From positions 1,116,001-1,180,000 of the forward strand of contig NZ_CP018760.1 in the NCBI RefSeq assembly GCF_001913155.1: a stretch of DNA of 64,000 nt, read 5' to 3'. The notes below the pieces were generated by a model. The model was not told the DNA's origin and made no database searches. It worked only from the letters and a program-made list of their open reading frames with translations. Shown here piece by piece: positions 1 to 64,000 of this stretch; the stretch's first letter is position 1; the number at the start of each line of letters is the position of its first letter. The stretch is from Maribacter hydrothermalis (lineage in GTDB: Bacteria; Bacteroidota; Bacteroidia; Flavobacteriales; Flavobacteriaceae). Both the position numbers and the translations under genes were made by a program.

Positions 1-439
1 CAACGATATCATTACAGATAATCTCCTTAAAATATTCAACTTCTAAGGTTTCATCAAAAGCTACGCCACCTTCCGGAGCCGTTAAGTTCACCACTAAGGT
101 GTATACTTCCCCTTCTGTTAAAGGATCAAAATTTAACGATACATTTAACGTACCACTGTACTCCCCAGCAGGGATAGTCACAGATCCCAGTGCATAATTA
201 GCAGCACCACCAACAGTACTTTCATCAACAGTTACATTGAATGATCTTTCAGTTGTAGAAACCGTAGTTACATTTACAGGTACTTCTAAAGACAAACCTT
301 CGGTTGGTACAGAAACGTTGTATGCCGAAGTTGCAAATGAAACTCCAGTTTGTCCATTCTCATTATCAAATACTATATTCTCTTCTTCACAAGAAACAAA
401 AGCAAATAGTACAGCTATTATTACTATATATTTTTTCAT
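1..439 (-). CDS. surface lipoprotein of a SusCD operon, partial
   Basis: Reading the minus strand from an ATG at 439 gives an open frame that runs off the window start. The first residues form a lipoprotein signal peptide with the lipobox FVSC and the lipidated Cys at residue 17, followed by acidic residues typical of surface-exposed lipoproteins in Bacteroidota. The next ~125 residues are rich in Val, Thr and Gly, with beta-strand-like repeats of the Calx-beta/Ig type (for example GSVTIPAGEYSGTLNVSLNF). It lies 13 bp after the SusD gene on the same strand, so it is probably the third gene of the operon, in the place of a SusE-like substrate-binding lipoprotein. The C-terminus is missing, so the specific family is uncertain. 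What I see is the signal peptide and strand pattern; the role is inferred from position. Confidence 0.8.
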   Translation of the reverse strand, partial: MKKYIVIIAVLFAFVSCEEENIVFDNENGQTGVSFATSAYNVSVPTEGLSLEVPVNVTTVSTTERSFNVTVDESTVGGAANYALGSVTIPAGEYSGTLNVSLNFDPLTEGEVYTLVVNLTAPEGGVAFDETLEVEYFKEIICNDIV

Positions 440-452
440 AATTATTTAAGTT

Positions 453-1895
453 TTAGTAGCCAGGATTCTGAACCATGTTTTGATTAGCATTAATTTCAGC
501 AATTGGAATTGGTAATTGAAACCTGAAGTTATCAGCGGCCAATGTTGGAAAATCTGGAGGCGTACCAGTACCATCAATAACGTCACCCATAGTTGAACGC
601 ATAACTGGTTCTCCACGACGCTTTAAATCAAAAAATCTATGACCTTCAAAGGACAGCTCAACTCTTCTTTCGAACTGAATAGCATCTTCAAGCGCAGATC
701 CAGTTTCACCACCTGAATAAGAAACATATCTTAAATCCCTAAGTTCATTTAGTGTTGACAAAGCATCTTGGCCTAGTTCGAATTGAGCTTCTGCTTTATT
801 TAATAAAACTTCTGCAGCACGCATAACCTTAACATCAACACGACCGTTTACCTGACCTGTTTCTCCTAAAAATTTAGATATGGCATTATATTGATTATCT
901 TGATTTATACCTACAAAAGAAATAACATCCTTTCTAAGGTCATTTTCGTCAATACTGTTGAAATAGTCAAAATCGAAAACATATTCTGAAATTGTTGAAG
1001 TGGAATTAGACTGGCTATACAAAACACCAACATTATTACCACTACTTTCGGTAGACGTATTAATTGCAAGTTTTACAACAATACCTGCTTCATTTGCATC
1101 AGTATATAAACCTTCAAGTTCTTCCGCAGTAGCTAATGGAACACTTACTTCATTAGCAGCGTTTACAACCTTTTGATATTCCCCGTTATAAAGGTAGACT
1201 CTAGATAGTAGACCATAAACACCGTCGGCATTTAACCTGCCTTGACCATTATCAGAATCTATTAAAAGACTTGCTCTTTCTAAATCACCAATAATTTCGG
1301 CATAGTTGCTGGCAACTGTTTCTCTAGCCGGTTCTGCAAAAGGATCTTCAGTATCCCCATCTTCAACTTTGAGGTAAACAACCCCTAGAGAAGCATTTGC
1401 ATCTGCAGATTGCGTAGGAATCTTTGCATATACTCTTACTAAATCGAAATGAGCCCATGCTCTAATTGCTAAAGCCTGTCCTAGAATATTATTTTTTTCA
1501 GGACCGTCTGCTAAATTATCTATTTGTGCGATAACCAAGTTTGCAACATTTACAGCCTCATAAGCTTCACTCCAATATAAGTCAATAGCACCACCGGTAG
1601 CTGGTACATATCTATAGTTGTAATAATCACTATTTGACCTTCTTCCTGTTTGGGCTATAATTACGTTATCAGATAAAATATCTGGGATACCCTGTAGTCC
1701 AGAACCAGTTGAAGAATAGTAATTCCACAATTGTCTGTAAGCACCATCTACTCCATTTTGAAAAGCTGCAACACTATTAAAAAATGTCTCAGGATTACCC
1801 TGTGTAAATGGTTGTAGATCATTCAACTCATCGTCGCAGGACAAAAAGAACCCGAACGAAAATAAAAGAACTAATAATTTTATGTTATTTTTCAT
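453..1895 (-). CDS. SusD/RagB family outer-membrane lipoprotein
   Basis: Glycan- or nutrient-binding lipoprotein that caps its SusC partner on the cell surface. It has a signal peptide ending in FFLSC with the lipidated Cys at residue 20, then the characteristic start of SusD proteins (NDLQPFTQGNPETFFNS), TPR-like helices in the middle (ALAIRAWAHFDLVRVY), and the conserved end: FERRVELSFEGHRFFDLKR followed by LPIPIAEINANQNMVQNPGY. The length of 480 residues is normal for the family. It lies 20 bp downstream of the SusC gene on the same strand, and the pair forms a TonB-dependent uptake complex. No carbohydrate-active enzyme is visible in the window, so the substrate cannot be named. Confidence 0.96.
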   Translation of the reverse strand: MKNNIKLLVLLFSFGFFLSCDDELNDLQPFTQGNPETFFNSVAAFQNGVDGAYRQLWNYYSSTGSGLQGIPDILSDNVIIAQTGRRSNSDYYNYRYVPATGGAIDLYWSEAYEAVNVANLVIAQIDNLADGPEKNNILGQALAIRAWAHFDLVRVYAKIPTQSADANASLGVVYLKVEDGDTEDPFAEPARETVASNYAEIIGDLERASLLIDSDNGQGRLNADGVYGLLSRVYLYNGEYQKVVNAANEVSVPLATAEELEGLYTDANEAGIVVKLAINTSTESSGNNVGVLYSQSNSTSTISEYVFDFDYFNSIDENDLRKDVISFVGINQDNQYNAISKFLGETGQVNGRVDVKVMRAAEVLLNKAEAQFELGQDALSTLNELRDLRYVSYSGGETGSALEDAIQFERRVELSFEGHRFFDLKRRGEPVMRSTMGDVIDGTGTPPDFPTLAADNFRFQLPIPIAEINANQNMVQNPGY

Positions 1896-1915
1896 TTCTA
1901 ACTTTTTTTTTGTTT

Positions 1916-4900
1916 TTAAAATCCTACTTCGACACCAAAAGTATATGACCTTGTGTTTGGATAGCTAAATAGGTTAAATGATCCTGGCACGAAACCAACA
2001 TCTCCTGGCTCTCCTGATTCCGCAGAACCTAAACCAACTTCTGGATCACCATTAAAATCAGTAATAGTGAATAAATTTTGACCAGATAAAGAAAATCTTA
2101 ATGAATTTATACCTATACCTTCAATAAAATCTCTAGGCATGTTATAATCCAATGTAAGCGTACGTAATCTTAGGTAGTCACCTTTCTCCAAGAATCTTGT
2201 AGAAGTTTGATCAGCTGTACCTTGAAACAAAGGACTAGGTAATACATCTGTATCTCCAGGTTGTTTCCAGTAATTAAATGCTTCTACTCTTTGATTGCTG
2301 TCAATATTACCTATTGCAATACCTTCCGATCGTTGGAAGTTATAGATATAATTACCGCCTTTGTATACGAAATCACCTCTAAGACCAAATCCTTTGTAAG
2401 AAAATGCAGTATAGAATCCACCTTCAAAATCAGCTACAGGAGATTTTCCTTCTTGTAATTGTTGAAAACCAGAACTATATTCATTGGTAATATTACCATC
2501 TAAATCGAAATATAAAGGCTCTCCATTTGCTGGATTAACACCTGCATATTCTACTGCATAGTACGAATTTATTTCTTCTCCTACTCTTAGTATGTTATCC
2601 CCAAAAGTACCTGTAACGATATCCTCACCGTCAACCAACTCAACAACTTTATTATCAATAAACGTAATGTTACCACCTAATGTCCATTTAAAGTTTTGAG
2701 TTCTAATCACATCTCCGCTTAAAGAAACTTCTATACCAGAGTTTTCGATTTCACCAATATTCGAGAAAATTGAATTGTTTTCGTCACCAACAGTATAAGA
2801 AATTGGACGATCCAATAATAAATCTTTAGAGTTTTTCTTAAAGTAATCAACAACACCATTTAGCCTATTATTAAACAAACCGAATTCAACACCAACATCG
2901 AATATAGCTTGAGACTCCCATTGAATTTGAGGATTACCCACACCAGCAGGCAAAGCAGTTGTTTGACCGTTATAGGTATTATTAAAATCTAACAGGTTTA
3001 AATACTGAAACTCTCCAATATTTTGGTTACCAGAAGTACCATAAGAAGCTCTTAATTTAAGGGTGTTAAAAATAGAGTTCTCCATAAAGCTTTCGTTAGC
3101 AATATTCCAAGCAGCACTACCACTATAGAAATAACCATACTTATTATCTGGACCAAACCTAGATGAACCATCACGTCTTATAGAACCTGAAACGATATAT
3201 TTACCATCGTAATCATAATCTACGAACATACCTTGTGAAAATAAAATTCTTCTTGATTCTGAAGACCCGGCATCTGTGGGTTCTGCAGCTACGTCTAAAT
3301 ATGGAATATTCGGTGAAGGAAACCCTCTTGCAGTGGCAAATAAATCTGTTCTTATGTTTTCATTGTATTCTAACAGAAAGCTAGCAGAAAGATTATGTAA
3401 TCCATTAAAGGTGTCAGTGTAAGTAAACACATTGTTTACGTTGTACTCAAAGTCAACAGCAAAATTATCCGTCTGCGACCCTGGAAAATTGGCATCACCA
3501 ACAAAACCCTGTAAAACACCGCCAGCAATAGAACGGTTTGTTCTATTGAACCTATTACTAATTAAACCTACGCTAAAATTGTTCGTAAATTTTTCAGACA
3601 AAGTCATACCTGCCGATAAATTACCAATTAACAATAAGTTTCTATTGTCTTCTGGCTCTGTTTGAATTGCCAAAGCAATAGGAAAACCTGATCTAGTTGG
3701 ATTGTAAACATTATTTCCTTGATCATCGGTTACGATACTACCATCGTCATTTGTTAAAAACAAAGGATCGTAAGGATTGTAGTCATACATAGCCCTAATC
3801 GGGTTTTGTACGTTGTTTCTATCTCTTGGCAAATCTGTTGTACTACGAGAAACCGAAACATTTGCTCCAATATTTAACCAATCTTTTGCCTGATAGCTTG
3901 TATTTAAACGAGCAGAAACTCTTTCAAAACCGTCAATATTATCAATAATACCAGTATTCTTATCATAACCTAAAGATAAGTAGTAGGTCAATTTTTCGTC
4001 TCCACCTGAAACTGATAAATTATTTGATTGAATAACTGAGTTCCTAAGCAATGCATCTCGCCAATCTGTATCCAATGCCGTTAATCTAGCAATATCAGCA
4101 GGAGTTGCGTTAGCACCAGGCATACTACCCGCTGCACCGACACCTAAAGCTGCATATTGACGCTCTAACTCCAATTTCTGAGTAGTGTTCATAATGTCGA
4201 AATTATTCGGTATCATTTCCCCATAACCATAAGAAGAAGAAAACTTAACCTTAGCATCACCTGCTTTACCTCTTTTAGTTGTAATTAACACAACACCATT
4301 TGCTCCACGAGATCCGTATTTAGAAACGGTAGCAGCATCTTTTAATATTGAGAACGACTCTATATCACTTGGATTTAAATTGCTAATTGGGTTAAAATCC
4401 CTTTCCGTATCAATAGGAATAGGAACACCATCAATTACATACAAAGGAGTAGTCTGTGCATTAATTGAACCAACACCTCTAATTTGAACGAATGCAGTAT
4501 TACCTGGTCTACCATTGGCAGCAGTTACCTGTACACCCGCAGCTTGACCTTGTAAAATATTATCAATACTCGTTGATGGTACGAATGCTTCGATTTTTTC
4601 AGCAGATACTGTAGAAATTGCTGAAGTCGATAGCTCTTTTGATCTAGAACCATACCCAACTACTACTACTTCTTCCAATGCTTCTGCATCTTCTTGCAAC
4701 TGTACATCTATAGTATTGGAAACACCAACACTCATTGTTACTGTTTTTTGACCTAAATAAGAAAATCTTAAACTCTTACCTTGTTCAACATTGATAGCAT
4801 AATTACCATCAAAATCTGTTTGGGCACCATTAGTAGTCCCAACAACAACTACAGACACTCCAGGTAGCGGCAAACCGCTTTGATCGGTTACGACACCGGT

Positions 4901-4981
4901 CACTTTTTTTTCCTGTGCAAAGGAAAATGTCATGAAGAACACCAATAACGGCGTCAACATCCACGTCAACTTCTGTTTCAT
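1916..4981 (-). CDS. SusC/RagA family TonB-linked outer-membrane receptor
   Basis: TonB-dependent outer-membrane channel that imports ligand captured by the adjacent SusD protein. A signal peptide (cleavage near residue 22, FSFAQ) is followed by a carboxypeptidase-regulatory-like beta-sandwich (about 25-105, VTGVVTDQSGLPLPGVSVVV), a TonB-box-like stretch (EEVVVVGYGS), a plug domain (about 115-235, with the SusC signature SRGANGVVLITTKRG) and a 22-strand-type barrel ending in an aromatic residue (FGVEVGF). The 1021 residues are full length. It is the first gene of the minus-strand operon; about 200 bp of AT-rich DNA separate it from the divergent rnhB. No anti-sigma/sigma pair is adjacent, so its regulation is not evident here. 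Confidence 0.97.
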   Translation of the reverse strand: MKQKLTWMLTPLLVFFMTFSFAQEKKVTGVVTDQSGLPLPGVSVVVVGTTNGAQTDFDGNYAINVEQGKSLRFSYLGQKTVTMSVGVSNTIDVQLQEDAEALEEVVVVGYGSRSKELSTSAISTVSAEKIEAFVPSTSIDNILQGQAAGVQVTAANGRPGNTAFVQIRGVGSINAQTTPLYVIDGVPIPIDTERDFNPISNLNPSDIESFSILKDAATVSKYGSRGANGVVLITTKRGKAGDAKVKFSSSYGYGEMIPNNFDIMNTTQKLELERQYAALGVGAAGSMPGANATPADIARLTALDTDWRDALLRNSVIQSNNLSVSGGDEKLTYYLSLGYDKNTGIIDNIDGFERVSARLNTSYQAKDWLNIGANVSVSRSTTDLPRDRNNVQNPIRAMYDYNPYDPLFLTNDDGSIVTDDQGNNVYNPTRSGFPIALAIQTEPEDNRNLLLIGNLSAGMTLSEKFTNNFSVGLISNRFNRTNRSIAGGVLQGFVGDANFPGSQTDNFAVDFEYNVNNVFTYTDTFNGLHNLSASFLLEYNENIRTDLFATARGFPSPNIPYLDVAAEPTDAGSSESRRILFSQGMFVDYDYDGKYIVSGSIRRDGSSRFGPDNKYGYFYSGSAAWNIANESFMENSIFNTLKLRASYGTSGNQNIGEFQYLNLLDFNNTYNGQTTALPAGVGNPQIQWESQAIFDVGVEFGLFNNRLNGVVDYFKKNSKDLLLDRPISYTVGDENNSIFSNIGEIENSGIEVSLSGDVIRTQNFKWTLGGNITFIDNKVVELVDGEDIVTGTFGDNILRVGEEINSYYAVEYAGVNPANGEPLYFDLDGNITNEYSSGFQQLQEGKSPVADFEGGFYTAFSYKGFGLRGDFVYKGGNYIYNFQRSEGIAIGNIDSNQRVEAFNYWKQPGDTDVLPSPLFQGTADQTSTRFLEKGDYLRLRTLTLDYNMPRDFIEGIGINSLRFSLSGQNLFTITDFNGDPEVGLGSAESGEPGDVGFVPGSFNLFSYPNTRSYTFGVEVGF

Positions 4982-5189
4982 AAAATTTGTTTTTTGAATT
5001 AGCTTGCGGTAAAATTCCTAAAAAATACACTCCTTTCCAAAAACTATCTTAACCCAAAAAAATCAAATGTTAAAAACAAACCTCGTTTTATATAATTATT
5101 CTTAAATTTTAAATTTTAATGAAAAATACCTAAATATTTAACCTTTTTGCTGAATTTTAAATTCTAAATTTTAAGTTAAAAAAAACATA

Positions 5190-5777
5190 ATGCTTTTTAA
5201 ATTTTACAAAAACTCTAACGAAACAGGCACAGATGAAGCTGGAAGAGGATGCTTAGCAGGACCTGTTACCGCTGCCGCAGTCATTTTACCCGAGAACTTT
5301 GAAAACCAAATTCTAACAGATTCCAAGCTATTATCCGAAGGAAAAAGATCACTTTTAGAGCCAATTTTAAAGCGAGAATGTGTTACTTATGGTATTGCTC
5401 ATATTCAACCTAGAATAATTGAGGATATCAACATTTTAAATGCTTCTATTTTGGCGATGCACAATGCCATAGAATTATTATCTAAAACTCCTTCGCATAT
5501 TATTGTAGACGGTAATAAATTTAAAACATATAAGAATATAGAACATACCTGTATTATAAAAGGTGATTCAAAATATATGAGTATTGCTGCTGCATCAGTC
5601 CTAGCTAAAACAGCTCGCGATGCTTACATGCTCCAAATCCATGAAGAATACCCTATGTACAATTGGAAAAAAAATAAAGGATATCCAACAAAAGAACACA
5701 GGGCGGCTATTAAAAAATACGGGGCTACAAAATATCATAGAATGAGCTTTAAGCTTTTAGCCGACAACTTACCTTAG
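5190..5777 (+). CDS. rnhB: ribonuclease HII
   Basis: Endonuclease that cleaves the RNA strand of RNA-DNA hybrids and removes misincorporated ribonucleotides. The N-terminus carries the diagnostic DEAGRG motif (Asp15, Glu16), followed by [11 protein letters not shown], the IIVDG segment near residue 107 holding the third acidic ligand, and the [13 protein letters not shown] segment with the fourth Asp near residue 141. The length of 195 residues fits the family. It is divergent from the SusC gene and is followed 37 bp later by a lipoprotein gene with its own promoter box. Confidence 0.97.
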
Positions 5778-5791
5778 TTTTACAAATAGTA

Positions 5792-5799
5792 TAACTTTG
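5792..5799 (+). promoter_or_regulatory. Bacteroidota -7 promoter box
   Basis: TAACTTTG fits the Bacteroidota -7 consensus TAnnTTTG and lies 15 bp before the ATG at 5815. It implies a very short leader and argues against the upstream TTG at 5797, which overlaps the box, as a start codon. Confidence 0.6.
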
Positions 5800-5814
5800 C
5801 ACAAACTTCAACCT

Positions 5815-8271
5815 ATGAGGCATACCATATTATATGCAACCATTTTATTTTTATGCATAACCTGTACAACTAAAGTAAAGACCGAAAATTCTATTCTAGA
5901 TTTAGTGCCGCATAATGCCACTTTAGTTTTTAAAATAAATGATTTTGAAACATTAAAGAATGAACTTTCTACGAACGAGATACTGCAAAATTTAAAAGAT
6001 TTAGAACCTTTTAAGGAATTAACAAACCTAATAGAACCATTAAACAATTTATCTCTCCAAGAAAAAGGTTTGCTAGCTATTTCTTATGTTGACAGCACCA
6101 AAATAGCATACACCTACATATCTAATGACAGCCTATCATTTGCAGATTGGGATATCCTTCCTAATAAAACCGTAAAGACACTTACTTACAATAACCTAAA
6201 TATCACTAAATACCTCATAGACAATTCTTCTTTATTTAGCTCATTTATTAATGGATACTGGGTGTCTTGCTCATCACAAAAGATATTAGAACAGCTTATA
6301 GATTCAAAAGATGAACCTTTAATTAATTCTTCATTGAAAAAATTCTATTCTATATCTAATAAAGAAAAAGTACTTAATGTTTGGTTTAATGTTGAGCAAA
6401 ATGAAAATCTAATCAACCATTTGCTAGGCCCAGACCAACACATTTCTAATTTCACAAGTTGGTTGTCTTTAGACCTTACTTTAAATGACACTGAAATTTT
6501 ATTAAACGGAATTGCTCAACCAAATTTTGAAAAAAAACATCTGCTAAACCTTTTTAATACCACCAAACCAATTCAAAACAATACAGCCTCAATAATACCA
6601 AACGATGTACATTATTATAAATCTTATGGCTTTGATGACTTTAAAAAGGTTACAAATAATAAATTAACATTGGGTTTCACCGAAAGTACTTTAGATTCTC
6701 TATTAAATACGGTAGAAGAAATAGGAATTACCGAAGTAGAAAATGAGAAAATAATACTCTTACAAACTTATGGCACTGCAACTTTACTGGATTATATTAA
6801 TGAGGAAAAAGTAGCCACAGAAGAATTTAGCGGGAATGAAATATGGGAGTTGAATTCCAATAGCAAATTATTTAAGTCCATAGCGCCTTTTATTGGAGAT
6901 GCGTCCTTTACATACGCAAGTATCATTGAAAACACCTTTTTATTTTCAAGTTCTAAAAGTTCCCTAGAGACCTTAATGACTAAATACAAAAGTGGTGAAA
7001 CCTTTAACAAAACAAGTCTTTTTAAAAATGCTGAAAACAAACTTACCTCCTCCTCTAGCATTTTAACTATTTCAGATTTAAAAGGTACTATAGATGTTTT
7101 AGAAGAATCCGTATCAAAATCGTTGGGAAAAATGTTTAATGCAAGTGATTTAAAAGACTATGTGTTTGGCTCTGAGTTTATTTCCGACGCCGGTTTTTAC
7201 CATGCCAATTTTCTGATAAAAAAAATTACAGCCGAGGTTGAACAAAATAGCGTTACTCCAATTTTTGAAGTTCAATTTAAAACAGACCTTGCTACCCAAC
7301 CCCAATTTGTAACAAACCATACCAATAGAAAAAAAGAAATTATTGTTCAGGACCAAGAAAATACGTTATATCTAATTTCGAATAGTGGGAAAATTTTATG
7401 GGAAAAAGAACTTTCTGGCACTATCCAAGGTAAAATACATCAAGTAGATCTTTTTAAAAATGGGAAATTACAATATGCATTTACTACAAATAATGAATTT
7501 TTAATATTAGATAGAAATGGAAATGAAGTAAAACCATTTACCATGAAATTCTCAGGAGGTAACTTAAACCCACTTGCCGTATTCGATTATGAAAATAAAA
7601 AGAACTACCGATTTATTGTAACCCAAAATAAGCAGGTTTTCATGTACAATAATAAAGGGGAAATTGTCAAAGGCTTTAAGTACAACACGGCTGAAGCTAA
7701 TATCTTAGACGCACCACAACACTTTATAATTGGCATAAAAGATTATATCGTTTTTAAATTGGATAATGGACAATTAAGAATCACCAACCGGGTAGGCCAA
7801 ACTAGAGTAACTGTAAAGGATAAATTTACTTTCTCCGATAATGATATAAAACTTTATCAAAACAAGTTTATTTTCACATCCATAGATGGCATTTTATATC
7901 AAATAGACACAAAAGGTACTATTTCATCAAGCAACCTAAATTTGGCAAAAGATCATGGTATGGACGCAACAACTCGCACACTTGCGGTCATGAACGATAA
8001 TGTTTTACGTATTCGAGACAAAAAAATACAATTAGAACTTGGTGTATATTCAAAACCTACCATTTTTTATCTTAATGATAAGATTTACGTTTCGGTTACC
8101 GATATACAGAATCAGAAAATATATCTCTTTGATAGTCAAGCAGAATCAATTTCTAAATTTCCCATTTTTGGAAATTCGATTATAGATATGGCAGACATCA
8201 ATAACAACAAAAAAGTGGAACTCGTTTTAAAAGACCAGGAAAATTCAATTAAGGTTTTTAAAATACGCTGA
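5815..8271 (+). CDS. large lipoprotein with C-terminal beta-propeller-like region, unknown function
   Basis: The ATG at 5815 is preferred over the TTG at 5797 because it directly opens a lipoprotein signal peptide (MRHTILYATILFLCITC, Cys at residue 17). The N-terminal half (roughly 25-480) has the look of DUF3352-type proteins, starting ILDLVPHNATLVFKINDFE. The C-terminal third contains several short repeats that read like PQQ/WD blades (for example YLISNSGKILWEKELSG, ILDRNGNEVKPF, MYNNKGEIVKGF), suggesting a beta-propeller. It follows rnhB, a pairing I recognise from other Flavobacteriaceae. No catalytic motif is visible. Probably anchored in the outer or inner membrane and periplasm-facing; the function is unknown. 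Confidence 0.85.
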   Translation: MRHTILYATILFLCITCTTKVKTENSILDLVPHNATLVFKINDFETLKNELSTNEILQNLKDLEPFKELTNLIEPLNNLSLQEKGLLAISYVDSTKIAYTYISNDSLSFADWDILPNKTVKTLTYNNLNITKYLIDNSSLFSSFINGYWVSCSSQKILEQLIDSKDEPLINSSLKKFYSISNKEKVLNVWFNVEQNENLINHLLGPDQHISNFTSWLSLDLTLNDTEILLNGIAQPNFEKKHLLNLFNTTKPIQNNTASIIPNDVHYYKSYGFDDFKKVTNNKLTLGFTESTLDSLLNTVEEIGITEVENEKIILLQTYGTATLLDYINEEKVATEEFSGNEIWELNSNSKLFKSIAPFIGDASFTYASIIENTFLFSSSKSSLETLMTKYKSGETFNKTSLFKNAENKLTSSSSILTISDLKGTIDVLEESVSKSLGKMFNASDLKDYVFGSEFISDAGFYHANFLIKKITAEVEQNSVTPIFEVQFKTDLATQPQFVTNHTNRKKEIIVQDQENTLYLISNSGKILWEKELSGTIQGKIHQVDLFKNGKLQYAFTTNNEFLILDRNGNEVKPFTMKFSGGNLNPLAVFDYENKKNYRFIVTQNKQVFMYNNKGEIVKGFKYNTAEANILDAPQHFIIGIKDYIVFKLDNGQLRITNRVGQTRVTVKDKFTFSDNDIKLYQNKFIFTSIDGILYQIDTKGTISSSNLNLAKDHGMDATTRTLAVMNDNVLRIRDKKIQLELGVYSKPTIFYLNDKIYVSVTDIQNQKIYLFDSQAESISKFPIFGNSIIDMADINNNKKVELVLKDQENSIKVFKIR

Positions 8272-8390
8272 CACAGTAATTTAAATATTTTAAAGGTAGT
8301 AATCTACCAATCATACATAAAACTCAAAATAAACAAATAGTTTTTTATATTTTTAAGTAGTTATTAACCAGAACCTTAATATCAATATAA

Positions 8391-9080
8391 ATGAAACTAA
8401 ATTACTATTAATATTATTTTTTTTAATAGGCATTATCTCTCTTACTGCTCAAGACAATTGTAGCAAGTTTTACCCTATGACCGAAGGGGTTGCACTGGAA
8501 TACACCAATTATAACAAAAAAGGTAAAGTAGAAGGTGTAAGCTCTTTTAAAGTAACTGAAACAAATACCAGCGGCAACACCACAAATGCTACTATGGCTA
8601 TTATCTAAAAGATGAAAAAGGCAAGGACATTTACAATACCGATTATAAATTATCCTGTACAGGTAATATGGTTACATTAGATTATGAGTCTTTGTTACCA
8701 AGTAATATGTTAGAGCAATATGGTGAAATGGATTTAACAATAACGGGTAATGATATTGAAATACCTAATGACTTAAGTGTTGGCCAAAATTTAAATGACG
8801 CCAATGTTAGCATGAAAATAGATATGAGCGGTATTAGCATGAATATGACTGTTGATATGGTAAATAGAAAAGTTGAGAAAAAAGAAAGCGTTACCACTCC
8901 TTCGGGTACGTATGATTGCTATGTACTTTACAGTGAAAACCAATCTAAAATGATGATGGTAAACCAAGTTTACCCTCTAGGGTTTGGCTTGCAGAAGGTA
9001 TAGGTATGGTAAAACAAGAAACTTATAAAAAAAATGGCGACTTAATGGCAAGCACAATGCTTACCGCGTACAGCAAATAA
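8391..9080 (+). pseudogene. TapB-like secreted protein gene, frameshifted
   Basis: Three reading frames join into one recognisable protein. It starts at the ATG at 8391 with a signal peptide (LLILFFLIGIISLTAQ), continues DNCSKFYPMTEGVALEYTNY, then LKDEKGKDIYNTDYKLSC, the long piece from 8668 to about 8990, and finishes in a third frame with VWLAEGIGMVKQETYKKNG ending at 9080. This order matches the TapB-like family (DUF3108-related) of secreted Bacteroidota proteins, whose role is not established. At least three single-base shifts are needed: near 8405, near 8600 and near 8985. All neighbours to 17.1 kb show the same damage, so sequence error is more likely than decay. Confidence 0.75.
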
Positions 9081-9103
9081 TTACTTAATGTCCACTTATT
9101 ACC

Positions 9104-9127
9104 AACCGAGGCTTGCGCTCGGTTTTT
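9104..9127 (+). terminator. rho-independent terminator
   Basis: A 7-bp stem (AACCGAG / CTCGGTT) with loop GCTTGCG is followed by a T run, 23 bp after the stop of the TapB-like gene. Confidence 0.8.
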
Positions 9128-9194
9128 TTATGCGTTGTTGTTAACCTTTAACCCTATGAAAACATTAATGTTTAAAACATTAAATACTAATATT

Positions 9195-10227
9195 ATGAAA
9201 ACACTAAAATTGATTTTGGTTGTCGCAATAGTTATATTGACTTCTTCTTGCCAAAAAGAAGAAATCTAACGAACCAAGTAATAATCATGTAGCTGCCGGA
9301 CGAACTTTTTTACATCCAAATATTGATTTAGATTTTGATTTGGAGACTACAAACAGTGAAATGGGTGGATTTGCATCTCATTCTATAACTCAATTTAATG
9401 ACCAACTTTGGTTAGTAGGTGGAGACAATAATAATACAGCACCTTGGACATTACATTCAGAAGTTTGGAAGAGTAAAAATGGCAAAAACTGGAAGCTAGT
9501 TACTTCAAACCAATTCGACAATCGAAAAAACCACTCTTTACTGGTATTTAAAGATAAAATGTGGCTTATTGGTGGAATAAATAACGCTGGCGAAATTTTA
9601 AGTGATATCTGGAATACAACAGATGGCATTCACTGGAACAACGTAAAATCACTAAATCCTTAACGGATATTGGACAAAATAACTCCATAGTATTCAATAA
9701 TAGAATATATGTTTTCATTGGAAATAATAGACAGCAGCAGGAAGTTTGGTCATCTTCTAATGGTATAAATTGGCGAATGGAAACCAATAATGCATTCCCC
9801 GTTAGAAATCATTATAAAACCATAGTCTACAAGAATACCTATATATAATTGGTGGGTGGATTCGTGGTGGTGAATTTACAAATGAAGTTTGGGCAAGTAC
9901 TGACGGTATTCATTGGCATGAAAATAGTCCAGCATCTACAGTTTTTGAAAATCGAATAAACCATACCGCGACTGTTTTTGAAGGAAAAGTTTGGGTTATT
10001 GGCGGACAGAGTTCAAATAAATTAGGCGCACGTACATTCTATGGAGATGTCTGGTATTCAAATGATATGAAGTATTGGTATAAATATGACAAAAACAACC
10101 ACTTCTTAAAGGGTTACATAGCCACGAAAGTTTATTGTTCAATAACAAATTATGGATATTTGGGGGATATCGCCCAGATAGCTCAATGAGCGATATATTA
10201 GAAGATAATATTTGGAGTATAGAATAA
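9195..10227 (+). pseudogene. kelch-repeat lipoprotein gene, frameshifted
   Basis: The ATG at 9195 opens a lipoprotein signal peptide (LTSSC, Cys19), interrupted by a shift just afterwards. The remaining frames join into a kelch-type beta-propeller. The repeats show the pattern LWLVGG, SEVWKSKNGKNW, NHSLLVFKDKMWLIGG, SDIWNTTDGIHW, EVWSSSNGINW, EVWASTDGIHW, NHTATVFEGKVWVIGG and LWIFGGYRPDS, ending at 10227. Four shifts are needed (about 9267, 9660, 9847 and 10115). The joined length is about 344 residues. Kelch propellers of this sort are usually surface or periplasmic binding proteins; the partner is unknown. It sits in the frameshift-rich patch, so the gene may be intact in the real genome. 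Confidence 0.75.
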
Positions 10228-10327
10228 TTATTTGCTATTAAGGAATCAACGAAAGTTTTTTCTTTAATCTTAATGTTAACCTTTTCTCTTCTTGTTCATT
10301 AAAGGGAAATAATCCTAAATATTACAA

Positions 10328-11044
10328 ATGAAGACTACAACAAATTTTATCAAATGTGCGATTTTGATATTCGCAATTACAATTACATCATGCTCAAAAG
10401 ATGGAGACATTGGCCCTATAGGCCCACAAGGTGAACAAGGAATTCAAGGTGACCAAGGACCCGCGGGTGAAGATGGAGAAGATGGGGAAGGAATAGGTAT
10501 TCCAGGACCTCAAGGTGAACAAGGCCCGGCTGGAGAAAACGGTACAGACGGAACAAATGGGATGGACGGCACAAATGGCACTGACGGGACTAATGGCGAA
10601 GATGGAGAAGATGGTAATGCCAACGTAGCAACATATACCTACGACCTTTCATCCGAATCTGGATCAACTATCGTAGTTACTGCACCTGTTTTAACTCAAG
10701 AAGTAATTGACAACGACCTAATTCTTGGTTATCTTTTAAAAAGGCGGCACCATTACACTCCAATCCCAGCTCCTATATATGCTTTTGGACTTAATGATAA
10801 TAGTGACATAGCGGTTGAAATAAACTTGAACAGATATTGGATGTACTTTTACGAAGTTGGTACAGAGAACTTTAAATCAGTAAGTGCTGGTCAATTAGAT
10901 GAACTTAAACTGGTGGTCATAGAATCTAACAGCACCACCTCTGGAAAATCAAGCAAGGAAAATATGGTATCGCGTTTGAAATCTGCAGGAGTTGATACTA
11001 ATGATTACTACGCAGTAATGGATTATTTTGGGCTAGATTATTAA
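10328..11044 (+). CDS. collagen-like lipoprotein
   Basis: A signal peptide with lipobox ITSC (Cys22) is followed by about 60 residues of Gly-X-Y triplets (GPIGPQGEQGIQGDQGP, then GPQGEQGPAGENGTDGTNG and several GTDGTNG/GEDGED copies). This is a collagen triple-helix repeat rich in Asp, Glu, Asn and Thr in place of hydroxyproline. After residue ~95 a globular domain of about 140 residues begins (TYTYDLSSESGSTIVVTAP). Such proteins are expected at the cell surface as trimers; the lipid anchor supports this. The internal GGN-ACN-GAN DNA repeat could change in length by slippage. It is one of the few genes in the 8.4-17.1 kb patch that reads through intact. Function unknown. Confidence 0.88.
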   Translation: MKTTTNFIKCAILIFAITITSCSKDGDIGPIGPQGEQGIQGDQGPAGEDGEDGEGIGIPGPQGEQGPAGENGTDGTNGMDGTNGTDGTNGEDGEDGNANVATYTYDLSSESGSTIVVTAPVLTQEVIDNDLILGYLLKRRHHYTPIPAPIYAFGLNDNSDIAVEINLNRYWMYFYEVGTENFKSVSAGQLDELKLVVIESNSTTSGKSSKENMVSRLKSAGVDTNDYYAVMDYFGLDY

Positions 11045-11060
11045 GACTATTTATTTAATA

Positions 11061-11094
11061 AAGAAAGCCGAGGTCTACACCTTGGCTTTCTTTA
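11061..11094. terminator. bidirectional terminator
   Basis: A near-perfect hairpin with arms AAAGAAAGCCGAGG and CCTTGGCTTTCTTT (one G-T pair) separates two convergent genes, with A and T tracts on both sides. Confidence 0.85.
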
Positions 11095-11786
11095 TTATAA
11101 TTCTGCTGCAAAAAGTTTCTTAAAATGGGCTTGCAGTTTTTGTTTTACTTCATCTAAATCAATTTCTTTTTTACCAAGCTCTACATTCAAAGATGTTACT
11201 GTCTTACCTTTTATTCCACATGGTATCATCATATCAAAATAACCTAAATCGGCATTTACATTTAGTGCAAAAACCATGCATTGTTACCCACCTGCTAGCT
11301 CTTACACCCATTGCACATATTTTACGTGCAAATGGAGTCCCGACATCTAACCAAACTCCTGTTTCGCCTTTAGAACGCTCTGCTTTTTAAACCGAAGTCG
11401 GCTAAAGTAAAATGACCATTTCTTCTATAAACGCAAGTATTTATGTATTCGGTAAAGAAATTATCTAAATCTAAAATAGGATACCCACTATTTGGCCAGG
11501 GCCATGATAGGTAATATCACCTCCTCTATTGATCTTATAAAATGTAGCCCTTTTTCTTCAAGTTGTTTTTCACTAACTAGTAAATTATCAATATCGCCAC
11601 TTTTGCCAAGTGTATAAACATGTGGGTGCTCAACAAATAAAAATAATTAGGCGTTTCTAATGCTAATTCTTCCCTTCTATTTCTAATTTTTATATCTAAA
11701 GTATCTTGAAATAGTTGTTCTTGGTAGTCCCATGTTTCTTTGTAATCTTTAAGTCCTAAATCTTGTAATACAACCTTCTTGTTCAT
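11095..11786 (-). pseudogene. lipB: lipoyl(octanoyl) transferase, frameshifted
   Basis: LipB moves octanoate from acyl carrier protein to lipoyl domains. From the ATG at 11786, pieces in different frames give MNKKVVLQDLGLKDYKETW, then the conserved [46 protein letters not shown] (read across one shift) and [13 protein letters not shown], ending at 11095. The order and motifs are those of a complete LipB of about 230 residues. At least four single-base shifts are present. One is clearly a homopolymer error: the MHGFALN segment needs four T, but five are present near 11272. I read the gene as intact in the organism and the shifts as sequence error. Confidence 0.85.
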
Positions 11787-11812
11787 CGTACAAAGATACA
11801 AAAAGTGACTTT

Positions 11813-12549
11813 CTATTTTTCAAGTTCCACTTCTATCAAAATCGATTTTGGATCCTTCATCATAGCTAAGAAATTAACCTCATGTATCATTGTTTTTCCG
11901 TCCATTGAAAATGTAGCTTCTTCAATATTTGTGGATTTTACACGTCTTGGAAAATGGTATTTAAAGGTGTATGTAGAACTAGATAAAAACATTTCGGCAC
12001 TAGAAAGACTGTCTATACTTTGCTTAAACAATTCTTGATTTAAAATTATCGTTTCTCTTTTAAATTTATTTTTCTTAAAACTATAATTGACTTTTGTGGT
12101 TTCGTCAGTTGCGTTGTCTGGCAATGACTTGCCACCAGCAATAGGACCAACAGAACTTGCGTTTTGAAATGCATTGAATGCGTCATTAACTTCTGATACT
12201 TCAATGAAATCCGTAAACATGTCAAATTCATAATACCATTCTCTGGCTCTACTTTCATATGAAGACTAAATGGTTCTAATCTTTTTTAGCTTAGCTTGTT
12301 GCTTAGCAGATAATTGAGAAATACTATCCTTTTTATCTCGTAACAAGTCTTTAAAAACTAGCGTAGAATCTATAGCTTTTTCTAATTGTGTGGAATCCGT
12401 TTCTGGTAGCATTTGCAATAATTCACCTCCATCAAAGCTAATGCTCATTTTTCCAGAGCCATCTCCATTAAAATAATTTCTTCTGTAAAATTACAGGCAA
12501 CGAAAAATACTGCCATGAGGACAGCAGCTAAAATTTTAATAAGTTTCAT
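11813..12549 (-). pseudogene. unknown lipoprotein gene, frameshifted
   Basis: The start at 12549 (MKLIKILAAVLMAVFFVAC, Cys19) is a lipoprotein signal peptide. Joined frames continue NGDGSGKMSISFDGGELLQ, then KQQAKLKKI, SLHMKVEPENG, WYYEFDMFTDFIEVSEVN and the long piece ending KSILIEVELEK at 11813. At least three single-base shifts are needed (near 12480, 12280 and 12235). I do not recognise a named family; the joined protein is about 245 residues, periplasm-facing, with no visible catalytic motif. The stop lies 26 bp from the lipB start, and both genes are on the minus strand. Confidence 0.65.
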
Positions 12550-12559
12550 GTACTTTGTT

Positions 12560-12715
12560 CTAATTAGGATTGTTCAATATAACTAAAGCGGCTATTACAC
12601 CAGGCACCCAGCCGCAAAAAGTTAAAAGTAAAACAATTAAAAAAGAAACCACAACCTTTACCCAATACAGCTAAGGGCGGAAAAAATATAGCAAGCAATA
12701 CTCGAATTAAATCAT
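12560..12715 (-). pseudogene. YqaE/Pmp3-family small membrane protein, frameshifted
   Basis: The minus-strand frames joined give RVLLAIFFPPLAVLGKGCG followed by SFLIVLLLTFCGWVPGVIA and a short tail ending LNNPN. This is the two-helix Pmp3/YqaE pattern (FFPPLAV in the first helix, GWVPGVIAA in the second) of about 50 residues. These small inner-membrane proteins are linked to cation and membrane-potential stress in other organisms. One shift lies at the start (ATG 12715) and one between the helices near 12645. Confidence 0.65.
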
Positions 12716-12810
12716 TTGATTATTATTTTGATTGATTGATGTTACTAATAAGTCGCAACTTTAATAGGTTTGTTACAAAATCGGTTATTTTAGAGGTTCA
12801 TACTTTTAGT

Positions 12811-13862
12811 ATGGCCAAAAATTTAGTTTATATCTTCCTGCTTTTTCTAAGTATTACCTGTTTTTCGCAGTATACTTTTAAGGGTCATATTGCGGAAAAG
12901 GTGAGTAGTAAAACAATTTACTTATCAATTATAGAGATTACAGAAAGTTAGAGCGTATTTCAATGGAACAAATCCTAAAGAAAACAACCACCGATTCTTT
13001 GGGTTTTTTTATGTTCACAGGAAACAATTTATCACAAGAAAATCGCATCTATAGAATTCATTTAGATGATTGCCCCGATACTGTCTCCAATTCAGAGCAT
13101 TTTTTTGGAAGTTGCGTAAACAGCAAAAGCATTCTATTTATTGCCAATAACACAGATACCGTAGAATTCCCTACTTCATTTGCCAACCAAAGCACTTTGC
13201 GAAATTACATCTACCAATAATTCCTCTTCTTCTTTTCTAGAAATAGATGTATTAAAAGAACAAATGGCTTTTGATTTTAATGACTTTAGAAGCGATGCCA
13301 ACAAGAAATTGAACTCTCAAAAATGGTTTTAAAACTTTACAAGACTTCGGGAAAAATTAAATGAACCATTAGCGGAACTGTATATCTTTAACTTTTTGTC
13401 AGATAAAAGAAATGAAACATATGCCTATTATCAAAAGAATATTACTGAAACTACTTATTATACTGAACTTGGTGAGCGCTTACTATTAAAATACCCTAAC
13501 GCACCATTTACCCAGCTGTATTTAGATGAAATTGCTATTGACCAGAAGTATTCAAATTTAAAAAATTCAAATTCTGGCACATTTAAATGGATCCTCTACT
13601 TACTTCTTACTTTTTCAATTTTTCTAAATATATATCTGTTTTTAAAACATAAAAAATTTACACAAAGTATACAGAATAACGCCATAGCAAAGTTGACTGA
13701 GCAAGAACAAAATATTGTTGAAGAAATACTAAAGAATAAAACCAAAAAGAAATTGCCTCAGAAATGTTTATTAGCGTAAGCACAGTAAAGACTCATATTA
13801 ATAACCTTTATAAGAAACTCAAGGTTAATTCTAGAGATGAAATAAAACAGCGATTTCAATAG
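12811..13862 (+). pseudogene. membrane-anchored LuxR-type regulator, frameshifted
   Basis: Joined frames give a signal peptide (MAKNLVYIFLLFLSITCFSQ), a periplasmic domain of about 220 residues, one membrane helix (WILYLLLTFSIFLNIYLFL) and a C-terminal LuxR/GerE helix-turn-helix. The HTH begins LTEQEQNIVEEILKNKT and, after a shift near 13743, continues ASEMFISVSTVKTHINNLY and KKLKVNSRDEI to a stop at 13862. This is the usual Bacteroidota one-component layout, in which an outside signal controls a DNA-binding domain held at the membrane. At least five shifts are needed (about 12950, 13210, 13325, 13350 and 13743). Targets are unknown. Confidence 0.75.
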
Positions 13863-13968
13863 AATTAAAATTTCAACCGGGGTACTAGTACCCATTTCCA
13901 CCCTACCAAAACTGCTTTCAGCATACATTTTTAAGAATTTTCAGCTTTAATCCATAAACTGAAAAATC

Positions 13969-14559
13969 ATGAAATTATCATTTTTAATTACCACATTACT
14001 TTTAGGTTTTGCCTGTAACCTACATGCTCAAAACATAAATAAAGAAATTACCATTGATGTTAAACAACCTTATTTAGTAGGCGAAATATCTATTTTAGGG
14101 CTTTCATCTAACTCCTATAATACGTGGTTTCAGCCCAATTTTGAGAGTTATAAAACCAATACTGGCAAACTTGAACGCATAAAAGAAGTATTAAAGACTT
14201 ATCAAGTATTAATTTTTATGGGTACGTGGTGTGGTGATAGTAAACGTGAAGTCCCCAGATTTATAAGGATTTTAAAATCTATAGACTTCCCAATGGAAAA
14301 CCTTAAAATAGTCGCGCTTGACAAAAGTAAAAACTCCTATAAAAAAAGTCCGCAAGGCGAGGAATGGGGGTTAAATATTAGAAGAGTCCCTACATTTATC
14401 TTTTACAAAAATGGAAGGGAAATAAATAGAATAATTGAAAGTCCAATTACTACTTTAGAAGATGATATTGTCAAAATTATTCTTCATGAAAATATATCCC
14501 AAACTATTCGACAACACTACATTTTGACTAGCAAAAACGTAACAATCCAATTATTATAA
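13969..14559 (+). CDS. secreted thioredoxin-like protein, C-terminus probably frameshifted
   Basis: A signal peptide (MKLSFLITTLLLGFACNLHAQ) is followed by a thioredoxin fold with the active-site-like segment GTWCGDSKREVPRF. Only the first Cys of a CxxC is present, so it cannot act as a classical dithiol oxidoreductase. The cis-Pro loop is present as RRVPTFIFYKNGREINRI. The listed frame ends oddly (QHYILTSKNVTIQLL). Adding one A to the run near 14490 would instead give YIPNYSTTLHFD with a stop at 14531, which suits the family better, so the last ~20 residues are doubtful. Likely periplasmic; substrate unknown. Confidence 0.8.
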   Translation: MKLSFLITTLLLGFACNLHAQNINKEITIDVKQPYLVGEISILGLSSNSYNTWFQPNFESYKTNTGKLERIKEVLKTYQVLIFMGTWCGDSKREVPRFIRILKSIDFPMENLKIVALDKSKNSYKKSPQGEEWGLNIRRVPTFIFYKNGREINRIIESPITTLEDDIVKIILHENISQTIRQHYILTSKNVTIQLL

Positions 14560-14585
14560 GTGTTGCGTATGTTAATAGCAAAAGG

Positions 14586-14593
14586 TAATTTTG
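14586..14593 (+). promoter_or_regulatory. promoter -7 box for lysS
   Basis: TAATTTTG matches TAnnTTTG, 17 bp before the lysS ATG. A TTG at 14563-14565 lies about 20 bp upstream in the place of the -33 element. Confidence 0.6.
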
Positions 14594-14610
14594 CGACTTA
14601 ATTTTTTTAT

Positions 14611-16300
14611 ATGCAATTATCAGAGCAAGAGCTTATCAGGAGAGAAAAATTGGAGAAATTAAGAGCCTTGGGTATTAATCCATATCCGGCAGCTTTATAC
14701 CCGTTAAATGCTACATCGGCAAGCATAAAATCCAATTATGAGGAAGGCAAACAGGTAATTGTTGCAGGTAGACTTATGTCGCGCCGTATTCAAGGTAAAG
14801 CTTCTTTTGCCGAATTACAGGATAGCTCGGGTCGTATACAAGTTTATTTTAACAGAGATGAAATTTGTACCGGCGAGGATAAAACTTTATATAATGATGT
14901 CTATAAAAAATTATTTGATATAGGCGATATTATTGGTATTGAAGGGGAACTGTTTACAACACAAGTGGGCGAAAAAACAATTATGGTAAAGAAATTTACC
15001 ATGCTAAGTAAATCGCTTAGACCTTTACCATTACCTAAAAAAGATGCAGAAGGTAAATATATGATGAATTCAATGACCCAGAACTACGTTACCGTCAGCG
15101 CTATGTAGATTTAGTAGTAAACCCTAAGGTGAAAGAAACGTTCATTAAAAGAACAAAAATCACTAATAGTATTCGAGAGTTTTATAATGAAAAAGGATAT
15201 TTAGAGGTAGAAACTCCTATTTTACAACCCATACCTGGTGGAGCAACTGCGCGACCATTTTTAACGCATCATAATGCATTAAACATACCTTTATACTTAA
15301 AATCGCTAACGAACTTTATCTTAAAAGGTTAATTGTTGGCGGATTCGATGGTGTTTATGAATTCTCTAAAGATTTTCGTAACGAAGGCATGGACCGTACC
15401 CACAACCCCGAGTTTACTGTAATGGAATTGTATGTAGCATACAAAGATTACAATTGGATGATGGATACAACCGAGAAATTGTTAGAAAAAATAGCAATGG
15501 ATGCTAATGGTACCACTTTAATTACCGTAGGCAAACATGAAATTGAATTTAAAGCTCCATATGCACGTGTCCCTATTTTAGAAGCAATTAAAATACACAC
15601 CGGTTTTGATGTCGCAGGCATGCCAGAAGACGAACTTCGTGTAACCGCCAAAAAATTAGGTATCGAAGTTGATGAAACCATGGGTATTGGCAAGCTAATT
15701 GATGAGATTTTTGGTGAGAAATGTGAAAAATTCTACGTACAACCAACATTTATTACTGACTACCCTAAAGAAATGAGTCCGCTTACGAAAGAGCATAGAG
15801 ACAACCCCGCATTAACTGAGCGTTTTGAGCTAATGGTTAACGGTAAAGAGTTAGCAAATGCCTACTCTGAGCTTAATGACCCAATTGACCAAAGAGAACG
15901 TTTTGAAGATCAATTAAAACTTTCTGAAAAAGGTGATGACGAAGCTATGTTCATTGACCAAGATTTTTTGAGAGCTCTAGAATATGGAATGCCTCCTACC
16001 TCTGGTATTGGCATTGGTATTGACCGTTTAGTAATGTTGATGACCAATAATGCTTCTATACAAGAAGTATTATTCTTCCCGCAAATGAGACCAGAGAAAA
16101 AGCCACTTCAACTTTCTGATAGCGAAAAGGTGATTTTTGAAATCTTAAAAGCAGAAAAGAAAATGGAACTTGATATACTTAAATCAAAAGCCGATTTAAG
16201 TAATAAAGCTTGGGATAAAGCAATAAAAGGAATAACAAAACAACAGTTAGCCAAAATATTTAAAGAAAGTGATATTCTTTTTGTTGAAATTTTAAACTAG
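14611..16300 (+). pseudogene. lysS: lysine--tRNA ligase, frameshifted twice
   Basis: Class II LysRS. The first piece (14611-15108) holds the OB-fold anticodon-binding domain (RRIQGKASFAELQDSSGRIQ). The second piece reads [19 protein letters not shown] and [19 protein letters not shown] (motifs 1 and early 2). The third reads [20 protein letters not shown] (motif 2) and [19 protein letters not shown] (motif 3). The joined length of about 563 residues is normal for Bacteroidota. A base is missing near 15060 (GK-YDEF region) and one A is missing from a homopolymer near 15310 ([12 protein letters not shown]). This gene is essential unless a second copy exists, so the shifts are most simply sequencing errors. 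The product is probably functional. Confidence 0.93.
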
Positions 16301-16355
16301 AAACAAAAAGACTTATTAAAAAATAGTAGCTTAGAAGCTGGCAAAACCAACCAGC

Positions 16356-17787
16356 ATGAACCTAAGTAGTAAAATAGGCCTGTTCGCAGGCCCTATTATT
16401 TTTTTTACACTTCTATTTTTACCCAATGTACTAATCTCTGAAAATGCAGATGCAGTAATTGCTGTTGCGCTTTGGATGGTTATTTGGTGGGTTACCGAAG
16501 CTGTATCCATTTCTGTTACTGCACTTTTACCCTTACTCCTATTTCCTATTCTAAAAATAATGCCCATAGGTGATGTTGGTGCAAATTACGGAAGCCCTAT
16601 CGTATTTTTATTTTTTGGTGGCTTTGTAATGGCCTTAGCTTTAGAAAAAGTAAACCTTCATAAACGTATAGCCTTAAATATCATTAGACTCACTGGTACA
16701 ACGGCAAATAAAGTGGTGTTGGTTTTATGATAGCCACTGCCGTACTAAGTATGTGGATTAGTAATACCGCAAGTACCGTAGTTATGTTACCCATAGCCAT
16801 GTCAGTTATAAATTTATTAATTGAAGATGAGGATGGCTTTACAAAACGTGATCGTAATTTTGCATTAAGCGTTATGCTAGGAATAGCGTTTGCTGCCAAT
16901 GCTGGTGGTATTGCAACTGTCATTGGAACGCCGCCAAATTCGGTATTAATTGGATTGTTAGAAAATGAATACAATATTGAAATATCATTTCTAAAATGGA
17001 TGATTATTGGACTACCATTTTCCCTAATCATGATATCTATTTGCTATTTTTGTTTTGGTGAAAATCTTTTTTCCCAATCAAAATCTAAAATTCAAGGCAT
17101 CTAAAACAATTATTAATGAGGAACTTAAAAAAATTAGGACCTACAACTAGCAAAGAAAAAATGGTCCTTATCATTTTCGGTGTTACTATCTTCTTATGGG
17201 TATTTAGAACTATAATTAATTCCATATTCCCCAGCTTAGGCTTATCAGATACACTTATAAGTATTTTTGCCGCTATTACACTTTTTGCCGTACCATATAA
17301 TTTAAAAAAAGGAGACTTTATCCTACAATGGAAAGATACTCAGAAACTAGCTTGGGGCATATTAATTCTTTTTGGTGGCGGACTCTCGTTAGCAAACGGT
17401 ATGTCGGTTTCTGGTATTGTAGATTTAGTGGCAGAGATTATCGCTCAAAGTAATTTAAGTATTCTTTTGACCGTATCGCTCTTAATTCTACTAATGCTTT
17501 TTATGACCGAGTTAATGAGCAATGTGGCTCTTGTTGCCGTTCTAGCTCCTGTAGTGGCAGGTATTGCTATAGGCCTTGGACTGCCAATCACTTATTTACT
17601 TATACCGATTACCATTGCTAGTAGTTGTGCTTTTATGCTACCTATGGCTACACCGCCTAACGCTATTGTCTTTGCAAGTGGCTATATTAAAGTACATGAA
17701 ATGGCGCGGGCAGGTATTGTTTTAAATTTAATCGCCGTTATATTATTAATTGGACTGTTTCAATTTGTACTTCCACTTCTGTTTTAA
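16356..17787 (+). pseudogene. DASS/SLC13-family sodium:dicarboxylate-type symporter, frameshifted
   Basis: Three frames join into one 477-residue transporter with about 11-12 membrane helices. The first piece has WWVTEAVSISVTALLPL. The second has SNTASTVVMLPIA and GTPPN, the first half of the DASS substrate/Na+ site. The third has the paired second half, MSNVALVAVLAPV and ATPPNAIVFASG. The family imports di- or tricarboxylates with sodium. One G is missing near 16725 (VVLGFMIAT), and a further shift lies at 17100-17133, where a run of seven A probably should be six. A GCTGG/CCAGC hairpin ends at the ATG (16337-16355). The substrate is not determinable. Confidence 0.85.
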
Positions 17788-17799
17788 TTATAAGGAAAA

Positions 17800-17831
17800 A
17801 TAAAGTCCTTGCGATATCGCAAAGACTTTAT
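17800..17831 (+). terminator. terminator-like hairpin
   Basis: Strong inverted repeat (ATAAAGTC and TTGCG on the left; CGCAA and GACTTTAT on the right) 12 bp after the transporter stop. The T tract is weak, so it may end transcription inefficiently. Confidence 0.6.
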
Positions 17832-17982
17832 AATAGACTAATTCAGAATTTACAAAATGATAATTCTTACTTAATAGACGCTTGGTATTTATTATTGTTA
17901 CAAAGTAGCCTTAAGAAATTATTAACAACCTCTTTCATTTATTATTTCAATCTTTGAAAAATTACCAAACTAACTCACAAAA

Positions 17983-20472
17983 ATGAATAAGAAATTACTA
18001 TTTAAACTATTCCTATTATTTTGCATTTTTGGCTTCCAAAGCGCCGATGCTCAGATTTTTAAAAAGAAGAAAAAGGATACCGAAAAAGAAGCTGATAAAA
18101 CTTCTAAAGATAAAATTCAACCCTACGACAAAGTCATAACTAAAGAAGCTGTTAGCGACAACGGGCTTTTTACTACCCACGTTGTTGACGAGAATCATTT
18201 TTTTGAAATCCCAGATACTTTATTCAATAAAGAAATGCTAATGGTAAGTCGCATCTCTAAAACTGCATCGGGCATTGGATTTGGTGGTGGAAAAATCAAC
18301 ACTCAGGTTTTAAGATGGGAAAAGAAAGACAAAAAAGTTTTGTTACGAGTAGTATCCCACGATGTAGTTGCGGCAGATTCATTACCTGTTCACGAAGCTG
18401 TAGTCAATTCTAACTTTGAACCTGTACTTTATTCATTTGAAATCAAGGCCTTAAAGAAAGATTCCTTAAATCCTGCCACTGTAATTGAAGTAAATGATAT
18501 TTTCACGAAAGACACTAAGGCATTTGGCATGCCAGAGCAATACCGTAAACGATATAAAGTTTCTCGTTTAGATGAAGGAAAAGGCTACATAGAGTCCATA
18601 AAAAGTTATCCTTTAAACGTTGAAATACGCCATGTAAAAACGTATGTAGCTGGCGATGCCCCAAGTAATCAAACTTTAGGTTCCATTTCTATTGAAATAA
18701 ATAATTCAATGGTTTTATTACCTAAAGAACCTATGAAACGGCGCTATTTTGACGAACGCGTTGGTTGGTTTGCAAGAGGCCAAATAGATTACGGCTTAGA
18801 TGCCCAAGAAAGTAAGACCATTAAATTTTTAGATAGATGGCGTTTAGAAGTTAAAGACGAGGACATTGAAAAATATAACAATGGCGAATTGGTTGAGCCT
18901 AAAAAACAGATTGTTTATTATGTAGACAGGGCTACTCCTAAAAAATGGTTGCCATTTATAAAACAAGGTATAGAAGATTGGCAAGTGGCTTTTGAGGCTG
19001 CTGGTTTTAAAAATGCAATTATAGCAAAAGAACCACCGACGGTAGAAGAAGACCCGGAGTGGTCTCCTGAAGATGTACGTTATTCTGTGGTGCGCTATTT
19101 GGCCTCACCAATACCCAATGCCAATGGGCCTCATGTAAGTGACCCCAGAAGTGGTGAAATATTAGAGTCCGATATTAACTGGTACCATAATGTAATGACA
19201 TTGTTAAGAAACTGGTATTTTGTTCAAACGGCGGCCATTAATCCAGATGCTAGAGGGGTTTCTTTTGATGATGACATTATGGGACGTTTAATACGTTTTG
19301 TTTCATCTCATGAAGTAGGACATACGTTAGGCCTACCACATAACATGGGAAGTAGTGTTGCTTATCCTGTAGATTCTCTTCGTTCTAAATCCTTTACAAA
19401 AAAATATGGCACGGCGCCATCTATTATGGATTATGCGCGTTTTAACTATATAGCACAACCTGGTGACGAAGGTGTTGCACTTATGCCAGATATAGGTGTT
19501 TACGACAAATATGCAATTCAATGGGGCTACAAACCAATTCTAAATACTACTGCTGAAGAAGAAAAAAGGACATTAGATAAATGGATAATGGCTCATGCCG
19601 GTGACCCACTATACCGTTTTGGCCATCAACAAGTAGGTGATATCGTGGATCCAAGTTCACAAACCGAAGATTTAGGGGACGATGCCATGAAAGCTGGAGA
19701 ATACGGTATTGCCAACTTAAAAAGAATTGTTCCTAAACTTATAGAATGGACTGCTGAAGATGGTAAAAATTACGAAGATCTAGACAAGCTATACGGACAA
19801 GTGTTTTCCCAATTCAATAGATATATGGGTCATGTATCTAATAATATTGGAGGTGTTTATGAAAATCATAAAACCTATGACCAAGAAGGTGCCGTTTATA
19901 CGGCAGTACCAAAAGCACATCAACAAAATGCGATGGCTTTTCTTCACGAACAGCTATTTGAAACCCCAATGTGGATGCTAGACCAGAATATTTTGGATCG
20001 CACTGAATACTCTGGTTTTTTAGAGCAAATGCGTTCTATGCAAGTACGTACATTAAATAATGTACTGAGTTTGGGAAAAATGGCGCGCCTAATAGAAAAT
20101 GAAACTATGAATAAGACCGAAGCATATTCTCTTGCACAAATGATGAGCGAATTAAGAAAAGGAATTTGGTCTGAATCTAAAAACGGGAAATCTGTTGACA
20201 CTTATAGAAGAAACTTGCAAAAAGCACATATTGATCGTTTAGAATATTTGTTAACTGCAGATAACCAAGCTAAAGCATCCGATTTTGGTGGCTACAGAAA
20301 ATCAACAGTTGTCAACACTAGCCAATCTGATATTAGGACCATGGCAAGAGCCGAATTAAACATATTAAAAAGAGATATCAACAATGTTAGAAACCGTACT
20401 TCCGATACCATGACAAAATATCATTATGACGATGTATATATGCGCATTAGCCACATTTTAGACCCAAAATAG
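17983..20472 (+). CDS. secreted zinc-dependent metalloprotease (DUF5117/DUF5118 type)
   Basis: A signal peptide (cleavage near residue 24, QSADA) is followed by a Lys-rich linker and a DUF5118/5117-like N-terminal half. The zinc site HEVGHTLGLPHN comes at residues 443-454, an HExxHxxGxxH metzincin-type motif (His443, Glu444, His447, His453), with a later Met in the SIMDYARFNY turn that fits the Met-turn of metzincins. The C-terminal ~300 residues are helical. The 829-residue length and layout are those of the large Bacteroidota secreted zinc proteases. The substrate is unknown. It stands alone between hairpins, so it is probably a single-gene transcript. Confidence 0.92.
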   Translation: MNKKLLFKLFLLFCIFGFQSADAQIFKKKKKDTEKEADKTSKDKIQPYDKVITKEAVSDNGLFTTHVVDENHFFEIPDTLFNKEMLMVSRISKTASGIGFGGGKINTQVLRWEKKDKKVLLRVVSHDVVAADSLPVHEAVVNSNFEPVLYSFEIKALKKDSLNPATVIEVNDIFTKDTKAFGMPEQYRKRYKVSRLDEGKGYIESIKSYPLNVEIRHVKTYVAGDAPSNQTLGSISIEINNSMVLLPKEPMKRRYFDERVGWFARGQIDYGLDAQESKTIKFLDRWRLEVKDEDIEKYNNGELVEPKKQIVYYVDRATPKKWLPFIKQGIEDWQVAFEAAGFKNAIIAKEPPTVEEDPEWSPEDVRYSVVRYLASPIPNANGPHVSDPRSGEILESDINWYHNVMTLLRNWYFVQTAAINPDARGVSFDDDIMGRLIRFVSSHEVGHTLGLPHNMGSSVAYPVDSLRSKSFTKKYGTAPSIMDYARFNYIAQPGDEGVALMPDIGVYDKYAIQWGYKPILNTTAEEEKRTLDKWIMAHAGDPLYRFGHQQVGDIVDPSSQTEDLGDDAMKAGEYGIANLKRIVPKLIEWTAEDGKNYEDLDKLYGQVFSQFNRYMGHVSNNIGGVYENHKTYDQEGAVYTAVPKAHQQNAMAFLHEQLFETPMWMLDQNILDRTEYSGFLEQMRSMQVRTLNNVLSLGKMARLIENETMNKTEAYSLAQMMSELRKGIWSESKNGKSVDTYRRNLQKAHIDRLEYLLTADNQAKASDFGGYRKSTVVNTSQSDIRTMARAELNILKRDINNVRNRTSDTMTKYHYDDVYMRISHILDPK

Positions 20473-20652
20473 AATTTCATTTTTAATCGATTTTTCACTC
20501 CCTATCGATGAAGGGTCAATATGATCGATGAATGAAATCACTATACCACATTTAAGATATTTTTGACATCTAAAAAAGCCCATTTCACAACAATGGGCTT
20601 TTTCATGCGTTGTAGTTATATAGATTAGCAAAGAATTTAAAAACCCCAAATC

Positions 20653-20832
20653 ATGACCAGTAAACTTAAAAGTCTTATTTATTTAGCCTGTTTTATTTGT
20701 GCATCTGTAATGTATTATCAGCAAACAAATGAAAATGATCAAAAGGAAATCGTAACAACTAGTTATAGTCAAGATGTCGACATTGTAATTAACCCTTATA
20801 AAAATCTTGAGGGACGAACTCAGACAAACTAA
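20653..20832 (+). CDS. small exported or membrane peptide, unknown
   Basis: An ORF of 59 codons opens with a hydrophobic N-terminus (KLKSLIYLACFICASVMYY), followed by a polar tail ending GRTQTN, and is followed within 25 bp by a clear terminator. Its placement between two terminators and the signal-like start make it a believable small gene. I do not recognise a family. It could be an inner-membrane peptide or a short secreted peptide. Confidence 0.5.
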   Translation: MTSKLKSLIYLACFICASVMYYQQTNENDQKEIVTTSYSQDVDIVINPYKNLEGRTQTN

Positions 20833-20855
20833 AACATTTAAAAAAATCCTACTTA

Positions 20856-20884
20856 AAAGCGCGGCCAAAGGCCGTGCTTTTTTA
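20856..20884 (+). terminator. rho-independent terminator
   Basis: Stem AAGCGCGGCC / GGCCGTGCTT with an AAA loop and a following run of T, just after the small ORF. Confidence 0.85.
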
Positions 20885-20979
20885 TTTTAATCGAAAGTTA
20901 ATTATTTACTAATACTCAAAGTATCCTTAAACCTATTTTAAAAATTCTTGTCAAAGAAATAAATACAAAAACAAAAGAC

Positions 20980-21435
20980 ATGAAAAAATTAATAATGGCC
21001 ATTTTAATAATGGCAGGCATTTCTGCAACTGCTCAAGATCATACTAGAAAAGGTAATAGAGGTGACATGGGAGATTTAACTCCAGAACAAGTAGCAACCT
21101 TACAGACTAAAAAAATGACTTTAGCCTTAGACCTTAACGAGTCGCAACAAGCGAAAATAAAAACCATTCTTACCGAAGATGCCAAGGCAAGAAAATCAAA
21201 AATGGATGCAAGAAAAATAAAAAAGGAAGAAGGTGAAAAAAAATGGTCAGCTGACGAAAAGTACGCAATGCAGAATGAAAGGTTAGATCATCAAATTGCT
21301 CGTAAAAAAGAAATGAAATCTATTCTTAACCAAGAACAATTTGAAAAATGGGAAAAGATGGGCAAAAGAATGAATAAGCGTCATCATTTAAAAAAAGAGG
21401 GCAATAAAAAAGAAAAACGCTCTAATAGAGATTAA
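20980..21435 (+). CDS. Spy/CpxP-like periplasmic helical protein
   Basis: A signal peptide (MKKLIMAILIMAGISATAQ) is followed by a highly charged helical protein of about 130 residues. It has an LTPEQVATLQTKKMTLALDL segment, then LNESQQAKIKTIL, and a second LxxEQFEKWEKM segment. The paired LTxxQ-type repeats and Lys/Glu richness resemble Spy/CpxP and related Bacteroidota proteins, which act as periplasmic chaperones or envelope-stress sensors. No regulator is adjacent. The tail is strongly basic. The chaperone role is inferred from resemblance only. Confidence 0.75.
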   Translation: MKKLIMAILIMAGISATAQDHTRKGNRGDMGDLTPEQVATLQTKKMTLALDLNESQQAKIKTILTEDAKARKSKMDARKIKKEEGEKKWSADEKYAMQNERLDHQIARKKEMKSILNQEQFEKWEKMGKRMNKRHHLKKEGNKKEKRSNRD

Positions 21436-21457
21436 AAATATAAATCTAGACATTTTA

Positions 21458-21486
21458 AAGACCTGCTTTTAGCGGGTCTTTTTTGC
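21458..21486 (+). terminator. rho-independent terminator
   Basis: Stem AAGACC-GC / GC-GGTCTT followed by a T run, 22 bp after the Spy-like gene. Confidence 0.85.
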
Positions 21487-21637
21487 TTTTAAACGTTACC
21501 TCTTTTACACCTAGTTACGCACGAAATGAAGACTACTGGTTAAATTGATTCATTCATGGATGAAATTGTATACTTAACCAATAAATTTTTAGCTAAAAAC
21601 GTTAATAAGGAACTTAGTAAGTTGAAAATTAAGCCTT

Positions 21638-24600
21638 ATGGTACCAAAAAAATTAGGTTATCTATTACTTGCTTTAGTAATAAGCATGTTAACGAGCTGC
21701 CAACAAGAATTATACAAGTCTAACAATAAGTATAATATTCCAGAAAAGAGCACAGATGAACCTCTAGTTCAGTTTTTGATAGAGCCTACGAATTATAGTG
21801 CCATACTTGAAACAGAAAATTTAGCAAAGGCTTTCGACTATTCAAAAATTGCTCATAAAACTCTTTGGATAAATCAATTCAATGAAAAATTAAATATAGC
21901 ACCTACAACACGGGTGGTAACTATTCATGAAACGGCTGGCTTAAGTAACACTGCTGTAGATAGTCTCTTAAAATTTGTATCTAAAGGCGGTACTTTATTT
22001 ATAACTAAAGCAGCAGAGGATGAGCGCATGTCTTTTTTCTTTGGTATGACGCCTAATGCAGATTGGAGTACTAATCTTGAAGCATCGGGATTATATTTTA
22101 AAAAACCGATATTTCCAGGCATGCAAAATCAAAGTTTTGATAACAAAACAATTCATTTAGGATTTGATGGTTCAAATTTTTCGAGTAAAGTAAATGTATT
22201 AGTTACTGCACATAACAACAAAGATTATCCCGTTTTAATTGAAAACAGAATCGGTAACGGAAAAGTAATTCTATATAACTCCTCTGAAATTTTAAAGAAA
22301 GAAAAACGAGGTTTACTTTTTGCCGCAAGCTTATTAGGGCTAGAAGGCATACCATACCCAATTGCTAATATTGGTACCTTATTTCTAGATGATTTTCCCT
22401 CACCAGTATATAATGAAAAAGGTGAAACTATTTATTATAAAAACGGTGACAGTAAATCTGAATTTTTAAAGTCCGATTGGTGGCCTAAAATGAAAGAACT
22501 TGCTACTGAAGAGAATATTAAATACACCGCGTATGTTACTTTTAATTCTAACAAAAACACGGACGGAAATACAGAATTTAAAGCTTGGGAAAAGAGCAGG
22601 TTACTTGAAGGTAAAAACGAAGATGGTACCAATGTTTGGCTAGCGAATGAATTTACTAAAAAGGGCCATGAATTAGGACTGCGCGGTTTTAATGACTTAC
22701 CGTTATTACAAAGTCTATGGAAAGACACTGACCTAGAACTAGAGGTAATTAAAGCTACTGAAAAAAAGTGGAAAGAAAGCATTTCTAACAACTTGCCAGT
22801 ATCCTATGCAGCACCTAACAATCAAATAGATAGTTTAGGCTTAGTAGCACTTAAAAAAGGATTTCCCAGCTTAAATTATATGCATTCCTCGTTTTTAGGA
22901 GACTTAAACAAAGGTGGCAACCGTGAATTTGACCCAGACCCATTAAATAATAGGTTTTTTAATTACCCACGTTTAAGTAGTGGATATAAAATTTCCAGTA
23001 CAGAAAAATGGGCGCTGGAATCTACTTACCTATATACAGGTATATGGTCTCATGTATTAAACTCCAAAGATATTATGAGTTATGGCAATACAGCTTCAGC
23101 TATTAGTGAATTAAGAAATTACATTGTAGATTATAAGAAAAGGCATCCTTACATGCAATTCTTAACAGCTAAAGCATCTACAGAAGCAACAATGGATTGG
23201 CGATACCAAAGTGTTCGTCACTTAAGCTTTGAAGGTCAATACGAAGTTTCTAGCTCCATCAACTCCGATGCAAAAAAGGATTCTTACTGGTTAATGTACG
23301 TCGATGCAAAAAATGAAGCAAAACTTAATAAAAAATTAACCGACGATCAAGTTAATTTTGAATCGGTGCCATTGTTAAATGGGTTTCTTTATAATATTAA
23401 AACCAAATCACCAAATATAAGCGTACCCGATATAAGACCCGAAATTAGAACTCTAATAGGAACTACGTCATCTTTAATTACAAAGATGAACAAAGACTAT
23501 GCGGATTTTAATAAACGTAAGGAAACCATGGTTCCACTAAAAGAAAAAATTGACAGACTAGTTGTTGAGGAGAAAACGGAAAAGGCAGCCCAATTAATGG
23601 AAGAGCTTTTTGAAGACAATAAATTTATTAATACCCAACAAGTAGTAGCCTACGCCAAAACTATGAAAGAGCGTGGAATGGAAAAGCAATTATGGGAACG
23701 GATTAACAAATTATATCTAAAAAACCCTTCAGCATCATACGCAGATTTTTCTAGGCAGGTTTCCTTTGTAAGTACGTATCCATCAATTGAAATTAAAAAA
23801 CTTTGGATGGAGAGACAAATGGAATGGGAAGAAAAAGATGTGTCATTTTTAAAAGATTATTACCAAAGCTTCAATACATCGGATAATATTGAGAAGATTG
23901 ACCAAGTTCTTGAAGTATTATATGAAATAGAACCAAATTTAGAAAATCAAAAAACATACTTCAATTTTCTTATAAATTCAAAAAGCGATAAATTATTATT
24001 AAAATTAAACGAGCTTACTCCTTGTAGTATTAGTGACGAAGAACTGGCTACTACAATCAGCTTGGCTTATGCTGAAAATCTAAATTTTAATAAGGCATTA
24101 GAATGGCAAAAATGTGGGAAAGATATTTCACCGAGTTTAATTAGCGAATGGAATAAAAAATCTAATTCTATTGAAAATGAAAAATTAAGCGATTTCCCTT
24201 ATTATATAAGATACTTATTGGTAAACAACCGTAACAAGGCAGTTGAAGAAATGCAAAGTATAACATCGTGCAGACCAGATTTAACTGAAATAAGCAGTGA
24301 GATAGCCATGCTGTTTTCTGAATATGCGCTATATAAAAAGGCTTTAGATTGGAGCACATGTGCTAATAATATACCAATTAAAAATATCCTTGACTGGAAT
24401 TTAGAAGCAGATAACATTAGGTATTTAAAACCAATTTATAATAATTATATGGATAAAAACCCTAATGATTATGATACTATGAATCATATGGCTAGAATAC
24501 TTTTATTGCTTGGTGATGTGGATGGCGCAGGTAAAATAGCAGTAGAAATACCACCAGCTAAATTAGACTCTGATTTTAAGATAGCATTCAATAATGAAGT

Positions 24601-25570
24601 CAAAATTGAAAATGATCAAACACAATCTCTTTACATTAGTAAGTTCAAGATTCTTATGGATGATGCTATTGTTAGCAAATCTGCCATTGAAACAAGAAAA
24701 AAGAAAGGGCATTCTGTAGGGTTTAATTCTTCTGCAATTGCAAATAAATTAGATTTTACACTTTTAAATAACTCGTTCCATTTTGGGTTTTATAATAAAA
24801 AATTCAATTTGCATCGTTTTTCAATAGTACAAGGAACTGCATATACTGTTCTAAAAGATACTATTGTTCTTAATGATATTGACAGAGATTTATTGGGTGT
24901 TGAATATTTGTATAAAGCAGAATCTAATTTAACAAATCCATTTTGGGTTGGTGCAAGAATAGAATTAGATAATTTCAATAAAACTTTTGTACACTTTAAT
25001 ACTGGTATTAATTTCATTGGAGATAATAATAAAACCACTCTAGCACTAAATGTTGACCCAGTTTCTACTGGCCCGGGATATGAATTAGAAATTTATGACG
25101 TAGAATTTAAGGCTAAGCAAGAATTCAAGTACAACGAAAATTTTAAACACATTTTCAAAGCTAAAGGAAATTATTACACGGACAGTCAATACTATGTTGA
25201 GGGTGGAACAAGATTAGAATACAAACTAATAAACTTAGATAAGTTTAAGCTCAGCCCATTAGCCGAAGGCGCTTATGCCTTGGGCTCAGAAGATAGAAGA
25301 GATGGTTTTCCTTATTGGTTAACTGAAAACAGGCTTTATGGAGGTGGTGGTTTGCAAGTACAGATTGGTAACGAACAATCCGATTTTAATTTAAAAAGTG
25401 ATTTCTCGATTTTTGCGGAACAAGATGAACCTACTTTTCAACGTTATGAAGGTGTACTTTCTTATAGGATAAAAGACTTTACAACCATTAATTTAAATTA
25501 TACGTATTTTACTATAGACCAGTTTTTCTCGAATGCTTTTCAGTTAGGTATTCAATATAATTTTAAATAA
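21638..25570 (+). CDS. giant lipoprotein: deacetylase-like (DUF2194-type) + TPR + beta-barrel-like C-terminus
   Basis: The signal peptide ends in MLTSC (Cys21). Residues ~40-600 resemble DUF2194/polysaccharide-deacetylase-like proteins. They contain LFLDDFPSP (acidic pair), GHELGLRGFNDLPL, YAAPNNQID and GIWSHVLNSKDI, placed like the metal and base motifs of NodB-type folds, although the usual HxxxH is not obvious. Residues ~620-1010 are helical with TPR-like repeats (WERINKLYLKNPSASYADF; later YMDKNPNDYDTMNHMARIL). Residues ~1040-1310 alternate polar and hydrophobic strands with aromatic ends and close IDQFFSNAFQLGIQYNF-K, as in outer-membrane barrels. This order combines parts like PelA and PelB of Pel polysaccharide export in one chain, but no synthase is nearby. 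The fusion reading is my inference. Confidence 0.65.
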   Translation: MVPKKLGYLLLALVISMLTSCQQELYKSNNKYNIPEKSTDEPLVQFLIEPTNYSAILETENLAKAFDYSKIAHKTLWINQFNEKLNIAPTTRVVTIHETAGLSNTAVDSLLKFVSKGGTLFITKAAEDERMSFFFGMTPNADWSTNLEASGLYFKKPIFPGMQNQSFDNKTIHLGFDGSNFSSKVNVLVTAHNNKDYPVLIENRIGNGKVILYNSSEILKKEKRGLLFAASLLGLEGIPYPIANIGTLFLDDFPSPVYNEKGETIYYKNGDSKSEFLKSDWWPKMKELATEENIKYTAYVTFNSNKNTDGNTEFKAWEKSRLLEGKNEDGTNVWLANEFTKKGHELGLRGFNDLPLLQSLWKDTDLELEVIKATEKKWKESISNNLPVSYAAPNNQIDSLGLVALKKGFPSLNYMHSSFLGDLNKGGNREFDPDPLNNRFFNYPRLSSGYKISSTEKWALESTYLYTGIWSHVLNSKDIMSYGNTASAISELRNYIVDYKKRHPYMQFLTAKASTEATMDWRYQSVRHLSFEGQYEVSSSINSDAKKDSYWLMYVDAKNEAKLNKKLTDDQVNFESVPLLNGFLYNIKTKSPNISVPDIRPEIRTLIGTTSSLITKMNKDYADFNKRKETMVPLKEKIDRLVVEEKTEKAAQLMEELFEDNKFINTQQVVAYAKTMKERGMEKQLWERINKLYLKNPSASYADFSRQVSFVSTYPSIEIKKLWMERQMEWEEKDVSFLKDYYQSFNTSDNIEKIDQVLEVLYEIEPNLENQKTYFNFLINSKSDKLLLKLNELTPCSISDEELATTISLAYAENLNFNKALEWQKCGKDISPSLISEWNKKSNSIENEKLSDFPYYIRYLLVNNRNKAVEEMQSITSCRPDLTEISSEIAMLFSEYALYKKALDWSTCANNIPIKNILDWNLEADNIRYLKPIYNNYMDKNPNDYDTMNHMARILLLLGDVDGAGKIAVEIPPAKLDSDFKIAFNNEVKIENDQTQSLYISKFKILMDDAIVSKSAIETRKKKGHSVGFNSSAIANKLDFTLLNNSFHFGFYNKKFNLHRFSIVQGTAYTVLKDTIVLNDIDRDLLGVEYLYKAESNLTNPFWVGARIELDNFNKTFVHFNTGINFIGDNNKTTLALNVDPVSTGPGYELEIYDVEFKAKQEFKYNENFKHIFKAKGNYYTDSQYYVEGGTRLEYKLINLDKFKLSPLAEGAYALGSEDRRDGFPYWLTENRLYGGGGLQVQIGNEQSDFNLKSDFSIFAEQDEPTFQRYEGVLSYRIKDFTTINLNYTYFTIDQFFSNAFQLGIQYNFK

Positions 25571-25584
25571 ACTAACATAGTTTT

Positions 25585-25626
25585 AGACTTAAAAAAAGCC
25601 CTAACAATAGGGCTTTTTTTAAGTCT
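25585..25626. terminator. bidirectional terminator
   Basis: Perfect hairpin: AGACTTAAAAAAAGCCCT paired with its complement across a 6-nt loop. It lies between convergent genes. Confidence 0.88.
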
Positions 25627-25653
25627 TTACTTTAACGGTAATTACCTGTAATA

Positions 25654-26934
25654 CTATAGGTCTATCTCCTTTACTGCATTTATAGTAGCATCTAAATCTT
25701 CATAACTTATAGCATCATTTAAAAAATAACTTTCGAAGGCACTTGGTGGCAAATAAATACCTTTTGCTAACATTCCATGAAAATATTTTTTAAAGGTTTC
25801 GTTATTTCCTTTTGCCGAAGATGCAAAATCTACAACAGGCTCATTTGTAAAATGCACCGAGATCATACTACCATATTTATTAATTTGGTGTGCAATACCT
25901 TTTTGAGTCAATACTTCTGCTATACCCTTATGTAAATACTCAGTTTTATCAGCTAGGCTTTTAAATACTTCTGGATTATTGTTCAATTCTGTTAACATTG
26001 CCAAGCCAGCACTCATAGCTAAAGGATTGCCACTTAATGTACCTGCTTGATATACCGGCCCGTCGGGTGCTAAGTAATCCATAATTTCTGTTCTTGATGC
26101 AAAAGCACCTACCGGCAAACCTCCGCCAATAACTTTACCATAAGTAACAATATCTGCTTTAATATTGAGAACTTCTTGTGCACCGCCTTTTGCTAACCGA
26201 AAACCGGTCATTACCTCATCAAAAATCAATAAGATTCCTTCTTGAGTACAGATTTCACGTAAGCCATTCATAAAAATATCGGTAGGGATTATACAACCCA
26301 TATTACCCGCAATAGGTTCTATAATTATTGCCGCTAGTTCTCCCTTGTTAGCTTTTACGAGTTCTTTTACGCCATCTAGATCATTATATTCTGCCAACAA
26401 TGTATCCTTGGCTGTCCCTTGTGTAACCCCTGGACTATTTGGGCTGCCAAAAGTAACTGCCCCACTTCCCGCTTGAATTAAAAAGGAATCTGAATGACCA
26501 TGATAACAACCAGCAAATTTTATAATTTTATCTTTCCCTGTATACCCTCTAGCCAAACGAACGGCACTCATACACGCTTCTGTTCCGCTATTTACAAATC
26601 TAATCTTATCCATATTCGGTACCATTGAAATAGCCAATTTTGCCAATTCAGTTTCAATTTCAGTTGGCATACCAAATGAGGTACCGTTTTTAGCTTTTTC
26701 AACTACGGCATTAATCACCGGGTCATAGGCATGTCCTAAAATTAACGGCCCCCATGATGCTATATAATCAATAAGTTTATTTCCGTCTTCATCATACAAA
26801 TAAGCACCTTTTGCCTTTTTTACGAATATTGGGTCACCACCAACAGCTTTAAATGCTCTTACCGGAGAATTCACCCCACCTGGTATATATTTTTTAGCCT
26901 CTGCAAACAGGGCACTACTTCTTTGATAAATCAT
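25654..26934 (-). CDS. hemL: glutamate-1-semialdehyde 2,1-aminomutase
   Basis: Forms 5-aminolevulinate from glutamate-1-semialdehyde in the C5 tetrapyrrole pathway. I chose the ATG at 26934 ([20 protein letters not shown]), which gives 426 residues, the standard length. An ATG at 26958 would add eight residues and overlap the upstream gene. The fold-type I PLP signature is clear: [14 protein letters not shown] start ([11 protein letters not shown]), [29 protein letters not shown], and the Schiff-base Lys in [15 protein letters not shown]. It is the last gene of a minus-strand operon with overlapping upstream genes. Confidence 0.96.
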
Positions 26935-26938
26935 TCTC

Positions 26939-27775
26939 TTAATTGATTTTACTGTCATTAACCTTAATACGCTGCCCTATAGACAAATCTGAACTTCTTA
27001 AATTATTTATTTGCATAAGCTCATCAACACTCATATAATATTTTCTTGATAGGGAATATAAGGTATCACCCTTTTCAACCGTATGCGTTCTTTCAGGTAC
27101 GGTAGCAACAATAGTATTATTTTGAATATCATTAGTTCTATTATGCGTATCGTATTTATGTAAACTATATTTTTCTATTAAATAAATAAGTTTTTGAGGA
27201 TACTTTGGGTCGGTGGCGTACCCTGCCTTTCGTAAACCTTTTGCCCATCCTTTGTAATCTGTATGCTTTAAACTAAATAGAAATGCATATCTAGACCTTG
27301 TCGTTAGAAATATACTATGATCTCTAAAGGAGTACATTGGGTGGTTATATTTTCTAAAACACTCGCCCTTTTCATCATCATCATGAAAATCATAATCACC
27401 TTCCCAACCTTTATGACATTTTATACCAAAATGATTGTTGGTTTTCATGGCCAATTCACCTTTACCGTTGCCACTTTCCAATAACCCTTGAGCCAAAGTA
27501 ATACTTGCTGGTATACCATACCCTAACATCTCTAATTGAGCTGTTTCTGCAAATGTTTCTATATACTCATTTGGAGATTCAATCCTGAAAGCAATGAACT
27601 TAGCCGGTTCTGTAGGTAATGTAACTTTACGTTCTTTAGAGGATTTAGTTGAACCGGATTTATTTCTTTCATTAAGCACATTCTTTGTGCGTAACTGATC
27701 TGAGTACGCTTTTTTAGATTTACAAGAAGCAAAACTGATTCCTATAATTAAAAACAATAGTATTATCTTATTCAT
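26939..27775 (-). CDS. LysM glucosaminidase lipoprotein (GH73-like)
   Basis: Peptidoglycan hydrolase expected to cleave N-acetylglucosaminyl bonds. The lipobox SFASC places the lipidated Cys at residue 18. A glucosaminidase domain spans about 65-205, with the FlgJ-like features [18 protein letters not shown] (catalytic Glu in LLESG), [12 protein letters not shown] and [18 protein letters not shown]-terminal LysM (about 230-275, [20 protein letters not shown]) binds glycan strands. It overlaps the upstream ACC-deaminase-like gene by the 4-bp ATGA, so the two are translationally coupled, and it is followed closely by hemL. Confidence 0.93.
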
Positions 27776-28698
27776 ATATCTAACAAAGGTAATTTTTTCT
27801 TTTTCAGTACACTATTCATACCAGGTATACCTTGCAACCCACCAGTATGAATCGCTAAAATTTTAGTTCTAGGTGCAAAAGTATTACGCTGAACCATATC
27901 GTACAAACCAAATATCATTTTTCCCGTATAAATTGGATCTAAAGGAATGTTTGTTTGTTTTTTAAAATAATTTATAAACTGAACTAGCTCTGAAGTAATT
28001 TTTGCATAACCACCAAAATGATAATCTAAAATTAAATTCCATCGAGAGTTATTCGAAAACCCTTCAATTTCTTTCTTTAAAAAATCGCCTTTCAAAGAAG
28101 AAAATCCCAATATTTTTTGATGCTCAAATGAAGAATTTATTAATCCAGATACTGTACCTCCAGTGCCAACACTAGAACAAACTATATCAAATTGTTTATC
28201 TAAATCCGTTATTATTTCCTCACACCCTTTTATAGCCAAATCATTTGTGCCACCTTCAGGAATAAGATAAAAATCGCCAAATTCCTTTTTTAAATCTTCT
28301 AAAAATTCTACTTCTTCTTTTCTTCGGTAATGGCTTCTACTTATGAACTTAAAGCGCATCCCATCATTATTCGCTTTTTGTAAAGTTTCATTTTCCATCA
28401 AAAAATTCTGTAATTCCTCGCCACGAATTATTCCTATGGAATGCAAACCATTTTCTTTGGCAGCATATGCAGTTGCAGCAATGTGGTTAGAAAATGCTCC
28501 GCCAAAAGTTAAAATAGTTGTGTGTCTATTCTCTTTAGCATCTACTATATTATATTTTAGCTTTCGGTACTTATTACCTGAAATAAACGGGTGCAATAAG
28601 TCTTCGCGTTTTAAGACAAGAGTTACTTGTTTTTCTACAAATAAGGGTAATTCTACAAGTTGATTCTTACTTTTCAAACAGGTCGTATTTAACGACAA
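27772..28698 (-). CDS. 1-aminocyclopropane-1-carboxylate deaminase / D-cysteine desulfhydrase family enzyme
   Basis: Fold-type II PLP enzyme. The N-terminal motif LVLKREDLLHPFISGNKYRK contains the Schiff-base Lys in GNKYRKLKY. TFGGAFSNHIAATAYAA follows with the phosphate-binding Asn-His, then VGTGGTVSGL for the cofactor phosphate loop, and a C-terminal Tyr region (IYTGKMIFGLYD). At 308 residues it is somewhat shorter than characterised ACC deaminases, and substrate choice (ACC or D-cysteine) cannot be settled by eye. It begins a small minus-strand operon with the LysM glucosaminidase and hemL. Confidence 0.9.
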   Translation of the reverse strand: MSLNTTCLKSKNQLVELPLFVEKQVTLVLKREDLLHPFISGNKYRKLKYNIVDAKENRHTTILTFGGAFSNHIAATAYAAKENGLHSIGIIRGEELQNFLMENETLQKANNDGMRFKFISRSHYRRKEEVEFLEDLKKEFGDFYLIPEGGTNDLAIKGCEEIITDLDKQFDIVCSSVGTGGTVSGLINSSFEHQKILGFSSLKGDFLKKEIEGFSNNSRWNLILDYHFGGYAKITSELVQFINYFKKQTNIPLDPIYTGKMIFGLYDMVQRNTFAPRTKILAIHTGGLQGIPGMNSVLKKKKLPLLDI

Positions 28699-29018
28699 AG
28701 ATATTTAATAAAGCTAAAAGATTTCCTTTTCGACAAATAGTCCAAATCATTTTCGTGTAAATAAGCCTCACGCTCAAAACTAAGATTTTGATACGCTTTA
28801 TAGGTATTTAAATAGTAAATGGCACGTATTGCCCATTCTAATAAGTAGAGAATATAAAATGGGATAATCAATAATTCTTGTTGTTGTCGTAAGTGAATTT
28901 TTTCATGATTTATTAGAATACTATCATTTTTTAGACTTCTATTTTTTAAAAATATAAAAGGCCAAAGCGATAACCCCACATAGTTTTTATAGAAGAAATG
29001 TCTGAAAACCAATATCAT
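28689..29018 (-). CDS. small membrane protein with HExxH-like motif
   Basis: Start chosen at 29018 (MILVFRHFFYKNYVGLSLWP), the Met that opens the conserved-looking part. About 109 residues: a hydrophobic segment, then INHEKIHLRQQQELL containing His-Glu-x-x-His, then a membrane helix (LLIIPFYILYLLEW) and a second HE in EREAYLHENDLDYL. The layout resembles tiny M56-like or unassigned Flavobacteriaceae proteins. Whether it binds zinc is not known. It overlaps the start of the ACC-deaminase-like gene by 10 bp and probably heads that operon. Confidence 0.7.
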   Translation of the reverse strand: MILVFRHFFYKNYVGLSLWPFIFLKNRSLKNDSILINHEKIHLRQQQELLIIPFYILYLLEWAIRAIYYLNTYKAYQNLSFEREAYLHENDLDYLSKRKSFSFIKYLCR

Positions 29019-29213
29019 AAATACATTTTGGCAGTTATATAACAAATATAAAGCCAAAAAAACTATATTAAAATATTACTGGTTTTTGTTGCCAACTATA
29101 CCGTTTAAAAGCTAAAACATTACTTAAAGTCAATATAGTTACTATTTAAAATTAACTCGGCTACGTTATCAACAGAAAGAATTAACTTTATACTCCAATA
29201 TCTATATATTTAA

Positions 29214-29372
29214 ATGAAAGAGATAATTCCAATAGAGGAAGGTGATTTTTATTGGTCTGAAGATGGATTCCGAGTTTTCACAAAACAATACCATGTAAAA
29301 CGAGGGTATTGTTGCGAAAGTGGTTGTAGACATTGCCCTTACGGTTATGACCCAAAAACGAATACACAGTAA
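29214..29372 (+). CDS. DUF5522-type small cysteine-rich protein
   Basis: 52 residues reading KEIIPIEEGDFYWSEDGF, then VFTKQYHVKRGYCCESGC, then RHCPYGYDPK. The CC-x3-C-x2-CPYG cluster is the signature of the small DUF5522 proteins of Bacteroidota, which probably bind a metal or iron-sulfur centre. The ATG at 29214 follows an AT-rich leader; the stop is 75 bp before the next gene. The role is unknown. Confidence 0.85.
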   Translation: MKEIIPIEEGDFYWSEDGFRVFTKQYHVKRGYCCESGCRHCPYGYDPKTNTQ

Positions 29373-29446
29373 TATTTTATAATAGGTTCGGCATGATTCT
29401 TGTGATTAATATTTACAGAAAAAAATACTTTAAACGATATAATGTT

Positions 29447-30016
29447 ATGAAAAAAATAAAATTCCTTAGCCTGCCATTACTGCTTTTAGTATTTATTACT
29501 TCGTGCTCTTCTGTAAGAGTTTTGTCTGATTATGATCAGAAAGCAAATTTTAATGAATACACTTCCTATGCCTTTTATAAAACTGGTATCGATAAGGCTC
29601 AAATTTCTGATTTAGACAAAAAACGAATTTTAAGAGCTATTGAGACTGAAATGAGTTCAAGAGGATTCGTTAAATCAGAGAATCCAGATTTGCTAGTAAG
29701 CATTTTCACTAAAGAGCAAGAACGCGTTGATGTTTATACCAACAATTATGGTTGGGGTGGTGCTTGGGGCTGGGGATACAACCCTTGGGCCTGGGGACCT
29801 GGTTTTGGCTGGGGTGGTAGCACCGTTAGCGCAAGCACACAAGGATCGTTATATATTGACTTAATTGATAATAAAACAAATGAACTTGTATGGCAAGGCA
29901 AAGGTGAAGGTACACTGCAAAGTACAAGTGATGTTGCTAAAAAAGAGGAACGCATTAAGCAGTTTGTTTCTCAAATACTACAACAATACCCACCAAATGC
30001 TATTGCTTCAAAATAA
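29447..30016 (+). CDS. DUF4136 lipoprotein
   Basis: The ATG at 29447 opens a lipoprotein signal peptide (LLLLVFITSC, Cys18); an upstream ATG at 29393 would spoil it. The mature protein starts SSVRVLSDYDQKANFNEYTSYAFYKTG, which is the DUF4136 opening, followed by LRAIETEMSSRGFVKSENPDLLVSIF. A Trp/Gly-rich loop lies in the middle (GWGGAWGWGYNPWAWGPG, about residues 103-125), then SLYIDLIDNKTNELVWQGKGEG. Families of this type are periplasmic-facing lipoproteins of unknown role. Confidence 0.9.
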   Translation: MKKIKFLSLPLLLLVFITSCSSVRVLSDYDQKANFNEYTSYAFYKTGIDKAQISDLDKKRILRAIETEMSSRGFVKSENPDLLVSIFTKEQERVDVYTNNYGWGGAWGWGYNPWAWGPGFGWGGSTVSASTQGSLYIDLIDNKTNELVWQGKGEGTLQSTSDVAKKEERIKQFVSQILQQYPPNAIASK

Positions 30017-30033
30017 TTTGAACACCTGCTTTC

Positions 30034-30076
30034 AAAAAAGGGTAGTTAATACAGCTGTGTATTAACTACCCTTTTT
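30034..30076. terminator. bidirectional terminator
   Basis: A perfect 20-bp stem (beginning AAAAAAGGGTAGTTAATACA) with loop GCTG lies between the convergent DUF4136 and Lrp genes. Confidence 0.92.
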
Positions 30077-30078
30077 TA

Positions 30079-30546
30079 TTATAATAATGGAAAAACGGTA
30101 TCATTTTTTACTTCATTTAGAACAAAAGCACTCTTAACCCCTCCAATTGTTGGTAAAGAGGCAATTTTGAATTTAGCAAAGTTATAGTAGGCATCAAGAT
30201 TTTTAACCACTACTTTCAATAGAAAATCGAACTCTCCACCTACTACAAAACACTCTGCTACTTCTGGGTATTTTTTGACTTCCTTAAAAAAATCATCCAT
30301 CATGGCACCCTTTTGTGTCTCTAACGATACAAAACTAAAAACAGTAATACTCTCCTCTATTTTTTCCTTATCTAAAATGGCAACATATTTTTTTATAAAT
30401 CCTTCTTGCTCTAAACGTTTTATACGTTCATAAACGGGAGTTTTAGTTAATCCCAATTCTTCTGCAATTGTTTTTGCCACGGTTTTAGCATCGTTCTGCA
30501 ATATTTTTAAAATAGCCCTATCGATATCATCTAATTTTTCTCCCAT
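30079..30546 (-). CDS. Lrp/AsnC family transcriptional regulator
   Basis: Residues 5-65 form the AsnC-type helix-turn-helix (LDDIDRAILKILQNDAKT, then ELGLTKTPVYERIKRLEQEG), followed by the RAM/ACT-like effector domain (VAECFVVGGEFDFLLKVVVK). 155 residues is the standard size. It is divergent from the aromatic amino acid hydroxylase gene across a 215-bp AT-rich gap, so it probably regulates that gene or senses its substrate or product. That link is inferred from position. Confidence 0.93.
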   Translation of the reverse strand: MGEKLDDIDRAILKILQNDAKTVAKTIAEELGLTKTPVYERIKRLEQEGFIKKYVAILDKEKIEESITVFSFVSLETQKGAMMDDFFKEVKKYPEVAECFVVGGEFDFLLKVVVKNLDAYYNFAKFKIASLPTIGGVKSAFVLNEVKNDTVFPLL

Positions 30547-30761
30547 AACTTTTTCCTGTTTTACTATTCTATTACTTACGTAAAAAGATTATATTCCTAT
30601 TTAAATACTACAAAATAGTATTTTTCCCCAATCTAAATAAATAACACACCTATTTAGTCTATATTTTTTATATTTAATAGAGATAAAGCACCTAAACTGA
30701 ATGTTCCCTAGTGGTAATTTGAAGTGATGAATAAAAAGAGAATATTAAAATTCTAGACAAG

Positions 30762-32522
30762 ATGAATAACAATACTGGTTATGAGAGTAATTCTATATTA
30801 GATAAGCTCCCCAAACATCTTTTACAGTATATTAAGCCTCAAAATTATGAGGATTACACACCAATTAACCAAGCAGTATGGCGTTATGTAATGCGTAAAA
30901 ATGTGGATTATTTAAGTAAAGTTGCGCATAAATCTTACTTAGAAGGATTAAAAAAGACCGGAATTTCTATTGACAGCATTCCCAATATGTACGGTATGAA
31001 CCGTATTCTTAAAGATTTGGGATGGGCTGCTGTAGCTGTTGATGGGTTTATTCCCCCTGCTGCATTTATGGAGTTCCAAGCTTATAATGTGCTTGTTATA
31101 GCTTCTGACATTAGACAATTAGAAAACATTGCATATACACCCGCACCAGACATCATTCATGAAGGTGCCGGCCATGCTCCAATTATTGCTAACCCAGAAT
31201 ATGCCGCCTACTTAAGACGTTTTGGAGAAATAGGATGCAAAGCAATTTCAAGTGCTAAGGATTTTGAACTTTATGAGGCCGTACGCCATTTATCTATTAT
31301 TAAAGAAGCTAAAGGCACTGCTTTAGCCGAAATTGAAAAAGCGGAAAAGCATATAGAATTCCTTCAAGAAAATATGGGCGATCCAAGTGAAATGGCTCTT
31401 ATTAGAAATCTTCACTGGTGGACTGTTGAGTACGGGCTTATTGGTACAGTAAATGACCCTAAAATATATGGGGCCGGATTATTATCTTCTATTGGAGAAA
31501 GCCAATGGTGCATGACAAGCGAGGTTAAAAAACTACCTTATTCTATTGAAGCCGCAAGAACTTCGTTTGATATTACCAAGCCACAACCACAACTTTTCGT
31601 TACTCCCGATTTTGCTTTTTTAAGTCAAGTCCTAGAAGATTTTGCCAATACTATGGCATTGAGAAAAGGTGGATTAAGCGGATTACAAAAATTGATAGAT
31701 TCTAAAGAGTTAGGCTCTATTGAACTTAGTACCGGATTACAAGTTTCTGGTAATTTTGAATCCTTAATTGCACATGATGGTAAACCAATTTATTTTCAAA
31801 CCAAAGGAAAATCTGCGCTAGCCTATAGAGAGAAAGAATTAGTAGGTCAAGATATTAATCAACATGAAACAGGTTTTGGCTCTCCTATAGGCCGACTTAA
31901 AGGCATTAATATCCCTATTGAAGAAATGAGCCCTAGAGACCTTAAGGCCTACAAAATATATGAAGGTGAAATGGTTTCTTTAGAGTTTACAGGAGGCATT
32001 AATGTTTCAGGAAAAATAATAACTGGCACTAGAAATCTGCAAGGGCGTATTATTTTAATCACTTTTGAAAACTGCAAAGTAACACACAAAGGCCAGGTGC
32101 TTTTTGAATCTAACGACGAGTTGTATAACATGGCCATTGGTGAAGAAATTGTTTCTGCATACCATGGTCCTGCAGATTTAAAAAGCTTTGATTTATTAGA
32201 CCATACGCTAAGTACTGGAACCATAAATTCAGAAAATAATAGCTTAACCGAACTAGAATCGTATTATAAATTAATACGGGATTTTAGAGATGGAAAAAAC
32301 ACTATTATTTCCAGAACTAAAATCTTTCAAGAAATTATAGAAAAGTACCCAACAGACTGGTTATTACCCATTGAAATTTTTGAATTAGCTATAAAAAGTG
32401 GTGACAAGGAACTAGCTAATACTATTCAAAAACATCTTGAAACTATTAAACATGTACAACCCAACTTAGGCCTATTAATAGATGATGGATTAGAATTGGC
32501 GAGCGTTACAACTATGGCTTAA
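30762..32522 (+). CDS. aromatic amino acid hydroxylase with long C-terminal extension
   Basis: Pterin- and Fe(II)-dependent monooxygenase family (phenylalanine 4-hydroxylase type). The iron ligands are visible: HEGAGH at residues 133-138 (His133, His138) and Glu223 in WWTVEYGLIG, with the substrate/pterin region PNMYGMNRILKDLGWAAVAV before them. The catalytic part ends near residue 300. The remaining ~285 residues are an extension absent from the ~260-300-residue proteobacterial enzymes and have SH3-like strands (EGEMVSLEFTGGINVSGKI). It is divergent from an Lrp regulator. The substrate is probably phenylalanine, but this is not proven by sequence. Confidence 0.88.
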   Translation: MNNNTGYESNSILDKLPKHLLQYIKPQNYEDYTPINQAVWRYVMRKNVDYLSKVAHKSYLEGLKKTGISIDSIPNMYGMNRILKDLGWAAVAVDGFIPPAAFMEFQAYNVLVIASDIRQLENIAYTPAPDIIHEGAGHAPIIANPEYAAYLRRFGEIGCKAISSAKDFELYEAVRHLSIIKEAKGTALAEIEKAEKHIEFLQENMGDPSEMALIRNLHWWTVEYGLIGTVNDPKIYGAGLLSSIGESQWCMTSEVKKLPYSIEAARTSFDITKPQPQLFVTPDFAFLSQVLEDFANTMALRKGGLSGLQKLIDSKELGSIELSTGLQVSGNFESLIAHDGKPIYFQTKGKSALAYREKELVGQDINQHETGFGSPIGRLKGINIPIEEMSPRDLKAYKIYEGEMVSLEFTGGINVSGKIITGTRNLQGRIILITFENCKVTHKGQVLFESNDELYNMAIGEEIVSAYHGPADLKSFDLLDHTLSTGTINSENNSLTELESYYKLIRDFRDGKNTIISRTKIFQEIIEKYPTDWLLPIEIFELAIKSGDKELANTIQKHLETIKHVQPNLGLLIDDGLELASVTTMA

Positions 32523-33126
32523 TGAACTGTAATCCTTCCAAAGATTCTATAGTTTGTTCTTGATAAGTTAAACTCCAACCCATTGAGTTGGTAAGAATAT
32601 AAAATTTTTGAAGTTCACTTATAAGCCTGTTTTCTGCATTACCACGTAATGCAGAAGCTTCTACTTTTTTCATTAAAGAAGCGCTGACTGTTTTCTTTAT
32701 TTTGTTGTAATCAGCGGCATCAAACTGGTTAAGATAATCTGCTGTTACATCGTAGTATTCAAAATCAGGATTTAGCTTAATTTCGGCTTCTGGAATGCTT
32801 TTAATTTTTACCGTTTTAGTTGCCTCGTGAATTTCAAAATCAATTTTACTTAAATCATAAGCAACGGTTACATCAGCATTTACGACCACCAATGCTTTTT
32901 TCTCTGCTCGTAATAACGGGCCAAAAAGCTCTTTTGAATCTTTGTAATTATACACCTCAGCAAAATGACCTTCGGTAACTATTAATTTAGAAACGTTGGC
33001 TATTTCTTGCTGTATAAGCATAGAATTTTCTTCTAAAATAGATTTATCTTCTTTGCCATCATTACAAGAACGAATAATAAAAACAGCTGCCAATGTAATA
33101 AGTACCCCTGCAACAAATTTCCTCAT
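32512..33126 (-). CDS. DUF4230 protein
   Basis: A single N-terminal membrane anchor or signal (MRKFVAGVLITLAAVFIIRSC) is followed by the DUF4230 domain (VSKLIVTEGHFAEVYNYKD, then VVVNADVTVAYDLSKIDFEI and VKIKSIPEAEIKLNPDFEYYD). It overlaps the GSCFA gene upstream by ATGA, so translation is coupled, and its 3' end overlaps the convergent hydroxylase by 11 bp. The function of the domain is unknown. Confidence 0.9.
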   Translation of the reverse strand: MRKFVAGVLITLAAVFIIRSCNDGKEDKSILEENSMLIQQEIANVSKLIVTEGHFAEVYNYKDSKELFGPLLRAEKKALVVVNADVTVAYDLSKIDFEIHEATKTVKIKSIPEAEIKLNPDFEYYDVTADYLNQFDAADYNKIKKTVSASLMKKVEASALRGNAENRLISELQKFYILTNSMGWSLTYQEQTIESLEGLQFIKP

Positions 33127-34082
33127 GCTTCCTTTAAATTAAAATCCATAAACGGATATTTCTTCTTTATATACGCAATTTTACCCCTTAGCGATGTTAA
33201 GAATTTTTGATGGGCCTCTCCATCTGGATTAAAAGCGCTATGCTTTAAACTACGTTGTATCTCATCTACCTTCAACATGGTGTCATATATACTATCCTCC
33301 ATCCACACCTCAACAAATTTCACCCAGATATAATCAATTGCTATTTCATTTGGATGAATCATGTCTTTCCCGTAAAAACGATAATCTCGCAACTCATCCA
33401 TCATTATTTCATAGCTTGGAAAATAAGAGATTTTATCTTGAATCAACACTTTATGAATACCAGTAATTAAATGCGCTTTACTCAATTGATTTTCAACAAA
33501 ACCATCTTTTAAATGTCGTACAGGTGACACAGTAAAAATAAATTGAGCAGTAGAATTCACTGAACGAACCATAGCTATTGTTCGTCTTAAACTTTCTGTA
33601 ACCTTATGCACATCTAGCAATTCTTTGGTGAAATTCGATTGAGGAACTTTATGGCAATTTGCAACAACTTGCATACTATTTGTATTACGATACAACCAAG
33701 CCGTACCTAAGGTAATGATTACATGACTTGCCTTTTTCAATTGAGCACCAGTACTATTTACCGCTTCATTTAATGCCGCAAGTAGTTTTTCTTTGGAGGT
33801 ATTACTTAAACAGGAATGTGCATCAAAACAATGCCATCTTTCATTCATATGAAAAATATCCTCCTCTCTATAAACATCTTGCTGCACAGCTTTTTGAATC
33901 AATTTTTCTATGGCTAACGGATGAAATATAATTCCAAAAGGATTCTGTGTATTTTGAAATTTAAAATGATTCAATTTTTCTCCAATATTCTTAGAAAAAC
34001 ATGAACCTAACAACACTAGTTGACTATTATAGTCAATAGTATTTGCTGTCTTTGATAAGGGTATTTGGGTTAATAATTTCAT
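33123..34082 (-). CDS. GSCFA-domain protein
   Basis: The family is named for the conserved GSCFA-like motif, seen here as LVLLGSCFSKNIGEKLNHF (residues ~25-43), followed by NPFGIIFHPLAIEKL. Further family blocks are HVIITLGTAWLY, FIFTVSPVRHLKDGF, YFPSYEIMMDELRDYRFYG and DMIHPNEIAIDYIW. The fold is an SGNH/GDSL-like hydrolase with the Ser in GSCF and the late DxxHP. The length of 319 is normal. ATGA overlaps couple it to the TPR lipoprotein upstream and the DUF4230 gene downstream. The substrate is unknown. Confidence 0.93.
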   Translation of the reverse strand: MKLLTQIPLSKTANTIDYNSQLVLLGSCFSKNIGEKLNHFKFQNTQNPFGIIFHPLAIEKLIQKAVQQDVYREEDIFHMNERWHCFDAHSCLSNTSKEKLLAALNEAVNSTGAQLKKASHVIITLGTAWLYRNTNSMQVVANCHKVPQSNFTKELLDVHKVTESLRRTIAMVRSVNSTAQFIFTVSPVRHLKDGFVENQLSKAHLITGIHKVLIQDKISYFPSYEIMMDELRDYRFYGKDMIHPNEIAIDYIWVKFVEVWMEDSIYDTMLKVDEIQRSLKHSAFNPDGEAHQKFLTSLRGKIAYIKKKYPFMDFNLKEA

Positions 34083-34933
34083 TTTGGCCTAACACTTTCA
34101 TTCAACTTATGAAAAACTTGATATGGGTAAATTTCATAAATAGCATTATCCTCATTTATGGAATTATTTCCATTTTCAAAGCCCAGCTTCTCCCATTTTA
34201 CACCTTCTTCAACATTACCCAACTTGGTAATGCTTCGTCCCTTAAAATAAAGAGCATCGGCAAAATTTTCATATACCATTAAAGCCATATCAAAAGATTT
34301 CACCGCTTCGTTATAATTACCAAGTTCAAAATCTGCAATACCCAAATAATACCAATCTAAATAATGACAAGCTTCCTGAGGTTCATCTTTAGGAAAGTCT
34401 TTAAACTGTTGTTCTTTACTAAGTAATAAGAATTCTTTGGCTTTAGAAAATTGATTTAATTGCAAGTAATCTAAACCTATATAAAAATTGTATGTATGAT
34501 CCATTACGTAACCATCACCGTACTCTTTTTTGGCTCTCATGAATTCAGAAATAGATTTTAGATAATCTTTCGAAAAAATGCAATTCATAAAACCGCTGTA
34601 ATCCAACCACCTTTTAGGGTCATGCTCTACAGCTTTTTCTAAAAATGGCTTACCCAACTGGTATTTTCTGGCTTTATATAAAGGCATAGCTTTTTGCTGC
34701 CAAAGCCATGCATTATCTGGCTGAATAATTAATGCAGAATCTAAATATTGTTGATGTTCCAAAGAATGTAAAGGAGCATTAAACGATTTTTGGACAAACC
34801 CTTTTATTGCCATAGAGTCGGTAGCTGTTAACACAGTTTTTTCTATGTTTTCGGCTACTTTAAGATTCTTATTTTCTTTGTTAGCCGTATTACACGAGGC
34901 AACACTCAATAAAATGATTAAATACTTTTTCAT
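34079..34933 (-). CDS. TPR lipoprotein
   Basis: The lipobox LLSVASC puts the lipidated Cys at residue 14. The mature part is helical with TPR units, for example QYLDSALIIQPDNAWLWQQK, KPFLEKAVEHDPKRWLDYSG, WYYLGIADFELGNYNEAVKS and FDMALMVYENFADALYFKG. TPRs bind protein partners; here the likely location is the periplasm or the inner leaflet of the outer membrane. It is the first gene of a three-gene coupled operon with GSCFA and DUF4230 proteins. Confidence 0.88.
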   Translation of the reverse strand: MKKYLIILLSVASCNTANKENKNLKVAENIEKTVLTATDSMAIKGFVQKSFNAPLHSLEHQQYLDSALIIQPDNAWLWQQKAMPLYKARKYQLGKPFLEKAVEHDPKRWLDYSGFMNCIFSKDYLKSISEFMRAKKEYGDGYVMDHTYNFYIGLDYLQLNQFSKAKEFLLLSKEQQFKDFPKDEPQEACHYLDWYYLGIADFELGNYNEAVKSFDMALMVYENFADALYFKGRSITKLGNVEEGVKWEKLGFENGNNSINEDNAIYEIYPYQVFHKLNESVRPK

Positions 34934-35018
34934 AATACTATCGTTTATATAGCATCTTCAATTTAATATATTAAAGAGGTTTTAACTATACTTTGAAGAT
35001 AGTATTAAATACTATTTA

Positions 35019-35067
35019 AAAACGATTACTACGTAAAAAACCCGTAGTTACGTAGTAATCGTTTTTT
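35019..35067 (-). terminator. terminator downstream of alaS
   Basis: A long inverted repeat with 17-bp arms (AAAACGATTACTACGTA and its complement) and A/T tracts on both sides ends the alaS transcript. Confidence 0.9.
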
Positions 35068-35074
35068 GTAAATC

Positions 35075-37693
35075 TTATTTAGTTAGGTAAACCTTGGCTT
35101 TTTCTAAAGCTTCAGCAATCCCTGCCGGATTTTTACCACCAGCTGTTGCAAAGAATGGTTGGCCACCGCCACCTCCTTGTATATATTTACCCAATTCCCT
35201 TACAATTGCACCTGCATTTAATCCTTTTGCAGTTACCAATTCTTTTGACACATAGCAGGATAATAAAGCTTTCCCATCTTGTTCAGCTCCAAATAACAAA
35301 AACAAATTGTCTTTATTACTGCCTATATCAAAACATAGGTCTTTTATACCGCCTGCATCTAAATCTATATGCTTAGCAAGAAACTGCACTCCGTTTACTT
35401 CCTCTAATTCTTGCAATAAATCGCCTTTTAAATTTTTTGCTTTGTCCTTTAATAACTCCGCAACTTGCTTTTTAAGACTACTATTTTCTTCTTGTAAACC
35501 AACTAAACTTTTAACAGGGTCTTGCGAATTTCCTAAAGCATCTTTTATCTTAGTTAAAAGGGTATCATTATCAACGTGAAAATCTTTAACCGCGTCGCCT
35601 GTAATTGCTTCTATTCTTCGTATACCTGCTGCTACAGCGCCTTCTGACTTAATTTTAAACTGCCAGATATCTCCAGTATTTTTAACATGTGTACCACCAC
35701 ATAATTCTATTGATTGACCAAATTTAATGGTACGTACAGCGTCGCCATATTTTTCACCAAACAATGCCATTGCACCTTCTTCGATAGCATCTTTCATTGG
35801 TACATTTCTATTCTCTTGCAATTGTAATTGTCCATCAATACGCGCATTTACAAAGTTTTCAACTTCTCTTAACTCATCTGAAGTAAGTTTTGAAAAATGA
35901 GAAAAATCGAATCGTAAATATTTAGAGTGCACGGAAGAACCTTTTTGCTCCACATGCTTGCCCAGAATTTCTCGTAATGCTTGATGTAGTAAATGTGTCG
36001 CCGTATGGTTCGCCTCTGTTCTACTACGTTGTTTTTTATCTACAACGGCTTTAAAACTCTCACCTAAGTGCTTTGGTAAGTTTTTTGCAAAATGTATAAT
36101 TTCGTTATTCTCTTTCTTGGTGTCTGTTATATAAACCACATCGCCATGAACATCTTCCAAATAGCCTTTATCCCCTACTTGACCACCACCTTCGGCATAA
36201 AACGGAGTAAGGTTAAATACCAATTGAAACTGAGTGCCATCTTTCTTTGAAACTACTTTACGATATTTTGTAATCTTTACCTCAACATCTAGCATATCAT
36301 AACCAACAAATTCTTGTTCATTATCATCCTGTAGTATTTCCCAATCTTCTTTTGATATTTCTGATGCCGATTTGGAACGATTTTTTTGCTTTTGCATCGC
36401 TTTATCAAAACCAACTTCATCTAATTTATATCCCTTTTCACTTAAAATTAAAGCCGTAAGGTCTATAGGAAAACCGAATGTATCATATAACTCAAAAGCT
36501 TTACCTCCATCAACAGTTTCACCTTTTGTATTTGCTATAATACTATCAAGCAATACCAATCCTTGATCTAATGTTTTTAAGAAAGAATACTCCTCCTCCT
36601 TAATTACATTTTCTATTAATTGTTTTTGTTCCTTCAGTTCCGGGAACGCATCGCCTAAAGAACCAGTTAGTACTTTAACTAAACGAAACATAAAAGGCTC
36701 TTTTGTATTTAAAAACGTAAAACCGTAACGCACAGCCCTTCTAAGTATTCTTCTAATTACATATCCTGCACCCGTATTACTTGGTAGTTGCCCATCAGCA
36801 ATTGAAAAAGATACGGCTCTTATATGATCACTAATAACACGTATGGCAATATCAACTTCTTCATTTTTGCCATAGTCGGAATTTGTAATCGTTTCAATTT
36901 CCCGAATTATTGGAGTAAAAATATCAGTATCGTAGTTAGACTGTACTCCTTGTAAAACCATACAAAGACGTTCAAATCCCATACCGGTATCTACGTGCTT
37001 TGCTGGTAAACTTTCTAAGGAACCATTGGCTTTTCGATTGTATTGCATGAATACTAAATTCCAGATTTCCACTACTTGTGGATGATCTTGATTTACAAGA
37101 CTAGCGCCAGAAACTTTAGCTTTTTCTTCTTTTGAACGAATATCTACGTGAATCTCAGAACATGGTCCGCATGGACCTTGATCGCCCATTTCCCAAAAAT
37201 TATCCTTTTTATTACCCTTTATAATTCTATCTACAGGCACAATTTTATTCCAAAGTTCAAAAGCTTCATGATCCATTTCTAATTGGTCAGCGTCATTACT
37301 ACCTTCAAAAATAGAAACATAAAGACTATCCTTATCTATTTTAAGAACATCCGTTAGCAATTCCCAAGCCCAATTAATCGCATCTTCCTTAAAGTAATCT
37401 CCAAAACTCCAGTTTCCAAGCATTTCAAACATGGTATGGTGATAGGTATCTTTACCTACCTCCTCTAAATCATTATGCTTGCCACTAACACGTAAACACT
37501 TTTGTGTATCAACAACTCTGGCATTTTTAGACTGACTTATGCCTAAAAAGTACTCTTTAAACTGGTTCATACCAGCATTTGTAAAAAGTAAGGTTGGGTC
37601 ATCTTTAATAACCATTGGAGCGGAAGGCACAATCTTATGACCTTTATCTTTGAAAAAATTCAGAAATTGTTTTCTTGTATCTTTGGAGTTCAT
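35075..37693 (-). CDS. alaS: alanine--tRNA ligase
   Basis: Class II synthetase of 872 residues. The catalytic core starts [20 protein letters not shown], followed by [17 protein letters not shown] and [15 protein letters not shown]. The editing domain carries [16 protein letters not shown] (zinc-binding HxxxH) and [13 protein letters not shown] (CxxxH), and the C-Ala domain is glycine-rich at its end ([17 protein letters not shown]). Full length, no shift. Transcribed away from the M23 peptidase gene and ended by a strong hairpin. Confidence 0.98.
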
Positions 37694-37743
37694 CTAAAAT
37701 GCTAAGCTTTTACAAATTTTAACGGTTTATATAAAACTATTTT

Positions 37744-37751
37744 TATATTTG
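37744..37751 (+). promoter_or_regulatory. promoter -7 box for the M23 operon
   Basis: TATATTTG matches TAnnTTTG, 46 bp before the ATG at 37798, in the divergent region with alaS. No convincing -33 element was seen. Confidence 0.45.
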
Positions 37752-37797
37752 TTTGTTCCCATAATATTAAAGCACAAAAATAGGATAAATAACATTC

Positions 37798-38775
37798 ATG
37801 TCTAAGGTAAAATACTATTACGACCCAGACACGCTGTCGTACCGCAAAATAGAACCCGAAAAATCTAAACGTTATAGAAATATAACATTGTTTGTTTTGG
37901 GATCTTGCCTATTTGGACTTTTAGGGTTAATTCTTCTTTTGAACACCAATGTTGTCAATACGCCAAGAGAGCTTTCTCTTTCTCGTGAAGTAAAAAATTA
38001 CGAGCTTCAATATGAATTGTTGAATAAAAAAATGGAACAGATTGAAGAAGTTTTAGGAAATATTGAAGAACGGGACAATAATATTTACCGCCTATATTTT
38101 GAAGCAAACCCAATACCCGATGAACAACGTAAGGCAGGTTTTGGGGGAATAAATCGCTACAAATCATTAGAAGGCTTTAACAATTCTGAAATGATCGTTT
38201 CAACCACAAAAAGGTTAGACATCATTAAAAAACAAATGACTATACAGTCTAAATCTTTAGATGAGATAACCAAGCTAGCCGAAGAAAAAGAAAAACTATT
38301 AATGTCTATACCTGCTATTCAACCCATTAACAACGAAGACCTTACACGTATGGCTTCTGGTTATGGATGGAGGTCCGACCCTTTTACAAAGGCTAGAAAA
38401 ATGCATTATGGCATGGATTTTACTGCACCAAAAGGCACTCCAATTTATGCTTCAGGTGACGGTAAAGTTACACGCGCCGACAATAACTCATCCGGTTACG
38501 GCAAACATATTCGTATTGAACATGGCTATGGATATTTGAGCCTATATGGGCATTTAAGCGAATACAATGTAAAACCAGGCCAAAAAGTTAAGCGTGGAGA
38601 TTTAATTGGCTTTGTAGGCAGTACCGGAAGGTCAGAAGCACCACACTTACATTATGAAGTTTGGAAAGAAAATGACAGAATTAACCCTATTAATTTCTAC
38701 TATGGCAGTTTATCGCCTGAAGAATTTGAGAATATGTTGAAATTCGCTAATCAAGAAAACCAATCTTTAGATTAA
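37798..38775 (+). CDS. M23 family peptidoglycan endopeptidase, membrane-anchored
   Basis: One N-terminal membrane helix (about 28-50, TLFVLGSCLFGLLGLILLL), a coiled-coil region (about 60-165) and a C-terminal LytM domain. The zinc motif HxxxD is at His203/Asp207 (MHYGMDFTAPKG), and HxH is at His283/His285 (APHLHYEVW). All four ligand positions are present, so it is probably active on peptide crosslinks rather than an inactive EnvC-like activator. The stop TAA overlaps the next ATG by one base, so it is coupled to the MerR-type gene. Confidence 0.94.
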   Translation: MSKVKYYYDPDTLSYRKIEPEKSKRYRNITLFVLGSCLFGLLGLILLLNTNVVNTPRELSLSREVKNYELQYELLNKKMEQIEEVLGNIEERDNNIYRLYFEANPIPDEQRKAGFGGINRYKSLEGFNNSEMIVSTTKRLDIIKKQMTIQSKSLDEITKLAEEKEKLLMSIPAIQPINNEDLTRMASGYGWRSDPFTKARKMHYGMDFTAPKGTPIYASGDGKVTRADNNSSGYGKHIRIEHGYGYLSLYGHLSEYNVKPGQKVKRGDLIGFVGSTGRSEAPHLHYEVWKENDRINPINFYYGSLSPEEFENMLKFANQENQSLD

Positions 38776-39104
38776 TGCAGATAGACCTTCCAGAAAAAAG
38801 ATATTATGGCATCGGTGAAGTGGCCCGAGCATTTGGAGTCAACGCCTCATTGATTCGCTTTTGGGAAAAAGAATTCGACGTGCTCCAGCCTAAAAAAAAT
38901 GCAAAAGGCAATAGAAAATTTACGCCGCAAGACATTAAAAATCTTCAATTAATTTATCATTTGGTAAAAGAAAGAGGCTTTACACTCGACGGAGCTAGAA
39001 TTCACCTTAAAGAAGAAAAACAAAAAACACTTTCCAATTTTGATATTATTCAGAAACTGGAGCGAGTAAAAGCAGAATTGAATAAAATAAAAGACCAATT
39101 ATAA
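38775..39104 (+). CDS. MerR-family transcriptional regulator, short
   Basis: An N-terminal MerR winged helix-turn-helix (YYGIGEVARAFGVNASLIRF, WEKEFDVLQP, NRKFTPQDIKNLQLIYHLVK) is followed by a short helical tail; 109 residues in total. No metal-binding cysteines or effector domain are present. The gene overlaps the M23 peptidase and precedes LemA; this order is common in Flavobacteriaceae. Targets are unknown. Confidence 0.9.
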   Translation: MQIDLPEKRYYGIGEVARAFGVNASLIRFWEKEFDVLQPKKNAKGNRKFTPQDIKNLQLIYHLVKERGFTLDGARIHLKEEKQKTLSNFDIIQKLERVKAELNKIKDQL

Positions 39105-39114
39105 CACAACCATT

Positions 39115-39714
39115 ATGAAAAAAGGACTAATTGCATTAATCGTCATTGCTGTAATAGCATTTGGCTTATACCAATGGGGCGTAGGCTTCAACAACACTGC
39201 CGTAGCACTAAAGGAAACTTCTACCAAAACTTGGGCCAACGTAGAAAGTGCCTACCAACGTAGAAATGACCTTATTGGGAACTTAGTAAAAACCGTACAA
39301 GGTGCTGCCGATTTTGAAAGAGGAACGTTAACCGATGTTATCGAAGCAAGAGCAAAAGCAACTTCGGTTAGTATAGACCCAGCTAATATTACTCCAGAAC
39401 AATTAGCTCAGTTTAACCAAGCACAAAGCGGTCTTAGCAGCGCATTAAGTAGATTATTGGTAACTGTGGAACGCTATCCTGATTTAAAAGCGAATCAGAA
39501 CTTTCTTGAACTACAATCGCAATTAGAAGGCACAGAGAATAGAATCAACGTTGCTAGAGACAGATTCAACGCAACGGTAGAACCTTATAACCTACACATT
39601 AAAAAATTCCCTAATTCCATTTTAGCAGGTATCTTTAATTTTAATGAATTGGCATATTATAAGGCTGATGCAGGCTCTGAGAATGCACCAGATGTGAACT
39701 TTGATTTCGATTAA
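39115..39714 (+). CDS. LemA family protein
   Basis: A short N-terminal membrane helix (LIALIVIAVIAFGLYQW) is followed by the LemA four-helix core, with the family blocks WANVESAYQRRNDLIGNLVK, RLLVTVERYPDLKANQNFL and ENRINVARDRFNATVEPYN, and the closing IKKFPNSILAGIFNF. 199 residues is the usual length. Followed 6 bp later by two TPM-domain genes, the standard LemA-TPM-TPM cluster of Bacteroidota. The exact role of LemA is unknown. Confidence 0.95.
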   Translation: MKKGLIALIVIAVIAFGLYQWGVGFNNTAVALKETSTKTWANVESAYQRRNDLIGNLVKTVQGAADFERGTLTDVIEARAKATSVSIDPANITPEQLAQFNQAQSGLSSALSRLLVTVERYPDLKANQNFLELQSQLEGTENRINVARDRFNATVEPYNLHIKKFPNSILAGIFNFNELAYYKADAGSENAPDVNFDFD

Positions 39715-39720
39715 TTATTT

Positions 39721-40158
39721 ATGTCAAAAGTAGAAGACTTTTTAACAGCATCGGAAGAGCAAGAGATAGTACAAGCTATTCTTGAAGCAGAAAAAAATAC
39801 TTCTGGCGAAATTAGGGTGCATATTGAAGCTCACACGCGTAAAGAACATTACGAACGTGCAAAAGAGGTATTCCATTTATTAAAAATGGATAACACCAAA
39901 CAAGAAAATGGTGTATTGATCTATGTAGCCGTAAACGACAAAAAATTTGTTATTTGTGGCGATAAAGGAATAGACCATGTTGTACCCAAAGACTTTTGGC
40001 AAACTACTAAAAATAGCATCCAAACACATTTTGAAAAAGGAGCGTTTAAAGACGGACTTGTAGCTGGAATAATAAAAGCTGGAGAAGAATTAAGAACTCA
40101 TTTTCCTTGGCAATCTGATGACACCAACGAACTAAGCAATGAGATATCTAAAGGTTAG
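39721..40158 (+). CDS. TPM-domain protein, cytosolic form
   Basis: 145 residues without signal peptide. The TPM fold (TLP18.3/Psb32/MOLO-1) is seen in FLTASEEQEIVQAILEAEK, NTSGEIRVHIEAHTRKEHY, NGVLIYVAVNDKKFVICGD and GIDHVVPKDFW. Its 3' end overlaps the next TPM gene by 20 bp, so the two are coupled. Function unknown; plant relatives assist photosystem repair, which says little here. Confidence 0.9.
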   Translation: MSKVEDFLTASEEQEIVQAILEAEKNTSGEIRVHIEAHTRKEHYERAKEVFHLLKMDNTKQENGVLIYVAVNDKKFVICGDKGIDHVVPKDFWQTTKNSIQTHFEKGAFKDGLVAGIIKAGEELRTHFPWQSDDTNELSNEISKG

Positions 40159-40933
40159 CCTTGTTATACTTTTTCTTTGGTGCAAGCCAGTATGGAGTCA
40201 GTTTGAAATTCCCGAAAAACCTGCGTTGCAAACCAGTGTATACGACTACATTGACTTACTTGGAGACCAACAAAAAAAGGCTTTAAGCCAAAAATTAGTA
40301 CGCTATTCCGACAGTACTTCTACCCAAATAGTAATTACCATTATCGCTACAACAAAAGGAGAAGATATTAATTATTTGGGTGCAAACTGGGGACAAAAAT
40401 GGGGTATTGGTCAAGAAGGAAAAGATAATGGCATTCTAATTATCCTAGCACAAGACGACCGCAAAATTGCTATTAGTACAGGTTATGGCGTTGAAGGCGC
40501 ATTAACTGATGCACTTTCTAAAAGAATTATTGAAAACATTATTTTACCCGAGTTTAGAACAGGTAATTTTTACGGTGGCTTAGACAAAGGAGCAGATGTA
40601 ATTTTCCAAGTACTAAATGGTGAGTTTCAAGAGGATCGTACTTTTGACTCTAATGAAGGTTTCCCTTTTTCATCAATGTTACCTTTTATAATTTTTATGG
40701 TTATCCTTTTTATTCTTTGGAGTCGCAAAAACAACGGCAATAATAATGGAAATGGTGGTAAACGCGGTGGTTTAAGTCCGTGGGACATGATAATCCTAAG
40801 CAATATGGGCCGCTCTAATGGCTCTGGCGGATTCGGTGGAAGTAGCGGAGGCGGAAGCTTCGGCGGTGGCGGATTTGGAGGAGGCTTTGGCGGCGGCGGA
40901 TTCGGCGGCGGCGGTGCTTCTGGAGGATGGTAA
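40139..40933 (+). CDS. TPM-domain protein with signal peptide, membrane helix and Gly-rich tail
   Basis: A signal peptide (MRYLKVSLVILFLWCKPVWS) is followed by a TPM domain (about 30-160; VYDYIDLLGDQQKKALSQKL, STSTQIVITIIATTKGEDI, LAQDDRKIAISTGYGVEGAL). A membrane helix follows (about 182-196, LPFIIFMVILFILWS), then a cytosolic tail of almost pure Gly/Phe/Ser repeats (GGFGG, GGGSFGGG) ending ASGGW. This tail is typical of the secreted TPM group. Last gene of the M23-MerR-LemA-TPM-TPM run. Confidence 0.92.
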   Translation: MRYLKVSLVILFLWCKPVWSQFEIPEKPALQTSVYDYIDLLGDQQKKALSQKLVRYSDSTSTQIVITIIATTKGEDINYLGANWGQKWGIGQEGKDNGILIILAQDDRKIAISTGYGVEGALTDALSKRIIENIILPEFRTGNFYGGLDKGADVIFQVLNGEFQEDRTFDSNEGFPFSSMLPFIIFMVILFILWSRKNNGNNNGNGGKRGGLSPWDMIILSNMGRSNGSGGFGGSSGGGSFGGGGFGGGFGGGGFGGGGASGGW

Positions 40934-41016
40934 GTTGGTTACTTCGGCTGCGCTCAGTACAAGTGTTGGTTGCTGGTTAAATCTCCAAAAAAATAATTAA
41001 ACAATTCCTGTAAATT

Positions 41017-43366
41017 CTAATTATCGACCTTTAATTTTAAATTAATTTCCTTTTCCATTGAAATAAGAGTACCATCTTCACTGACCCCTTCTACAAAAAC
41101 TTTTACACCCTCTTGATTTTTTATAGGCACTTTAATAATGGTAGATTCTTTTTTAGAAAATACAACACTTGATTCCCAATACAAAGCACCATACTTTTTA
41201 AACACTACAGACTCGCAATCTTCATAACCAGGATTAAAATATTCGTTAGGTTTTGCATATCCATTACGAATAAAATGTCTGATATATTTATTTCTGTTTT
41301 CTGGAGGAACATACGCATCATCTCTTAACATAATGGTTATAAAGATTTTTTTACCCGAGTCATGCAAAATATTCTGAACTCTACTTAGTGGCATATTCAA
41401 TGCTATGTCCTCTCCTCTTCCAAACCCATCAACAAATAATAATACTACAATTGGTGAACCAAACATATCTACCGATTTAGACTTAACGACCATTTTACCA
41501 GTGCTCATATCATTCCCAATTAAAAATCCTAATTTTCGAAGATAGCTTGAAACACTTGGATATCTTTTCACCTCATAATCACCAATTTTTACACCTTCAA
41601 ATTCAGCTGAATTTATTTTCAGTCCATTATCTTTCCATTTATGAGCTTTAACAGCGGCTTCATCTAAGGCAATAAAACTATCTTTCCGCTTAAAACTTAA
41701 AGCATCATCTTCACTATATGCATTTAAAAAATTGACAGTTTGTTTTGATTTATCCAGATATTTTAAAATATCAATTTTATTTTCTTTCCACGTAGAATCA
41801 ATATTTATTTCTAAATTGGACTTACGCAAAACACCATTGTTTCCTATTAACGTTACCGCTAACGAATCATCCTCATACAAAGCCATATGCGTTTCAAATG
41901 TCTTATCACTTCGCAATTGCTCATAATTAATGGCTTTCGATACGTCGGTAATCAACAGCACTTGATTTTCTTCAGTTAAATCGGCATCTAGTATTCTACC
42001 TTTAACCGATATACCTTTTTCTGATTCAAATTGAATGGTATCATTATTTATTAAACTTTCCTCCCAGTTATACTTGCCCCAACCTTCAATCATTAATTTT
42101 ATATCGAGGTCATAATTCTGAAATCCATTAAAATCAGAAAACTCATATTTGTAAGTTAACTGACCGTTTACATAAGGTTTAACCAAAAAAGAACTGGTTA
42201 AAAAATTTTGAGGATTATATGCTTTGGTTCCTAATGGTAAAACAGAAACACTCATATTATATTCTAAAGCTTGCGGCCCTACAGTAGAAAAAGTCAATCC
42301 CAATGAATCTCGTGAAGTATTTAACCGATGCCTTACATTTATTTTAGCAACCCTATTACTCTTATCTGAATGATTGAAAAACATTCTATATGCTATTGGT
42401 TTTTGTAGTTCATCAAATAAGATAGCTTTATTAACACCATAGGGAATAGACTCCCTATTTATAGACACTGCTAGTTGATTCTTTTTTACAATCCAATCGC
42501 GTATAAAAACAGTATCTTCTTGAACAATTGCTAAAGAATAGTTTTCATTACTATTCTCAAAGAGCGTTTCATGTGACAATAACAGTTTGGCCAAAAACTG
42601 TTTTTTACCTGAGTTATCAATACTAAGTCCTATTTTACCAAAAGACTCATCAAAGGGAACGGTAAATAGGTTTCCCTTAGAATCCTGAATTTCAAAAAAA
42701 TAAGACTGCTTTTCATTTATAAAAAATCCAACTTTACCGAAACCTTCATTGCTAATACTAATACTTGAAACCAAAACCTCTCCATTATCATTTAATAATT
42801 TAATAATCGGTTTATGATCACCAAAATTATTTTTTAAGTGAATTCCTATATAATTAAATGCTCCGCTTATTAAAGTTCCGCTTTCTGGGTAAACGTTCAA
42901 TTCAGTTTTGGTCGTAACTTTAAGTTCATTGTCAGTTGCATTGCCAAGAATTTCGATTTGCTGTTGAAAAGGCTCTAACTTTTCAAAATTTCTTAAATAA
43001 TTGGTCCAAGCAATTATATGATATGACCCTTTTTCAAAGGCATTGTCAATTTCAAAATCACCATAAGCGATTCCGTTATTGACCCTTAATAATTTTCGAT
43101 ACATTTCCTTTCCAAAATCATCATAAATACCGACATGAAGATTTTCGGTAATATCGGAAGGTAGTAGTGTTTTTTTGATTTTGAATATAGGCCGTAAACC
43201 ACACATGCTCACCCGAAGCAAATGAAGTCTTATTTAAATGGAGGTGTATATTTTCTAGGAGCTGATTAGAGCCATCAACAATAGTTAGGTGCTCTTTTTC
43301 TTCTTGAGAGAAGCCCCAAAATGTAAAAACAAATAATAAATATATAATTGTATTTTTCTGCATCAA
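41017..43366 (-). pseudogene. MG2-like/TonB-plug-like surface protein, one frameshift
   Basis: The start at 43366 encodes a signal peptide (YLLFVFTFWGFSQ) and the MG2-like opening ENIHLHLNKTSFASGEHVWF and TAYIQNQK. The frame then changes at a run of seven A (43170-43176). With six A the protein would continue TLLPSDITENLHVGIYDDFG into the long frame ending at 41017, for about 780 residues. The family has macroglobulin-like domains followed by a TonB-receptor plug-like region (YPSVSSYLRKLGF, then VVLLFVDGFGRGEDIALNM) but no barrel. Likely surface or periplasmic; role unknown. The single homopolymer shift may be sequencing error, decay or a switchable tract. Confidence 0.75.
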
Positions 43367-43402
43367 ATTTTGAATTCAACTACAGAAAAATACAAAAAAA
43401 AA

Positions 43403-44707
43403 TTACTTCTTTCTCATAAATACCGTAATTGGTACTCCCGAAAAATCGTATTCTTCACGTATTTTATTCTCTAAATAACGCTTGTACGGCTCGCGTACAT
43501 ACTGTGGCAAGTTACAGAAGAATGCAAACTGTGGGTACGGAGTTGGTAACTGCGTACAGAATTTAATCTTAACAAATTTACCCTTGTAAGCAGGTGGCGG
43601 ATAATTTTCTATTATCGGCAACATAGTTTCATTAAACTTACGAGTAATAATTTTCTTGTTTCTATTATTATAAACCTCAACAGCAGTTTCTATTGCTTTA
43701 AAAATACGTTGCTTAGTTAATACTGAAATAAACAAAATTGGCACATCTGTAAATGGTTCAATTGCTTTTTTAATTTTCTGCGTATAGTGCTTTATGGTAT
43801 TAGTTTCTTTATCCTCTACCAAATCCCACTTATTCACAAGAATAACAATACCCTTATGATTACGCTGGGCTAGCCAAAAAATGTTTTCAACTTGACCATC
43901 GAATCCTCTTGTTGCATCTAATAGTAAGATACAAACATCGCAATGCTCAATAGCTCTTACAGAACGCATAACGGAGTAAAATTCTAAATCTTCCTTTACT
44001 TTCGACTTACGACGTATACCAGCTGTATCTACCAGATTAAATTCAAATCCGAATCTATTATACTTCGTATCAATACTATCTCTAGTTGTTCCCGCAATGT
44101 CAGTAACAATATATCTTTCCTCTCCAATAAGTGCATTTATAAAAGAAGATTTTCCTGCATTTGGTCTACCAACAACAGCAAATCTTGGTAATTCGCTTTT
44201 TTCCTCAACAACATCTGGCAACTCTTTTACAAGAGCATCTAATAAATCTCCTGTACCTCCTCCATTAATACTTGAAAGTGTATAATATTCTCCTAAACCT
44301 AACGAATAAAATTCAACAGCATCTTCTGCACGCTTAGCATTATCAACCTTATTAATTGCCAGGAAGACAGGTTTTTTTACTTTACGTAGTAATTTAGCAA
44401 CATCCTCGTCCATACCGGTTACACCGGTTTCAACATCTACCATAAAAATTATAGCATCGGCTTCTGCAATAGCTAGTTCTACCTGTTTATCTATTTCCTT
44501 TTCGAAAACATCATCACTACCTACAACATACCCGCCTGTATCTATAATAGAGAATTCTTTACCGTTCCAATCACTTTTTCCGTAATGGCGATCACGTGTA
44601 ACTCCACTTACAGCATCAACAATAGCTTCACGTCTCTGAATCAATCGGTTAAAAAAAGTAGATTTACCTACATTGGGTCTCCCCACAATGGCAACAATAG
44701 CACTCAT
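43403..44707 (-). CDS. der: ribosome-biogenesis GTPase Der
   Basis: Two tandem G domains. The first has [14 protein letters not shown], the DTGG switch and NKVD; the second has [18 protein letters not shown] and NKWD. They are followed by a C-terminal KH-like domain ([20 protein letters not shown]) ending [13 protein letters not shown]. 434 residues, complete. It assists 50S assembly. Downstream of era on the same strand, spaced 83 bp. Confidence 0.97.
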
Positions 44708-44790
44708 AGCTTAAATTTGGCGCAAAGGTAGTATAATCCAAACAATAGTTGCCTGATTACCTTAGGTATATGAAAAAATGGAGAATTGTG

Positions 44791-45678
44791 TTATTTATTA
44801 TATCCAAAACGTTTTAACTGTCTAGAATCGCTTCGCCAGTTTTTGTTCACTTTTACATATAATTCTATATGAACTTGTTTACCAAAAAACTTTTCTAAGT
44901 CTTTACGAGCTTCAATACCAACACGTTTTAATGCTGCACCTTTATGGCCAATAATAATGCCTTTTTGAGAATCTCGTTCTACCATTATCACTGCTCGCAT
45001 ACGTATAATATCTTCATCTTCAAAAAACTCCTCCGTTTCTATTTCAACTGCATACGGAATTTCCTTTTTGTAGTTTAATAAGATTTTTTCCCTTATTGTT
45101 TCGTTAACGAAAAAACGCTCTGGCTTATCCGTTAATTGATCTTTTGGATAATACGCTGGGGAATTTGGCATTAATTCTATTATACGCTCAAAAACCCCTT
45201 TAATATTAAAATTAGAAAGTGCAGAAATAGGATGCAATTCTACGTTTGGCAACATTTCTTGCCAGTACTGAACTTGTTCTTCTAATAATTCTTGTGTTGC
45301 CGTATCTACTTTATTCAGTAATAAAAGAACCGGAATTTTACTATTCTTAATTTTCTCAAAGAATGCTTCATCTTTTAAAGCCTTCTCCCCTATTTCCACC
45401 ATATAAAGCAGTACATCTGCATCTTCAAAGGCTGATTTTACAAAATCCATCATACTACTCTGAAGCTCGTATGCTGGCTTAATAATACCTGGGGTATCCG
45501 ACAAAATCATCTGAAAATCATCACCGTTTACAATACCCAAAATACGATGTCTTGTTGTTTGCGCTTTAGATGTAATAATGGATAATTTTTCACCCACAAA
45601 GGCATTCATTAACGTTGATTTACCAACATTAGGGTTACCAATAATATTTACGAAGCCTGCCTTATGTACTTGTTCCAT
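44791..45678 (-). CDS. era: GTPase Era
   Basis: An N-terminal G domain (GNPNVGKSTLMNAF, DTPGI, LLNKVD) and a C-terminal KH domain with GHKGAALKRVGIEARKDLEK that binds the 3' end of 16S rRNA. 295 residues, the normal length. It acts in 30S maturation. Probably cotranscribed with der. Confidence 0.97.
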   Translation of the reverse strand: MEQVHKAGFVNIIGNPNVGKSTLMNAFVGEKLSIITSKAQTTRHRILGIVNGDDFQMILSDTPGIIKPAYELQSSMMDFVKSAFEDADVLLYMVEIGEKALKDEAFFEKIKNSKIPVLLLLNKVDTATQELLEEQVQYWQEMLPNVELHPISALSNFNIKGVFERIIELMPNSPAYYPKDQLTDKPERFFVNETIREKILLNYKKEIPYAVEIETEEFFEDEDIIRMRAVIMVERDSQKGIIIGHKGAALKRVGIEARKDLEKFFGKQVHIELYVKVNKNWRSDSRQLKRFGYNK

Positions 45679-45766
45679 ACTACAAAGGTAGCATTTAAGC
45701 GACAGGTATTGATGACATTTCTTTTCATATTCTATGTATTGGTATAAATCTTTTAATCCTATACCA

Positions 45767-46882
45767 ATGAGAACTTGTTTTTATTCTTTTTTAAGTTACA
45801 TACTATGTATTATTTATTTCTCATGTGGAGATTTGGATAAACAAAGTAAAGACCTTGCCCAAGAAACAATTGAGATAAATGGACAAACCTACACACTCAA
45901 AAAAAATGTAACCGTTACAAATGCTGTAAAGTCAATAAAACCAAATAAACCTGAAATTATATTTCATGAATTACGCGACGAACAAAGAAATATGGCTATG
46001 GCCTACCTACCGTTACCAGACAATTGGAAAATAAAAGATCAAGTTGATACTGATGGGGTGGTTGCAATAGCACCAAACAATATTAAAGTATATGGAGAAC
46101 GTTCAAACAACTTTGTTTTTTCTCAATTACCAGGATTCAACCAAATGATTTTAAATCAAGGGGAACAAGTAAAACCCTTAAAAAACATCAATCAACTAAT
46201 AAAAGAGGACTTTACACCTTTGTTCGAGAAAGATGGTTTTAAGCTTATTAAACAATACGCCTTACCTAACCAAAAAGCGTACGATGAAAATTACGAGCAA
46301 TTTGTTTTTAAACCCGTACCCATGCAAAAAACATTTGAAGTAATGGCTGCAGAATGGGAACATACTAATGGTACCATGTCGTTAGTAGTTATTAGACAAT
46401 ACATAAGCTATACCCAAGAAGCCTGTTATTGGGGCTATAGAGTTAGTGGAATAGAGGCACCCAAAGCTCATTTCGAATCTGCAAAAACCAACTACTTATA
46501 CACCTTAGCAAATACAAAATTTAACCCACAGTGGCTGCAAACCTGTTATATGGAAGACGCCCAAACCTCAGCCAGAATGAATAGGATTCATGAAGATAGA
46601 ATGATGCAATTAAGAGCAGAAGGGCAGGCTATTATTGAACGTGGCAAAGCACATAGCGCTATGGTAGATAATAATCACAAAAAATGGATGGATGCTCATT
46701 TAGAACGGGAGAATATAGCTAACCCTACAAATGGGCAAACATACCAAGTTGATGCCGGCAGTAAAGAATATTGGATGAATTCCTCAAATGAGTACATCTC
46801 CTCAAATAATGTATTGTACGACCCAAATATGGACAAGGCTGTAAATACTGAATTGTGGACAAAAATGACAATCAATAATTAA
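45767..46882 (+). CDS. unknown lipoprotein
   Basis: The ATG at 45767 opens a hydrophobic signal ending IIYFSC (Cys20); the earlier ATG at 45734 adds residues without a signal purpose. The mature part has no motif I recognise. It contains a mixed alpha/beta region (FHELRDEQRNMAMAYLPLP, QLPGFNQMILNQGEQVKP) and a helical C-terminal part rich in Met, His and Asn (ARMNRIHEDRMMQLRAEGQA). It precedes the two paralogous lipoproteins and the sigma/CHAT genes on the same strand, 29 bp from the next gene, so it may share their transcript. Confidence 0.75.
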   Translation: MRTCFYSFLSYILCIIYFSCGDLDKQSKDLAQETIEINGQTYTLKKNVTVTNAVKSIKPNKPEIIFHELRDEQRNMAMAYLPLPDNWKIKDQVDTDGVVAIAPNNIKVYGERSNNFVFSQLPGFNQMILNQGEQVKPLKNINQLIKEDFTPLFEKDGFKLIKQYALPNQKAYDENYEQFVFKPVPMQKTFEVMAAEWEHTNGTMSLVVIRQYISYTQEACYWGYRVSGIEAPKAHFESAKTNYLYTLANTKFNPQWLQTCYMEDAQTSARMNRIHEDRMMQLRAEGQAIIERGKAHSAMVDNNHKKWMDAHLERENIANPTNGQTYQVDAGSKEYWMNSSNEYISSNNVLYDPNMDKAVNTELWTKMTINN

Positions 46883-46911
46883 AATCCCACAACTTTTAAA
46901 ACTAAATAATC

Positions 46912-48084
46912 ATGAAAAATTTCAAACCTTTTTATTTCTTAATAGTATTCTCTTTTTTGCTTGCAAATTGTTCAAAAGATGAAACAACTGATTCACCAGA
47001 AAACACTAATCCTGGTCCTTTTTCGGTAACAATTTTAGAAACTCGAATGGACGGCGCTAACATTGGATGGACGCAATCTGTCGATAATGATAACGATACA
47101 GTAACCTATTCAATTTATCTAAATAGTCAACGTGTTTCAATCGGTGGCTCGGCCCTAGCATACAACTTTACGAATTTGAACCCTGATACAAATCATGAAG
47201 GGCATATTATTGCAGAAGACGGTAAAGGAGGCACTACACAAGTTAAATTTGCTTTTAAAACCGAACCAAGCATTGAGGAGGAAACCATTGACAACCCCGA
47301 CCTAGAACTTATCGGTGGCCAAGGTGCTTTTACCATTACACCTGGTAGCGGAATAATGAGCGAAGAAACTTCTGTAAATCTCAGAATTATTTTTGATGAT
47401 TTTAAAACACAAATTCCCAATGACTCCATAGATTATAGAATTGAATGGAAGACCAATGGCGCCTTCGGTAGTTTTGAAACCGAGGTCAAAGAGGCCGCTA
47501 TTTTAGATTTGGATGGTATTATATATACCAGCACCAATACGGCAACTACCACAGGCGAAGAAAAATTTATGGCCACCTTATATTCCAGACCAAAGGGAAG
47601 TACTGAAGCATTTACTCTAAACGGCTCTGCGCTTACCAGCTTATCTATTATAAATGAGCCCAACAAGAAATATTTTATTTTAGATGATATCTTTTACATT
47701 GAAAAACATTCCGATGAAGAATGTATAATTTCTACTAATCCTATCGTAACAGCACCTGGTATTAGAAATTTATTGAACAACTCCTTTTTTGTAAATAAAA
47801 TAGAGAATGCAACTAATTATTCTTTAACGGTTGCAAGTGTAAAAGATGGTGATGGTTACGAATATGGTGGTCGTAGTTGGAGTTGGAATAATAATTCTAC
47901 CCAATACCCAAATGATGGTGTGGACACAACTGATGAAAATGGCGACCTAATTACTCTTAAAGGCGATTTTGAACTTTATATATACGGTGGAGCTATAAAT
48001 ATATGTAATGAATCGTATGATGCTACCGTAAGCAGACTAGCCGCAACACAAGCAACAAGTCAACTAACCGTGACCTTAGAGTAA
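46912..48084 (+). CDS. Fn3-like lipoprotein, paralogue 1
   Basis: A signal peptide with lipobox FLLANC (Cys20) is followed by a fibronectin-III-like domain (about 35-120; VTILETRMDGANIGWTQSVD, YNFTNLNPDTNHEGHIIAED). A 120-residue beta-rich domain (about 128-247) is almost identical to the next gene, and a C-terminal domain carries WSWNNNSTQYPN. Function unknown; the lipid anchor and Fn3 domain suggest a surface protein. It lies upstream of the ECF sigma/CHAT genes and could be its target or sensor, but this is not shown by sequence. Confidence 0.85.
   Translation: MKNFKPFYFLIVFSFLLANCSKDETTDSPENTNPGPFSVTILETRMDGANIGWTQSVDNDNDTVTYSIYLNSQRVSIGGSALAYNFTNLNPDTNHEGHIIAEDGKGGTTQVKFAFKTEPSIEEETIDNPDLELIGGQGAFTITPGSGIMSEETSVNLRIIFDDFKTQIPNDSIDYRIEWKTNGAFGSFETEVKEAAILDLDGIIYTSTNTATTTGEEKFMATLYSRPKGSTEAFTLNGSALTSLSIINEPNKKYFILDDIFYIEKHSDEECIISTNPIVTAPGIRNLLNNSFFVNKIENATNYSLTVASVKDGDGYEYGGRSWSWNNNSTQYPNDGVDTTDENGDLITLKGDFELYIYGGAINICNESYDATVSRLAATQATSQLTVTLE
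47281..47640 (+). repeat. long direct repeat, copy 1 (copy 2 at 48299-48658)
   Basis: About 350 bp inside the two neighbouring lipoprotein genes are nearly identical in DNA, including silent positions. Flanking coding regions are only distantly alike or unrelated. This points to recent duplication or gene conversion of one domain. Confidence 0.9.
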
Positions 48085-48156
48085 ATAAAAAAAACAACCG
48101 CTAATAAAAATTAGATTCCAACGAAAAATTTTTAGTATCAATTAAAACCTAAAAAC

Positions 48157-49107
48157 ATGAAAACACCTTTATTATTTATTGCACTCTTGGTTATTTTAAA
48201 CATAGGGTGCACCAAAGATGAAACGCCAATAAAAGAGGAGCAAATAGAACAGGGAGAAGAAAAAGGCGAGGAAGAAACTGAAGAAGTAGAAGAAGAAACC
48301 ATAAACAATCCCGATTTGGAACTTATAGGTGGCCAAGGAGCTTTTACAATTACCCCAGGTAGCGGTATCATGAGCGGAGACACTTCAGTGAATCTCAGAA
48401 TTATTTTTGATGATTTTAAAACACAGATTCCTAATGATTCCCTTGATTATAAAATTGAATGGAAGACCAATGGTGCCTTCGGCAGTTTTGAATCCGAGGT
48501 CAAAGAGGCCGCTATTCTAGATTTGGATGGTATTATATATACCAGCACCAATACGGCAACTTCCACCGGCGAAGAAAAATTTATGGCCACCTTATATTCC
48601 AGACCAAAGGGAAGTAGTGATGAATTTACTTTAAACGGCTCTGCACAGACTAACTTAACAATTAGTAACGACCCTAAAAAGAAATATTATATTATAGAAG
48701 ACACTTTCTATCTTAAAAAATTTATCGATGAGCCTTGTGGTGATAATCCAAATAGTGTTAGAAACCTTCTTATAAACTCGTTTTTTGTCCCAAAGATTCC
48801 TGGAGCCAAAAGCTATAGTTTAAGTACCAACGAAATAGTACTTGCTAGTAGAGTACTTGATGATGGTAGCACCGTTTTCACCCGTTATGGTATTTTAAAT
48901 TGGAATTGGAACAATAACTCCACACAATACCCCAATAGCAGTGCAGAAGGCACAACTGCTGATGGAACTCTAATAAACAATACTGCAGAATTTGAACTTC
49001 CTTTTATCCCAGGGGCTTTAAATCTTTGTCATCCTGATTATGCAGAAATTGTTGCAATTAGAGGGGCTTTAAATGGAATTGGTTATTTAACAGTAACCTT
49101 AGAATAA
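48157..49107 (+). CDS. lipoprotein, paralogue 2
   Basis: Short signal peptide with lipobox LNIGC (Cys15), then an acidic linker rich in Glu (KEEQIEQGEEKGEEETEEVE) in place of the Fn3 domain of paralogue 1. The shared ~120-residue domain (about 48-167, GGQGAFTITPGSGIMSGDTS onward) and a diverged version of the C-terminal domain (NWNWNNNSTQYPN) follow. The shared domain is far more alike than the C-terminal part. The last gene before the sigma factor (60 bp). Confidence 0.85.
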   Translation: MKTPLLFIALLVILNIGCTKDETPIKEEQIEQGEEKGEEETEEVEEETINNPDLELIGGQGAFTITPGSGIMSGDTSVNLRIIFDDFKTQIPNDSLDYKIEWKTNGAFGSFESEVKEAAILDLDGIIYTSTNTATSTGEEKFMATLYSRPKGSSDEFTLNGSAQTNLTISNDPKKKYYIIEDTFYLKKFIDEPCGDNPNSVRNLLINSFFVPKIPGAKSYSLSTNEIVLASRVLDDGSTVFTRYGILNWNWNNNSTQYPNSSAEGTTADGTLINNTAEFELPFIPGALNLCHPDYAEIVAIRGALNGIGYLTVTLE

Positions 49108-49167
49108 GAAATTACTTGTAACTAATTTAACATAAAAAGTGTATCTTTCTTTAGTCTATAAACGGCT

Positions 49168-49758
49168 ATGCATAAGAAAGATACACTTACCAAAAACTAT
49201 AGTGAGCAGGAAGAGTTGATTAAAGCAATTCATAATAACAATGAGTTATTGCTTAAAAAGCTATACCAAGATAACTACTACAAAACAGAAAAATACATTT
49301 TACAAAATAGTGGCACATTAGCAGAGGCAAAAGACATTTACCAAGAGGCATTTATTGCCGTTTGGGAAAATGTACAAGACAATAAATTTAGCCCAAAAAA
49401 TAGTACTGCATTAAACGGATATATTTACACAATAGCCAAAAACAAATGGTTAGACCAATTAAAGTCTACCTATTTTAAAAAGACACATAAACTGGATAAA
49501 TATGACCATAAATTAAAAAGTGAACCAGATACAGAATTTGAAGAAAATGAGCTTGAACAAGATTCAAAAATTAACAAAGTTGTAGTTCAATTTAAAGCTA
49601 TTGGTAAAGAATGTCAACAACTATTAACGGTGTTTTACTATGACAACAAACCGCTTAAAGAAATAGCTGCAAAATTAAAACTTACAGAAGCATCAACTCG
49701 TAATAAAAAATACCGTTGTTTGGAAAAGCTACGTGCTTTGGTACTCAAATCAAATTAA
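49168..49758 (+). CDS. ECF-type sigma-70 family RNA polymerase sigma factor
   Basis: 196 residues with region 2 (LLKKLYQDNYYKTEKYILQN, AKDIYQEAFIAVWENVQD) and region 4 (CQQLLTVFYYDNKPLKEIAA, KLKLTEASTRNKKYRCLEKL), with no region 1 or 3. It is the first of a tight trio: the next frame begins 9 bp after the stop from a TTG (or overlaps from an ATG at 49716), and the CHAT gene follows 9 bp after that. A TATCTTTC, one base off TAnnTTTG, lies near 49142. It is expected to be held inactive by the following membrane protein. Confidence 0.93.
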   Translation: MHKKDTLTKNYSEQEELIKAIHNNNELLLKKLYQDNYYKTEKYILQNSGTLAEAKDIYQEAFIAVWENVQDNKFSPKNSTALNGYIYTIAKNKWLDQLKSTYFKKTHKLDKYDHKLKSEPDTEFEENELEQDSKINKVVVQFKAIGKECQQLLTVFYYDNKPLKEIAAKLKLTEASTRNKKYRCLEKLRALVLKSN

Positions 49759-49766
49759 ACCCCGAA

Positions 49767-50507
49767 TTGGAAGAAAAAAATAACATATCTCAGGAGATCT
49801 TAGAAACCATAGAAAGGTATCTCAAGAATGCTATGGATGCTAATGAACTAGCGTCATTTAAAATAGAAATGGAGAAAAACGCTATTCTACAACAGCAAGT
49901 TGAAGAAACTAAAATTCTTATTTCAGGAGTAAAAAGAGCAGCCAAAAAAAACAAGTTAGACGAATTTCATAAAAACCTTTCCAAGCGCAATACATTAAAC
50001 GAACAAGATGAGTCCATTTTTAAATTCAACTTTAGAACGCTATCTATAGCTGCCTCTATTTTAATTTTAGTTGGCGGATTTTGGTTTTTTAATAGAACAC
50101 CGCAAAATGAAAAATTGTTTAATCAGTATTTTGAACCAGATAGAGGTTTAGCCACGACCATGAGTGCCACAGACAAATATAATTTTGAAGACGCTATGGT
50201 AGATTATAAAAATTCAAAATATGATTTGGCCATTAAAAAATGGGAGGTTTTGTTGAAGAATAAACAAGAAAATGATACGCTAAACTACTTTTTAGGTTCC
50301 GCCCAATTAGCAAATAAAAATGAAATAAAAGCCATTCCATATTTTACTAAAGTAATTGAAAACAAAGAAAGTATATTTTTAAATGAGGCCTATTATTATT
50401 TAGGACTAGCTAATCTTAAGGCTAACAAAATAAACGAAGCAATTTTAAATTTTAAACAAAATAATTCCCCCAAAAGTGAAAAAATAATTTCTGAACTACG
50501 TAATTAA
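49767..50507 (+). CDS. anti-sigma-like membrane protein with periplasmic TPRs
   Basis: The start is uncertain: a TTG at 49767 sits 9 bp after the sigma stop, whereas an ATG at 49716 would overlap the sigma gene by 43 bp. I prefer the TTG (246 residues). The N-terminal ~90 residues are helical and cytosolic (ETIERYLKNAMDANELASFK), resembling non-zinc anti-sigma domains. One membrane helix follows (about 91-109, TLSIAASILILVGGFWFF), then a periplasmic part with TPR-like units (FLGSAQLANKNEIKAIPYFT, EAYYYLGLANLKANKINEAI). Its place between the sigma factor and a TPR-CHAT protein supports an anti-sigma role; this is inference. Confidence 0.75.
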   Translation: MEEKNNISQEILETIERYLKNAMDANELASFKIEMEKNAILQQQVEETKILISGVKRAAKKNKLDEFHKNLSKRNTLNEQDESIFKFNFRTLSIAASILILVGGFWFFNRTPQNEKLFNQYFEPDRGLATTMSATDKYNFEDAMVDYKNSKYDLAIKKWEVLLKNKQENDTLNYFLGSAQLANKNEIKAIPYFTKVIENKESIFLNEAYYYLGLANLKANKINEAILNFKQNNSPKSEKIISELRN

Positions 50508-50516
50508 AACCGATTT

Positions 50517-53500
50517 ATGGGGTACATTTTAAAAAAAGCGAGACTCATTTTTTGGGGTGGCCTTCTATTATTGTTTGCAATTCCAGTTTACGCTCAAAAA
50601 GATACCCTTAAGGGAGTTGCACTTATTGATAAATATTTGCTCGAAGATAAATTAAAACAAGCTGACTCTATTCTAAATGAACAGCTCTATTCCTATACTA
50701 GTCAAAACTTAATAGATTCTTTATATGCTTACCCATACTACGTAGGCAAAATAGCCCAACTTAAAACCAATACAAATGAAGGCACACAAAAGGCCACAAA
50801 TTTTGTAAATAGAATTGTAGCGAGTTCTACCAACAATACTACCCTTTATAAATCGTACAAAAACGTATCAGATTTTTATGATGCTCTTGGGCTTAACAGT
50901 GAAGCATACAATGCCTCTAAAACAGCATTAAAATATGCGCTTGAAGTAAAAAACATAAAGCCAGAAGAAATTGCCTTAATGCGATCCAACATGGGTTATA
51001 GCGCTTATAGTTTAAACAATTTCTCCGAATCAAAACAATTATATGTACAGGCTACAAAAGAATATGAATCTTCTAAAACTACTAAACCAGAAGCCCTAGC
51101 AGACGCATACAACTCAACTGCAACACTTATGTGGCACTTTAATAAACTAGACAGTGCACAAATCTATTACGAAAAAGCGATTAAAACTATAGATAAAGGA
51201 AACTCTGATAAATACTATAAGCTTTATTTAATTTCAGTAACCAAAACAAATATTGCCTTATTAGAAGAATCTAAAGGAAATGTATCCACATCTATTTCTA
51301 TTCAAAAAGAAATAATTAATTCCCTAGATAATGTTATTATAAATACCAATGATCAAACAACAAAAGAGCGATCAAAACGCATACAATCAATTGCACTTAG
51401 CAATTTAGGTGCAACTTATTCCGATTTAGGAAACTTAGTCCAAGCATATGAAATTGAAAAACTAGCGTATAAAAAAAAGAAAGAAGCTTATGAGCCTACG
51501 GACATTCGCATTGCTAATACCATATTAAATATAGCTATTGCAGAATTGAATTTAAAAGAGTACGACAAAAGTATTAATACTTGCAATAAAATTATTGAGG
51601 AAATAGATAAATCATCTGGTGATTATTTGGTCTTAAAAGCGAATGTTTTAAATGTTAAAGCTCAAAATTATCTTAAAAAAGGTAATATTAATACCGCACG
51701 GGATACGTTTTTAGCATGCGAAAAACTCTTTGCCAATGAAAAACCTACGGAATATACGCAGGAGCATTTAGACTTTCTAATTACTTATTCTCAGTTTTTA
51801 GCGAACGAAAATAGCACTGAAGAAGCTATTTTAAACGCTAAAAAAGGGTATAATTATGTGCACAAATACGGAGGAAGTTCCAATTTATCTATTTTAAAAC
51901 AAATTATAAATGTAGGTCAGGTGTACTATACACTTGGTAATTATAACGAAGCAGAAAAATGGGCTACAGACGGTATTTCGTATATAAATAATCATATTAC
52001 CAATGTCAACACAACTTTAGATTCACTTCAACTAGAATTTAAAAAACCCCCTGTTACGCTATTAAAATTAAAGGCTGCTTACAAAAATGAAAGTGTTCTA
52101 AGCTCGCTAAAATTAGAACAAATAGCTGCAAAACTTAATCAACTAACTCAACTATTAGAAAAACAAAAATCTACTGTTTTTAACAATAACGATGTAAATG
52201 CCATTATTTTAGAATATAATCAGGTAATCGATTTTTCAAAAAAAATACAACTTCAGTTATATGAACTTACATCGGATGAAAAACATTTAAGAACTATGTT
52301 ATCCTTACAAGAATCTGGTATGTACTATAAAATTCGCTCGAGATTAAATTTAAGGCATAACTTCGATTTTAATAATGTCCCAAAAGAAGTTACCGCTAAG
52401 GAAAAGACATTAAAAAATAAATTAGAAAACTCACTCACAGATACCGATAATCTTAATATTTTTTTTGAAACTAGTGAAACATGGGCAACTTTTTTAGACT
52501 CTCTTAAAACAACTTTTCCTAGGTATTACAAAATGCGTTACGCAACCATCGGTCAGTCTCTGAACAATATCAAAAATAGCATTCCTAGCAATACTACCGT
52601 GGTTAGATATTTGTTTATTGAAGACCAATTATACGCGTATTTAGTAACAAAGCATAAAGAGAAATTAGTTCCTTTAGATTATTCAGATGTTGAAAATTAT
52701 ATAGTATCTCTAGGAGAAAATCAATCGGACATAAAAAAAACAGGTGCTATTATAAATATGCTTTATAAAAAATTATGGCAACCCTTTACTAAAGATATAC
52801 ATACCAAAAATGTTATTATTGTCCCCGATGGAAGTTTATATAATTTAAGTTTTGACATCCTTACCAGTGCGAAAATAGAATCGTACAAAAATCTTGCTAC
52901 TACTAGTCTTTTATCACAATATAACATTAGTTACAACTATAGTTTATACTTGTTAGATACAACCACAAATTCTAAAATTTATGAGAATAGTTATGTTGGT
53001 TTTGCTCCTGAATTTAATGATGAAATGAAGGATAATTACAAAATAGCTATTACAGATACCACAAAAATAGATCAAACCTACCTAAAGCTTTTACAACAAC
53101 CTTTTAATGTGGGATTAACAAAGTCTTTTGGAGCTATTTTTGATGGAAATTATTTTATAAACGAAAATTCTACGGAGCAAATTTTTAAAAATAATGCTAA
53201 TGAGCACAAAATAATTCATATTGGAACCCATGCCGAATCTAACAATATTAGCCCAGAACTTTCTCGATTAATTTTTGCCAAGGATATTTCAACTAATTCA
53301 ATTGAGGATGGTTCTTTATATACTTATGAAATTTATAATACAAGTTTAAATTCCAATCTAGCGATCTTAACAGCCTGCGAAACTGGTAAACCCACATACC
53401 AAGCGGGTGAAGGAATGATTTCTTTGGCACATGCTTTTAATTACGCCGGCAGCGAAAGTATTTTAACAAGTCTCTGGAAAATTGACGAGCGCTCTAGTGC

Positions 53501-53759
53501 AGAAATTATTGAATCTTTTTACGAGAATATTAGAATTGGGAAACCTAAAGATGAGGCGCTTCGTTTAGCAAAATTAAACTACATTAAGAATACCGATGGG
53601 CGCACCCTTGCTCCTGAATACTGGGCCGGACTTGTTTTAATGGGTGATTCTGCACCAATTAAAATGCAAAACAATACAACTTGGTGGATTTGGATTTCAG
53701 TAGCTCTATTACTATTGTTAATTGTTGTTATTCTGGTTAAAAGCTTGCGTACTACTTAA
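50517..53759 (+). CDS. TPR-CHAT protease, exported and membrane-anchored
   Basis: A signal peptide (FWGGLLLLFAIPVYAQ, cut near 26) is followed by a long TPR region (about 70-500; YEKAIKTIDKGNSDKYYKLY, ALSNLGATYSDLGNLVQAYE) and a helical linker. The CHAT (caspase-like) domain spans about 690-1040, with the catalytic pair visible as His905 in HIGTHAES and Cys954 in LAILTACETG. One membrane helix at the C-terminus (WWIWISVALLLLLIVVILV) ends the protein. The topology puts the protease in the periplasm, held by its C-terminus in the inner membrane, beside the periplasmic TPRs of the preceding protein. The predicted role is regulated proteolysis; the substrate is not shown. Confidence 0.93.
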   Translation: MGYILKKARLIFWGGLLLLFAIPVYAQKDTLKGVALIDKYLLEDKLKQADSILNEQLYSYTSQNLIDSLYAYPYYVGKIAQLKTNTNEGTQKATNFVNRIVASSTNNTTLYKSYKNVSDFYDALGLNSEAYNASKTALKYALEVKNIKPEEIALMRSNMGYSAYSLNNFSESKQLYVQATKEYESSKTTKPEALADAYNSTATLMWHFNKLDSAQIYYEKAIKTIDKGNSDKYYKLYLISVTKTNIALLEESKGNVSTSISIQKEIINSLDNVIINTNDQTTKERSKRIQSIALSNLGATYSDLGNLVQAYEIEKLAYKKKKEAYEPTDIRIANTILNIAIAELNLKEYDKSINTCNKIIEEIDKSSGDYLVLKANVLNVKAQNYLKKGNINTARDTFLACEKLFANEKPTEYTQEHLDFLITYSQFLANENSTEEAILNAKKGYNYVHKYGGSSNLSILKQIINVGQVYYTLGNYNEAEKWATDGISYINNHITNVNTTLDSLQLEFKKPPVTLLKLKAAYKNESVLSSLKLEQIAAKLNQLTQLLEKQKSTVFNNNDVNAIILEYNQVIDFSKKIQLQLYELTSDEKHLRTMLSLQESGMYYKIRSRLNLRHNFDFNNVPKEVTAKEKTLKNKLENSLTDTDNLNIFFETSETWATFLDSLKTTFPRYYKMRYATIGQSLNNIKNSIPSNTTVVRYLFIEDQLYAYLVTKHKEKLVPLDYSDVENYIVSLGENQSDIKKTGAIINMLYKKLWQPFTKDIHTKNVIIVPDGSLYNLSFDILTSAKIESYKNLATTSLLSQYNISYNYSLYLLDTTTNSKIYENSYVGFAPEFNDEMKDNYKIAITDTTKIDQTYLKLLQQPFNVGLTKSFGAIFDGNYFINENSTEQIFKNNANEHKIIHIGTHAESNNISPELSRLIFAKDISTNSIEDGSLYTYEIYNTSLNSNLAILTACETGKPTYQAGEGMISLAHAFNYAGSESILTSLWKIDERSSAEIIESFYENIRIGKPKDEALRLAKLNYIKNTDGRTLAPEYWAGLVLMGDSAPIKMQNNTTWWIWISVALLLLLIVVILVKSLRTT

Positions 53760-54097
53760 TTATTTTAGCACCTTTTTAAATTTAAAAGGCCGGTTAACCC
53801 GACCTTTTATTTGCACTTTAGTAATTTCCCCCGAAAAAAAGTGCATAATTCTTCCCAATTTTATATATCTATTACTACATCGCATTAAACACAAAATGTC
53901 ATCAATTAAATTAATGACATCGAATATTTAGATAAGAGTGAGTTTAATCTAAATAGAAAAATCTTAAGTATAGATTTAAAAATGAGCCCGACTATTTAAA
54001 ATTTGGGCTTAGGATAATACTAATGGAGTATATAAAAAATACCTTTATATTTTAATAAAAATAAGGGTTGCCAAATAAAATTTGAAATTCAGATAAA
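53760..54097. other. intergenic gap with hairpins
   Basis: No gene seen. A terminator-like hairpin at 53784-53808 (AAAAGGCCGG / CCGACCTTTT, one mismatch, then T-rich) ends the CHAT transcript. An inverted repeat ATGTCAT...ATGACAT (53896-53920, 11-nt loop) and an AGCCC...GGGCT pair (about 53985-54009) are also present, the latter possibly ending the convergent symporter gene. The rest is AT-rich without signals I can name. Confidence 0.6.
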
Positions 54098-55456
54098 TCA
54101 AGATTTTTTTAATGACGCAAAATATACCTTTGCCCTCTCATTAACCTTTGGAGCCAATAAAAGTACGGCAATCATATTCGGTATTACCATAAGGGCATAA
54201 GACAAATCAATTAAGTTTTTAACCAACTCTAATGACGCCACTGCAGCAAATACAATCATAATTACAAAATACCAGTTATAGTACTTCCCAATTTTGGCAT
54301 TGGTTAAAAATGACAGCGATTTTACTCCGTAATACGAATATGTAAATAAAGTAGATAATGCAAAAGCTGTTACAATAACCATTAATAGAATATCTCCCCA
54401 ACCAAATAGCGTGGTTTCAAATGCCGATAAAGTCATAACAATACCGCTAGAATCTTCTAAATATGCTCCGCTTAAAATAATTACTATTGCAGTAAATGTA
54501 CATACTAGAATAGTATCAATAAACGGACCTAACATGGCAACAAGACCCTCGCGAATAGGCTCATCATTTTTAGATTGTCCATGGTACATTGGCGCACTAC
54601 CCAAACCTGCTTCATTAGAAAACATAGCTCTACGAACACCTATTATAACCAGACCCCAAAATCCGCCAGTGGCTAAAGACTTAAAATTCCAAGCCTCTGT
54701 AATTATCATTTTTAAGGATGGAAGAATTAGTTCCGAATTGAGTGCCATTACCACTATAACCGCTATGAGATAAACAGCTACCATAAAAGGAACAATGGCA
54801 GATGCCACTTTTGCAATATTCTTTAAACCTCCAAAAATTACCAAAGAAGTTATAATTGCTAAGATAATACCTATGGTCCATTTCCAATTTTCATCACTCA
54901 TTTCAAATAAGGTCGATGATGGCTTTACTACACTCATAAATGTCTCGGTAAACTGATTGGCGGTAAAAACTCCTAAAAACCCGAACAAACCACAAGCAGC
55001 AAAAAATATGGCCAAGGGTCTAGCTTTTTCACCTAAACCTTTGGTGATATAATACATGGGACCACCTTGCAAATTACCATCAGAATCTGTTCCTCGATAC
55101 ATAATTGCCAAACTACATGAGTAAAATTTAATACACATACCAATTAATGCGGTCATCCATATCCAAAAAACTACACCCGGACCACCATCATGTATGGCAA
55201 TTGCCACACCCGATATATTCCCTAAACCTACTGTGGCCGCCACTGCGGCAGATAAAGCTTGAAATGAACTTACATCACCTTTTGAATCTTTATTATCGTA
55301 TTTACCAGCGGTAATAGCAATAGCATGTCCAAAAAAACGATATGGCAAAAATTTAGAATAGAAAACAAGAAAGAGTCCGCCCCCTATTAGCAAAAGAAAC
55401 ATTGGCCACTCCGTAAAAGGTAGTGCACTAGCTATAAAATCATTTATTGTATCCAT
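54098..55456 (-). CDS. alanine/sodium symporter family transporter (AGCS)
   Basis: About 10-11 membrane helices over 452 residues. Family blocks are visible: FQALSAAVAATVGLGNISGVA (opening of the substrate/Na+ site), GPGVVFWIWMTALIGMCIKF, LQGGPMYYITKGLG, RRAMFSNEAGLGSAPMYHG and PFIDTILVCTFTAIVI. It imports alanine or glycine with sodium. It is divergent from the tRNA-fMet gene and ends the conserved part of the window. Confidence 0.95.
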   Translation of the reverse strand: MDTINDFIASALPFTEWPMFLLLIGGGLFLVFYSKFLPYRFFGHAIAITAGKYDNKDSKGDVSSFQALSAAVAATVGLGNISGVAIAIHDGGPGVVFWIWMTALIGMCIKFYSCSLAIMYRGTDSDGNLQGGPMYYITKGLGEKARPLAIFFAACGLFGFLGVFTANQFTETFMSVVKPSSTLFEMSDENWKWTIGIILAIITSLVIFGGLKNIAKVASAIVPFMVAVYLIAVIVVMALNSELILPSLKMIITEAWNFKSLATGGFWGLVIIGVRRAMFSNEAGLGSAPMYHGQSKNDEPIREGLVAMLGPFIDTILVCTFTAIVIILSGAYLEDSSGIVMTLSAFETTLFGWGDILLMVIVTAFALSTLFTYSYYGVKSLSFLTNAKIGKYYNWYFVIMIVFAAVASLELVKNLIDLSYALMVIPNMIAVLLLAPKVNERAKVYFASLKKS

Positions 55457-55558
55457 AATATTGCAAAAATCCGAAGTTATGGATTTAATGTTTTTTAATA
55501 GATAAAGCTTTCGAAAAATATTCTTTAAATAAGTTTGGAGTTTAGCTAAAATGTATTG

Positions 55559-55566
55559 TATATTTG
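55559..55566 (+). promoter_or_regulatory. promoter of tRNA-fMet
   Basis: TATATTTG matches TAnnTTTG, with a TTTG at 55534-55537 about 21 bp upstream as the -33 element. It implies a 5' leader of roughly 75-80 nt before the tRNA, containing a small GCTAC/GTAGC hairpin near 55573-55588. Confidence 0.7.
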
Positions 55567-55650
55567 CAGCCCGCTACAAATAGTAGCGCACCTTTATCTC
55601 GTCAGCTAAATGACCTGAAGTCGAAAGACAAGTGAGATAAAAACCCATAT

Positions 55651-55723
<73 letters not shown>

Positions 55724-55777
55724 CTAAGTTTAAAGTATTTAAAAACAACGGTTTAGTTTTCGCTAAACTGTTTTTTT

Positions 55778-57097
55778 ATGCCTAATTTTAAGGAATTAGT
55801 TACCTTTGAATACGAAAATGAATACGAAAGCGCATACGATTTGTCTGTAAAGAGAAACTTCTCCATCCCAAAAATATATTCTGCGAACGGCGATTTAAAA
55901 CAACGCTGGTATGTCTATTTTTCTTTTCGTGACCCTAAAAGTGGAAAATTGAAGCGGCAGACTCCTTTCTACGGAGGTGCAAATAAATATAAGAACAAGG
56001 AAGATAGAATGTCCGTATTGGTCATATATAGAAAAGTTTTATTGAGACTACTTAATAAAGGTTATAATCCATATTCCGATAATCTAGAGCTACACCAGTG
56101 TTTAACATCTAAAAACACTGTAGCCAATAATTTAAATTTACCAGATAAGCATTTACCGAAATCCAAACCCATATCGGAGAAACCAAAAATGACGGTTCAA
56201 GAGGGATTTAATTTTGGAATCAAGCTTAAAGAAAAATTGGTTAGCTCTAGTACTAAAAGAGATTATGAAAGTAAAATAAAGAATTTTTTAGGTTGGCTTT
56301 CAATTAATCATCCTGAAATTAAGTTCATATCTCAACTAAATAAGAAACTTGTCGTAGAATTCTTAAATGATGTTTTGGACAGAAATAGCGCACGAACAAG
56401 AAATAATTACAAAACCGACCTCAGTAGTATTATATAAGTACTTGTCGATAATGAAATCATAGAACAAAATTTCGTAAAGAAAATACCTAAATTAAAATCT
56501 ACACCAGAACGTAATAAAACATATTCCCAACAAATACAAGAAGATATTTTTGAATATTTAGAAGTTAAAGACTCAATTCTATTACTCTATATAAAATTTA
56601 TCTCTTATAATTTTTTACGCCCAATTGAAGTCTGCCGACTTAAAGTGAAAGATATTGATATAACAAATAGACGCATACAATTTAAAGCAAAGAACAGCCC
56701 ATTAAAAACCAAAATAATACCAGAGTTATTATGGAACGATTTGCCAGACCTCACAAAATTGGATAAAGAAGCTGTTTTATTCACACCTAACAAAGTAGGT
56801 GGAACATGGAATACCTTGGTAGAAAACAGGCGGGACTATTTTAGTAAACGCTTTAGAAAAATTGTTAAGGAACATTTCAAATTAGGAATAGACTATGGTC
56901 TTTATAGCTTTAGACACACTTACATTACAAAAGTTTATAGAGCCCTGATGAAAGACTCTTCCCCTTTTGAGGCTAAAAGTAAACTGATGTTGATCACAGG
57001 CCATTCTTCCATGACCGCCTTAGAAAAATATTTAAGGGATATAGATGCAGAACTACCTGAAGATTACTCAACAATGTTAAAAAATGTACATGAATAA
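55778..57097 (+). pseudogene. tRNA-adjacent tyrosine integrase with in-frame nonsense codon
   Basis: One frame from 55778 to 57097 is interrupted only by a TAA at codon 220 (56435-56437); there is no shift. The N-terminus has an arm-binding-like region (LKQRWYVYFSFRDPKSGKLK), then a SAM-like core-binding domain (SSSTKRDYESKIKNFLGWL). The catalytic part lies after the stop: Arg in FLRPIEVCRL, HxxR-type YSFRHTYITK, GHSS and the Tyr nucleophile in LEKYLRDID. The full length would be 439 residues. It lies 54 bp after tRNA-fMet in the usual island position. The stop separates DNA-binding and catalytic halves, so the enzyme should be dead unless the codon is misread. Confidence 0.88.
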
Positions 57098-57833
57098 TAT
57101 GCCTTTGGAAATATTGTACAAGAACCTGATTTCAAGGCTGTGGGAAGAACTATTATTTTATATCCCTGACAATGAAATAACAAACGAATTTTTAGAAAAC
57201 CATAAAGAAATAGAATTTGAAAAATTTCGTGATAAGATAATAATTATAGATTATTATAAGGGACCAACACTTTACGAATTAGGTAGAAATAATAACCAGA
57301 TAATACTTAAAAGTAACACACTAAAAAAAAGTATACGTCAATTATTAAATGCAAAAGCAAATTCCAATGAACAGGAATTTAATTATATACTAGAATTATA
57401 TTATGAACAGGTTGAGTGCATATATTTTATTACAAATTGGCTAAATGTAAATATAACCCAAGTACTACCACAAGAGGAAAGTATTCTAGGTTTATTTAAA
57501 CTGCAATATAATTTCCACAAGTCACATTTTGAAACTATTCTAAAACAGTTTTATCCCGATATGCAATCTTTGCCGAAGGGTAATTTTAATATTGGAAAAT
57601 CATTAGAGTCATCTTTACCTCAAATCACCAAACTATTTAATACTGAGAACAAACAAAAGATTATACCTGAAGCTTCAAATTTACAAGAAGATAGGCAGGA
57701 AAACTTACCCACTTCTATTAATAAGAAAGAACGGAAGAGGAATATTAAAAAACCCCCTATTATTTCAGATACAGAAGCAGAAACAATTTTATTAAAGCGG
57801 ATTTTTAATATTGATTTAGAAACACATAAATAA
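57084..57833 (+). CDS. unknown island protein
   Basis: 249 residues from the ATG at 57084, which overlaps the integrase end by 14 bp; ATGs at 57090 and 57099 are also possible, the last lying just after the integrase stop. The sequence is helical and AT-coded (SRLWEELLFYIPDNEITNEF, ELYYEQVECIYFITNWLNVN), with a basic C-terminal stretch (KKERKRNIKKPP) that might bind nucleic acid, and ends ETILLKRIFNIDLETHK. No family recognised. The position directly behind the integrase suggests it belongs to the same mobile unit. Confidence 0.7.
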   Translation: MYMNNMPLEILYKNLISRLWEELLFYIPDNEITNEFLENHKEIEFEKFRDKIIIIDYYKGPTLYELGRNNNQIILKSNTLKKSIRQLLNAKANSNEQEFNYILELYYEQVECIYFITNWLNVNITQVLPQEESILGLFKLQYNFHKSHFETILKQFYPDMQSLPKGNFNIGKSLESSLPQITKLFNTENKQKIIPEASNLQEDRQENLPTSINKKERKRNIKKPPIISDTEAETILLKRIFNIDLETHK

Positions 57834-57870
57834 ATTATACGTAAATTAAACGTTTAATTTACGTATAATT
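57833..57870. promoter_or_regulatory. perfect 38-bp palindrome next to a start codon
   Basis: Two 19-nt arms (left arm AATTATACGTAAATTAAAC) with no loop occupy all the space between the previous stop and the ATG at 57871. It holds the inverted pair TTATACG / CGTATAA, also found at 58745-58767. It may be an operator, a hairpin hiding the start, or a terminator. Confidence 0.8.
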
Positions 57871-58293
57871 ATGATTAAAACTGAAATCTGTAAGTATTGT
57901 GGTGATGACTACGTCCCTAAAAGAAGAGGAGCACAAAAGTTTTGTAGCAACTCTTGCCGAAGTTTGAACTGGAAAAACAAACAACTGATTAAAGGATTGA
58001 AGGTGCCAGCTTTAAACTCTATCGATGAGAAACCTGTTTTAGCAGAAAACCCAAGTTTACAAGAAAAAATGTCTTTAGCGGGAATTGGAAATGCTGCCGC
58101 AGGAGCTGCTATTGCAGAAATAGCAAAAAACATTATTACTCCAAATGCAAACAAACCTGCTACTAAAAAAGATATTGATGACTTAAAGGCTTTTTTTAAA
58201 GCTCGTTATTATATAGTCAAAAATATGAATAGGGATATTCACGGGAGATCTGCATATTATGATATTCTTTCAGGAAATATAATTTATAAATAG
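57871..58293 (+). CDS. zinc-ribbon-like unknown protein A
   Basis: 140 residues. The N-terminus has a treble-clef-like zinc site, CKYCGDDYVPKRRGAQKFC followed by SNSC, with C-x2-C and C-x3-C spacing. A middle hydrophobic Ala/Gly-rich stretch (AGIGNAAAGAAIAEIAK) and a C-terminal region (KKDIDDLKAFFKARYYIVKN) follow. No known family name. It starts directly after the 38-bp palindrome. The zinc site resembles that of the divergent gene at 58325-58723. Confidence 0.75.
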   Translation: MIKTEICKYCGDDYVPKRRGAQKFCSNSCRSLNWKNKQLIKGLKVPALNSIDEKPVLAENPSLQEKMSLAGIGNAAAGAAIAEIAKNIITPNANKPATKKDIDDLKAFFKARYYIVKNMNRDIHGRSAYYDILSGNIIYK

Positions 58294-58324
58294 TTATTTT
58301 TTAAACAACCAAAAACCTAACAGT

Positions 58325-58723
58325 TCAGTTTGTAAATTTTGAATTCTTAGCCATATAATCTTGCCATAAGATTAGAACATATTTATCCTTTCCATTTTCT
58401 TTTTTAGTTAAAAAGCCATACTCATAAATAAAAAAATAAACTTGTCCATTTTGATTTTTCCAATAATGTGTAATGAAGTTTGGGTTAAATCCTAATTCTA
58501 ACAATACATTACTTCTAATTGTAACCTTGCCTCCTTTATTATATTCCTTAAGTAACTTACGGTTCAATTTCAGTTGATTATCTACTTTGTTATAAAAGCG
58601 CTCAGGATTATACTTTTCAATTTGGTATTGGTAAGCACTTTTACATTGAGGGTCGCAAAATTTCTTATCCGTCCTACCTCTTAATTCTTTACTACAATGA
58701 CAACATTCCTTATATATTCTCAT
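58325..58723 (-). CDS. zinc-ribbon-like unknown protein B
   Basis: 132 residues on the minus strand. The N-terminus has CCHCSKELRGRTDKKFCDPQ followed by C, the same CxxC...KFCxxxC treble-clef pattern as protein A, then a basic helical region (NKVDNQLKLNRKLLKEYNKG) and a strand-rich tail. I recall such genes near integrases in Flavobacteriaceae, but the function is unknown. The promoter region is shared with the divergent recombinase at 58813 and contains a TTATACG/CGTATAA pair. Confidence 0.75.
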   Translation of the reverse strand: MRIYKECCHCSKELRGRTDKKFCDPQCKSAYQYQIEKYNPERFYNKVDNQLKLNRKLLKEYNKGGKVTIRSNVLLELGFNPNFITHYWKNQNGQVYFFIYEYGFLTKKENGKDKYVLILWQDYMAKNSKFTN

Positions 58724-58744
58724 AAAACTAAATTTAAAAGTATA

Positions 58745-58767
58745 TTATACGTATCCTATTCGTATAA
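58745..58767. promoter_or_regulatory. TTATACG/CGTATAA inverted repeat in the divergent promoter region
   Basis: TTATACG (58745-58751) and CGTATAA (58761-58767) are spaced by 9 nt. The same pair, spaced by 20 nt, lies in the palindrome at 57833-57870; the spacing differs by 11 nt, about one helical turn. A common DNA-binding regulator is suggested. Confidence 0.6.
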
Positions 58768-58812
58768 GGTACGATTAAATCAATTGAATCAATTAGATTG
58801 CTAGAAAAAGCC

Positions 58813-59943
58813 ATGGAAAAAGGCAGAAGCGTTACATTAAAGCATCTTCTAATTAAGGAAAAACGTTACATAGGTTTACAATTCAACACAGATAAAATTA
58901 TTCATGCGCTTGTTAAGCAGTTACCAGATGTTAAATGGAGTAATAGCTTTAACATGGCTTACATTTTGAACACCAAACAAAATCTTAATGAAATATTCAA
59001 AATATTCAATGGTGTTGTTTGGGTTAATTGTAACCAATTTTTTGACAGAAACGTAGCCAAAGAACATAACGAGACAATCGATATTACCTGGTTTAGAAAA
59101 AGGGAGCTTCCAGCAACGTATCGCGTTTGTCCTTTAAGTTATTTAGATAAGTTAGAATTAAGGAAATATGCCAATAACACAGTAAAAACATATGTAAATT
59201 CTTTTGAAACATTCATAAATTACTACAACACTAAAGATTTAATATCTATTAATGAAAGTGATGTTAGAGGTTATATTTTAAAACTAATTCAAGAGGACAA
59301 ATCCAATGCCTATATCAATACCGCTATCAATAGTATAAAATTTTATTATGAATCGGTTCTAGGTATGCCCAATAGGTTTTATGAAATAGAAAGACCTAGA
59401 AAACAAAAGAAATTACCCAAAGTTCTTTCCAAAGATGATGTTCTCAGCATCATTGCCAACACTAATAACTTAAAACACAAATGTATTATTAGTCTTCTAT
59501 ATTCCTCTGGAATAAGAAGAAATGAATTGGTAAATTTAAAAATCAGTGATATAGATAGTAAAAGGATGTTGATACGGATTGAATCTGCAAAAGGTAATAA
59601 AGACCGTTATACTTTGCTATCACATTCTTTATTGAAAGATTTACGAGAATATTATAAACAATATAAACCAGAAAAATACCTTGTTGAAGGTTTATATGGC
59701 AAGCAATATTCAGGTCAAAGTATTGGAAAAGTTGTACTTAATGCAGCTATAAAATCAGGTATTATAATTCCTGTAACTCCACATATGTTAAGACATAGTT
59801 TTGCTACCCATCTATTAGAAGCAGGTGTAGATTTAAGACAAATTCAGGTTTTATTGGGTCATAGTTCTAGCAAGACAACTGAAATTTATACACATGTTGC
59901 CACAACAACTTTCAAAAAAATAAAAAATCCTCTTGACTCTTAG
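58813..59943 (+). CDS. tyrosine recombinase of an integron-like element
   Basis: The ATG at 58813 (MEKGRSVTLKHLLIKEKRYI) is chosen over a TTG at 58798; 376 residues. An N-terminal ~100-residue domain (GLQFNTDKIIHALVKQLPDV, KWSNSFNMAYILN) is extra to Xer proteins. A SAM-like core-binding domain follows (LELRKYANNTVKTYVNSFET), then the catalytic domain with Arg in SSGIRRNELVNLKISDID, Lys in SAKGNKDRYTLL, HxxR in TPHMLRHSFATHLLEAG, LLGHSSSKTTEIYTHV with the Tyr nucleophile, and the tail KIKNPLDS. The helix insertion that defines integron integrase IntI before the HxxR box is absent. It reads toward the cassette-like region, which starts 46 bp later. Confidence 0.92.
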   Translation: MEKGRSVTLKHLLIKEKRYIGLQFNTDKIIHALVKQLPDVKWSNSFNMAYILNTKQNLNEIFKIFNGVVWVNCNQFFDRNVAKEHNETIDITWFRKRELPATYRVCPLSYLDKLELRKYANNTVKTYVNSFETFINYYNTKDLISINESDVRGYILKLIQEDKSNAYINTAINSIKFYYESVLGMPNRFYEIERPRKQKKLPKVLSKDDVLSIIANTNNLKHKCIISLLYSSGIRRNELVNLKISDIDSKRMLIRIESAKGNKDRYTLLSHSLLKDLREYYKQYKPEKYLVEGLYGKQYSGQSIGKVVLNAAIKSGIIIPVTPHMLRHSFATHLLEAGVDLRQIQVLLGHSSSKTTEIYTHVATTTFKKIKNPLDS

Positions 59944-59957
59944 AAATTTATAAAAGA

Positions 59958-59995
59958 TATATATAACATTAATGTTATATATACTATTGTTAGCA
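59958..59995 (+). other. attI-like site: palindrome plus GTTAGCA core
   Basis: A perfect 26-bp palindrome (arms TATATATAACATT) at 59958-59983 is followed by GTTAGCA at 59989-59995, the first core-like heptamer after the recombinase stop. The position, just beside the recombinase and at the head of the cassette-like stretch, is that of an attI. GTTAGCA deviates from the IntI core GTTRRRY at one position. Confidence 0.5.
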
Positions 59996-60291
59996 AAAAT
60001 ATTCTAAGACGTCAAAATCTGAACTGGAATCGAGCTGGCTAAAAGAAATTTTTTTAAGGAAAATCTGTGATTTAAGTTCAAAACGCAATCGGAATTTATA
60101 AACGTTGCGCTGTTGGAATTGAAAAGTAAAACGCAAAGTTTGCGCAGTCAGAATGGAAAAACTAAACGAGCCAAACGTGCAAAAGATTTTACGAATATTA
60201 TGGAATCGTAATGGAAAAAAGAATTTTAAAAGCTGAACGCAATTAGTCTTGCGAAACGTAATCTGGGTATAAAAAAAATACTTTTGCTAAC
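59989..60291 (+). other. non-coding cassette-like unit
   Basis: About 300 bp with no convincing ORF, bounded by GTTAGCA and its complement TGCTAAC (60285-60291). The match extends to about 15 nt with one mismatch (GTTAGCAAAAATATT against GTTAGCAAAAGTATT). Inside are repeated fragments such as AAACGCAA, GTTGCGC/GCGCA and GGAATCG. It resembles an ORF-less integron cassette or a short inverted-repeat element. Confidence 0.5.
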
Positions 60292-60334
60292 AACGGTAAC
60301 CGTTGCACAAGCTTAAATTCTGAATAAAATCAAC

Positions 60335-60365
60335 ATAATAAAGCCTCTTTAAGAGGTTTTATTAT
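60335..60365. terminator. terminator at the end of the IS transposase
   Basis: A 15-bp stem (ATAATAAAGCCTCTT with its complement, one G-T pair) and a one-base loop lie 14 bp beyond the transposase stop, inside the IS. Confidence 0.8.
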
Positions 60366-60378
60366 TACCGGTTCAGTA

Positions 60379-61941
60379 TTAGAATGTCACTTTTTGATGC
60401 CTTAGGAATACTGAAAACATATCTTGGACAGTACTTTTTATAAAGACCTTAAAAGCAAGCTTTGCTAGCCCACTATTTGAACGTTTCAGTTCAAATTTCA
60501 GGTACTTCTTAAGGTTATAGGCGATTGCGGAGAGGTGCATCACCTTGTTGGCCTGTTCCAGACCTATCGTATTTATCTTGCGCATGCCCATGAACTGGGT
60601 GAGGGTACCGAAAACGGGTTCTACGGTGCTTTGTCGTTTACCCTTCATATACCTGCCCTGTGGGCTCTCGACCCTTGCGATGTTCCGTTCGTATTCCGCC
60701 CGATAATACGTGACCGAGAACTGTTTCTCGTTGACCTTTCCAAGGCAGCTTTCCATGATCGAGCAGCCCTTGCAGATCTTGCTCGACGCGCGGTACGCCT
60801 TCTTTTTGGTCTTGGTCCGGCTGTCAAGGAACACTTTTTTGAAAGGGATCACCTTGCCCTGTGGGCATAGATAATTGTCGTGTTCCCTGATGTACGTAAA
60901 CCCATCGGGACCACCTTTATAGGTGCCATGCGGTGGAATGAAACTTTTTAGCCCTTGGTTTTCCAGAAATGCATAGTTCTCCCCGCTACTATACCCCGTA
61001 TCGGCCACGCAGTTTTCAAATACCAGACCTTGTTGCCATAATCTTCTTTGCAAGCGTTGTACGATATCCTGTAATTGCTGGTTATCCTTTCCATCTGCAT
61101 GGTACGCCCTGATGTCGGTTATAACATGATGCGCCGTGTCAACACTAAGTTGAGAAAGATAGTTCAGCTTTCTGGCCTTGCCGGGTTTCACACTTATCCT
61201 GGCATCGGGGTCCGTTGGGCTATAATGTGTTTTGTTACTGGTGTACTTCGCACCTTTATTACCTGCACCGGGTCTTTGATCCTGATCCTTCGCCCACTTC
61301 TTGTTACGGCTCTTTATCGCATTCAGCTCCTTTCCACTTGCGGTAATACTACGATCGCCCTTATCCGCTTTATTATCCTTGGACTTACGGTGTGGCACTT
61401 CCCTGTCCATGGCGCTGATCGCCCGTATCCGCACCAAGTGCTCCTTTAGTTCTTCCTCGGGCACTTTCAGTTCCAAGGTATCCATACTCGCGTTCGCCTT
61501 TACCGGTGCCGAATCTATCGCTTGGGTATGACCACTTACCATTCCCTTTTCTATACACAACTGTAAAATATTCGTGAACACTTCCTCGAAAACGGACTCT
61601 GGAAACAGTTGGCGTGTACGGCTTATGGTACTGTGCCATGGAAGTTCCTCATCAATGTCATAGCCTATGAAATAAAGAATGTCCAAGCGCATCGAACAAT
61701 GCGCAATCAGTTTACGGTCGCTGATAAGGTTCTCCAGATAACCCACCAGACAAAGCTTGAAGAACACCACGGGGTCTATGCTCTTTTGACCGCTCTCCCC
61801 ATAATAGGGCCGAGTCAACTTATAGAGGAAACCAAGATCAAGGGCGGATCCCAAACGCCTGTAAAAATTGTTCTTCGGTATACGTTCACTAAGTTGGAAA
61901 CTAGCGAAAAGCTTCTCCTGGTACTCCTTTTTTCCCTGCAT
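60379..61941 (-). CDS. IS1182-family DDE transposase
   Basis: Start taken at 61941 (MQGKKEYQEKLFASFQLSER); an upstream ATG at 61974 lies close to the IS end. 520 residues. An N-terminal DUF772-like domain (NNFYRRLGSALDLGFLYKLT, DPVVFFKLCLVGYLENLISD, LPWHSTISRTRQLFP) is followed by a DDE domain with Asp in TQAIDSAPVKANAS, Asp in CVADTGYSSGENYA and Glu in STVEPVFGTLTQFMGMRK. A Cys-rich strand in the middle (CKGCSIMESCLGK) may bind zinc. It appears intact. Codon use is more G+C-rich than neighbours. Confidence 0.88.
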   Translation of the reverse strand: MQGKKEYQEKLFASFQLSERIPKNNFYRRLGSALDLGFLYKLTRPYYGESGQKSIDPVVFFKLCLVGYLENLISDRKLIAHCSMRLDILYFIGYDIDEELPWHSTISRTRQLFPESVFEEVFTNILQLCIEKGMVSGHTQAIDSAPVKANASMDTLELKVPEEELKEHLVRIRAISAMDREVPHRKSKDNKADKGDRSITASGKELNAIKSRNKKWAKDQDQRPGAGNKGAKYTSNKTHYSPTDPDARISVKPGKARKLNYLSQLSVDTAHHVITDIRAYHADGKDNQQLQDIVQRLQRRLWQQGLVFENCVADTGYSSGENYAFLENQGLKSFIPPHGTYKGGPDGFTYIREHDNYLCPQGKVIPFKKVFLDSRTKTKKKAYRASSKICKGCSIMESCLGKVNEKQFSVTYYRAEYERNIARVESPQGRYMKGKRQSTVEPVFGTLTQFMGMRKINTIGLEQANKVMHLSAIAYNLKKYLKFELKRSNSGLAKLAFKVFIKSTVQDMFSVFLRHQKVTF

Positions 61942-62013
61942 ACAACAAGTTACGATCAAATGTCCGATCGGCAAGGATCAGAGCTCGATATTTTTTATAT
62001 CTTGTGCAACAGG

Positions 62014-62141
62014 CACACCGTGTATAATTCATTGCTGGTTATAGCCTACTTACGAAAGTCCTCGCGGACTTTCTATCTGTGATTTATTTGCTAAATTTAG
62101 TGCTTAAACACGCAACGAAATCATACACACAAACGTTAGGC
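62014..62141 (+). other. attC-like folded site ending in GTTAGGC
   Basis: An imperfect palindrome of ~128 nt. GTGTATAATTCATTGC (62020-62035) pairs with GCAACGAAATCATACAC (62112-62128) with a few unpaired bases. Further inside GGTTATAGCCTA pairs loosely with TAGTGCTTAAACA, and at the centre GAAAGTCC-TCGC-GGACTTTC (62054-62073) is a perfect hairpin. It ends in the core GTTAGGC (62135-62141). Its own 5' core has been cut off by the IS. Integron attC sites have this layout. Confidence 0.65.
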
Positions 62142-62158
62142 AAAATTAAAAAAACAGA

Positions 62159-63013
62159 ATGGAGATAACAAAGCTATCGGAATTTACAGACGCATTAGTT
62201 AAAATCAATAGCGAAGAAGATAAGACTTTGTTTTTTCGCGGACATTCAAATAAAAAGTATGATTTAAAACCTACCCTTTACCGTCCAGAAAGATTTTACT
62301 TGTCAGAGCATAAAATTTTTAGAGAGGCAATATTAAATTGTCCGCAAGATTTTAAAGATTGTAAAAGTGCAATTGAAATACTTGTTAAAATGCAACATTA
62401 CGGAGTTCCAACTCGAATATTGGATTTATCTCGAAATGCCTTGACCGCTCTGTTTTTTGCTTGCTATTCAAGGAAAGAAAAAGACGGAGAGGTTGTTATA
62501 TTAAATATTCCAAATGAAGAAATTTGTTATTATGATAGTGATAAAATTAGCGTTTTATCAAATTTAGCGAAACAAGATATGAACTTTGCGTTCGAGTATG
62601 ATGAAAATTTCGACTATGATAATCCTTTACACGTAAAATATGTAAATAAGGAATATTTCGGATATTTATTGCATTCGATTAAAGAGGAAAAACCTCATTT
62701 TCAAGATATAATAAATCCGAGACATTTAGAAAAAGTTATAGCAGTTCAAGTCAAATTAGATAATCCAAGAATTATTAAACAGAACGGTGCATTTTTAGTT
62801 TTTGGAGTAGAAAAGGAAAAGTCAAAATCTGCAAGTATTAAAGAAGATTGGGTTTTAAAACCAATGAATCAAAAAGTTATAATTCCTTCAAAATCTAAAG
62901 ATGATATATTGAAAGAGTTAGAAATTTTGGGAATTAATTATAGTACTTTGTTTCCTGAATTAGATGACCAAGCTGATTACATTAAGAATAAGTACGATAA
63001 TAACATTGCCTAA
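62159..63013 (+). CDS. FRG-domain protein, cassette-like gene
   Basis: 284 residues. The FRG domain is seen in LFFRGHSNKKYDLKPTLYRP (residues ~24-43) and VKMQHYGVPTRILDLSRNAL followed by TALFFACYS. FRG proteins are scattered in accessory DNA and are of unknown function. The gene begins 18 bp after GTTAGGC, and its stop TAA lies within GCCTAAC (63008-63014), so the ORF fills a cassette from core to core. No promoter of its own is obvious. AT-rich, unlike the IS before it. Confidence 0.88.
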   Translation: MEITKLSEFTDALVKINSEEDKTLFFRGHSNKKYDLKPTLYRPERFYLSEHKIFREAILNCPQDFKDCKSAIEILVKMQHYGVPTRILDLSRNALTALFFACYSRKEKDGEVVILNIPNEEICYYDSDKISVLSNLAKQDMNFAFEYDENFDYDNPLHVKYVNKEYFGYLLHSIKEEKPHFQDIINPRHLEKVIAVQVKLDNPRIIKQNGAFLVFGVEKEKSKSASIKEDWVLKPMNQKVIIPSKSKDDILKELEILGINYSTLFPELDDQADYIKNKYDNNIA

Positions 63014-63014
63014 C
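63008..63014 (+). other. 5' core of a second attC-like site
   Basis: GCCTAAC is the exact complement of GTTAGGC at 62135 and fits RYYYAAC. The matching 3' half is not seen before the IS110-type gene, so this site was probably truncated by the insertion. Confidence 0.5.
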
Positions 63015-63073
63015 AAAGAACTGAGGTAAAAAACAAACAAATTCTTCCTTAATCTGAGACAATATTATTCTAG

Positions 63074-63111
63074 GCTCATAGATTCAAAAAACAGATTCTT
63101 GAGCTTTTTTT
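63074..63111 (+). terminator. terminator-like hairpin
   Basis: GCTCA-T-AGA-T-TC pairs with GA-T-TCT-T-GAGC (two mismatches) and is followed by seven T. It would end a plus-strand transcript from the FRG gene; it may equally be part of the IS110 end. Confidence 0.55.
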
Positions 63112-63129
63112 ATTTCATTTTTCTGCTAT

Positions 63130-64000
63130 TTATCTAGGCAATACAGAAACGTAAGTTTCATCATATGGTCTGCCAGATTTTGCGATAGCAAAAGACTGCT
63201 TTAATAGTTTGTTGGCAACGGCTATCAGTGCCAATTTCTTGCTCTTACCCTTGTTCACGATTCGCTCATACACATCTCTGCATGCCTTGTTGTGTTTACA
63301 GGCATTGAAAGAACATAGAAACAATAGATTACGAAGCTTTCTATTGCCGACCTTACTTATTCGCGCTCGACCTCTTACACTGCTCCCAGACTCCCGTATC
63401 GTTGGGGTTATACCTACATAACTACAAAGCTGTGCTGCTGTTTCGAACTTTCTGAAACCGTCAATGACAACAATTAAGAACAATGCAGTCTTTTGTCCTA
63501 TTCCTGGTATTGACGTTAACAAGGTCAATTGCTCCTGTTGGTCCTCCTTTACCAATGATAGTATCTTTGACTCGATAGCTGCTACCTCTTTGTTCAGCTG
63601 CTTCTTGTTACGTATCAAGGAACGATAAACAAACTTTGACGGTATCCCCAAAACAGCTTCCCCATGTATCTTGTTCTTGGTTGCGGTACGTTGTTTTAAA
63701 TAAGTATCCAATAACCGGAACAACTGTAAACATTCGCTCTGGGTATCCGTCAAGGCATTGTAAACAGGAACCTCGTTGATAAGGGCATATTCACATATAG
63801 CCTTGGCATCGCTCTTGTCCGTTTTTACCTTGGCAAGTTTCATTTGTATAAATCGCTTTATCGATAAAGGATTTACAACGGATACCAGTACTCCATTTTT
63901 GTAAAGAAACTGTGCAAGCCTATAATGATAGTAACCGGTAGCTTCCATAACGACCAATGAACCTTTGGGCAATTCCTTAAGGTATTTCTTGAATCCCATT
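63130..64000 (-). CDS. IS110-family transposase, N-terminus outside the window
   Basis: The frame is open to the window edge; the Met at 63999 is probably internal because IS110 proteins have about 40 more residues before GFKKYLKELPKGSLVVMEAT. The DEDD domain retains Glu in VVMEATGYYH and the Asp pair in KVKTDKSDAKAICEYA. The C-terminal Transposase_20 part is complete (LTSIPGIGQKTALFLIVVID, FRKFETAAQLCSYVGITPTI, SKVGNRKLRNLLFLCSFNAC, with the Ser of the S-x-x-G block). IS110 elements recombine through a bridge RNA from their non-coding end; that end, upstream of the gene, is off the window. Confidence 0.92.
   Translation of the reverse strand, partial: MGFKKYLKELPKGSLVVMEATGYYHYRLAQFLYKNGVLVSVVNPLSIKRFIQMKLAKVKTDKSDAKAICEYALINEVPVYNALTDTQSECLQLFRLLDTYLKQRTATKNKIHGEAVLGIPSKFVYRSLIRNKKQLNKEVAAIESKILSLVKEDQQEQLTLLTSIPGIGQKTALFLIVVIDGFRKFETAAQLCSYVGITPTIRESGSSVRGRARISKVGNRKLRNLLFLCSFNACKHNKACRDVYERIVNKGKSKKLALIAVANKLLKQSFAIAKSGRPYDETYVSVLPR

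Follow-up and report, generated by a model that had tools for sequence, protein, structure and literature searches.

Does the DNA behind a tyrosine recombinase gene of Maribacter hydrothermalis belong to a gene-cassette system run by an enzyme other than the integron integrase, IntI? The window, that is, the whole stretch of 64,000 nucleotides analysed here (contig NZ_CP018760.1, positions 1,116,001 to 1,180,000), had been predicted to carry such a separate system of Bacteroidota. Integron surveys begin with IntI. In its statements on Bacteroidetes, the IntegronFinder 2.0 paper (PMC9024848) mentions earlier finds of In0 elements and, apart from the integrons of Chlorobi/Ignavibacteriae, a single complete one, in Salinibacter ruber; a review names Bacteroidota among the integron-bearing phyla (PMC8618304). 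Judged by titles and abstract openings, no paper that came up in full-text searches (preprints lying outside them and few subscription papers inside) describes a non-IntI cassette system in this phylum. How the I2 helix and the extrahelical bases could have arisen together is presented as a chicken-egg paradox by Escudero et al. (2016, PMC4792948). We find that the window contains the attI-proximal part of a cassette array lying behind an Xer-like tyrosine recombinase, and that the system extends beyond what the original prediction had noticed. Its parts are as follows (R1 is a covariance model of the sites, described below).

58798..59943, plus strand: tyrosine recombinase gene, starting at ATG 58813 or TTG 58798; HARP-like N-terminal domain, SAM-like core-binding domain, and catalytic domain without the IntI insertion
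59958..59983, no strand assigned: attI-like palindrome; the crossover GTT lies 5 bp further, at 59989, and 45 bp past the recombinase stop codon
59989..60291, plus strand: body of cassette 1; no ORF of 60 aa listed; start and end cores match
60285..60295, plus strand: left core of attC1 and start of its left arm, TGCTAACAACG
60296..62014, minus strand: IS1182-family insertion sequence (IS) inside attC1; transposase 60379-61974 (minus), NF033551 at 344 bits; ends judged from the flanks ACAACG / ACACCG
62015..62141, plus strand: remainder of attC1, ending in the crossover GTTAGGC at 62135; R1 match 62012-62140, bottom strand
62135..63014, plus strand: body of cassette 2; ORF 62159-63013 for an FRG-domain protein; matched cores
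63008..63017, plus strand: left core of attC2; right arm at 8312-8493 of locus L009, past the IS110-family element
63018..64000, minus strand: IS110-family element inside attC2; transposase ORF 63130-63999, NF033542 at 203.7 bits; continues beyond the window

The core pairs of the original prediction lie where it placed them (GTTAGCA at 59989 with TGCTAAC at 60285, and GTTAGGC at 62135 with GCCTAAC at 63008), and in both cassettes the agreement goes further than it said. Outward from the crossover, the ends of cassette 1 share 10 bases, differ at one and share 4 more; those of cassette 2 share 9, differ at two and share 3 more. The pairs had also been offered as independent evidence, a claim that failed when runs between GTTR and YAAC, 200-1000 nt apart, were counted in the window and in 10 shuffles: runs of at least 7 bases occurred 34 times versus a mean of 44.5, and runs of at least 10 once versus 1.4. 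Without an excess over shuffled sequence, the window's core pairs alone were rejected as proof, and significance is therefore drawn from relatives. The imperfect palindrome noticed at 62014-62141 is real (R1, 90.9 bits), but constitutes only the right part of attC1, whose left core lies at 60285, across the IS1182 element. Both attC sites of the window are split, attC1 by the IS1182 element and attC2 by the IS110 element; attC-like flanks stand at the same place in 8/8 genome copies of the former, and the end of the latter comes after YAACAAA in all 6 distinct copies in the loci. As foreseen, the stop of the cassette gene falls inside the core, since ORF 62159-63013 ends within 63008-63014. 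Its product matches Pfam FRG (1e-17) and the PADLOC candidate defence family PDC-S15 (8.6e-101). Cassette 1 had no copy but itself among the first-examined loci; at L205 (G000, ~3.606 Mb), however, lies a 98% copy, which has a separate attI-like palindrome.

The recombinase matches Pfam Phage_integrase (9.9e-40). Among NCBIfam models it passes NF040815 (recomb_XerA_Arch; 221.6 bits, cut-off 220) and falls below the cut-offs of TIGR02249 (200.6 versus 265 bits), XerC (184.2 versus 335.15) and XerD (189.7 versus 329.6). Its predicted structure (mean pLDDT 88.1) finds 5hxy and 4a8e, then 2a3v, as the nearest solved folds in Foldseek. The full catalytic set that had been claimed is present (R240, K265, H329, R332, H355 and Y364, all invariant in alignment A5), and so is the claimed absence of the IntI-specific helix: the insertion bearing it (I2 helix/patch III; 2A3V residues ~200-247) has no counterpart here, and the spacing from KGxKxR to box II is 64-72 aa in 13 sister-type loci versus 87-106 in IntI loci. 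Two other Xer-like genes of the same genome (L005 and L006) are distant from it in the tree. Matches were found in 16 phage records, none spanning 80% of the query, and in 265 plasmid records, all below 60% identity; the top-ranked plasmid match, from Persicobacter, has 40.4% identity over the whole query, and Acinetobacter plasmid proteins reach 51.9% over 60% of it.

An additional N-terminal domain had also been proposed, and it resembles in sequence HARP, a DNA-annealing domain: a profile built from 20 recombinase N-domains gave the HARP domain of SMARCAL1 as its first match (E 0.0013). A region of XPB was matched as well, which we take to be the 'damage-recognition domain'. The window's own protein alone gives no HARP match (PF07443) in Pfam, and the N-domain has no match at E<=0.001 in Foldseek. 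This HARP-like domain may fill the role that the I2 helix has in IntI; recombinases of a second, divergent arrangement in the same phylum seem too short to hold it.

The palindrome and GTT directly behind the recombinase gene have the character of an integron attI, and homology between species ends at that GTT; a cassette entry site is thus predicted from sequence there. In sister loci, the GTT lies 47-53 bp past the last aligned residue in 12 cases, and 85 and 127 bp past it in two others, and attI-like palindromes of differing sequence were detected automatically in 13 of 38 loci. L009 and L045, from two species, are 88.7% identical over 3177 bp in an alignment that stops 6 bp before the attI GTT; an identical 34-bp piece then terminates on GTT, and the cassettes beyond differ. 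Moved cassettes keep the same boundaries: where cassettes are shared at >=85%, 32 of 36 alignment rows (both directions counted, 9 cassettes involved) start within -30..+3 of GTT, and one shared pair spans exactly -3..+3. Cassette content behind one attI varies between species, compared with one genome per species.

Matching of cores within units, expected elsewhere if the prediction held, was found in 100 of 140 consecutive pairs as a run of at least 8 bases; the other 40, with no match over 8 bases, count against it. At variable core positions 3-8, a cassette's own ends agree in 79-86%, versus 31-55% for random pairs (140 pairs). The array-wide pattern is a match at positions 0-9, a mismatch at 10 and a match at 11-13. 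A long core match was considered as a unique trait and rejected, because IntI loci share it; only position 10 differs, matching in 3% of pairs in the window's type, 17% in the divergent type and 53% in IntI loci (19 pairs). The 158 matched-core cassettes of 36 loci (three of them in the IntI locus L153) carry an ORF on the plus strand in 139, on the minus strand in 11 and none in 8, and a single ORF fills a median of 92% of the cassette versus 23% after shuffling, so the tandem, one-gene, one-orientation cassettes of integrons are present. They encode restriction enzymes, one candidate defence gene and many proteins of no known function, as judged from the window's own ORF and 139 of the 150 others; the scan excluded the three of L153, a 4.8-kb ORF, two that are near-duplicates and five at disturbed or doubtful places.

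The sites between the cassettes resemble attC, with GTTR/YAAC cores, an unpaired spacer and a conserved bottom-strand stem. They were picked by a palindrome scanner that favours paired, bulge-free stems; a strict TAAC requirement lost most of them, and YAAC was therefore allowed. At scores >=12, it found 89 sites on the recombinase strand versus 3 on the opposite strand and 4.7 per strand in shuffled sequence (38 loci, 454,596 bases). From 47 chosen sites of ~130 nt, 43 entered a top-strand alignment (A1) and 34 of those a bottom-strand one (A3), the rest being removed by hand as divergent or doubtful, including the 9 poorly aligning ones (43 to 34) dropped ahead of the covariation count. R1 was built from these 34 sites of other loci, with the window's copy outside the training set, and its sole match in the window is 62012-62140 (E 2.2e-18, a rough value from a short calibration).

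Such a palindrome might be nothing but two inverted binding sites for a recombinase that exchanges cassettes as double-stranded DNA, by the classical two-strand Xer-like route. The enzyme lacks the I2 helix and is close to XerA, extrahelical bases are few, and the attI-like site is itself palindromic. We nevertheless consider this route unlikely. The stem is free to change in sequence, yet its pairing is preserved by compensatory changes (covariation 0.471, versus 0.152 +/- 0.015 in 500 shuffles and 0.06-0.11 in slid controls); the two variable cores of one circle match, though such a route needs no match; and fixed G.U pairs at three places (34, 25 and 31 of 34 sites) favour the bottom strand, which folds more stably than the top in 94 of 100 sites. 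The form closed by a cassette's own cores is, moreover, more stable than the integrated form in 95 of 100. Folding thus points to the single-strand route, and the sites possess few extrahelical bases (EHBs; R/L box, UCS and EHB are terms used in PMC2727003) of the kind read by the I2 helix of IntI, and fixed bottom-strand G.T wobbles instead. With the same bulge-penalising scanner, single-base bulges number 0.20 per site, with any bulge in 30 of 159 sites, versus 1.85 per site and 13 of 13 sites in 5 IntI loci (among them L196, where the array precedes the gene and both point the same way); in the divergent type, 5 of 24 sites have a single-base bulge.

Are the sites tied to the recombinase? 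Of the 26 R1 matches in the own genome (E<=1.7e-5), 22 follow one of three recombinases at no more than 40 kb downstream and share its orientation; the gene points toward its cassettes, as had been noted, and does so throughout the window's type. The remaining 4 of 26 lie away from recombinases, as repeats of an insertion element or an RNA-like family (REP/terminator type), intergenic by chance, might do, and the sites are indeed palindromic, intergenic and targeted by ISs. This explanation is hardly credible. Orientation behind the recombinase is uniform, whole cassettes relocate with their GTT boundaries, Rfam gives 0 matches at the gathering threshold in 57500-64000, and the private matched cores of each cassette nearly refute it.

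Across 198 Bacteroidota genomes, sites at E<=1e-5 occur in 104; with the recombinase counted at E<=1e-60, 63 genomes have both, 41 the site only, 7 the recombinase only and 87 neither (Fisher p 7e-16, shared ancestry ignored). Against the association count the 7 of 70 recombinase-bearing genomes without sites, and the 41 of 104 site-bearing genomes without the recombinase, 33 of which also have no listed IntI match. The arrays could be CALIN-like remnants, left by a lost or trans-acting IntI and with the adjoining recombinase a bystander: IntI lies above its cut-off in 57 of the 198 genomes, and of the 104 genomes with sites, 25 belong to the 58 for which an IntI match is listed. Yet the sites do not follow IntI (both 25, site only 79, IntI only 33, neither 61; p 0.12, shared ancestry likewise ignored), and in the window's class IntI is above cut-off in 1 of 49 genomes, that one without a site. 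This non-IntI recombinase is also followed directly by the attI palindrome and the GTT boundary, and EHB-like bulges are scarce, unlike in IntI sites, all of which makes this reading very improbable. In 19 genomes with a window-type recombinase or a relative, no IntI above the curated cut-off was found.

R1 gave no match at E<=1e-5 in 16 chosen genomes outside Bacteroidota, so the assignment to this phylum holds for the sample; one of them, that of L153, holds a true IntI array, and R1 therefore does not detect every attC. Trees were built from 70 of the best 80 of at least 591 loci plus 35 of 38 earlier loci, after dropping rows with internal stops or <240 aa. The main tree has 107 recombinase loci, part of them being the best 80 of at least 591, and matched-end cassettes occur at 32 (two in one genome). 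These 32 have mostly one-ORF cassettes and attC-like sites, and many a palindromic attI-like site directly behind the gene. The window's clade has 34 rows, 22 with an array, 10 too short and 2 scored 'none'. These two are the window locus, split by ISs, and L061, where attI and the first cassette agree at 13/13 positions. No matched cassette was found in nine other Bacteroidota recombinase loci with at least 3 kb behind the gene (L071, L074, L075, L088, L092, L093, L098, L102 and L103), and no array was detected with archaeal and other-phylum relatives in the sample.

With sites that track the recombinase family, cores that match elsewhere and cassettes that vary between species, a separate cassette system of Bacteroidota with a non-IntI recombinase is supported. 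It is very probably an integron-like platform, in which the recombinase would carry out recombination of a folded bottom strand. A cassette is probably a circle in which a single gene is combined with a single attC-like site. When its bottom strand folds into a hairpin, both cores of the one cassette would pair over 10 + 3 bases; an asymmetric unpaired spacer follows, and then a stem of ~16 bp, in which G.T wobbles are fixed and extrahelical bases few. The HARP-domain recombinase may cut beside AAC of this folded strand and join the strand to the attI-like site that follows the recombinase gene, so that new cassettes would enter adjacent to attI in a single orientation, while exchange between attC sites could cause cassettes to be lost or relocated.

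Single-gene cassette arrays of marine Bacteroidota adjoin a recombinase other than the integron enzyme, which suggests a second and largely overlooked route by which genes are collected and shuffled; with sites in 104 of 198 genomes, a major cassette reservoir may have been overlooked. We lean towards a second integron class, independently evolved or ancestral and widespread in Bacteroidota, with a HARP-domain Xer-like recombinase, a folded single-stranded attC, no I2 helix, and G.T wobbles rather than extrahelical bases as the strand signal. The helix is absent and extrahelical bases are rare, yet the system resembles working cassette capture, which touches on how integrons arose; if true, the second-class reading supplies the I2-free state sought by the chicken-egg question.

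How does this system compare with known ones? Like IntI integrons (class 1 and the Vibrio superintegron type), it has attI by the recombinase, tandem one-gene cassettes with a GTT boundary, and attC sites whose GTT/AAC cores agree between the two ends of one cassette, with an unpaired central spacer and a bottom-strand hairpin. It differs in a recombinase without the IntI insertion, placed elsewhere in the tree (17 IntI rows, 15 distinct, form one clade, 100/99), in bulges in 30/159 versus 13/13 sites, in the near-constant mismatch at core position 10, and in an array downstream of the recombinase in the same direction. With XerA (NF040815, 'site-specific tyrosine recombinase/integron integrase') the protein shares a score just over the cut-off, and differs by the added HARP-like domain. 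The ISs of the IS1111-attC group target attC sites (Tetu and Holmes 2008; Post and Hall 2009, as cited in PMC11187229); the IS110-family element here behaves alike, whereas an IS1182-family element also inserts and the target is a site of non-IntI type. Integration of CTXphi by XerCD, as outlined in Escudero et al. (2016, PMC4792948), involves an Xer-like enzyme without I2 and a folded single strand whose stem has no EHBs; there, however, a phage borrows host enzymes, whereas here a dedicated recombinase is accompanied by attI and arrays of gene cassettes.

The system described herein works like an integron; by the IntI criterion, it is not an integron member. The parts of the window locus are as follows.

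58798-59943, + strand, tyrosine recombinase of 381 amino acids
59958-59983, palindrome of 26 bp between the recombinase stop and GTTAGCA
59989-60291, cassette 1
60285 (start) and 62135 (end), attC1, interrupted by an IS1182-family element
about 60296-62014, IS1182-family element inside attC1
62135-63014, cassette 2, encoding an FRG-domain protein
63008 (start), attC2, interrupted by an IS110-family element

GTTAGCA (59989) lies 45 bp past the recombinase stop codon. Cassette 1 contained no open reading frame (ORF) of 60 amino acids in the window ORF list. The cassette 2 protein matched PADLOC candidate family PDC-S15 (8.6e-101). The right arm of attC2 and a third gene lie beyond the window end (8312-8493 and onward in L009, the window locus extended past that end). 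Upstream of the array, the first of two adjacent ORFs (55778-56437 and 56645-57097) gave a phage-integrase SAM-like match (1.8e-05); its neighbour had no Pfam match at 0.001, though it reads like the remainder of a catalytic domain, and the two are perhaps a split integrase. A perfect 19-bp inverted repeat without a spacer (57833-57870) lies between two genes, and ORFs 57871-58293 (+) and 58325-58723 (-), which have no Pfam match, both carry C-x-x-C..C motifs spotted by eye.

The original prediction named the matched core pairs as one of three signs; the window pairs alone hardly exceed chance, as matched 7-base cores spaced 200-1000 nt apart occurred 34 times in the window versus 44.5 in shuffles. 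The predicted attC-like palindrome fared better, as 62012-62140 was the sole window match (90.9 bits) of a covariance model built from 34 sites of other loci. Across loci, 140 consecutive pairs out of 175 units were compared, and the cassette start equaled its own end at core positions 0-9 and 11-13 (counted outward from the crossover triplet GTT), as predicted for a circular cassette with a single site; position 10 matched in just 4 pairs. Random within-locus pairs, or both cores of one integrated site, agreed at conserved bases only. A matching run of at least 8 bases was present in 100/140 pairs; in the other 40, sites were missed or disrupted, or there was no match.

Linkage of arrays to this recombinase family, one of the checks originally proposed, was borne out. 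The 4.27-Mb genome itself carries two more full-length recombinase copies (63%) and one truncated copy, and 22 of its 26 model matches (E<=1.7e-5) lie in a single orientation within 40 kb downstream of three recombinases, a limit picked after the data had been viewed; the remaining 4 lie elsewhere, two of them adjoining IS1182 copies. Relatives at E<=1e-60 occurred in 31/60 genomes, this one included. In 38 stretches around recombinase genes (454,596 bases), inverted-repeat sites scoring at least 12 numbered 89 on the recombinase strand and 3 on the opposite one, versus 4.7 per strand in shuffles. Unit lengths were clustered rather than spread (93/175 in bins 125-139 and 62/175 in 185-199, near 130 and 194 nt). 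Loci chosen by protein alone (the best 80 of at least 591) yielded cassettes with matched ends, 40 along the strand of the recombinase and 3 along the opposite one, against 0 in one shuffle each; all 3 belong to L153, a true IntI locus (403.6 bits) of classical divergent arrangement and thus a useful positive control. In a set of 198 genomes from the phylum, 63 had both the site and the recombinase, 41 had the site alone, 7 the recombinase alone and 87 neither (p 7e-16); for IntI (58 genomes listed, 57 above the cut-off) the corresponding counts were 25, 79, 33 and 61 (p 0.12), and within the window's class, where IntI exceeded the cut-off in 1/49 genomes, those for the recombinase were 31, 6, 2 and 10 (p 4.7e-5), all uncorrected for shared ancestry. 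A second arrangement, in which the non-IntI recombinase is short and the attC-like sites are divergent, was seen in other families of the phylum (L183-L188), some of whose genomes have a separate IntI as well.

The first matched GTT lay 47-53 bp past the recombinase's last aligned residue in 12 sister loci, and 85 and 127 bp in two others; a palindrome at this attI-like place satisfied an automatic criterion in 13/38 loci, with quite different sequences. L009 and L045, from two species, are 88.7% identical over 3177 bp, in an alignment that stops 6 bp short of the GTT. An identical 34-bp piece terminates on that triplet, behind which likeness is limited to pieces of attC arms. Of 47 cassette-covering alignment rows (both directions counted), 36 reached at least 85%; in 32 of these the start falls within -30 to +3 of GTT, and in 35 the end falls either close to the following GTT (19) or within the attC (16). 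The rows come from 9 of the 158 cassettes; for the remaining 149 there was no such relative among the loci compared, so array turnover is fast. L059 carries one cassette at attI and again 13.7 kb off (96.7% identical, common bases from -3 to +3 only), and L101 (Algibacter onchidii, different recombinase clade) shares one with L064 (88.6%). Elsewhere in the genome, L205 (about 3.606 Mb) holds a 98% copy of cassette 1, an IS1182 and its own attI-like palindromes; a few hundred bases read on the upstream side of that copy contained no recombinase. A cassette family of about 400 nt (L046, L048, L051, L055 and L057; 68-81% identity between loci) could encode RNA; its L046 copy (7529-7928) has no ORF of 40 amino acids.

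Insertion sequences recur at these sites. All 8 genome copies of the IS1182-family element (60296-62014; L203-L210) are flanked by attC-like sequence broken at one and the same position, following the left core. ACANNG stands on both sides, and the two flanks are unlike in 4/8; by its flanks, the element looks like a site-specific, attC-targeting one. YAACAAA precedes each of the 6 distinct copies observed for one end of the IS110-family element (63018-64000; L009 7019-8311; L011, L048, L055, L056), which places these copies within attC-like sites; the guide RNA of the element may be programmed for this target.

With a cassette's own cores joined, the bottom strand was more stable in 94/100, and this joined form was more stable than the integrated form in 95/100 (mean z -5.7 for the first 40). 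In the bottom-strand alignment of 34 sites, 91.0% of cells were paired versus 72.9% in shuffles, a level biased upward because pairing was the basis for choosing sites and nine that aligned poorly were removed; compensatory changes are less open to this bias (covariation score 0.471, versus 0.152 shuffled and 0.06-0.11 when the 3' partner was slid). The bottom strand has G.U at three positions (34/34, 25/34 and 31/34), whose top-strand counterparts are A.C mismatches. The steps from this fold to strand exchange are those that we infer. In IntI attC sites, strand choice is based on extrahelical bases, according to PMC2727003, and the I2 helix reads them, according to PMC4792948. IntI loci had at least one single-base stem bulge in 13/13 sites, with 22/24 bulges on the 3' arm, whereas such bulges occurred in 30/159 sites of non-IntI loci and in 5/24 of the divergent type. 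Unlike IntI integrons, the system here has no I2 helix, and extrahelical bases are rare.
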